DNA from: Bacteroidales bacterium
GTDB taxonomy: Bacteria; Bacteroidota; Bacteroidia; Bacteroidales; S143-33
Reading direction: 5' to 3'
Assembly (NCBI GenBank): GCA_027015275.1
Contig: JALWCU010000184.1
Location: forward strand, 1 to 38,831
DNA length: 38,831 bases
Under the pieces are notes generated by a model. It made no database searches. It was not told the origin of the DNA and worked only from the letters and a program-made list of their open reading frames with translations. Of this stretch, positions 1 to 38,831 are shown in pieces. Every line of letters starts with the position of its first letter. The stretch's first letter is position 1. The position numbers and the translations under genes were made by a program.

Positions 1-351
1 GTATTAGAATATAGTGATATTGAGCAAGTTATCAACTTTGTTACAGAGCGGCCCAAGCCATTGGCATTTTATTATTTCACGCGTAGCAGGAGCAAAGCCA
101 GACATGTACTTGCCTACACTACATCGGGAGGTGCTTCAATCAATGATACGCTTATGCACTTTGTCAATCCACGCATACCATTTGGCGGTGTAGGTAATAG
201 TGGTATGGGGCGTTATCATGGCCGTTATAGCTTTGATGCTTTCTCGAACAAACGTTCTGTTTATCACAAGAATCTATGGATAGACTTGCCGGTTCGTTAT
301 CCCCCGGCAAATAAATTTAAAGACAAAATTGTAAAAATGCTTCTGAAATGA
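1..351 (+). CDS. Aldehyde dehydrogenase (class 3-like), C-terminal fragment, 5' truncated by window edge
   Basis: Open frame from base 1 (VLEYSDIEQVINFVTERPKPLAFYYF...) with the ALDH C-terminal motif PFGGVGNSGMGRYHGRYSFDAFSNKRSV. Confidence 0.9.
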   Translation, partial: VLEYSDIEQVINFVTERPKPLAFYYFTRSRSKARHVLAYTTSGGASINDTLMHFVNPRIPFGGVGNSGMGRYHGRYSFDAFSNKRSVYHKNLWIDLPVRYPPANKFKDKIVKMLLK

Positions 352-2222
352 AACGATTAACAGTTCTCTTATTCGTAGTAATTCTGGGCTTTGGACTTAG
401 TGCCCAGAGCCTTTACATGCCTTTGGAATTTCAAAGGGCAGTAAGGAATGGAACCCGCACAATGACTGGTGTGCCCGGACCTAAGTATTGGATCAATCAT
501 TCTGATTATAACATTAAGGCAACTTTTGATCCAGTGAAAGCATATCTGACTGGTAGTGAAGAAATTACTTATTATAATAATAGCCCAGACACGCTCAAAC
601 AGCTGGTGTTCAGATTGTATCAAGATTTCTTCAAAAAAGGTGCGGTCAGAGACTTTCAGGTTGATCCGGCCGATGTACACGATGGCACAAAGATAAATTC
701 TTTTTCCGTTGATGGGCAGACCTATAAGGACAAAGAGCTGCGCCATTATAGTGATGTGATGTTTGTTAAGCTCAAAAAACCTATACTGCCACATTCTATT
801 ACAAAGGTTCAGGTTAAGTGGGAAGAACCTATTCCGACGCATCGTCCCATTCGTTATGGAAAATACGGAGACAGGACATTTTTTATTGGTTATTGGTATC
901 CAGAAATTGCTGTATATGATGACGTATTTGGCTGGGATACACGTCCTTTCACGGGATTACAGGAATATTTTAATGATCCACAGAATAATTTCCACGTAGA
1001 AATTACTGTGCCTGCACCCAACGTTGTATGGGCAGCTGGAATTTTGCAAAACCCTGACCATGTTTTTAGCAAAAAAATCCTTTCTCGTGTGCAAAAGGCA
1101 AAGAAGTCAGATGATATAGTGAACATTATTACGCCCAAAGACATAAAAAAACACGACATATTATCCACAAAACAGGGAAATTTGACATGGATATTCGAGG
1201 GTAAACATATCGAAGAATTTGCTTTTGCAACATCAGACCATTACCTGTGGGACGGCTCTGGGCTAAAGATGCCAGATGGACGACGTGTGTTTATAAGTGC
1301 TGCTTACAACCCTGAGAGCAAGGCTTTTGCGCATAAAGCATGGCTGGCACGACAGATTATTGAAAATTATTCTTACAAAACTCTGAAAGTACCGTTCCCA
1401 TATCCCAAGATGACAGTATTTAATGGCGGTGGTGCTATGGAATATCCCATGATGGTCAATGAATATAATTTCACAGACAGCTGCGGAGATGCTTACGTTA
1501 CAGCACATGAGATAGGTCATACATATTTCCCATTTCTCACGGGTGCTAATGAGACGTTCTACGCATGGATGGACGAGGGCATAATAAACTTTATTCCACG
1601 TTTCTTTGCCCAGTCGCTCTATCCCGACAAGTGCAAGAATATATACCGAGACATGATCAAACGTTATGCACCAGTAGCAGGAACAATAAGAGACATACCA
1701 ATAGCTGTTAGCACTGCACTTGTCAGCGACCATACTGCTTATCGTCATATTGCATACAATCGCCCGGCTTTTGCCTTTTATGAGCTTGTCCAGTACGTTG
1801 GTGAAGACCAATTCTTTAAGGCTCTAAATGAATATGCCAAACGCTGGGAGTATAAACATCCTTATCCTTATGATTTCTTTTATACTTTTAATCAGGTACT
1901 GGGACAGGATCTGAGCTGGTTCTGGCGTCCTTATTTCTTTGAGTTCGCTTACCCAGACCTGGGAATTACTAAGTATGACTACAAGGACGGGAATTTGACA
2001 GTTACCATTAAAAACATTGGTGGTCTGCCTTTGCCAGTAAAGCTGACTATCACAGCTGCTGACGGCTCGCAGAAGGTTGTAGAACGTAAGATGGATGTGT
2101 GGAAAGACACTGGGCAAATAAATATTACTGTGCCAATGGCTCAGAAACCAAAGAAGATTGTGCTCGACGACCAGTTGGGTGCTGACAGAAACATGAAAGA
2201 CAATGAGATAAACGTCAAGTAA
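348..2222 (+). CDS. M1 family metallopeptidase, secreted
   Basis: N-terminal signal peptide, GGGAMEYPMM (GAMEN-like) and HEIGH...WMDEG zinc motif; 4-bp ATGA overlap with upstream ALDH. Confidence 0.9.
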   Translation: MKRLTVLLFVVILGFGLSAQSLYMPLEFQRAVRNGTRTMTGVPGPKYWINHSDYNIKATFDPVKAYLTGSEEITYYNNSPDTLKQLVFRLYQDFFKKGAVRDFQVDPADVHDGTKINSFSVDGQTYKDKELRHYSDVMFVKLKKPILPHSITKVQVKWEEPIPTHRPIRYGKYGDRTFFIGYWYPEIAVYDDVFGWDTRPFTGLQEYFNDPQNNFHVEITVPAPNVVWAAGILQNPDHVFSKKILSRVQKAKKSDDIVNIITPKDIKKHDILSTKQGNLTWIFEGKHIEEFAFATSDHYLWDGSGLKMPDGRRVFISAAYNPESKAFAHKAWLARQIIENYSYKTLKVPFPYPKMTVFNGGGAMEYPMMVNEYNFTDSCGDAYVTAHEIGHTYFPFLTGANETFYAWMDEGIINFIPRFFAQSLYPDKCKNIYRDMIKRYAPVAGTIRDIPIAVSTALVSDHTAYRHIAYNRPAFAFYELVQYVGEDQFFKALNEYAKRWEYKHPYPYDFFYTFNQVLGQDLSWFWRPYFFEFAYPDLGITKYDYKDGNLTVTIKNIGGLPLPVKLTITAADGSQKVVERKMDVWKDTGQINITVPMAQKPKKIVLDDQLGADRNMKDNEINVK

Positions 2223-2284
2223 ATAATCGCAGGGAAGTTGACTTTTTATCAAACAACTTTTAAATTTGCTATGATAGAGGCTAA

Positions 2285-2309
2285 CAGGGAAAGCCTTAAG
2301 ACTTCCCTG
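2285..2309. other. Inverted repeat CAGGGAA/TTCCCTG just upstream of the terminator hairpin
   Basis: CAGGGAA 2285-2291 pairs with TTCCCTG 2303-2309. Confidence 0.45.
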
Positions 2310-2313
2310 ACCA

Positions 2314-2347
2314 GGGGACACCCGTATGAGGTGTCCCCGCCTTTTTT
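2314..2347 (+). terminator. Rho-independent terminator downstream of M1 peptidase
   Basis: GGGGACACC (2314-2322) / GGTGTCCCC (2330-2338) followed by GCC and a T7 tract. Confidence 0.9.
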
Positions 2348-2688
2348 TAGTATCTTATTATGCAGCTGTCAGCAAATAGCGACACAAGCCCTGTATGTCC
2401 CCATCTGAGAAATGATTTTCAGGCTAATAGTCTTAAAAGTTGAGAAATATTTGATTGTGATCGAATATTGTGTAGTTTTTGCAGGAAATTTGGATAGAAA
2501 CGAATTTTAGGAAAAAAATAGATTAAAAATCCGCGACTTCTATCCACGCTTCGTGCTTTCTATGGATGACTTAAGCATAAATCGCTCTGGTGTTCAGCAT
2601 AAGCGGGTTTGGGAGTTTGTGGAGGAGGCATTAGACGTATTTAGTTGATTTCGTGAGATTCAAACAATGAATAATTTTGTTTTACTGC

Positions 2689-3711
2689 TTACCAATAGTT
2701 TATCACTTTTTCAGCAAAGCCGAGCAAGTCTTTTACTTCAATAACCTGTCCATCGTCCAGGATTGCCTTTCCAGAGAAGCGCCCGAAAACCTGGTGCTGG
2801 ATAGACCTGAGAAGAATAAAGTTCATGTTCGAATTTCTGTCAATGATTGGTTCAAAATCCATTTCAAATCTACTGTCATTACTAGTAAATTTCCATGGAT
2901 TTAGGTAATTGTCCCTGGGTATGTGAAACCTGATATGGTCAAGTTTATGAATCTTGCCGTCATAGAACAAGGCATTTTCCGATGCCTGGGAGTTGTCGCC
3001 GAAGCCATAGCCAATGTTGAATCCAAATAATTTACCGCTAATTTTTCCTGATGCTGAGCCCCAATACCAGGTGTTTTTATATGGCCATACGCCACGCCCC
3101 CAATCCAGCACAGCAAAGGAATTTTCAGGGTCAAAGATGATTTCTTTGTCGCCAAGTCTGACACTTCCCTCGGCAGGCATAGAATTGATTTTCTGATTAT
3201 AATAGAAGGCGTGTTTATTTTCTGGGAATGGGATAGTTATGACTATTGATTCGTGGCTGCTTGGCTGTGTTAGTATTATTTTTCCCTTTAAGTCTGCTTT
3301 GTCCTGAAAGTTTTTGTAGCTAAATTCCAGAATTCTTTTTTCCTGTTCTCTTATAAAGCTGAGTTTAACTCTTTTGTTATTAAAAAATATGTTTCCTGAT
3401 TTCGAAGTTGTGGGTAAATTTAGATTGCCCATTGGGAAAGGTATTAACACGGACTTTGTTGTTTCGAGCGGGATGATGAAATCGAGGACCGTGGCAGATA
3501 TAAGTCCCATATATCCAAGGTCAGCGATGGTCAATGCAAGTCCATAGTCATTATTTAGAATGCAGTAATAATCCCATTCTTTGATTCTCAGACGTGATGC
3601 TTTTATATTTTGTCTGTTATAATTGAGAATGGGTCTCTTTGCCCAGCCTATCTGCTTTAGGCTACCATCCTTTGTTAGCAGGTCATCTGGCTTTGCGATG
3701 AAATTTTGCAT
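2689..3711 (-). CDS. DUF2804 family protein
   Basis: 340 aa; FAVLDWGRGVWPYKNTWYWGSASG and C-terminal VKDLLGFAEKV are typical of DUF2804. Confidence 0.8.
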   Translation of the reverse strand: MQNFIAKPDDLLTKDGSLKQIGWAKRPILNYNRQNIKASRLRIKEWDYYCILNNDYGLALTIADLGYMGLISATVLDFIIPLETTKSVLIPFPMGNLNLPTTSKSGNIFFNNKRVKLSFIREQEKRILEFSYKNFQDKADLKGKIILTQPSSHESIVITIPFPENKHAFYYNQKINSMPAEGSVRLGDKEIIFDPENSFAVLDWGRGVWPYKNTWYWGSASGKISGKLFGFNIGYGFGDNSQASENALFYDGKIHKLDHIRFHIPRDNYLNPWKFTSNDSRFEMDFEPIIDRNSNMNFILLRSIQHQVFGRFSGKAILDDGQVIEVKDLLGFAEKVINYW

Positions 3712-3757
3712 AGTATTTTGGAATTAGAAATAAATAAGACTTGTTTATCTATAAAAA

Positions 3758-4690
3758 TTATTTTCTTATGCTTTTTATGAGTTTCTCGGCTTCATAAATA
3801 GTGTCATATTTTTCTTTTCTTATTTCTTTACTGGATAAATCTATTTTTATCCTTTTTAGAAATTCTTTGAAATCTGGATTCTCATCTGCAAGTTTATTGA
3901 TTGTATCCCAGTCCAACTCGTTTTTATGTCTTGCAGGCAAAATAATTTCAGAAGAATCAGGTTCCTCAATATCTAATTTGATTATTCCTATTCCAAAAGC
4001 TGTGGATAGTCTTTTTAGCTCAGATAATAATTCTTCATCTTGATCCATTTCTGCTGTTACTAAATAGCCTTCATTTGCCCACGAAGAGTTTGAGACTGAT
4101 TGAAAGAAAGATTCTCTGAGATTGTGGAATCCTAAATTCTTTTTTAATTCAAAAGAATATAGAACTACTGAGGGTGAGCCTATCTCTTTCGCAAAATCAA
4201 TAACTTCCGTGGTCCATTCTTCAATTGGAAAATAAACTCCTACCATATCGGGATGCAGCCATTGAGAATATTTAGCTTTTTTATTTGACTTTTCATGGTA
4301 TATTGTTTTGGTGAAAATTTGCATATAAGTGTATGCAAAATATGATAAAAAAGGGTGCAAATCCCTTTCTCTGTATTTTTTTAAGTCTTTTGGTGATTCT
4401 ATTTTTCCTTTTTCTTCTTTTTCTATTTTTCTTAGTTCATCTTCCGAAATAAGATGTTTTAGAAAAAATTTTCTCGGCTTAGAATCAATTTTTAGAAAAG
4501 GCGTATTAGGATTATCTTTTATATCAACATAAATTTGAGCTCCTACTGATAACCATGGCGTTTTCCCTTTAGTTCCGCAGAGTTTATCGTAACCTTTTTC
4601 TACCGCAATTTTCCAAATCTCGTTTACTGTAAGAGGACGTTTTTCTTCTTCTAATACTTTTTGTGCTAATTCCTTAAAAGTAAGTTTCAT
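3758..4690 (-). CDS. HrgA-like protein: N-terminal HARE-HTH domain and C-terminal PD-(D/E)XK-like region
   Basis: N-term MKLTFKELAQKVLEEEKRPLTVNEIWKIAVEKG...GKTPWLSVGAQIYVDIKDNPNTPF is HARE-HTH-like; C-term HPDMVGV...YSFELKK gives a D-x(~32)-ExK pattern. Confidence 0.7.
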   Translation of the reverse strand: MKLTFKELAQKVLEEEKRPLTVNEIWKIAVEKGYDKLCGTKGKTPWLSVGAQIYVDIKDNPNTPFLKIDSKPRKFFLKHLISEDELRKIEKEEKGKIESPKDLKKYRERDLHPFLSYFAYTYMQIFTKTIYHEKSNKKAKYSQWLHPDMVGVYFPIEEWTTEVIDFAKEIGSPSVVLYSFELKKNLGFHNLRESFFQSVSNSSWANEGYLVTAEMDQDEELLSELKRLSTAFGIGIIKLDIEEPDSSEIILPARHKNELDWDTINKLADENPDFKEFLKRIKIDLSSKEIRKEKYDTIYEAEKLIKSIRK

Positions 4691-4756
4691 AGTTTATTTT
4701 TGTGATTTTCTGTATAAATTAAAAAAAGAATTACAAATTATCAATCTGAAACCTTC

Positions 4757-5572
4757 TCACACGCTCACACCATAGGTCCGCAAGGCGTCGTTCAGAGATG
4801 TCTTCAGGTCTGTGCTCTTCTTGCGCTGGCCAATAATCAGTGCTACTGGTACATAATACTCTCCGGCAGGGAACTGCTTGGGCCGCATGCCAGGGATGAC
4901 TACGCTACGTGGCGGCACATAGCCCCTGTATTCCTTTGGCTGCTCGCCTGTTACGTCAATTATCCGAGTCGAAGCTGTTATCACTACATTTGCGCCGAGC
5001 ACGGCTTCGCGACCAATGCGAGCACCTTCTACGATGATGCAGCGTGAACCGATAAATGCTCCGTCCTCTATGATTACAGGTGCTGCCTGCACAGGCTCCA
5101 GCACTCCGCCAATGCCCACGCCACCGCTCAGATGTACGCCTTTGCCAATCTGCGCACACGAGCCCACAGTTGCCCAGGTGTCAACCATTGTGCCGCTGTC
5201 CACATAAGCTCCAATGTTTATGTACGAAGGCATCATTATAACGTCTGGCGCTACATACGAGCCATAACGTGCCACAGCATGCGGTACAACGCGCACCTTG
5301 AGCTGGTCATAACCGTGTTTCAGCGGTATTTTATCATGAAATTCCAGTACACCTGCTTCCATTTTCTGCATGGGACGCAGCGGAAAGTATAATATCACGG
5401 CTTTTTTTACCCAATCATTAACCTTCCAACCGTCTTCGCTTGGCTCGGCTACGCGTATTTGTCCTTTGTCCAGCCATTCAATTACTTGTTCTATGGCCTG
5501 ACGAACTTGTTTTTTCTCCAGAAGGGAACGATCTTCCCATGCTTGCTCGATAAGTTGTTTTGTCTGTTCCAT
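4757..5572 (-). CDS. dapD: 2,3,4,5-tetrahydropyridine-2,6-dicarboxylate N-succinyltransferase
   Basis: Left-handed beta-helix hexapeptide repeats with DapD signatures (GAYVDSGTMVDTWATVGSCAQIGKGVHLSGGVGIGGVLEPVQ); start set at MEQTKQLIEQAW, downstream of the TerC stop. Confidence 0.95.
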   Translation of the reverse strand: MEQTKQLIEQAWEDRSLLEKKQVRQAIEQVIEWLDKGQIRVAEPSEDGWKVNDWVKKAVILYFPLRPMQKMEAGVLEFHDKIPLKHGYDQLKVRVVPHAVARYGSYVAPDVIMMPSYINIGAYVDSGTMVDTWATVGSCAQIGKGVHLSGGVGIGGVLEPVQAAPVIIEDGAFIGSRCIIVEGARIGREAVLGANVVITASTRIIDVTGEQPKEYRGYVPPRSVVIPGMRPKQFPAGEYYVPVALIIGQRKKSTDLKTSLNDALRTYGVSV

Positions 5573-5576
5573 AGCT

Positions 5577-6632
5577 TTATTGAGTTTTATTTTCATTTTT
5601 TGGGAAAAGAAGTGAATAACCAATGCTCAGCCCCAATATCACTATGATAAAGAGCAGTGAATGCACATTAGTAAAGCCCCATTGATGAAGCTTACTGGCA
5701 AAGAGAAGCTTCAGACCGATGAAGACAAGCAGTATGCCCACGCCGTATTGCAAGGCGTAGAACTGTTCAACAATTTTTGCCAGAAAGAAATACAAAGCTC
5801 TCAGCCCCAGAATAGCGAAAATATTGGAAAAGAACACGATAAAGGGGTCTAATGTTACGGAAAAAACTGCTGGTATTGAGTCAAAAGCAAAGATTACATC
5901 CGAAAATTCTATAAAAACCAACACAAGAAAAAGTGGTGTTACGTGCCAAAATTTATCTTTTGGACGCACAAAGAAATGTCCGCCTACAAAACGCGGAAAA
6001 ACGTGTGTGTGCCGTGATAGGAATTTTATCACAGGATGATCCTGCGGCTCTACATGATTTTCGCCTTTCTCGAAAAATACCTTTGTCCCTGAATACAAGA
6101 GAAACAAACCGAACAGATACAATATCCAATGAAATTTAAGCACCAGCGCTGCACCAATGAAAATAAACAATGTTCTGAGCACAATAGCCCCAAGTATGCC
6201 CCAGAAAAGCACTCGTTTGTGGTGCCGTGAGTGAACATGAAATGCCGAAAAAATCATTATCATCACAAACAGATTGTCCACAGACAAGGTCTTCTCAAGT
6301 AGATAGCCGGTAATATAATTTATAGCCATCTGGTGGTCAAAGGTTCTTAGACTTGCACGGTAATCGTTGGGATTAACCTGGATAGAATACTCGTATTTAC
6401 GTATAACTTCCTGTAGCTGTGTGATGTTGTGTATTCCGTGAATCAGATGTCCTTGATAATAAATGAACAATCCAAAGCCCAGACCGAGCGTAATCCACAG
6501 CAGCGTCCACAGGAAAGCTCCTTTTATACTGACTTCATGGCTCTCTTTGTCAAAGATAAGCAAATCAACAAGCAGGATAGCAAGGATAATCGTTATAACG
6601 CCAATATAGAAGACAATCTCTGTCCAGTGCAT
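5577..6632 (-). CDS. TerC/Alx family integral membrane protein
   Basis: Multi-TM; EKTLSVDNLFVMIMIFSAF and FVEFSDVIFAFDSIPAVF motifs typical of TerC. Confidence 0.92.
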   Translation of the reverse strand: MHWTEIVFYIGVITIILAILLVDLLIFDKESHEVSIKGAFLWTLLWITLGLGFGLFIYYQGHLIHGIHNITQLQEVIRKYEYSIQVNPNDYRASLRTFDHQMAINYITGYLLEKTLSVDNLFVMIMIFSAFHVHSRHHKRVLFWGILGAIVLRTLFIFIGAALVLKFHWILYLFGLFLLYSGTKVFFEKGENHVEPQDHPVIKFLSRHTHVFPRFVGGHFFVRPKDKFWHVTPLFLVLVFIEFSDVIFAFDSIPAVFSVTLDPFIVFFSNIFAILGLRALYFFLAKIVEQFYALQYGVGILLVFIGLKLLFASKLHQWGFTNVHSLLFIIVILGLSIGYSLLFPKNENKTQ

Positions 6633-6809
6633 AATGTCTATTAATGTTCGTTATACAAAGATATGGATTTTGCCCGACTTTCAAATTATGCCTAATTGTG
6701 CAGATACGGTTCTGGCGGTCTCAAGGACAAGGCTTTTTTTTGAGCAGGTTATATTTTGTAGCATTGAATAGAATTGTGTAACTTTCTACAAATAAAAATT
6801 TACTATACC

Positions 6810-7310
6810 ATGTCTGACAAAGCTCCTTTTTGGCAAAGAATAGTGGTAAAGGTAGGCTTCTGGGCTCTGGGTAAAGCAGCGGCAAAGGCGAGTGCAATGG
6901 ACCCGGTTATTAAGCAGGAAGTTAGCAACTGGCCTGAGGGCTTTAGGATAACGTTGAGTGTATTGCCTTCAGGACCGTCAGCGTCCTGGCAGAAGCAGGG
7001 CGAGCGCCTACGTTACCTTGGCGCTGGTACATCCGTACAGCCAGACCTAAAGGTAGATATAAAATCTCTCAAAGCTGCTGTACGGATGATACTTGCCCAG
7101 CTGGGCATCGCCCGTGCTTATGCCTATCGCCGTATAGCGATAGAAGGCAATACTGTCGATGCAATGGTACTCACGCGTATATTGGACCGTGTGGAAGCAT
7201 ATCTTTTTCCACGCTTCCTGAGTAAAAATATTCTCAAACAAGTGCCCCGTTTTGGCTTGCGTGAATACTGGTATAATTTGCTGATATATCTTGGACTGCT
7301 GCTGCCTTAG
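6810..7310 (+). CDS. Hypothetical protein, possibly SCP2-like lipid-binding
   Basis: 166 aa from MSDKAPFWQR; central PDLKVDIKSLKAAVRMILAQLG...IAIEGNTVDAMVLTRILDRVEAYL resembles SCP2-like folds; weak recognition. Confidence 0.5.
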   Translation: MSDKAPFWQRIVVKVGFWALGKAAAKASAMDPVIKQEVSNWPEGFRITLSVLPSGPSASWQKQGERLRYLGAGTSVQPDLKVDIKSLKAAVRMILAQLGIARAYAYRRIAIEGNTVDAMVLTRILDRVEAYLFPRFLSKNILKQVPRFGLREYWYNLLIYLGLLLP

Positions 7311-7374
7311 AAATTTGTCGTTTTTTTGAAGGAAATATTCTAATTCGTAAATTGATGGGACATAAGCAAAAAAA

Positions 7375-7406
7375 TAGGCTGCTCAGAGGGCAGCCTATTT
7401 TTTTTT
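7375..7406. terminator. Bidirectional terminator between convergent genes
   Basis: TAGGCTGC (7375-7382) / GCAGCCTA (7390-7397), flanked by an A-run on the left and a T-run on the right. Confidence 0.88.
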
Positions 7407-7435
7407 GCTCTCTGTTGAGCTTTAATCACGCTTTT

Positions 7436-8824
7436 TCAGAAGTCATATTTGACCGATAGAGCCAGCAAGTCCAGGTCTTTTAGAGAAGTAAAAATGTCCT
7501 TTCCCTTGCCACCGAATAGTCCCAAAGATAGCGTTATTTCAGTATTAAGATTGGGCTTGTATATGACCTGTGGCATGTATAGAAGAGTGTAATTATCCTT
7601 AAGCTCCTTGTAATCTGTAACGATGAATGAGCCAGAAATCGGTGCAATTTTTAGCTTGTCATAGAAAAGGCTCTTTTCTATACGAAGCAAATAGTAATCG
7701 TTTAGACCGCCGTTAAAGCGCTCATGAAGGAAGCCGTGAACAAACTGGAAATTAGCATATATCCCGTCTGGGAAGGTGTAATCAGCTCCGAGAACATATT
7801 TTACATAAGGCAGACCTTTTTTCTGCAGGGTGCTGTCAACCGTGTATGTTACGGGCTGTGGTGGAAACTGTGTCATGTCATAAGTGTGTAAAATAGAGGT
7901 GAATTTAATTGCACCTTTTGGGAAAAATGCAGCTGCTTCGCCCCAGACACCGATTCCTGCAATATTTCCTGCAAAGTCAAACCCGAGAATATGATGGCGC
8001 GGGTAATAGAAATCAACGTTTACTGCTGTATTGCCTTGAGCATCTAGTACTTGCATATCAATATTCTTGAACAGCGGCAAATAATCACGTCCATACACAT
8101 AGCTTAACGAAAAGTCAAACCCAGCAACAAATCCTTTGAGCTTAATACCACCAATAAATTGCGAGCTGAGCTTGTTGTCAGGCAATGTTATTGTGGAACT
8201 AAAAGAGCTCATAGTCAGCCCTTGTGGCATGGTTATAAATTGAGCTGGGTCGAACAAGTTAGCATAAATACCTACTGGCATGTTGGCGGGGCGGAAAAAT
8301 GGTTCTGCCACTGCTTCTATGTACCAGTCATTATTCAGATAGTAGTCAAACCGCAAAGCATCTGCACCACGACGTCGTCCAAAGTCCAGGACATCTTCCA
8401 GGTCGAGAGGATTGAGATTATCTGTGGGGTTGATCTTATCAGCAGTGCCCCATGTTATAATCTGGCGTCCGGCAGTGAAGTCGAGATTTTTAACCAGAAA
8501 ATCATTTATTTGTACATAAGCCTGGCGAATTTCCAGATTTATTGGGTCAACAATGCCTTTGTTAAAAAGATCATTTATTTGTCCCACTTGTGGCAGCCCT
8601 ATGTTGCGTATCCAAACTTGTGCATAAAATTTTGCATTGCCAGAGAAATTTTCCTGTAGCTTCAGATCCAGACGGTTTTCGTTCCATGCCCAGGGATTAC
8701 CTTTTTTCAGCAGGACACGTTCGTTGCTCAGAAGCTGCCCACCTATGCTTAGCCCCGTAGAATCTTGGGCATAAAGCGCAATCATACCAAAGATTGCAAA
8801 GAACAGTATTGTTAGGCGTTTCAT
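7436..8824 (-). CDS. Outer-membrane beta-barrel protein (DUF1302-like)
   Basis: Signal peptide (MKRLTILFFAIFGMIALYAQ), alternating beta-strand pattern, LDFTAGRQIITWGTADKINPTDNLNPLDLEDVLDFGRRRGADALRFDYY. Confidence 0.75.
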   Translation of the reverse strand: MKRLTILFFAIFGMIALYAQDSTGLSIGGQLLSNERVLLKKGNPWAWNENRLDLKLQENFSGNAKFYAQVWIRNIGLPQVGQINDLFNKGIVDPINLEIRQAYVQINDFLVKNLDFTAGRQIITWGTADKINPTDNLNPLDLEDVLDFGRRRGADALRFDYYLNNDWYIEAVAEPFFRPANMPVGIYANLFDPAQFITMPQGLTMSSFSSTITLPDNKLSSQFIGGIKLKGFVAGFDFSLSYVYGRDYLPLFKNIDMQVLDAQGNTAVNVDFYYPRHHILGFDFAGNIAGIGVWGEAAAFFPKGAIKFTSILHTYDMTQFPPQPVTYTVDSTLQKKGLPYVKYVLGADYTFPDGIYANFQFVHGFLHERFNGGLNDYYLLRIEKSLFYDKLKIAPISGSFIVTDYKELKDNYTLLYMPQVIYKPNLNTEITLSLGLFGGKGKDIFTSLKDLDLLALSVKYDF

Positions 8825-8838
8825 AGTATTTAAAATTT

Positions 8839-9561
8839 TTATTGTTTCATAAAACGAACAGAGAAAATGTCATCACTCAGACCAGTGTCAAACTTTGTAG
8901 AGAGTACTTCCATTTTTGTGGAATGCTTGGTCTTAAGGTCTTTGGCTGTCATGGTCTTGGCATACCAGTAATTGCCAGATTTGACAAAATTGAATGTCAG
9001 TACCTTTGCCTTTTTATTACCACGGTTGTAAAATTCAACTTGAACGGGTAAATAATCTTTGTTGACAGTCAATATAGCCTTGGAGTATTGAGAGCGCTCT
9101 TTGGGTGTGAGCTCGAGCACGAATTTGTCTGCATCCTTGCTAAGCAATTTAGCATTGTATTTGTTTTTGTAGCTTTTTGCCTGCAAGTCTTCGTAAGTCA
9201 GATCAGTGCCAGCAAATTTTTGGTTCTTGACGCTCGAAGCAATACGCCTTTCCTTGCCATAAGCAGGCATATATACATACATTACATCATTGGGCAGCGA
9301 TAGGAAACCTATACCTTTGTAAGCTGCTGGTGATGTGAATTTTATCAGACGTTTGTTTTTATCTTTCTGCCAAATAATAGCTGTTCGTACCTGCTCATGA
9401 CCATTGCGGTCTGTCAACGTCATTCTAATGGTCTGCTTAGCGTCTTGTGGTGCGGATGTGAGCTGGTCAACTTTGTCCAGTATCTGCTGTGCTGTCTGAG
9501 CTTTCGTATTGAAACTGAATACGAAAGCTACCAGGATTAGTAAAATGTGTTTTGCTTTCAT
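8839..9561 (-). CDS. Outer membrane lipoprotein-sorting (LolA-like, COG2834-type) protein
   Basis: Signal peptide; TAQQILDKVDQLTSAPQDAKQTIRMTLTDRNGHEQVRTAIIWQKDKNKRLIKFTSPAAYKGIGFLSL...YMPAYGKERRI. Confidence 0.85.
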   Translation of the reverse strand: MKAKHILLILVAFVFSFNTKAQTAQQILDKVDQLTSAPQDAKQTIRMTLTDRNGHEQVRTAIIWQKDKNKRLIKFTSPAAYKGIGFLSLPNDVMYVYMPAYGKERRIASSVKNQKFAGTDLTYEDLQAKSYKNKYNAKLLSKDADKFVLELTPKERSQYSKAILTVNKDYLPVQVEFYNRGNKKAKVLTFNFVKSGNYWYAKTMTAKDLKTKHSTKMEVLSTKFDTGLSDDIFSVRFMKQ

Positions 9562-11840
9562 TGTTCTGTATTTTTTTGATTTTTTGTTTCTACCAAATAA
9601 ATAATAGCGGGCAGCAATGTTACTGCCGAGAGTCCTGCTACGAGCATACTCAAAGACATGAGAATAGCAAACTGATTAAGAGGAACAAGATTTGAGAAAA
9701 TGAAGATAAAGAAGCCTGCTGCTACGGCTACAAGATTGATAAATATAGCATTACCACTTGTACGTATGGTCTCTTTCAGCGCATCCATGACGCCCAAACC
9801 AGATTGACGGTAAGCTCTATAGTGCGATACAATATGCACTGCATAGTCAATGCCCACACCAAGCGTAATACTTGCCACAAGGACAGTTGCTACGTTCAGA
9901 GGTATCCCAACATATCCCATGAATCCGTAACTAATTATAATAGTTATCAGCAGTGGTACCATAGCCATAAGTCCGCTCTGCAAAGACCAAAGAGTCAGCG
10001 ACACAATTATTAGCATCAAAATAATAGCAATGCCAAGACTCGAGAACTGACTGGTAAGCAGGCTACGGTCTAAGTGAACGTAAATTTGCGGCAGCCCAGT
10101 AATACGCATTTTTATCTTGTCTGTTGAATTCTGCTTAATGTAATTGTTCATCAGCTTTACAAAACCATCATAAGCCTTGCTATCCACGGTTGAGAATCGT
10201 GCTTGTATAACGGCTTCGTTAAGATCATAATTGACGAGCTGGTCCATAATATCTTCGCCTTCTATCATCATCCACAGCTGCTCAATTTTTGCTCTGTCAT
10301 TTGGTATGCGGTAGCCTTCGCCCATTGCTTCGTTCATTTGTGCAATTAGGTCTGCTACCGAGAATGTGTGGGACACGTAAGGGCTGTGTTCTTTCATGAA
10401 TTTTTCTGTATCAAACATTTTTTGTAGAAAAGCTGGGTCTTGTACATCACCGTCGAATACCATGTAAATAGGACTTGCACCTCCCAATTCATTGTCTATC
10501 AGTTCTTCACCTACGCGGGATGGGCTGCCTTTGTGGAAATATTTTGCCATATCAACCTGACGCTTGATAAAGAATATACCAATGCCCATTATCAGAGCAA
10601 AAGCTACCCATACAGTAATTATTCTTTTTGGATGCTTGGTAATGCGCACAGAGAGTGGTATGAGTACCTTGTTGACAAATTTCGTTTCCTGTGGTCTCTT
10701 GGCTGTTTTTTTCCTGTAACCAGAAACAGTGCTTATTAGTGCTGGAGTGAAGATTATTGCAAGCAGGAATGAGAAAGTTATACCTACAGCCGTAAAGATA
10801 CCATAATCACGAATCATTGTCAGATATGAGCCTACAATGAAGGACATAAAGCCAAAGGCTGTGGTTATGTAAGCCAGGAATACAGGAATTGTTATAAATG
10901 CCATAGCTCGCACAAGAGCCTTTTGTCTATCGCCCAGGTCTATTTCATTCAGTCGGTTCAAGACGTGTATCGTATAAGCACTGCCCAGAGCAAGTAAAAT
11001 CCCTGGAATTGTATCTGAAATCATTGTCAGTTTGTGCCCAGTAAGCACCATCAGACCCAGAGTCCAAACAATGGCAATGCCCACATTTAGCAAAGGCAGA
11101 ACCACACCACGGACAGAATGGAAGCCCAGAGCCAATATGATTATGATTATCAGTGCTGTGATAGGTAGCAGGAACTTCAAATCATTGAAAATAATTTGAG
11201 AGCTGTCGAGAGCCATGAACGGCATTCCAGCATAATAGAGCTTTTCGTGATGACGTAGATGTATTTTGCTAATGATTTTTTTTATGGCTAAGGATATGGA
11301 ATCTTCGTGATAATCAGGGCTGTATGTTGCTATTATTGCAGTTATTGTGCTATCGTCGGATACAATGACGCCGTGGTACATGTCTTTTGAGAAAACCTTG
11401 TCTCTGAGTTTTTTCAAGTCTTCGGGTGTTTGTGGAAGGTTGTATTCATCTACAAGACGACCTACTTCCATGCCCCACTCGGTAGTGTGAATATCAATGA
11501 CATTTGTCAGACTCGTAACGTGTGTTATGGCGTTGAGAGTCATGAGCGAATCCGTTATATCGCGAATATCCTCAAGCACATCAGTTCGAAAAACATTGTC
11601 CGTTTTTAGCAATAGCATGGCAGTTGTGTTGCCTTGGTATTTTTTGCCAATTTCTTTGTAAAGCTTAGCTGCTGGGTCAGTATTTGGCAGGGAGTTTATT
11701 ATGTCGGCATCCACCTTTATCTTTGTAGCATAATAGCCTAAGATTACAGTCAGGATAGCTACTATAGTAATGATTGGTATGCGCCAACGTACTACCCACT
11801 CGGATAGCTTGAGCATTGCTTTATTAACCTTTTCTTCCAT
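9558..11840 (-). CDS. MMPL/RND family transporter (SSD-like permease)
   Basis: 760 aa with two RND-type TM repeats (GIDYAVHIVSHYRAYRQSG; LALGSAYTIHVLNRLNE); 4-bp ATGA overlap with downstream LolA-like gene. Confidence 0.92.
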   Translation of the reverse strand: MEEKVNKAMLKLSEWVVRWRIPIITIVAILTVILGYYATKIKVDADIINSLPNTDPAAKLYKEIGKKYQGNTTAMLLLKTDNVFRTDVLEDIRDITDSLMTLNAITHVTSLTNVIDIHTTEWGMEVGRLVDEYNLPQTPEDLKKLRDKVFSKDMYHGVIVSDDSTITAIIATYSPDYHEDSISLAIKKIISKIHLRHHEKLYYAGMPFMALDSSQIIFNDLKFLLPITALIIIIILALGFHSVRGVVLPLLNVGIAIVWTLGLMVLTGHKLTMISDTIPGILLALGSAYTIHVLNRLNEIDLGDRQKALVRAMAFITIPVFLAYITTAFGFMSFIVGSYLTMIRDYGIFTAVGITFSFLLAIIFTPALISTVSGYRKKTAKRPQETKFVNKVLIPLSVRITKHPKRIITVWVAFALIMGIGIFFIKRQVDMAKYFHKGSPSRVGEELIDNELGGASPIYMVFDGDVQDPAFLQKMFDTEKFMKEHSPYVSHTFSVADLIAQMNEAMGEGYRIPNDRAKIEQLWMMIEGEDIMDQLVNYDLNEAVIQARFSTVDSKAYDGFVKLMNNYIKQNSTDKIKMRITGLPQIYVHLDRSLLTSQFSSLGIAIILMLIIVSLTLWSLQSGLMAMVPLLITIIISYGFMGYVGIPLNVATVLVASITLGVGIDYAVHIVSHYRAYRQSGLGVMDALKETIRTSGNAIFINLVAVAAGFFIFIFSNLVPLNQFAILMSLSMLVAGLSAVTLLPAIIYLVETKNQKNTEQ

Positions 11841-11864
11841 AATCTTTTATTTTTATTTCTTAAT

Positions 11865-12470
11865 TTAGTCTTCTGTTTTGTCCTTTTTGGCTATGCCATC
11901 GAAGAGCATGTCCACCAAAATATCGATTTTGTCTTGTATTGTTGTTTCGTGATTATCCAGAAGGACAGGTTCTTCCAGTCCTCTCATAGCTGCTGTTATG
12001 GCTATGGCAACTGTCTGTATATTTTGTTCTCGCAGGTCTATTTCATTGTTTTGTATGCCTTTTATCAGAATTTGTTTTATAAGCTGAATTTCGTATTCGT
12101 CATGCTTGCGCCGATATTTATATACCATGGGATAATATCGGTAATAATCATCGTTCTTTATTACGTGATAATAATTCATCACGTCGCGAGCCAATTGAAA
12201 ACGCCTTTTGACGTAACATTTTAGCATTGTACGTGCATCATCATGCGAGGCGATAATCTTCATTAGCTCGTTGAGTATGTAGTTTGCTTCTTTTTCTATG
12301 ACAGCCGCAAATAACTGTTCTTTGTTCCTAAAATAATAGTAGAGAGTACTTTTGCCTTTCCTCGCTTCACGGGCTATTATTTCCATTGTCGTACGGTCAA
12401 ATCCTAACTGCGAAAAAATCTTCTCTGCAATATCGATAAGTTGCTGACGTATCTTTTCTTTGTCTTTCAT
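11865..12470 (-). CDS. TetR/AcrR family transcriptional regulator
   Basis: N-terminal TetR HTH: IAEKIFSQLGFDRTTMEIIAREARKGKSTLYYYFRNKEQLFAAVIEKE. Confidence 0.93.
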   Translation of the reverse strand: MKDKEKIRQQLIDIAEKIFSQLGFDRTTMEIIAREARKGKSTLYYYFRNKEQLFAAVIEKEANYILNELMKIIASHDDARTMLKCYVKRRFQLARDVMNYYHVIKNDDYYRYYPMVYKYRRKHDEYEIQLIKQILIKGIQNNEIDLREQNIQTVAIAITAAMRGLEEPVLLDNHETTIQDKIDILVDMLFDGIAKKDKTED

Positions 12471-12475
12471 TGTAC

Positions 12476-12516
12476 TTTTAGACTAAAAATGTTTTTCGTT
12501 CTAAAAATAAAAACAT
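12476..12516. promoter_or_regulatory. Candidate operator of the adjacent TetR regulator
   Basis: TTTTAG-A-CTAAAA palindrome (12476-12488) 5 bp before the tetR start; ATGTTTTT/AAAAACAT inverted repeat (12489-12496/12509-12516); CTAAAAAT direct repeats (12483-12490, 12501-12508). Confidence 0.45.
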
Positions 12517-12765
12517 GTAATTACAAATGCAAAAAAATTTGATAAAAAAATTGTTTTGTGTTATAGGTAACCAGTGTATCATTGATTATAGTGGCTATTA
12601 CTTGATTAGTATGAATTGCCCGTTAACAGAGTTTGGCAAGATGATTAAATGGGTCAAGCAATTTTGAGAAAACATAATTTTTATTAATCTTAGCTTTCTC
12701 TGAGAATATCTGGTGCTAATAATGATAATCGCTTCAATTACAGGTAAATATCTAAAAAACGCTAA

Positions 12766-13530
12766 ATGTTTCTTTCTAATCACACTTTGAATGTCTTATC
12801 AATAGCCTGGATGGCTATAGCTTTGGTAATCTTTCCGTTATTACTTAAGGTGCGGGCACCTTATGGACGCCATACCAGGACAACCTGGGGACCTATGATT
12901 TCCAACCAATTGGGCTGGTTTGTAATGGAAATACCTTCGTTTTTGATAATACTTTTCTTTTACATTAAGAGCAATAATATAACAAGTTTTTATTTCAATA
13001 TTGTCTTCTGGCTGTGGCTGTTTCATTATATACATAGGGCTATGATTTTCCCATTCATGACACGCACCAAAGGCAAGAAAATTCCGGTTGTAATTGTGCT
13101 AATGGGCATGTTCTTCAATTTTGTGAATGCTTTTTTGAACGGCGCTTATATGGCTTATTACTTTGACGGACATAGTATTACACTCGTAATGTTTGTGCGT
13201 CTCTCTGTTGGGCTATTGCTATTTGTCTTGGGTATGTACATAAATATTCGTTCGGATTATATGTTGATTAATCTGAGAAAGACTGGTGAGACTGGATACA
13301 AGGTGCCGCATGGGTGGCTATTTGAGTATATTTCTTGTCCTAATTATTTTGGTGAGATGTTGGAATGGCTTGGGTTTGCTGTGTTGGCGTGGAATCTACC
13401 TGCTCTTTCGTTTTTTGTGTGGACTGTAGCTAATCTACTGCCTCGTGCTTTGAGCAATCATCGTTGGTATTATGAGAAATTTCCAGATTATCCTTCTGAA
13501 CGTAAAGCTGTTATCCCATTTATTTTATAA
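12766..13530 (+). CDS. Steroid 5-alpha-reductase family (3-oxo-5-alpha-steroid 4-dehydrogenase-like) membrane protein
   Basis: APYGRHTRTTWGPMISNQLGWFVMEIPS, HRAMIFPFMTR, GYKVPHGWLFEYISCPNYFGEMLEWLGFA, NHRWYYEKFPDYPSERKAVIPFIL match the SRD5A family. Confidence 0.88.
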   Translation: MFLSNHTLNVLSIAWMAIALVIFPLLLKVRAPYGRHTRTTWGPMISNQLGWFVMEIPSFLIILFFYIKSNNITSFYFNIVFWLWLFHYIHRAMIFPFMTRTKGKKIPVVIVLMGMFFNFVNAFLNGAYMAYYFDGHSITLVMFVRLSVGLLLFVLGMYINIRSDYMLINLRKTGETGYKVPHGWLFEYISCPNYFGEMLEWLGFAVLAWNLPALSFFVWTVANLLPRALSNHRWYYEKFPDYPSERKAVIPFIL

Positions 13531-13558
13531 TTTTTAATTTTGAAGAAAAAATACAGAT

Positions 13559-14335
13559 ATGGACAAATGGTCTCTTAAGGATAAAGTGGCTGTCGTTACA
13601 GGCGGTACCAAGGGCATTGGGCGTGCCATAGCCCAGGAGTTTCTCTCGCTTGGTGCCAAGGTTTATATTGTTGCGCGCACTGAGCAGGATGTTAATGATT
13701 TGGTCAGAAAGTGGCAAGCTCAGGGCAAAAAGGCTCAAGGCATTGTGGCGGATGTCTCGAACGAAGAGCAGCGTCAGAGAATATTTGATACAGTAGCACA
13801 AGATTATGATTTTCTGGATATTCTGGTTAATAATGCTGGCACAAATTTCCGCAAGCCATCCGAACAGTACACAGAGCAGGAGATTATGACCCTTGCCAAT
13901 ATTAATTATATTTCAGCATATCGTTTAAGTGCCTTGTTTCTTCCGCTATTGCGTCGTGGACATGATCCGGCAATAGTAAATATTGGTTCAGTAGCGGGTA
14001 AAGTTTTCATAGGCAGTGCAGTACCCTATTCAGCAGCCAAAGCAGCGCTTATGCACACAACTGCTATTCTTGGCATAGAATGGGCTAAATATGGTGTAAG
14101 AGTAAATGCGGTTGCGCCATGGTACACGCTCACGCCGCACACTGCCAAAGCATTAGAGAATGAGAAATACAGAGAGCAGGTTGAGCTTCTCACCCCCATA
14201 GGTCGTGTTGCCAGACCTGAGGAAATTGCGTCTGTCGTGGCTTTTCTGGCCATGCCTGCAAGCTCTTTTATCACGGGTCAGACTATCTTTGCCGATGGTG
14301 GCTTTACAAAATTGGGCTTCCCTCTTCATAGATAA
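13559..14335 (+). CDS. SDR family oxidoreductase (tropinone-reductase-like)
   Basis: TGGTKGIG cofactor motif, NNAG, YSAAKAA catalytic Yxxx[13 protein letters not shown]. Confidence 0.92.
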
Positions 14336-14374
14336 AAACTTGTTCAATCTCAGACTTATTTAAACAAATTAGCT

Positions 14375-14382
14375 TATCTTTG
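14375..14382 (+). promoter_or_regulatory. Putative Bacteroidota -7 promoter element for glyS
   Basis: TATCTTTG matches TAnnTTTG; 31 bp upstream of the glyS ATG; no clear -33 element found. Confidence 0.4.
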
Positions 14383-14413
14383 CATTTCAGATTAATGCTT
14401 AAAACATACACAA

Positions 14414-15973
14414 ATGGCACAACAACAGGATGACAAACTCAAGAAAATAATAGCACACGCCAAAGAATATGGCTTTATCTTTCCTTCCTCGGAGATTTAC
14501 GATGGACTGGGGGCTGTGTACGATTATGGACAAAACGGCGTAGAACTTAAGAACAATATCAAAGAATACTGGTGGAAATCAATGGTTTATCTCAACGAAA
14601 ATATCGTTGGTATTGACTCGGCAATATTCATGCATCCCAAGGTCTGGAAAGCTTCTGGACATGTGGACGCCTTCAATGATCCATTGATTGACAACAAAGA
14701 CAGCAAAAAACGCTATCGTGCTGACCAGCTCATCGAAAACTTGATGAGCAAGATAGAAGAAAAGATAGAAAAGGAAGTCAACAAGGGACGCAAGAGATTT
14801 GGTAATGATTTCGACGAAGAGAAGTTCATTGCTACCAATCCCAATGTCCAGCGTCATAAGAAAAAACTGGCTGATATATACAACCGTTATGTCAAGGCAA
14901 TGCAGGACAATGACCTTGATGAGCTGTACAATATTATTGTGGACTTTGGTATAGCAGATCCTGAGACAGGCTCCAAGAATTGGACAAGCGTACGTCAATT
15001 TAATCTGATGTTTCAGACGCAGTTCGGCTCTGTTGCTGATGATTCCAGCCGTGTATATTTGCGCCCAGAGACAGCCCAGGGCATTTTTGTAAACTTCTTG
15101 AATGTGATGAAGACCAGTCGTATGCGTCTGCCTTTTGGTATTGCGCAGATAGGTAAAGCTTTTCGCAACGAGATAGTAGCACGGCAGTTTGTTTTCAGAA
15201 TGCGCGAGTTTGAGCAGATGGAAATGCAGTTTTTTATCCGTCCTGGTACAGAAATAGAGTGGTTCGAATACTGGAAAAATTATCGCCTCCGCTGGCATAA
15301 GAATATGGGACTAGGCGATGAGAAATATCGCATACACGAGCACGAAAAATTAGCTCATTATGCCAATGCAGCCGTGGACATTGAGTTTCATTTTCCTATG
15401 GGCTTCAAGGAAATAGAGGGCATTCACTCACGTACAGATTTTGACTTGAGTCAGCATGAGAAATTTTCAGGTAAAAAATTACAATTTTTTGACCATGAGC
15501 TCGGTAAATCTTATGTGCCTTATGTTGTCGAGACGTCAATAGGTCTTGACCGTACGGTGTTGGCTATTCTTAGTGCTTCTTACCATGAGGAAGATGTATC
15601 CGAAAAAGGGCAGACAGAAACTCGCATTGTCCTGAGCATGCCACCGGCGCTGGCACCAATCAAGGCAGCTATCTTTCCACTTGTGCGTAAAGATGGGCTT
15701 CCTGATGTGGCTCGAAAAATCCACAAAATGCTGCGCACAAGGTTTAATGTTATGTACGAAGAGAAAGACTCTATTGGCAAGCGTTATCGTCGTCAAGATG
15801 CAATCGGTACGCCATATTGTATAACGGTCGATTTTCAGACTTTGGATGATAATACAGTAACAGTGCGTGATCGTGACACAATGGAGCAGATTCGTGTGCC
15901 TATTGAGCGTCTGCCGCAGATGATAGAAGAAAAGATATCAATGGCGCAGTTTCTCGAGCAACTTGATGTATAA
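14414..15973 (+). CDS. glyS: Glycyl-tRNA synthetase (single-chain class II)
   Basis: AHAKEYGFIFPSSEIYDGLGAVYDYGQNGVELKNNIKEYWW, YLRPETAQGIFVNF, FRNEIVARQFVFRMREFEQMEMQFF. Confidence 0.96.
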   Translation: MAQQQDDKLKKIIAHAKEYGFIFPSSEIYDGLGAVYDYGQNGVELKNNIKEYWWKSMVYLNENIVGIDSAIFMHPKVWKASGHVDAFNDPLIDNKDSKKRYRADQLIENLMSKIEEKIEKEVNKGRKRFGNDFDEEKFIATNPNVQRHKKKLADIYNRYVKAMQDNDLDELYNIIVDFGIADPETGSKNWTSVRQFNLMFQTQFGSVADDSSRVYLRPETAQGIFVNFLNVMKTSRMRLPFGIAQIGKAFRNEIVARQFVFRMREFEQMEMQFFIRPGTEIEWFEYWKNYRLRWHKNMGLGDEKYRIHEHEKLAHYANAAVDIEFHFPMGFKEIEGIHSRTDFDLSQHEKFSGKKLQFFDHELGKSYVPYVVETSIGLDRTVLAILSASYHEEDVSEKGQTETRIVLSMPPALAPIKAAIFPLVRKDGLPDVARKIHKMLRTRFNVMYEEKDSIGKRYRRQDAIGTPYCITVDFQTLDDNTVTVRDRDTMEQIRVPIERLPQMIEEKISMAQFLEQLDV

Positions 15974-15996
15974 ATTTGTTACTGAAAACAAAAAAA

Positions 15997-16021
15997 GAGC
16001 GCCCAGCGGGCGCTCTTTTTT
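15997..16021. terminator. Bidirectional terminator between glyS and the convergent T9SS protein gene
   Basis: GAGCGCCC (15997-16004) / GGGCGCTC (16008-16015) flanked by A-run and T-run. Confidence 0.93.
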
Positions 16022-16040
16022 TATGACTAAATGCAACTTA

Positions 16041-17756
16041 TTATCTCATGATAATCTTGCTTGTAGAAATGCCTTTATTAGTATAGACACGAACCATGTA
16101 AACACCTGGCTTAAGGTCAGCTACACCAATAGAAGCGCGTCTTCCACTTATGTTGATGCTCTTGACAGCCTGTCCAACAGCATTGTAGATTTCAACTTTT
16201 TTAATGTTGTTATCGGCAGTGATATTTAGCTCGTTAGTAACAGGATTTGGATAAACGCTGAGGTTTGCAACACTAACATCATTGACTCCAGCACTTCTCA
16301 CATACTCTAAGCCATTATATCCTTTCTGAAGTGGGTTTAGACGATAGAAGCCATAACCATAAGTCAGAACACCAGTTATGTTATAAATACCGTGGAAACT
16401 AATTGTATCATAACTCTGATAATGATAATCAATATCGTCATCTACTACAAAGTTTGTAGTTCCACCATCATCTGATGCAATATATTCGTAGTAGCTTGTA
16501 GGACCAGAGAGGAACATAGCATTTTGAACTTGTATCAAAAGTCCTTCATAAGGCTCAATTGTAGAATCGTCTTCTGTTTGTTCTGTAGTGCCTGGTGCAA
16601 ATCCGATTGTAGAGCCAGAAACGGTTGTAGGTGTTATGGGTGAAGTAACATTATCATTTTTGTTTACCAAGATGCCAAAAGCTATTTCAGTTTCTCCTTT
16701 GTATTCTGAGCGAGTCCCAGCTACAGTAACTAAATCGCCAACTTCTACCATGTCAGGGAGTTTTTTATTAGGATCATATACCAATATTCCGTGCTTTGGA
16801 AGAGTATCGTCCTGTATCCATATCTGATTATAATTATCGTTTGCTGTAACATAACCCTGAGCTGTAAGAGTGATACCATTGTCAAGATGATTTGCATTAG
16901 CTGTGTTAAGCATATCAATAGGTGCAATACCTGCATAGAAGACGGCTGATGTCTGGTTCAGTGCATCTGTTATTGTATCTGGAACATTGTCAAACTCAAT
17001 AGCTTTATCAGTATATAGATATACGACATTGTCATCAACTTTATATCCAGTAAAGTTGACATTTAAAGAAGAAGATATTGAATCTAAAACGAAATTTGGA
17101 TTATCCTGTTCGTATTCTAATGCAATTGTGGTATCATTAACAGTATAAGCCATAGACAGAGTCATAAGCTTGAGATTACCTTTAACAGTTATACTGTCAA
17201 CTTGATAGGTTGTTGTATAATTTGCCCCTCCATTATATACGAAAGCTAAATAAATATTGGAATCTAAATCCAGACTATCTAAATTAAATTCAAATTTGTT
17301 CCATACATACTTACCCCCCAAAGAGAAGCTGTTTTTCAGTACTTTCCAGTCAGAGTTCTTAAAGTTCGAAGTGTCCAGTTTAGTTGTATAAAGAATTCTT
17401 AAGATAACTGTATCAGGATCTATTACTGGGTAGGCCCAGCATACGTCAAGGCTAAGGACGTTTCCAGTTGATTTGCTCAGATCAATGGCTGGAGTGATAG
17501 CCCAGGTTTCATTAGTATCAGCAGTCATGCCATAGGCTGATGCTTTCAGATAATAGTTACCGCTATAGCTATTGACATACCATATATGCTGTGAGCCAGA
17601 GGTATTTCCTAAGTCCACAGTGTCAACAATCCATCCGGCTGCTTTTAATTTAGTAGCAGAGTTGTTGTTCTGGAAGTCTTCGTAAAAAATAGTAGACTGG
17701 GCGTTTAAGGTCAATCCAATTACTAAGACAGAAAAGAGTAAAAATAATTTTTTCAT
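16041..17756 (-). CDS. Secreted T9SS type A sorting domain-containing protein with an OB-fold/DUF5689-like segment
   Basis: Signal peptide; C-terminal LSVYPNPVTNELNITADNNIKKVEIYNAVGQAVKS...LKPGVYMVRVYTNKGISTSKIIMR is a Por-secretion CTD; GYVTANDNYNQIWIQDD...VEVGDLVTVAGTRSEYKGETEI looks OB-fold-like. Confidence 0.85.
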   Translation of the reverse strand: MKKLFLLFSVLVIGLTLNAQSTIFYEDFQNNNSATKLKAAGWIVDTVDLGNTSGSQHIWYVNSYSGNYYLKASAYGMTADTNETWAITPAIDLSKSTGNVLSLDVCWAYPVIDPDTVILRILYTTKLDTSNFKNSDWKVLKNSFSLGGKYVWNKFEFNLDSLDLDSNIYLAFVYNGGANYTTTYQVDSITVKGNLKLMTLSMAYTVNDTTIALEYEQDNPNFVLDSISSSLNVNFTGYKVDDNVVYLYTDKAIEFDNVPDTITDALNQTSAVFYAGIAPIDMLNTANANHLDNGITLTAQGYVTANDNYNQIWIQDDTLPKHGILVYDPNKKLPDMVEVGDLVTVAGTRSEYKGETEIAFGILVNKNDNVTSPITPTTVSGSTIGFAPGTTEQTEDDSTIEPYEGLLIQVQNAMFLSGPTSYYEYIASDDGGTTNFVVDDDIDYHYQSYDTISFHGIYNITGVLTYGYGFYRLNPLQKGYNGLEYVRSAGVNDVSVANLSVYPNPVTNELNITADNNIKKVEIYNAVGQAVKSINISGRRASIGVADLKPGVYMVRVYTNKGISTSKIIMR

Positions 17757-17903
17757 AGCTCTATAATTTTAAGTTTATTTTGGGTAACCTCAAATTTAAT
17801 GAAAAATCTAAAAAAATCAAGTTTAGCTGAATCTTAATTATAAAAAATCAGTTTTTTTTCTTAAGTTTTTTTTAGATATTTGGTTTAATAAAAAGCATTT
17901 AGA

Positions 17904-19142
17904 GTGAAAGAGGGAACGAGAAAACTATTTGAGAGCCTAAAGTTTTGTAATTATAAGCTGAGTTTTGTCTTAGATATTACTCAGAAGATTATTGATAATC
18001 ATCCTATAGAGGAGATAATGGCTGTGTTGTCTGAGTTGTTGACTCAGAAATTACACATCCGCCAGTTTCTATTTTATTACAAGGGAGATAGTGGTTGGCG
18101 GCTGAAGTTTGCCTTGGGCGTAGATGAGAAGAAATTTAGAGAACTAAATATTGATACTACTTTGAGTAAATACACAGAAATAACCATGGTCAGAGGTTCT
18201 AAAACAGAAGTAGGACTATTTGACTTTGTCATACCAATTATGTACAAGGATGCAGTTTTGGCATATTTGCTGGTAGGGGACTTGGAAGATACGAGCATAG
18301 GGATGAGTCCAGCTGTTAAGAGTTTAAAGTTTGTGCAGACAGTGGCAAATATGATAGTAGTGGCTATGGAAAAGCGTAAGTTGATATTAGAGGCAATAGA
18401 GCGTGAACGTATGAAAAAAGAGCTGGAGACGGCTTCTCGCATTCAGAGGATGCTTATACCTGGAATGGATGTTTTGCCCAAGAGTAGAAAATTTAAAGTT
18501 TATGGTTATTATCTACCTCATTATGAATTAGGAGGAGATTTGTATGATCTGGGCATTCTATCCAAATATGAGTTTTATTTTGCTATAGCTGATGTGTCTG
18601 GTAAAGGTCTTTCGGCAGCATTGCTCATGTCCAATTTTCAGGCAAACTTGCGTGCACAGTTTGCGTCGCACGTACCACTTGAGCAGATGATACGTAGTCT
18701 TAACAATATAGTCATACGCAATTCTGAAGGAGGACACTTTATTACAATGTTTCTGGGTAAGTATAATTTTCGCAAGAATCGTCTTATATATGTCAATGCA
18801 GGACATCAGCCTGGTATTCTTTACGATAAGGTAAACCGAAAGATAAGGATTTTGTCAAAAGGCACAGTAGGCATTGGTATGGTGGACAATATTCCCAAGA
18901 TAGATATTGGGAGGATCAATTTAAAAACATCTTCCAAGCTCCTGCTTTGTACAGACGGGGTAACAGAGTTAGCTCGAGGACGTGATATGGAAGCGGGCTT
19001 GCGCCGTCTTACGCGATTGATTCAGAACGATATGGATATTGATAAGACAATAGATAAAATTATTCGTGAACTTAAGCTTACAAAGACTAATCCTAATGTT
19101 TTCGATGATATAACGCTCTTAGGCTTTGACTTTAATGTTTGA
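17904..19142 (+). CDS. Soluble SpoIIE/PP2C-type protein phosphatase with N-terminal GAF-like region
   Basis: YELGGDLYDL, FAIADVSGKGLSAALLMSNFQANLRAQ, YVNAGHQPGILYD, LLCTDGVTELARG, FDDITLLGF; GTG start. Confidence 0.88.
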   Translation: MKEGTRKLFESLKFCNYKLSFVLDITQKIIDNHPIEEIMAVLSELLTQKLHIRQFLFYYKGDSGWRLKFALGVDEKKFRELNIDTTLSKYTEITMVRGSKTEVGLFDFVIPIMYKDAVLAYLLVGDLEDTSIGMSPAVKSLKFVQTVANMIVVAMEKRKLILEAIERERMKKELETASRIQRMLIPGMDVLPKSRKFKVYGYYLPHYELGGDLYDLGILSKYEFYFAIADVSGKGLSAALLMSNFQANLRAQFASHVPLEQMIRSLNNIVIRNSEGGHFITMFLGKYNFRKNRLIYVNAGHQPGILYDKVNRKIRILSKGTVGIGMVDNIPKIDIGRINLKTSSKLLLCTDGVTELARGRDMEAGLRRLTRLIQNDMDIDKTIDKIIRELKLTKTNPNVFDDITLLGFDFNV

Positions 19143-19763
19143 GCGCCGAAATAATCTGCTAAGCGTTGAGCTATTTTCCTCTTCATTACCATAATCAGAA
19201 GGTACTATAACCTTGGGACTTTCCCACTTGCCGAGCCAGGCTTTTTTGTTCATTGGGAAACCATCTGCACTAAGGAATTTACCGTTTTTGTCTTTTTTTA
19301 TTTTCCATGCTTTGCCCTCGAGTACTACTTTTTTAATTTCAATTACAAGGCTTGCAAGTGAAATATCAGGAAAGCGTTGACCTATTCTGATACCTATTTC
19401 GTTGTTCATTAGGTCCATAATCATACTTGCAGCGTCGGGTAAGTAGTATTCCTCGAGTCTATGTTTTTTATAATCTTGTTTGTTTCCTTTTTCATAAGCT
19501 CTTCCAAGCGAGTTAGCAGTTTTTGAACCGTATTTCTGTGTTATAAGCGCCATCCAAAGAATATGTCTGAAAGCATCTACCTGCCCACCGGCATAATCTC
19601 CATCCAGGTCTCCGCTGGTTATCTCACGATTAGCCATTTCTCTGGCCGTCTCTGATAGCTGCCACACACCCAGAGCAATGGGAATGTGCTTTATTAGCCA
19701 CCAGAGCTCGTATCTATTGAGTGTCTTGATAGTTTTAAATGCATTGCGTATTGGAAAAGACAT
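19119..19763 (-). CDS. DUF6973-like protein
   Basis: GGQVDAFRHILWMALITQKYGSKTANSLGRAYEKGN...YLPDAASMIMDLMNNEIG; 15 bp downstream of the 889-aa sensor gene on the same strand. Confidence 0.6.
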   Translation of the reverse strand: MSFPIRNAFKTIKTLNRYELWWLIKHIPIALGVWQLSETAREMANREITSGDLDGDYAGGQVDAFRHILWMALITQKYGSKTANSLGRAYEKGNKQDYKKHRLEEYYLPDAASMIMDLMNNEIGIRIGQRFPDISLASLVIEIKKVVLEGKAWKIKKDKNGKFLSADGFPMNKKAWLGKWESPKVIVPSDYGNEEENSSTLSRLFRRSNIKVKA

Positions 19764-19778
19764 TAATCCTTCTTTTTT

Positions 19779-22448
19779 TTAGTCAAAATTTAGACCTATT
19801 ATAAGTATATCTAAGTCATGTGAACCAACTAGATAGTTTTCAAAAAACGTTTTTATATTCGTCAGTGAATCAAGTTCTTTTAGCTGTTCTATGAGGTTAT
19901 TTATCTCATCTAATTTAAAAATTTTGTCTTTATTTATTAATTCTTTGACGAAATTATTTGTAAAGGCAACTATGTAGCTATTCTCGGGAATAGTTATTAT
20001 TTCAGATTCCTGAGAACTGCGGGGCGCTAATTGGATTATTTCACTGTTTAGCAGGTATATGAAATTGTTCTTATGACTGGCTTTGAGTTTTTTTGTCTTG
20101 GGTTGATTAATAATAACTGAGAAGTGAACTTGTTGATCAGCAAGGTGTGAACTTATTTTTTTGTTAAATTGGTCTTCAATCTTTTCAATGCTTACCTGTT
20201 CGAAGTTGTTATTTCGTAGGTACTGATACAGAATTTCGTTCATTAAACTAAAGGATATGAGACTTAAAAAAGCGCCATGGATACCAGATATATCGCTTTG
20301 TCCAAAGGCTATTATTTCATAATCATTGACTTTGTGAAACCACCAGAAATTACCTGATACAGTTTCCTTGGCTATGGATAGAATGAAATGTTCGTGCTCT
20401 AAAGGCAAGTTATTTGGTGAGTTGAGCAACGCATTCTGAATACGCAGTGCATATTGTATGCTTTCACTTATTTGTTTATTCAGTTCCTCTATTATTGATT
20501 TTTGTTTTTCCAGAGATTTGGTCTGTTTGGTGAGAAGACTGTTTTTTTGTTCTAGTATGTCTTGCTGGGATTTTATCTCATCGTTCATTGCTGTGATAAT
20601 CTCAGCTGTTATCCTGAGTTCCTCTACTTTCTCATCCAGTTCGATATTACTGATTTCAAGTTCTTTGTTCCGCTCAGCAACTTTCTGTGTTCTCTGGTCA
20701 ATGATTTTTTGCAGATTAATGTTAATGTTTTGTAATTGCTTGAATATCTTTATATTGTTGACTATGGTGGCAATTTGTACGCTTATTAAATTAAATAGTT
20801 TTTCGTCAGAATTGCTGAAATAGTCATGATCTTTTTCCAAATAAATCAATCCTGTGGGATGTCCTTTACTTCCAATCGTAGAGAGAAGAATTGATTTAAA
20901 GCCAAGATTGAATTTTCCTTTGATAAGTCGATATAGTTTGTTTCTATCACTGATGATAAAGGCTTCGTCATTGTGTACAGCCAGTTCAATGAAATCAGAT
21001 AAAATTCTATTTTTTTCGCTACCTGCTTTATTAATCTCAATTTTTCGCTCATATTCTTTTACTCTGTTCTTGTCCACAACCGATCTGAGGTAATAATGTG
21101 GGCCTTCTATGGTGAAGAACATTACTAAGTCAGCTTTGAAGTGTTTTTTTAATGTCTTTAGCAAAGGAACTATACTATCAAATCTAACCTCACTAATTTG
21201 TTTCTTTACTTTATCAAGTTTTTTGAAATAACTGGTTAGTCTTTCTGCTTTGTGTAGCGTGTTTATTTGTTTATCAGATATCAAGATAGCCTGCGTAGTA
21301 ACAAAGATAAACAGTCCGAAATCAGATAAATAGACAGAGTGAATGATTTGATATTCATACAAAACATCATTGAGTGCAAATGCTGCTAAGATTAAGATAC
21401 CCAGGAATGGGATGAGGAAAAGTTTGCTATTTTCTCTCTTAAGAATATGGGAATAGCCAATAATGATATACACAGAGGCAGCACCCAAAGCAGCAATGAA
21501 AATCATCAAGGTTGCTGAGAAAAAACGAGTGGGTGTGACAAAGACAACAATTATCAACAGCAGAATAACTGCATTAGATAGGGATATTATGAAGTTCCAT
21601 ATCTTACTCATGTGATTTTTCAGGAAAAGCTTGAAAAATGCAAGTAAGAAAAATATTTTCCCGTAATTGGTGATGAAGTTTATTTTATGAACAAGTACCC
21701 AGGAGATATTAGGAAAGATGCTGGTTATCAGAAAGTCATCATTAAATAAGGTATATATCCCTGCCAGTAGGATTGAGAAGCCTAGCAGGAATGCATCCCA
21801 ATTTTTTTTCGTATATGTGTACAACCAGAGTAAATAAATTGCAAAGATTATGAATCCGCCAAATATAAAGAATACTGATATAGATTTTATTAAAAAACGG
21901 TTGTTGATGTAATGAGCATATCCAATGACAGGTGCTTTTATAATACCGCCATTGTGATGGTGATAGCTACTGACTTCTATTACAACGTCTAATGTATCTT
22001 TGCTAGTAAAGAATGTTACTATCTGTGTGCCACGTTTAGGTTTTTCTTTTGCTCTCGAATCCCCGACTATGCCGTTTTTCAGATATAATGAATCATTAAT
22101 CCAGATATTATAGGCACAGAAAATATCTATAAGCTTGATTGCATAAAGTGTGTTTTTTTTAGGAAGAATTATTTTGGTGTGGTAGGTGCCATAACCATAA
22201 TGGAAAAATCTAGGATCATTAGCCCAGTTACTGGGTACATCTATCAGGAGAGGTTTTAGTGTTAATCTTTCATTAATTAACTCTTTGGGTGTGAGTAATT
22301 TATGCCAGTAAAATTCCCATTTACCAGCAAGTCGATATTCTTTCAGATCCAGACAGCTAATATTAAATATTGACGAATCTTGCTTAGGCAAAGCAAAGAT
22401 AACGCTTGATACTAAGACCAGTAAATATGTAAATATAACCTTTTTCAT
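19779..22448 (-). CDS. 7TMR-DISM-like sensor with GAF-like region, coiled coil and degenerate SpoIIE/PP2C-like domain (predicted pseudophosphatase)
   Basis: Signal peptide, N-terminal extracellular beta-sandwich (GKWEFYWHKLL...), seven TM segments, long coiled coil, C-term VSGNFWWFHKVNDYEIIAFGQSDISGIHGAFLSLISFSLMNEIL aligning by eye to SpoIIE. Confidence 0.78.
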   Translation of the reverse strand: MKKVIFTYLLVLVSSVIFALPKQDSSIFNISCLDLKEYRLAGKWEFYWHKLLTPKELINERLTLKPLLIDVPSNWANDPRFFHYGYGTYHTKIILPKKNTLYAIKLIDIFCAYNIWINDSLYLKNGIVGDSRAKEKPKRGTQIVTFFTSKDTLDVVIEVSSYHHHNGGIIKAPVIGYAHYINNRFLIKSISVFFIFGGFIIFAIYLLWLYTYTKKNWDAFLLGFSILLAGIYTLFNDDFLITSIFPNISWVLVHKINFITNYGKIFFLLAFFKLFLKNHMSKIWNFIISLSNAVILLLIIVVFVTPTRFFSATLMIFIAALGAASVYIIIGYSHILKRENSKLFLIPFLGILILAAFALNDVLYEYQIIHSVYLSDFGLFIFVTTQAILISDKQINTLHKAERLTSYFKKLDKVKKQISEVRFDSIVPLLKTLKKHFKADLVMFFTIEGPHYYLRSVVDKNRVKEYERKIEINKAGSEKNRILSDFIELAVHNDEAFIISDRNKLYRLIKGKFNLGFKSILLSTIGSKGHPTGLIYLEKDHDYFSNSDEKLFNLISVQIATIVNNIKIFKQLQNININLQKIIDQRTQKVAERNKELEISNIELDEKVEELRITAEIITAMNDEIKSQQDILEQKNSLLTKQTKSLEKQKSIIEELNKQISESIQYALRIQNALLNSPNNLPLEHEHFILSIAKETVSGNFWWFHKVNDYEIIAFGQSDISGIHGAFLSLISFSLMNEILYQYLRNNNFEQVSIEKIEDQFNKKISSHLADQQVHFSVIINQPKTKKLKASHKNNFIYLLNSEIIQLAPRSSQESEIITIPENSYIVAFTNNFVKELINKDKIFKLDEINNLIEQLKELDSLTNIKTFFENYLVGSHDLDILIIGLNFD

Positions 22449-22453
22449 GCCTT

Positions 22454-25282
22454 TTAGATTATTATGCCTACAACCAGGACATCATCGGTCTGTTGGCTCT
22501 GACCTTTCCATTCATTAAATGTGGTTTTCAGAATTTCTTTTTGTAGCTCCGATGGGTATTCGGATATTTCCAGCAGTAGTTTTCGGAAGTTCTTTTTGTA
22601 AAATTTTTCTCCAATAGAGTTAAACTGGTCAGCATATCCATCGCTGAACATGTACAACCTGTCTTGCTTCTTTAGCTGGAACGTATGATCGTCAAATTTG
22701 AATTCTCGTCCTGCCCTAATATAAGCCCCTATTGGGAAACGATTTGCTTTCAACTCTATTAATTCTCCATTTCTGACTATCCACAGGGGATTGTATGCGC
22801 CTGCAAAGTTTAGCTCTAAGGTTTGATCATCGATAATTGCCAAGGCCATATCCATTCCGTCTTTGATAGAGTTATAAGAATATCCCTTTGCTTCTGAACC
22901 TAAGGATCTTATAACATAAGACCGCAGATCTTCCAATATTTGTGCTGGGCTGACCTTAGCATTTTTGTCATCTATAAGATGATGCCTTAGAATATCATTG
23001 ATGTGCATAGCTCCTAGAATGCTCATAAAAGCGCCAGGAATGCCATGGCCAGTACAATCAGCCACGATAATAATAGTCTTGTTTCCTATCTTTTTTATTT
23101 GATAGAAATCTCCACCTACATCAAGCTTAGGCTGGTAAAATATGAAATAATCCTGAAATGTTATTCCTTTGTCCACTTCCAGTATATATGACTGTATCTC
23201 TTTTGCAAAGCTAAGTCCCTCGCTATATTTCTTGTTTTGCTGTTCAGCAATTATTTTTTGTTTAAGTATTTCATTATGAAGTTTCTCAAGTTCAAAGTTT
23301 TTCTTTTCTATTTCTGTCTTATTTGTCTCCAGCTCGAGGTTTATTGCATTAAGTTCGTCATTATAATTACTCAGCTCATTAATTTTCTCCCTTAATTGAC
23401 TTTTTTTATTTTGAAGCTCTATTTCTTTTTTTCTCAACAGTTCTGTGCGCTCTTTAATGAGCTCTTCTAATTGCGCATTGACTTGTCTGAGTCGGAAGAA
23501 ATTTTTAGCATTCTGGTAAATAGATAAAAGCTGCGAAGATGAGGAGAGCAATAGCCTGATTTGGGTTGGAGAAATAAATTTATAAGCATTTTCGAAATAT
23601 ACCAGTGCTTTTATATCACCTCGGTATGTTAGAGGAGCGGCTACTAAGGATTTGATCCGTTTTGTCATTAAATATTGCGCGAGTGGATCATTGAGGCGCT
23701 GGCTCTTTCGTTGTATTTGCTTTCGTTGGCGCTTTGTATATGGATAAAAGTAAATTCGTCTGTGCTCCTGAGCTTTTAGGACTGCGTCTGTGCACAGATA
23801 ATTTTGGTCAACATCGTTTATGCCTTTGGAAACATCATTGAGCTTATGAAGCTTAGCCTCATGCCTTATTATTAATTTATCTTGTTGTCTTTCTATCCAC
23901 AGTCCGCGGTGAAATTTTAGAAGATTATTAACAACCTTAAGAGCTTTACCTACGTCATAAAATGGCACTTTGAGTAGCTCATCCCTTAATTTGTCCAATT
24001 TTTTTAGCATAAAAGAGTAAATCAATATCTCTCTTTCTGCTTTGGCATTGTACATAGCCAGCATTATAGACAGAGTGAATAGGAAAATGAATAGACCAAA
24101 TCCTGACATGTAAAAAGTATGTATAATGTTGAAGTCATATAAAGTGTCATTTATACCCGTAATAAGCAATGCACCAACACCTATTAACGTATAGACAGCT
24201 CCAATTTGATATTTAATAGATTTGAAAAGTATGTAGATTATGTAAAATACTGAAGTAAAAGAGATTGTTATATAGGCATAAAGCAAAATTTTAAATGTAC
24301 TCACTGGCATAAAGATACTATAAAGACTAAAGAAGAATCCGAATGCAGTTAGACCTATAAGGACTTTAATATTAAATTCTCTGGGTACAAGCTGGTAGAT
24401 GTAATGTATAAAAGTTATTGTCCTGTAAAAATACAGAAACCAAAGAAGGTGCAAACCAAAAAACCAATTCAGATTGGGGAATAGCCTATAAATGATATAT
24501 TCACTGTCAAGACCTATTATGAAGGTTTGACCTATTAAGGTTACAACGAAATAAATAGCTCCCAGGTCCTCCTTGCGGTAATAATAGACTAAGAGGAAAA
24601 ATAATGCGAATATCAACGTGCTACCTATCAGCCATGCTTCAATGCCAACATTGAGAATATTAAACTTTTGTATCAATGCAGGGGTGCCAATAACAATTTG
24701 TCTAACCAGACCAGCTTTAAAATGTTGATAATTACTGACTTGTATGACTATGTCCAAGGTGTTTTTATCAATTTTAAGGTAGTATGTCTCGGGATACCAG
24801 CTGGGCTTGGATGTCTTTTTGCTTGTCCCGACAATTCCGTTTTCATCTATAAATTTCCCGTTTACCCACAAGCGGTAAGCAGTGAAAGACCCGTGGAAAC
24901 ATAGTCCTATTTCATGCAAATTCCGTGGCAAGAGTACTTTGATATGATATGTCGCATATCCGAACTTGGGCAAAGCCTTACCATTCATTGAATAATCTGT
25001 CCATGTGCTGGGTACAGGAAAATAATGGCAGTCTTGTTTGTAATTATTAATCTGAGAAGGTAAGAGAAGTTTTTTCCAGTAAAATTCCCAGTTTCCATAA
25101 AGCCCAAATACATAATCTGACCATTCAGCATTTCGTAAGTCCACTATGCCTTTTTTTGCAAAAGTTCTCTCTCGTGTTATTATGACCTTCTGAGAACGCG
25201 CAATATTAGGCAGGAGAAGAATACAGGTAACTAATACTATTCCGAAAAAATTTTTGAATGCTATGTTATTCTTCTGTTCCAA
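22454..25282 (-). CDS. 7TMR-DISM-like sensor with coiled coil and SpoIIE/PP2C-type phosphatase domain
   Basis: Same architecture as the downstream paralogue; intact [58 protein letters not shown]. Confidence 0.87.
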
Positions 25283-25338
25283 ATTCTTGTTATTTTTTCA
25301 GATTTGAAATTTACAAAAAAAAATTAAATTTTAAATCT

Positions 25339-25346
25339 TATTTTTG
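25339..25346 (+). promoter_or_regulatory. Putative TAnnTTTG element upstream of tdk
   Basis: TATTTTTG, 19 bp upstream of the tdk ATG at 25366; -33 element not clear. Confidence 0.35.
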
Positions 25347-25365
25347 TACCAAAAAATATACCCAA

Positions 25366-25959
25366 ATGTTTTTAGAAAATACTTTCAAGTCAGCTAATCA
25401 GAGCGGATGGATAGAAGTCATCACAGGTTCCATGTTTTCTGGCAAGACCGAGGAATTGATTCGTCGCTTGCGTCGTGCACAAATAGCCAAGCAGAAAGTT
25501 GCAATTTTCAAACCCAAACTTGATACACGTTATTCCGAAAAAGAAATAGTCTCACATGACGCTAATTACATCGAGTCGGTTCCAGTAGAAAAGGCCTCTG
25601 AGATATTAGACAAAGGCATTGAATCTGATGTTATTGGCATTGACGAAGCACAGTTCTTTGATATGGACATAGTCGAAGTATGCAATGAACTGGCTAATAG
25701 AGGTAAACGTGTCATCGTCGCGGGCCTTGATATGGACTATTTGGGTAAGCCCTTTGGTCCAATGCCTTATCTGATGGCAATTGCCGAATATGTTACCAAG
25801 GTTCATGCTATTTGTATGCGCTGCGGAAATTTGGCACATTATTCACATCGCAAGAGCACGAGCGATTCTCTCATTGAGCTGGGCGAAAAAGATAAATATG
25901 AGCCTTTGTGCCGTTCATGCTACCTCGAAGCGCTCAAAGAGCAAAACAAAGATGAGTAA
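25366..25959 (+). CDS. tdk: Thymidine kinase
   Basis: [46 protein letters not shown]...CRSC; start set at [15 protein letters not shown]. Confidence 0.95.
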
Positions 25960-26212
25960 CGTAAAAAATATAGGTAGAAGACTGGTAATAGCCATAATCC
26001 GTTTTTATCAAAAATTTGTCTCACCGCTCTCAGGTCCAACATGCCGTCATATCCCAACGTGCTCGTCATATAGCATCGAAGCTGTGGCAAAGCACGGGGT
26101 GTGGCGCGGACTGTGGCTGGCATTGAAGCGCATTTCCCGTTGCCGACCAGGTGGAACCAGTGGCTATGACCCCGTACCTCCTCCAAAAACAAAAAAATCA
26201 GACACATGCTGA
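25952..26212 (+). CDS. yidD: Membrane protein insertion efficiency factor YidD
   Basis: [62 protein letters not shown]. Confidence 0.95.
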
Positions 26213-27939
26213 CATTTTTAGACTGGGCAATTATTTTAGCTTATATAGTCCTGACAATCGTCATTGGGCTGAGCTACAGGAAAAAATCTTCAAAATCTTT
26301 GTCAGATTATTTTCTCAGTGGCAGGCAAATGCCGTGGATAGTGGCAGGTCTGTCTATGGTTGCTACTACCTTTGCTGCTGATACACCTCTGGCTGTTACT
26401 GAGTTAGTCGGCAAAGGTGGAGTATCTGGCAATTGGCTATGGTGGAATTTTCTTATTGGTGGCATGCTTACGACGCTTTTCTTTGCTCATCTGTGGAACA
26501 GGGCTGGCGTGTTGACAGAAGTTGAGTTGCTCGATGTGCGCTACAGTGGCAAGGTCGCCAAATTTCTGCGTGGTTTCAAGGCTCTTTATCTGGGTCTTTT
26601 CATGAATGGTCTGGTCATAGCATGGGTGAATCTGGCTCTGATGTCCATAATTGAAGTTTTTTTCGATATTCATGGACAAATGCTCATGCTTATAATGATT
26701 TCTGCAATGCTCATTGCTGTTGTTTATTCGACATTGTCTGGGCTGTGGGGCGTGGCTGTTACGGATGTAGTGCAATTCCTTATTGCTATAACAGGCTCTA
26801 TTGTGCTGGCTGTACTGGTTATCAATAGCGATAAGATTGGTGGGATAAAAGGCTTGGAAGCAAAGCTACCTCAAGGGGCACTGTCTTTCTTTCCTCATAT
26901 TGGAGCGCATTCTGCTGCTGGAACTTTAACAATTTCTCTTGGAGCCTTTTTGGCTTATGGACTATTTCAATGGTGGGCAAGTTGGTATCCGGGAGCTGAG
27001 CCAGGTGGTGGCGGATATATTGCCCAGCGAATGATGAGTACCAAGAACGAGCGCCATTCTGTTTATGCTACGTTGCTCTTTCAGATTACGCATTATGCTC
27101 TGCGTCCTTGGCCTTGGATTCTTGTAGGTTTGGCTGCATTAGTGCTTTATCCTGGACTTGACCCGACTCATTTTCGTTTTGCTTATGTCTATGCCATGAG
27201 GGACTTTCTGCCAACAGGTTGGAAAGGCTTGCTCCTTGTAGCTTTTCTGGCAGCATATATGAGCACGATTTCTACACAACTCAATTTTGGCTCGAGTGTA
27301 CTGACCAATGATTTCTATCTGCTTATAATCAAGAAGAAACTCAGCCCGCGTGCTCAAGTTAATGTGGCGCGAATTATTACGCTTGTTATGATGGCTGTTT
27401 CATTGTATTTTACTACGATAATTAATTCAATTTCAGGTGTGTGGAGTTTTGTGATAGAGTGTGGAGCTGGATTGGGGCTGGTTTTGATTCTGCGCTGGTA
27501 TTGGTGGAGGGTAAATGCCTGGTCAGAGCTTACGGCTATGATTGTACCTTTTATTGTTTATGCTGTTGGACGCTTTGCCTGGGGATTAGTTTTTCCACAG
27601 TCTTATTTTTTGACGATAGGAGTTACGACTGTTGTGTGGTTGCTTGTTACATTTCTGACACCGCCGACAGATGGGAAAGTTTTGCAGAATTTTTATTCAC
27701 GTGTCAGACCTGGTGGGTGGTGGAAGCCTGTTGCCAGAGACCTTGGAATGGAAGTACACGGTCCACAATGGCAGTTATTCGTTGCTTGGCTCTCTGCAAT
27801 AGTAATGGCATATAGTACCTTGTTTTGGATAGGCGCCTTGCTGCTGCATCAGTGGCATAATCTGTTGATTTACAGTGTAACATTTGTCTTGGGTTTGTCT
27901 TTGTTCGTTAAATTTTTCCAAGTAGGCTACAAAGCTTAG
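26206..27939 (+). CDS. Sodium:solute symporter family (SSS) transporter
   Basis: 577 aa multi-TM; LSDYFLSGRQMPWIVAGLSMVATTFAADTPLAVTELVGKGG; AAYMSTISTQLNFGSSVLTNDFY. Confidence 0.93.
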   Translation: MLTFLDWAIILAYIVLTIVIGLSYRKKSSKSLSDYFLSGRQMPWIVAGLSMVATTFAADTPLAVTELVGKGGVSGNWLWWNFLIGGMLTTLFFAHLWNRAGVLTEVELLDVRYSGKVAKFLRGFKALYLGLFMNGLVIAWVNLALMSIIEVFFDIHGQMLMLIMISAMLIAVVYSTLSGLWGVAVTDVVQFLIAITGSIVLAVLVINSDKIGGIKGLEAKLPQGALSFFPHIGAHSAAGTLTISLGAFLAYGLFQWWASWYPGAEPGGGGYIAQRMMSTKNERHSVYATLLFQITHYALRPWPWILVGLAALVLYPGLDPTHFRFAYVYAMRDFLPTGWKGLLLVAFLAAYMSTISTQLNFGSSVLTNDFYLLIIKKKLSPRAQVNVARIITLVMMAVSLYFTTIINSISGVWSFVIECGAGLGLVLILRWYWWRVNAWSELTAMIVPFIVYAVGRFAWGLVFPQSYFLTIGVTTVVWLLVTFLTPPTDGKVLQNFYSRVRPGGWWKPVARDLGMEVHGPQWQLFVAWLSAIVMAYSTLFWIGALLLHQWHNLLIYSVTFVLGLSLFVKFFQVGYKA

Positions 27940-28103
27940 TTGCCGCTTGTCATAGCTGCTGCTGTCAGGAGTTCGTGATAGTTACCTACGACTATACCTG
28001 CTGCGGTTTCTATGACTTTATGTTTTTGCAGGCCAATTTGATAGCCCAGATCGTAAAATGATTTTGCCTGTTTTTTTTGTTTTTCACTTTTTAAACGAAC
28101 AAT
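27936..28103 (-). pseudogene. Apparent C-terminal remnant of a protein-coding gene, family unidentified
   Basis: Minus-strand frame closed at 28104-28106 (TAA) reads ...QAKSFYDLGYQIGLQKHKVIETAAGIVVGNYHELLTAAAMTSGN* with normal composition and no plausible upstream gene body. Confidence 0.5.
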
Positions 28104-28225
28104 TTAACCGATTGGTTTAATAAAAAAGTGTAAAATATTTATAATAAAAGCTAATTTATGGATATTTTTTTAGTTTTGTTTTGTTATGAGTTTCGTTTAA
28201 TTTTTAATTAGGAAAGGTTCTTATC

Positions 28226-28654
28226 CTACAAATTTTTGGTCATGAGCTGATGTTTGAGCCCGACTTCCAGGAAGGGACTGGCTATGGGAGTGTACCCGAG
28301 TTTTCTGTAAAAGTCAATAACATAATACCGTGCGTGTAGAATGGCTTTTTTGTACCCGAGCCCGCGAGCATAATCTTCGGCTGCGAGCATTAGTTTCCGC
28401 CCAAGTCCTGTATTTCTGTGGGAGTAATCTACAGCGACTTGTCTTATCTTAATTGTGTCTTTGTCAAGTGGTTTAAGTAGAGTAGTCCCGACGATTTCAT
28501 TATTGTCAGTGGCTATGATGTGAATGCACTCTTTGTCTTGTTCTAATGCCTGTGCGTTGAACTTCATTCCCAGTGGCAAGCGGAGGATTTTTTCTCTAAG
28601 TAATACGCTTGCTCGATAAAGCTCAGAGCCATATTCTGCTATTTTTATTTCCAT
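28226..28654 (-). CDS. GNAT family N-acetyltransferase
   Basis: IRQVAVDYSHRNTGLGRKLMLAAEDYARGLGYKKAILHARYYVIDFYRKLGYTP. Confidence 0.92.
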   Translation of the reverse strand: MEIKIAEYGSELYRASVLLREKILRLPLGMKFNAQALEQDKECIHIIATDNNEIVGTTLLKPLDKDTIKIRQVAVDYSHRNTGLGRKLMLAAEDYARGLGYKKAILHARYYVIDFYRKLGYTPIASPFLEVGLKHQLMTKNL

Positions 28655-28709
28655 TGTGCGTGCAAGTTTGCTTAGTTTTGCTAAATTTACTCAAAAAAAG
28701 AAAAAATAA

Positions 28710-30026
28710 ATGGATTACCAGCAGACTCTAAAATATTTGTATAGTCAATTGCCAATGTATCAACGTATAGGTGCTGCGGCTTATAAGAAGGATTTGGCCC
28801 GTACCCTGGAGCTTGATGAATATTTTGGACATCCTCATCGACAATTTAAGTCTATTCATATTGCAGGAACTAATGGTAAAGGTTCTGTTGCACATACACT
28901 TGCATCGATTCTGCAAGAAGCAGGCTATCGAGTCGGATTGTACACTTCGCCGCATTATTTGGATTTTCGCGAGCGCATACGCATTAATGGACAGATGATT
29001 AGCCAAGATTATGTAACTGATTTTGTGCGTAATAATAAGGAGTATTTTGATAAGGTTAAGCCCTCATTCTTTGAGATGACAGTGGCAATGGCATTTGAAT
29101 ATTTTGCTCAGCAAAATGTGGATATTGCTGTGATTGAGGTGGGATTGGGTGGACGATTGGACTCGACGAATATAATAACGCCTCTGGTGTCGGTAATTAC
29201 CAATATTGGATATGACCACACACAGTTTTTGGGAAACACAATGACAGAGATTGCACGCGAAAAAGCTGGCATTATCAAGCCACATGTACCAGTGGTAATA
29301 GGGCAGATGCAGCCTACTGTTCAGAATGTTTTTCTGGACGTGGCTTCGCAGAAGGATTCTCAAATTTTCCTTGCAGCTAATAATTATTTTGTGAAGAATG
29401 CTTATCAAACAAGCGATGGCAAACTGTCCTTTTCCGTGTATCATCGCGGAGAGATTTGTTACAAGGACATGAAATTCGGTCTGCTTGGACAGTATCAAAA
29501 ACAAAACATACCTGTTATCCTTCAGACCGTAGATGTGCTGGGTCAATATCCTTATTTTCAGATAGATAAAAGTGTTTTAGCCATGGGCATGGAGCGGGTT
29601 GTAGAAAATACTGGTATCATGGGACGCTGGCAGATTATATCCCGCTCGCCACTTATTGTATGCGATGCAGGTCATAACCAGGACGGCATTCGTCAGGTTG
29701 TGGCACAGCTGAAATATCAGAAATATGACAAACTGCATTTTATCTTTGGTGTTGTAAAGGACAAGGATCTTGGCTCTATCCTGCGTCTGTTACCCACCAA
29801 GGCAAAGTACTATTTTGTGCGTTCATCAGTGGACAGGTCTTTGCCAGCTGAGCAGCTTAGGCAGAGTGCTAAAGATTTTGGACTGTTGGGAGAGGCTTTT
29901 GACAGTGTGCCAGAAGCTATAGACAAAGCCATGAAAGAGGCAAGCGACAAGGATATGATTTTTATTGGTGGGAGCAGTTTCGTAGTGGCCGATGCGCTAG
30001 AATATTTTCAGCAAAAAGAAATTTAA
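28710..30026 (+). CDS. folC: Bifunctional folylpolyglutamate synthase/dihydrofolate synthase
   Basis: HIAGTNGKGSVAHTLASILQEAGYRVGLYTSPHYLDFRERIRING, EVGLGGRLDSTNI, DGAGHNQDG-like CDAGHNQDGI. Confidence 0.96.
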   Translation: MDYQQTLKYLYSQLPMYQRIGAAAYKKDLARTLELDEYFGHPHRQFKSIHIAGTNGKGSVAHTLASILQEAGYRVGLYTSPHYLDFRERIRINGQMISQDYVTDFVRNNKEYFDKVKPSFFEMTVAMAFEYFAQQNVDIAVIEVGLGGRLDSTNIITPLVSVITNIGYDHTQFLGNTMTEIAREKAGIIKPHVPVVIGQMQPTVQNVFLDVASQKDSQIFLAANNYFVKNAYQTSDGKLSFSVYHRGEICYKDMKFGLLGQYQKQNIPVILQTVDVLGQYPYFQIDKSVLAMGMERVVENTGIMGRWQIISRSPLIVCDAGHNQDGIRQVVAQLKYQKYDKLHFIFGVVKDKDLGSILRLLPTKAKYYFVRSSVDRSLPAEQLRQSAKDFGLLGEAFDSVPEAIDKAMKEASDKDMIFIGGSSFVVADALEYFQQKEI

Positions 30027-30039
30027 TGTTTTTAAAAAT

Positions 30040-30055
30040 AAGACAAATTTGTCTT
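30040..30055. promoter_or_regulatory. Perfect 16-bp palindrome upstream of mrp, candidate regulator-binding site
   Basis: AAGACAAATTTGTCTT, between folC stop (30026) and mrp start (30121). Confidence 0.4.
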
Positions 30056-30120
30056 TTATTTTTGGGATAAATTTATAATTCAATTAAATTCGCAACGTCA
30101 AAATCAATAAAATCAGAGAT

Positions 30121-31224
30121 ATGGCAAATATTAGAGAAGAAATAATTGAAAAGCTCAGAGCAATCAAAGTTCCTGAGAGTGATAAGACAATAGCTGACCT
30201 TATCAAAGACCTGCGAGTATCAGACAAGGATATTTTAGTAGAGATGGAGCTGGACCGCAAGACAGCAGTTCTGCGTCGTTCTATTGAGCGTGCAGTACAG
30301 AAGGTTGTGGATACATATCGCGGTCAGGGGTATAAGGTTATGTTGAATATCACAGAGGAAAAAATGGAGTTTCAGAAAGTAAACATACAGGCTCCACCCG
30401 AGCGTCCACTAAAGGATGTCAAGAATATCATAGCAGTTGCTTCGGGCAAAGGCGGTGTTGGCAAATCCACAGTTGCCGCTAATCTGGCTGCTGCCCTGGC
30501 ATCGACCGGAGCAAAAGTTGGTCTTCTGGACGCAGACCTTTATGGTCCTTCGATACCTACTATGTTTGGTCTGGAAAATGAAAAGCCTTTTGTGAAGAAA
30601 ATTGATGGGAAAGATATGATACTGCCAGTTGAGAAATTTGGCGTGCATGTTATTTCAATAGGTTTCTTCATCCGTCCCGAAGATGCTGTTATATGGCGTG
30701 GTGCTATGGCAACGAATGCTATTAAGCAGTTGCTAAGTGATGTTTACTGGGGTGAGCTTGATTACTTTATTATTGACCTACCTCCGGGAACTGGTGATAT
30801 TCCTCTTACTCTTGTTCAGACCATACCGCTGACTGGTAGTATTATAGTTACCACACCGCAGAAAGTGGCTATTGCTGATGTAATTAAGGCTATAAACATG
30901 TTCAAAACAGATAAGATTAATGTGCCTATTTTGGGTCTTATTGAGAATATGTCTTGGTTCACACCAGCAGAATGTCCAGATAAGAAATATTACATCTTTG
31001 GTCAGGGCGGTGGAGAGAAGCTTTCCAAGGAGTTTAATACACCAATTCTGGGCAGAGTACCGATGATAATGAGTATTGTTGAGGATAGTGATAGTGGTAA
31101 CCCAACTGTTCTTAAGCAAGATAGCCCGTATAATAATTATTTTCTTGACATTGCCACTAGACTCATAGAAGAGGTTGATAAACGTAATAAGAATCTGCCT
31201 CCTACTGAGATATTGAAGATTTGA
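30121..31224 (+). CDS. mrp: Mrp/NBP35 family P-loop ATPase (Fe-S carrier-type)
   Basis: VASGKGGVGKSTVAANLAAALA, GLLDADLYGPSIPTMFG, DYFIIDLPPGTGDIPLTL; DUF59-like N-terminus. Confidence 0.95.
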   Translation: MANIREEIIEKLRAIKVPESDKTIADLIKDLRVSDKDILVEMELDRKTAVLRRSIERAVQKVVDTYRGQGYKVMLNITEEKMEFQKVNIQAPPERPLKDVKNIIAVASGKGGVGKSTVAANLAAALASTGAKVGLLDADLYGPSIPTMFGLENEKPFVKKIDGKDMILPVEKFGVHVISIGFFIRPEDAVIWRGAMATNAIKQLLSDVYWGELDYFIIDLPPGTGDIPLTLVQTIPLTGSIIVTTPQKVAIADVIKAINMFKTDKINVPILGLIENMSWFTPAECPDKKYYIFGQGGGEKLSKEFNTPILGRVPMIMSIVEDSDSGNPTVLKQDSPYNNYFLDIATRLIEEVDKRNKNLPPTEILKI

Positions 31225-31242
31225 TGGCTATGTTATTTATAA

Positions 31243-31279
31243 AATTCCCGCAAGCCAACAGACTTGCGGGAATTTTTTT
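31243..31279. terminator. Bidirectional terminator between mrp and the convergent phosphatase gene
   Basis: AATTCCCGCAAG (31243-31254) / CTTGCGGGAATT (31263-31274) followed by a T-run. Confidence 0.93.
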
Positions 31280-31293
31280 ATGCTCTCAGAAGT

Positions 31294-32661
31294 CTAATCT
31301 TCTTTTGATTTAGATTTGTGCTGTGGATGTTCCTGTTTTATAGTGTAGGTCCAGAGCTCTTTCCCCTTGACATTGTAAACAGTTATGACCATTTTTCTAT
31401 TATGCCATGGACCTTTTACGTCTATCAGGCCAAAGTTGCGTTCTGTAACGAGCGTACCGGGCAGACGAAGCTTATTTACTTCGTTTACTGCTTGGACGTC
31501 TGGGCGTGAGTTGAATGGCGAGAGAGTAATATCATAAATAGTAGGTTCGCCTTGTTTCTTGAGCATATCAAGCTCTGTGTGGTGCCTATCGCCTGTTATG
31601 AACACTACATTGTAGATTTTTTGTTGGTAAATCCAGTCTATAATAGCCTGACGTTCTTTGTTAAAGCCAAAATTTGTATAGGTTTCATACACTCCAGCTG
31701 GATTGAGAAATTGTCCACCGATTACTATGACCTTGTAAGAAGCATTTGAGAATACCAGCGCACGTTTTAGCCATTCGAGCTGTGCCTTACCGAGCTGGGT
31801 TTTGTATCCGTCGGTTTTCATTAAATCCGGGTCGCGGTAATAGCGGTTGTCGAGCAAGAAAAAGTCCACATCGTTCCAGTTGAAGAAGGTTGTAGTACCG
31901 GGGTTTCCGTCAACGCCATAGGATGGATTTGCCCAGAAAAGTTTGAAAACTTTTAGAGATATTTGCTTGAAAGGGAATGAGCCATCGCTGTTGTTTGGTC
32001 CGAAGTCATGGTCATCCCATATTGCATAGTTAAATGAATTAGCTAACAATGGCTGGAATTGTTTTAGCTGGCGGTCGTGTGTATAGCGATAGACCATACC
32101 TGTCCAGGAGTTCCATTCATTTTGTCTGAGATAGACATTATCTCCGAGCCAGAGAACGAAATCAGGATGTTTTTTGTAGATTGTAGTGTAAATATCGTAT
32201 CCGCCGCCATAGGGCTTTCCAGGTCTATCCCACTTGGGGTCGTTGATATAAGTGCCACTGCTTGAAGCGAATGTAAACTCAGGTGGGTCAGTTCGATAGC
32301 GCCATATTGCTTTGGTTTTGAATTGTGTAGGGAAATTGAGTTTTACTTTTTTATTATTGATAAAGACATCGTATTTGTACTTGGTGTCAGGTTTAATTTG
32401 ATCGAGTTTAAGGTGTGCTGTAAAGGCGCCGTTTTTATTGGTCATTACTTTGTCTGACCACAGAGTGTCGGTAATGTTGCCATTTTTGTCGAGAGGATAG
32501 TAAGCTATTTGAACAGTAGCAGCGGCTTTTGTCTGTAGCCAAATCATTGTTTCGTGCATAGTCAGATATCCGAGCATTGGCCCAGATAAAAGCAGATTTT
32601 CTTGTGCTTTTACCCAAAGGAATGAGAAAAGCACTGAAAGGGCAAGAATAAGTTTTTTCAT
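31294..32661 (-). CDS. PhoD-like alkaline phosphatase D family protein, secreted
   Basis: Signal peptide; DFVLWLGDNVYLRQNEW, YAIWDDHDFGPNNSDGSF, VVFITGDRHHTEL. Confidence 0.92.
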   Translation of the reverse strand: MKKLILALSVLFSFLWVKAQENLLLSGPMLGYLTMHETMIWLQTKAAATVQIAYYPLDKNGNITDTLWSDKVMTNKNGAFTAHLKLDQIKPDTKYKYDVFINNKKVKLNFPTQFKTKAIWRYRTDPPEFTFASSSGTYINDPKWDRPGKPYGGGYDIYTTIYKKHPDFVLWLGDNVYLRQNEWNSWTGMVYRYTHDRQLKQFQPLLANSFNYAIWDDHDFGPNNSDGSFPFKQISLKVFKLFWANPSYGVDGNPGTTTFFNWNDVDFFLLDNRYYRDPDLMKTDGYKTQLGKAQLEWLKRALVFSNASYKVIVIGGQFLNPAGVYETYTNFGFNKERQAIIDWIYQQKIYNVVFITGDRHHTELDMLKKQGEPTIYDITLSPFNSRPDVQAVNEVNKLRLPGTLVTERNFGLIDVKGPWHNRKMVITVYNVKGKELWTYTIKQEHPQHKSKSKED

Positions 32662-32760
32662 TTTCCTTTGATTTAACAGTTTAGATTTTAGATATAAAAT
32701 TAAGGTTTAGTTTTGAGTTAAAAAAATTTTAATTTTGTCCTAAACCATAAATGGATAAAA

Positions 32761-33723
32761 ATGCAACTTTTAGATTTTGAAGAGCCTTTGCAAGAATTAT
32801 ATGACCAGCTGGAAAAGGTTAGAGAGATTGGTCAGAAGACAGATGTAGATGTTACCCCGACAATACAGGAACTTGAGAAAAAGATTGAGGAAAAGAAAAA
32901 GGAAATATACTCTAATCTGACGGCATGGCAAAAGGTACAGATTTCCCGCCATCCACAGCGACCTTACACACTTAGTTACATAGAAGCTATGACAGGAGGT
33001 AATTTCATAGAGCTGCATGGAGATCGTCTTTTTAGTGATGATCATGCCATAGTCGGCGGCTTTGGAATGATAGACACTCAGACGGTTATGTTCATAGGCC
33101 ATCAGAAAGGCGAGAATACAAAGGCACGTCAGTATCGTAATTTTGGGATGGCAAATCCAGAAGGCTATCGCAAGGCATTGAGGCTGATGAAGCTGGCAGA
33201 GAAATTTAACCGTCCAATTGTTACTCTCATAGACACTCCTGGTGCTTTCCCAGGTATAGAAGCAGAGGAAAGGGGACAGGCCGAAGCCATAGCACGCAAT
33301 TTATATGAGATGTTTCGCATTAAGGTACCGATAATAGTTGTAATAATCGGCGAAGGTGCGTCGGGAGGTGCTATTGGCATAGGTGTGGGAGACCGTGTTT
33401 ATATGTTGCAATATACTTGGTATTCAGTAATTTCCCCTGAATCTTGTTCATCTATTTTGTGGCGAAGCTGGGATTACAAGAAGGAAGCAGCCCAAGCTTT
33501 GAAATTAACCGCCGAAGATATGCTTTCTCTGGGCCTTATCGATGATATAATCAAGGAACCACTGGGTGGCGCTCATAATAATCCACAGGAAATTTTTGAT
33601 CGAGTAAAGCAAACAATACTGAAAGACCTGTCAGTACTCAGGGAGATGCCTGTTGAAAAATTGCTAAAAAATCGTATTGAAAAATTCACAAGTTTTGGCG
33701 TTTTTAGAGAAGTTGAAATGTAA
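32761..33723 (+). CDS. accA: Acetyl-CoA carboxylase carboxyltransferase subunit alpha
   Basis: [73 protein letters not shown]. Confidence 0.97.
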
Positions 33724-33736
33724 AATGTAAATTATT

Positions 33737-35296
33737 ATGGCCCAGGTAAAGAAGAATAGTTTGAATAATTTTTTGGAGACAATAGGTCGTGTGCCCCCGC
33801 ATGATGAGGAAATAGAGCGTGCTGTGCTGGGTACACTTATGGCTTTTGAGAACTTTGCAGAGGATAATCATCATTTGCTCAAACCAGAAGTCTTTTATAA
33901 TGAGATACATAGTAAGATCTATGCTGCTATAGATCATCTTGTCAGAGACCATGAAAAAAACACAAAGGTAGATGTTTTTACAGTAAAAGATGAGCTGGAA
34001 AAGCAGGGCTTGCTCGAAGAGGTTGGTGGCATACAATATCTGATTTCCTTGACCTCCTCTATTGGATCGCCAGCACACCTTGATTATCATATAAAAATAT
34101 TGGTGCAAAAATACATTCAGCGAGAGCTTATCAAACTGACGGCAGATATACAGACTCGTGCCTTTGACCCAAGCTATGATGTGGATGACCTGTTGGATTA
34201 TTCAGAAAAAAGAATTTTTGATTTGACCTATGGAACAATATCTACTGATGCGCGGCCTTTTAAACAGGTTGTGGACCAGGTTGTTAAAGAAATAGAGACC
34301 ATATCACAAAGCGATAGTCATCTCACTGGTGTACCATCGGGTTATCCCAGTATAGACCGTGTTACAGGCGGCTGGCAAAAGTCAGATTTAATTATAGTAG
34401 CAGCGCGTCCGTCTATGGGTAAGACAGCCTTTGTCGTTAACATGGCCAAGATGCTTGCAGCGGACTACAATAGGCCTGTAGCTTTCTTTACTTTGGAAAT
34501 GCCGGCCGAGCAGATAGCCTTGCGTATGATGTCCATACAGGCTGAGATTCCCATGAACAAGTTGCGTACAGGACAGCTGGAAAAAGACGAATGGCTTAAG
34601 TTTGAGCAGAGTGTGGACAATAATTTTATGAGTGCACCATTGTACATTGATGATACGCCACAGTTGTCTCTATTTGAGCTGCGTGCCAAGGCTAGAAGGC
34701 TCAAGAGCAAACATGATATTTCATTAATAGTGGTTGACTATTTGCAGTTGATGACTCTGCCTTCCGAGGGCCGTATGAATCGTGAGCAGGTTGTCAGCCA
34801 AATATCGCGTGGTCTGAAAGCTATTGCAAAAGAGTTAAAAATACCAGTCATAGCACTTTCACAGCTCAACCGTTCGGTAGAGATGCGCGGTGGGTCAAAG
34901 CGTCCACAGCTAGCGGATCTTCGTGAGTCAGGGGCTATTGAGCAGGATGCTGATATGGTTATTTTCTTGCATCGTCCAGAATATTATGGTATAAAAGAAG
35001 ATGCCGAAGGTAATCCTCTGGAGGGTATTGCCGAGATTATTATAGCAAAGCATCGTAATGGTCCTTTAGCAGATATCAAGTTGAAATTTATAAAAGAATA
35101 TGCTAAATTTGAAGAAGTCGAAGATAATGTATTACAGAATATTGATGATGTAGAGGTTAAGACTTTCACCTCTAAGATTAATTCCGAAGTATTAGACGAA
35201 AGTATGGGAGCTGACCCTTTGAGCAATCTGGATAATGATTTTGATGAAGGAGATGAGCCAGACTTTGACTTTACAGAGGATGAGATTCCTTACTAA
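33737..35296 (+). CDS. dnaB: Replicative DNA helicase
   Basis: RVPPHDEEIERAVLGTLM, VAARPSMGKTAFVVNMAK, FTLEMPAEQIALRMMS, LIVVDYLQLM, LADLRESGAIEQDADMVIFLHRPEYY. Confidence 0.97.
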   Translation: MAQVKKNSLNNFLETIGRVPPHDEEIERAVLGTLMAFENFAEDNHHLLKPEVFYNEIHSKIYAAIDHLVRDHEKNTKVDVFTVKDELEKQGLLEEVGGIQYLISLTSSIGSPAHLDYHIKILVQKYIQRELIKLTADIQTRAFDPSYDVDDLLDYSEKRIFDLTYGTISTDARPFKQVVDQVVKEIETISQSDSHLTGVPSGYPSIDRVTGGWQKSDLIIVAARPSMGKTAFVVNMAKMLAADYNRPVAFFTLEMPAEQIALRMMSIQAEIPMNKLRTGQLEKDEWLKFEQSVDNNFMSAPLYIDDTPQLSLFELRAKARRLKSKHDISLIVVDYLQLMTLPSEGRMNREQVVSQISRGLKAIAKELKIPVIALSQLNRSVEMRGGSKRPQLADLRESGAIEQDADMVIFLHRPEYYGIKEDAEGNPLEGIAEIIIAKHRNGPLADIKLKFIKEYAKFEEVEDNVLQNIDDVEVKTFTSKINSEVLDESMGADPLSNLDNDFDEGDEPDFDFTEDEIPY

Positions 35297-35320
35297 ATTC
35301 AAACAATAAAAGTAATTACT

Positions 35321-36841
35321 ATGAAAAACGTTTTCAAGTTATTGTTCGTTCTGCTATTTGTCTCTGGTTTTACCTTCGGTGTTTATGCCCAGCAAGAGAA
35401 ATCAGATGATAATGATAGCTATGATATTGATATGCCAGACTTGACAGAGAACGGTATAGGTGGTCTTCTGGGATATAGTTCTATAGGTGGTCAGTCTTAT
35501 TTTACTTTCCGTTTCAAGCCAGATTTGTCTTTTGGTAAGTTGGGCATTGGATTGGATGTACCAGTTGTTTATGGACTTAATGGTCAAGGTCTGAGAATGG
35601 ACGAGTACAAGGATGGCATCGGTTTGCTCAGGATGATCAGTTATATTCGCTATGGACGCAAGAAAAGAGATAATTTCTATGTACGTGTTGGAGAGCTTAG
35701 GGACTCACGTTTGGGCTTTGGTATTCTGATTAGCGATTATAATAACACGATTTCTTATGAGAAACGTAAGTTGGGTGTTGAGTTTGATGTTGTTCTCAAG
35801 AAAAAATTTGGATTGGAGTTTCTCTACAGTGATATCACACCTATTAGTATAAATTTAATGGGTATTCGTCCATATTACAAGCCTTTTGGGGCAACGGGCA
35901 TACCGATTATAAAGACCTTTGAGATAGGTGCATCGTTTGTTACTGACCATGACAGGACAGTATTGGCACGCACACAGGATAGCTTGGGTAATGAGCTGGA
36001 ATATCGTAATAATTATTTCTTAGACGGTAGTGGTATTAATGCATTTAGTGTGGACATGGGATTTTATATTTTCCGTTGGAATTGGCTCTGGTGGGATGTT
36101 TATGCGCAAGCTGCTTATTTCCGCCCTATCAAGTCTGATTCTTTGACAGCATATCTGACCAATTATGGCGATGCTTTTCAGAGACAGTATTTGGCATCAA
36201 AGGGCGGATATGGCTATTCTATTGGTTCTGATTTCAAATTTCATTTTCTTGGTAATTTGCTAAGGATTGATGCCAGGGCAGAGAGATTTTGGCATACAGA
36301 CTATTATGTGGCACGTATGTTTGATTTTGCTTACATGATGGACAAAGATGCTGCTATACTCAAGCTCACCCAGAGTCATGCTTCCAAAGGGACTTATGCA
36401 AAGCTTTCGGCTTCTATTCTGGATAAGATTTTCTTCTCGGGAAGTATAACCTTAGATTCTTTGGTAATTAATGAGAAACATCCTGCTATGGTAGCGCTTA
36501 ATCTGGATATGTCGCGGTTGACAAAGAAGTTTACATTACGTACAACAGCCTTTAATTCTGCTGTTACGAGTTTATCTGACCTATTGAAATTAGATAAGAC
36601 GGCTTTGTTTTCTACACGGTTGGGATACATGATTTATGAAATACCGATTGTAAAACTTCAGTTGCATATAGGTTTTGATTACCGCTGGACATTTGCCAAT
36701 GTAGCAAGGCTTGCTGCCGAAGGAACAGCTCAGGACTGGTTCAAGCAGACCAGCTATATCACACCTTATTTCCGTATAGTTTACCCTATGAACAGATCTA
36801 AAAAGAAAAAGAAAAGCGACGAAGATAAATTGCTTGAGTAG
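35321..36841 (+). CDS. Putative outer-membrane beta-barrel protein of unknown function
   Basis: Signal peptide MKNVFKLLFVLLFVSGFTFGVYAQ followed by amphipathic beta-strand-rich sequence; 24 bp after dnaB. Confidence 0.7.
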   Translation: MKNVFKLLFVLLFVSGFTFGVYAQQEKSDDNDSYDIDMPDLTENGIGGLLGYSSIGGQSYFTFRFKPDLSFGKLGIGLDVPVVYGLNGQGLRMDEYKDGIGLLRMISYIRYGRKKRDNFYVRVGELRDSRLGFGILISDYNNTISYEKRKLGVEFDVVLKKKFGLEFLYSDITPISINLMGIRPYYKPFGATGIPIIKTFEIGASFVTDHDRTVLARTQDSLGNELEYRNNYFLDGSGINAFSVDMGFYIFRWNWLWWDVYAQAAYFRPIKSDSLTAYLTNYGDAFQRQYLASKGGYGYSIGSDFKFHFLGNLLRIDARAERFWHTDYYVARMFDFAYMMDKDAAILKLTQSHASKGTYAKLSASILDKIFFSGSITLDSLVINEKHPAMVALNLDMSRLTKKFTLRTTAFNSAVTSLSDLLKLDKTALFSTRLGYMIYEIPIVKLQLHIGFDYRWTFANVARLAAEGTAQDWFKQTSYITPYFRIVYPMNRSKKKKKSDEDKLLE

Positions 36842-36867
36842 TAGCTTGTTTGTTAGTTGATTACTTT

Positions 36868-36900
36868 AAGGCTGGGATCCCATGGCTCCCAGCCTTTTTT
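36868..36900 (+). terminator. Rho-independent terminator
   Basis: AAGGCTGGGA (36868-36877) / TCCCAGCCTT (36887-36896) followed by a T-run. Confidence 0.9.
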
Positions 36901-36956
36901 GTCTTAGGTTATAACAAATTGTGTTGTTAATCATTATTTATTTTTGTCCAATCTTA

Positions 36957-36964
36957 TAACTTTG
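36957..36964 (+). promoter_or_regulatory. Putative TAnnTTTG -7 element for pdxJ
   Basis: TAACTTTG, 18 bp before the pdxJ ATG at 36983; -33 element unclear. Confidence 0.35.
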
Positions 36965-36982
36965 ATAAAAAATTGTTTTGTC

Positions 36983-37702
36983 ATGATACATCTTAGTGTT
37001 AACATCAACAAGATAGCCACGCTTAGAAATGCCAGAGGTGGCGATATCCCAAATGTTTTGGAAGCAGCTATCAATGTTCAGAAGTTTGGAGCTCAGGGTG
37101 TAACAGTTCATCCGAGACCCGATGAAAGACATATCCGTTATTCTGATGTACGTGAAATACGTCCATATATTACCACAGAGTTTAATATTGAGGGCTATCC
37201 TATTGACCGGTTCATGGATCTTGTTCTGGAAGTCAAGCCACATCAAGTAACATTAGTTCCTGATCCACCAGATGTGCTAACATCCAACACTGGCTGGGAT
37301 ACTAAGAAGCACAAGAAGTTTTTGCGTGAGATAATAGAGGCACTAAGGAATGCGGGTATTAGACCGTCGATTTTTGTTAATCCAGATAAGGAGATGATTA
37401 AGCATGCTGTGGATACTGGCACAGTACGAGTAGAGCTTTACACAGAGCCCTATGCACGTGTTTATCCACAAAACCCGCAGGAAGCAATTAAAATTTATGT
37501 TGAAGCAGCACAGTATGCTCGTTCATTAGGTCTGGAGCTAAACGCTGGGCATGATTTGAATTTACATAATTTGAATTATTTTGCTCGGAAGATCCCATAT
37601 CTGAGTGAGGTTTCGATTGGACATGCCTTGATATCGGATGCTCTTTATTATGGGTTGGAAAATACGATTCAGATGTATTTGCGTCAATTGGAAGTTGACT
37701 GA
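36983..37702 (+). CDS. pdxJ: Pyridoxine 5'-phosphate synthase
   Basis: LSVNINKIATLRNARGGDIPNVLEAA, GVTVHPRPDERHIRYSDV, ELYTEPYA, LNAGHDLNLHNL, EVSIGHALISDALYYGL; start set at MIHLSVNINK. Confidence 0.96.
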   Translation: MIHLSVNINKIATLRNARGGDIPNVLEAAINVQKFGAQGVTVHPRPDERHIRYSDVREIRPYITTEFNIEGYPIDRFMDLVLEVKPHQVTLVPDPPDVLTSNTGWDTKKHKKFLREIIEALRNAGIRPSIFVNPDKEMIKHAVDTGTVRVELYTEPYARVYPQNPQEAIKIYVEAAQYARSLGLELNAGHDLNLHNLNYFARKIPYLSEVSIGHALISDALYYGLENTIQMYLRQLEVD

Positions 37703-38469
37703 GTTGTGGTTTTATTTTTCTGGGTAGGATGTTCTGGGCGTTGTCCATTATCAATTTTTTCAAAAGCTTGGCGTGCAGCATCTTGCTCGGCTTCTTTTTT
37801 TGATTCGCCCTTGCCTTGTCCGAAGATTTGATTGTTCAGGAAAATTTCTGATTTGAAGCGTGCAGGAATTTGATTGCCAATTTGTTGGGTGTTGAAATCA
37901 ACATCGACATTATTATGCTGCGCCCATTCCAATATGCGGCTCTTGTAGTTGTTTTCAGAGTTAATTACCTGGGCGATGTCCACGTTTTGGTAAAATAGTT
38001 GTGAGATAATAAAATCCTTTGTTATAGAATATCCAAGGTCTAAATATACAGCGCCTATAAAGGCTTCCAGTGCATTACCAGGAATATGCTTGTTTACTTT
38101 GAATTTTTTTATGTGTATGATAATAAAATCATTAATCCCTGTTTTAATGGCGAGTGAGGACATTATTTTTCTGTTAACCAGTTTTGATCTGGCCTGAGTC
38201 AAAAAACCTTCGTTAGCCTGTGGAAATTTCCTAAAAAGATAGTCGCCAACAACGGCTCCCAGAATAGCATCTCCGAGAAATTCAAGGCGCTCATTGTTGA
38301 CGACTTTGCCTTCATGATCAATATAGCTGGCAGACTTGTGAATAAATGCAGTCTTGTAATATCGCAAGTTTATAGGATATGTGCCAATGATTTGTCTCAG
38401 ATCATGCCTAAAGTTTTTCTCTTGTTTGTCCAGAATGTATTTCCACCATCCAATAAATCGTCTGATCAC
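37684..38469 (-). CDS. rnc: Ribonuclease III
   Basis: NERLEFLGDAILGAVVGDYLF, GNALEAFIGAVYLDLGY, C-terminal dsRNA-binding region GQGKGESKKEAEQDAARQAFEKI. Confidence 0.95.
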   Translation of the reverse strand: MIRRFIGWWKYILDKQEKNFRHDLRQIIGTYPINLRYYKTAFIHKSASYIDHEGKVVNNERLEFLGDAILGAVVGDYLFRKFPQANEGFLTQARSKLVNRKIMSSLAIKTGINDFIIIHIKKFKVNKHIPGNALEAFIGAVYLDLGYSITKDFIISQLFYQNVDIAQVINSENNYKSRILEWAQHNNVDVDFNTQQIGNQIPARFKSEIFLNNQIFGQGKGESKKEAEQDAARQAFEKIDNGQRPEHPTQKNKTTTQSTSN

Positions 38470-38489
38470 GGTCGAAGCAATATTGTCTT

Positions 38490-38831
38490 TTATTTTATCT
38501 TTTTGAAAATCAATGTTGCATTATGTCCGCCAAAGCCAAATGTATTACTCAGGGCAACGTTAAGTTGTTTTTCTTTAGGTTCGTTTGGTGTGAGATCAAA
38601 CTTTGGATCAATGTCGGGATCAAGGTTAAACAAATTGATAGTAGGTGGCACAATATTATTCTGCAATGCGAGAACAGAAGCGACAGCCTCAGTAGCTCCC
38701 GCAGCACCCAGAAGATGCCCTGTCATAGATTTGGTTGAACTAATGCTCACCTTATAAGCCTGCTCGCCAAAAACTTTCTTGATAGCTATAAGCTCAGATA
38801 TATCTCCCAGTTTTGTTGAAGTTCCATGGAC
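38490..38831 (-). CDS. fabF: 3-oxoacyl-ACP synthase II, C-terminal part, truncated by window edge
   Basis: Frame stays open to base 38831 ([57 protein letters not shown]...[16 protein letters not shown]). Confidence 0.95.

Follow-up and report, generated by a model that had tools for sequence, protein, structure and literature searches.

A receptor with a degenerate PP2C domain encoded beside its putatively active tandem paralogue in Bacteroidales

Why would a bacterium keep, beside a membrane receptor with an intact phosphatase domain, a tandem neighbor of the same build whose own phosphatase domain appears to have lost its metal-binding residues? We addressed this question for two genes in a window of 38,831 nucleotides. 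The window spans an entire contig, and the genome it belongs to (G000, 2.89 Mb) has Bacteroidales MAGs as its named relatives.

Results

The first-pass annotation of the window had described two tandem 7TM receptors of 942 and 889 amino acids separated by 5 bp, and coordinates, lengths, and gap all proved exact. Both genes lie on the minus strand. The upstream one (22454 to 25282, with a TTG start as listed; PF07695 and PF07228) encodes the putatively active partner, here called 942. It is followed, after 5 bp (22449 to 22453), by the gene for 889 (19779 to 22448), a candidate pseudophosphatase in which a profile built from the same genome, AlphaFold2 (AF2), and Foldseek revealed a degenerate PP2C domain. 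The spacing is consistent with a single operon. Third in the minus-strand run, and beginning 15 bp past the 889 gene, is a DUF6973 gene (19119 to 19763; PF22322, E=5.6e-17) with the motif DAFRHILW. Synteny places it directly behind 889 in G000 and in two congeners, G001 and G002, and in G002 it overlaps the 889 stop codon. We considered it as a part of the core system and dropped it, as its linkage was seen within the genus only and none of the flanking genes checked at the pairs of two other families, f65 and f103, was a DUF6973 gene. Its end overlaps by 24 bp a convergent gene for a 412-aa soluble SpoIIE phosphatase (17904 to 19142, plus strand; PF07228, E=1.6e-37), found at the same place in G001 and G002. 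On the other side, the start of a thymidine kinase ORF, as listed (25258 to 25959, plus strand), overlaps the start of the 942 gene; its relatives measure 197 to 199 aa, which points to a start farther in, near 25360. G000, G001, and G002 share one gene order: thymidine kinase, 942, 889, DUF6973, and convergent 412-aa SpoIIE phosphatase.

We then analyzed the two receptors domain by domain. The layout read earlier for both (signal peptide, extracellular sandwich, 7TM region, coiled coil, and SpoIIE-like end) agreed with the Pfam matches and, for 889, with the AF2 model; it also includes a GAF domain. The 942 protein consists of a signal peptide, an extracellular beta-sandwich, a 7TMR-DISM_7TM region (PF07695, E=2e-11, 44.7 bits, cut-off 29), a GAF-like domain, a linker of 134 residues, and a SpoIIE/PP2C domain (PF07228, E=8.7e-21, 75.2 bits). 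Its nearest solved relative by sequence is SiaA (6k4e, E=1.1e-21), and the SiaA model NF038263 matched residues 655 to 939, a partial match whose 121.6 bits remain below the equivalog cut-off of 700. The acidic residues that 942 had been said to keep are four conserved aspartates: D725, D742, D881, and D933. We take the aspartate of the GGD motif to be a metal ligand. By motif, the four aspartates correspond to the metal ligands of SpoIIE, given as D628, G629, D746, and D795 (PMC5468089). With this ligand set intact, 942 is predicted to be active as a metal-dependent Ser/Thr phosphatase.

The receptor half of 889 was equally recognizable as 7TMR-DISM (PF07695, E=4.6e-12, 46.7 bits, cut-off 29), with the Pfam match at residues 192 to 392 and the AF2 helices outlining a 7TM region at about residues 185 to 400 (21249 to 21896, minus strand). 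At the other end, a Pfam search for PF07228 SpoIIE gave no match in 889 even at E<=10. A profile built from 17 other SpoIIE domains of G000, with 889 excluded, did match its C terminus, over profile positions 1 to 242 of 244 (E=2.6e-17), delimiting a degenerate core at residues 665 to 889 (19782 to 20456, minus strand). AF2 modeled this domain from 17 sequences as a PP2C fold (pLDDT 85.8, pTM 0.83), and the best PDB matches of the model in Foldseek were RssB (E=1.8e-11), SiaA (2.8e-11), RsbX, and SpoIIE (2.6e-8). The full-length model was coarse (pLDDT 70, pTM 0.38) and places, with modest confidence, a signal helix, a beta-sandwich at residues 27 to 177, seven long helices at 178 to 420, a GAF domain at 427 to 539, a long helix at 546 to 675, and the PP2C domain at 687 to 889. 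NF038263 gave a partial match of 43.7 bits against its cut-off of 700, so that 889 is not a SiaA equivalog. By descent and predicted fold, we regard the C terminus of 889 as a SpoIIE/PP2C domain. Because the Pfam SpoIIE model misses 889 and scores the degenerate copies of f103 (see below) under its cut-off, genome counts based on PF07228 cannot reveal such copies.

In the alignment of the two paralogues, D725, D742, D881, and D933 of 942 face N, Q, N, and L in 889. Sites 1 to 3 align without gaps; at site 4, the choice of aligner decides between L and a gap. Neither the TGHG nor the GMD motif is retained. Among the other profiled SpoIIE domains of G000, all four aspartates were present in 30 of 30. 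With four aspartates as the mark of an active PP2C/SpoIIE phosphatase, 942 (D, D, D, D) qualifies and 889 (N, Q, N, L) does not. The by-eye reading that most metal-binding aspartates of 889 are replaced while the scaffold remains was thus borne out, the profile alignment placing no aspartate at any of the four sites. The loss of all four ligands gives good support to the prediction that 889 is enzymatically dead.

A survey of relatives had been proposed to see whether the pairing is conserved. An adjacent pair of such receptor genes was present in two of the three sampled congeners (G001 and G002) and in families f65 and f103; in the third congener, G003, the pair was not found in our search, which we did not score as absence, this genome being 75% complete and fragmented. 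With the threshold applied, a class-wide search returned no full-length relatives beyond the genus. The G002 ortholog of 889 (70% identity) is an intact ORF and harbors the same N/Q/N/L, whereas that of G001 (38% identity) has kept all four aspartates, with DTMMHG in place of DCTGHG. In f65, two or three copies stand in tandem, both copies of the pairs retain their aspartates, and in the downstream ones GHG is changed to GQN, GRN, DTN, or GHN. Two f65 loci are triple receptor-phosphatase arrays (L090:5544-13653 and L092:2915-11018), whose middle copies score lowest and have an altered TGHG with all aspartates present. The expectation of a conserved pair of one active and one inactive copy therefore held for the adjacency and not for the inactivity, as G001 and f65 keep their aspartates.

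In a phylogenetic tree, 942-like and 889-like sequences formed separate clades (support of the deepest forks, 92/90). Since each of these clades holds members of both f1 and f65, the duplication is placed before the split between the two families. The inactivity, by contrast, is younger than the pair, as both copies keep their aspartates in G001 and f65. Because G001 has four, both subunits of the pair were potentially active up to the G000/G002 branch. We also considered the proposition that tandem pairs are the only setting of dead copies and dropped it: six single-copy homologues each have the four aspartates, and six are too few to test it.

A second case was found in f103, where 17 of 21 genomes encode such receptors; in at least 13 of them the two genes sit next to each other on a single contig. 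In six genomes (G206, G782, G785, G783, G787, and G780) the upstream copy has lost its ligand set and the downstream copy is intact; the residues at sites 1 to 4 of the dead copies are T/N, N/K, G/gap, and G/E/D/N. These six copies are monophyletic (100/100), and their ORFs are full length, one upstream copy ending at a contig edge. Their sister group, with a support of only 80/68, is formed by the copies of G781 and G786, which keep the aspartates and carry TGIS for TGHG. The G786 upstream copy (L198) contains one in-frame TAA that is absent from its near relative G781, either a sequencing error or a recent pseudogene. Ligand loss thus happened at least twice independently, at different positions in the pair, the affected copy being upstream in f103 and downstream in G000/G002. 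In both lineages there is a relative with altered TGHG and retained aspartates, which suggests, from few lineages, that TGHG was altered first and the metal ligands were lost afterward.

We next asked whether selection acts on the dead domains. In f103, dN/dS was 0.181 (CI 0.10 to 0.33) and 0.132 (0.07 to 0.23), or 0.154 when pooled (95% CI 0.10 to 0.23); these Nei-Gojobori estimates with codon bootstrap are approximate, yet far from neutrality. The live partner gave 0.114 (0.07 to 0.17), a difference that is not significant. The dead domain of f103 is under purifying selection and therefore not simply decaying. Conservation in dead versus live copies of f103 was similar or higher in the coil (71 versus 73%), alpha1 (76 versus 73%), and alpha2 (77 versus 57%), and the receptor is conserved as well; in contrast, the M3 site (44 versus 91%) and the C-terminal helix (34 versus 82%) have diverged in the dead copies. 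Between G000 and G002, where synonymous sites are saturated, amino acid identity was 67% for the dead versus 74% for the live domain and 84% versus 78% for the linker. Purifying selection on the PP2C domain of 889 itself is therefore presumed.

The linker of 889 (about residues 536 to 675; 20424 to 20843, minus strand) counts 134 residues from the end of the GAF domain to the IQ of alpha0, exactly as in 942. The same length was found in both copies of G000, G001, and G002, although 942-like and 889-like paralogues are only 24 to 27% identical and their other receptor segments differ in length. Elsewhere it measures 133 to 134 residues in f65, 101 in f103, and 94 to 101 or 197 in single-copy homologues. 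Since a homodimer tolerates an indel in its linker and a heterodimer would not, equal linkers favor heteromeric pairing; the length could also have been inherited rather than co-selected.

Discussion

SpoIIE and RsbU are controlled by dimerization and are switched on once two subunits come together at their linker helices and switch helices (PMC5468089, PMC12143880). We propose that an old tandem duplication of a 7TMR-DISM/GAF/coiled-coil/SpoIIE-PP2C phosphatase gave rise to a receptor pair, of which 889 would be a catalytically dead pseudophosphatase retained as the signal-receiving regulatory subunit of active 942. The two would pair in the membrane through their coiled-coil linkers of equal length and their PP2C switch helices. 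A ligand bound by the sensor of 889 would set the register of the linker and, through it, the switch helices and the M2 site of the active subunit, with the outcome that activity is allowed, blocked, or capped at one site per dimer. We give this account, a maintained dead receptor regulating its active paralogue and probably pairing with it through the linker, somewhat better than even chances. The first-pass annotation had also suggested a regulatory or heteromeric sensor pair; matched linkers and selection favor it, and the absence of activity, heterodimerization, the sign of the regulation, and the substrate are inferred rather than read from the sequences. Weighing against the account are the four aspartates of G001 and the want of an evident phosphatase substrate: G000 encodes about 33 SpoIIE domains versus a single STAS domain (C28:1163-1432), and a genome search found no HATPase_c_2 anti-sigma kinase over the cut-off; most of its SpoIIE phosphatases are therefore left with no obvious classical partner-switching substrate.

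Could 889 instead act on its own? As a dead homodimer, it could have reused the PP2C fold as a switchable binding module, either as an adaptor like RssB or to hold the substrate of 942 sequestered in the manner of a decoy. The best structural match of 889 is indeed RssB of Pseudomonas aeruginosa, whose adaptor function uses the PP2C switch and does not need phosphatase activity (PMC5468089), and the purifying selection on the f103 dead domain would suit such a role. However, nothing in it requires the adjacency to an active paralogue that is conserved in both lineages or linkers of equal length, and the M3 site and C-terminal helix are strongly diverged in the f103 dead copies. We therefore consider this reading rather unlikely, if worth keeping in mind.

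That 889 is drifting after the duplication, with a dispensable PP2C domain whose ligand loss is decay in progress, seems improbable. The partial motif loss in sister lineages, where TGHG is altered and the aspartates are kept, is what relaxed constraint would produce, and the C-terminal helix of the f103 dead copies diverges fast. Yet the ORFs are full length in G000, G002, and the f103 clade apart from the copy cut by a contig edge, N/Q/N/L is identical in two genomes that are 30% diverged, and a dN/dS of 0.15 with an upper limit of 0.23 disfavors decay for f103. Very improbable in our judgment is a third reading, by which 889 is still active through a rebuilt, noncanonical metal site. Certain so-called pseudoenzymes turn out to be active, and D719 and D879 or D880 would be close neighbors of two sites that were lost; but all four sites are changed and sites 1 to 3 align without gaps, so that these neighboring aspartates are not in ligand position.

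Homodimerization via the linker and switch helices is regarded as the switch of bacterial SpoIIE-type phosphatases. If the regulatory-subunit account is true, a noncatalytic subunit with its own sensor can run this switch, which would bring the enzyme under two-signal control. The two independent losses, together with intact or half-way relatives (G001, G781/G786, and f65), would then form a natural series from phosphatase to regulator. More broadly, and with slightly less than even confidence, we suggest that Bacteroidales harbor obligate heterodimers of receptor-level pseudophosphatases with active tandem paralogues, a phosphatase counterpart of RetS/GacS that would have evolved at least twice, from arrays with one copy losing TGHG first and then all ligands.

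The arrangement had been noted as not recognized from earlier descriptions, and in the open-licence literature searched we likewise found no description of a receptor phosphatase pair with one dead and one live member. Its ingredients, pseudo-PP2C proteins and 7TM-PP2C receptors, are each known already, separately. 7TMR-DISM receptors feed varied intracellular signaling modules through a helix, and 942, with PF07695 and PF07228, fits the class with PP2C output. SiaA of P. aeruginosa is also a membrane sensor with a PP2C domain, and its model partially matches both proteins; its sensor differs, however, and both score far under the equivalog cut-off. In animals, the PP2C pseudophosphatases TAB1 and PHLPP2 have been retained because they serve in other roles (PMC5468089, PMC12002173); unlike 889, these are eukaryotic and have neither a 7TM receptor nor an active tandem twin. 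RssB of Escherichia coli and P. aeruginosa is a bacterial PP2C relative with retained switch helices, and its main role is independent of phosphatase activity (PMC5468089). It is a pseudo-PP2C and the top fold match of 889 but, in contrast to 889, a soluble response-regulator adaptor for sigma-S proteolysis that lacks receptor domains and an active twin.

RetS is a 7TMR-DISM protein. With its degenerate HATPase output domain, it regulates the active sensor GacS by direct interaction in P. aeruginosa (PMC5992135). There, as we propose here, the output domain of the controlling 7TMR-DISM receptor is degenerate, and the sensor under its control is active and belongs to the same class of output. 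RetS and GacS are histidine kinases, whereas 942 and 889 are PP2C proteins and tandem paralogues that share the same receptor and whose contact is presumed from linker length and adjacency. The closest known systems are RetS/GacS in logic and RssB as a pseudo-PP2C.
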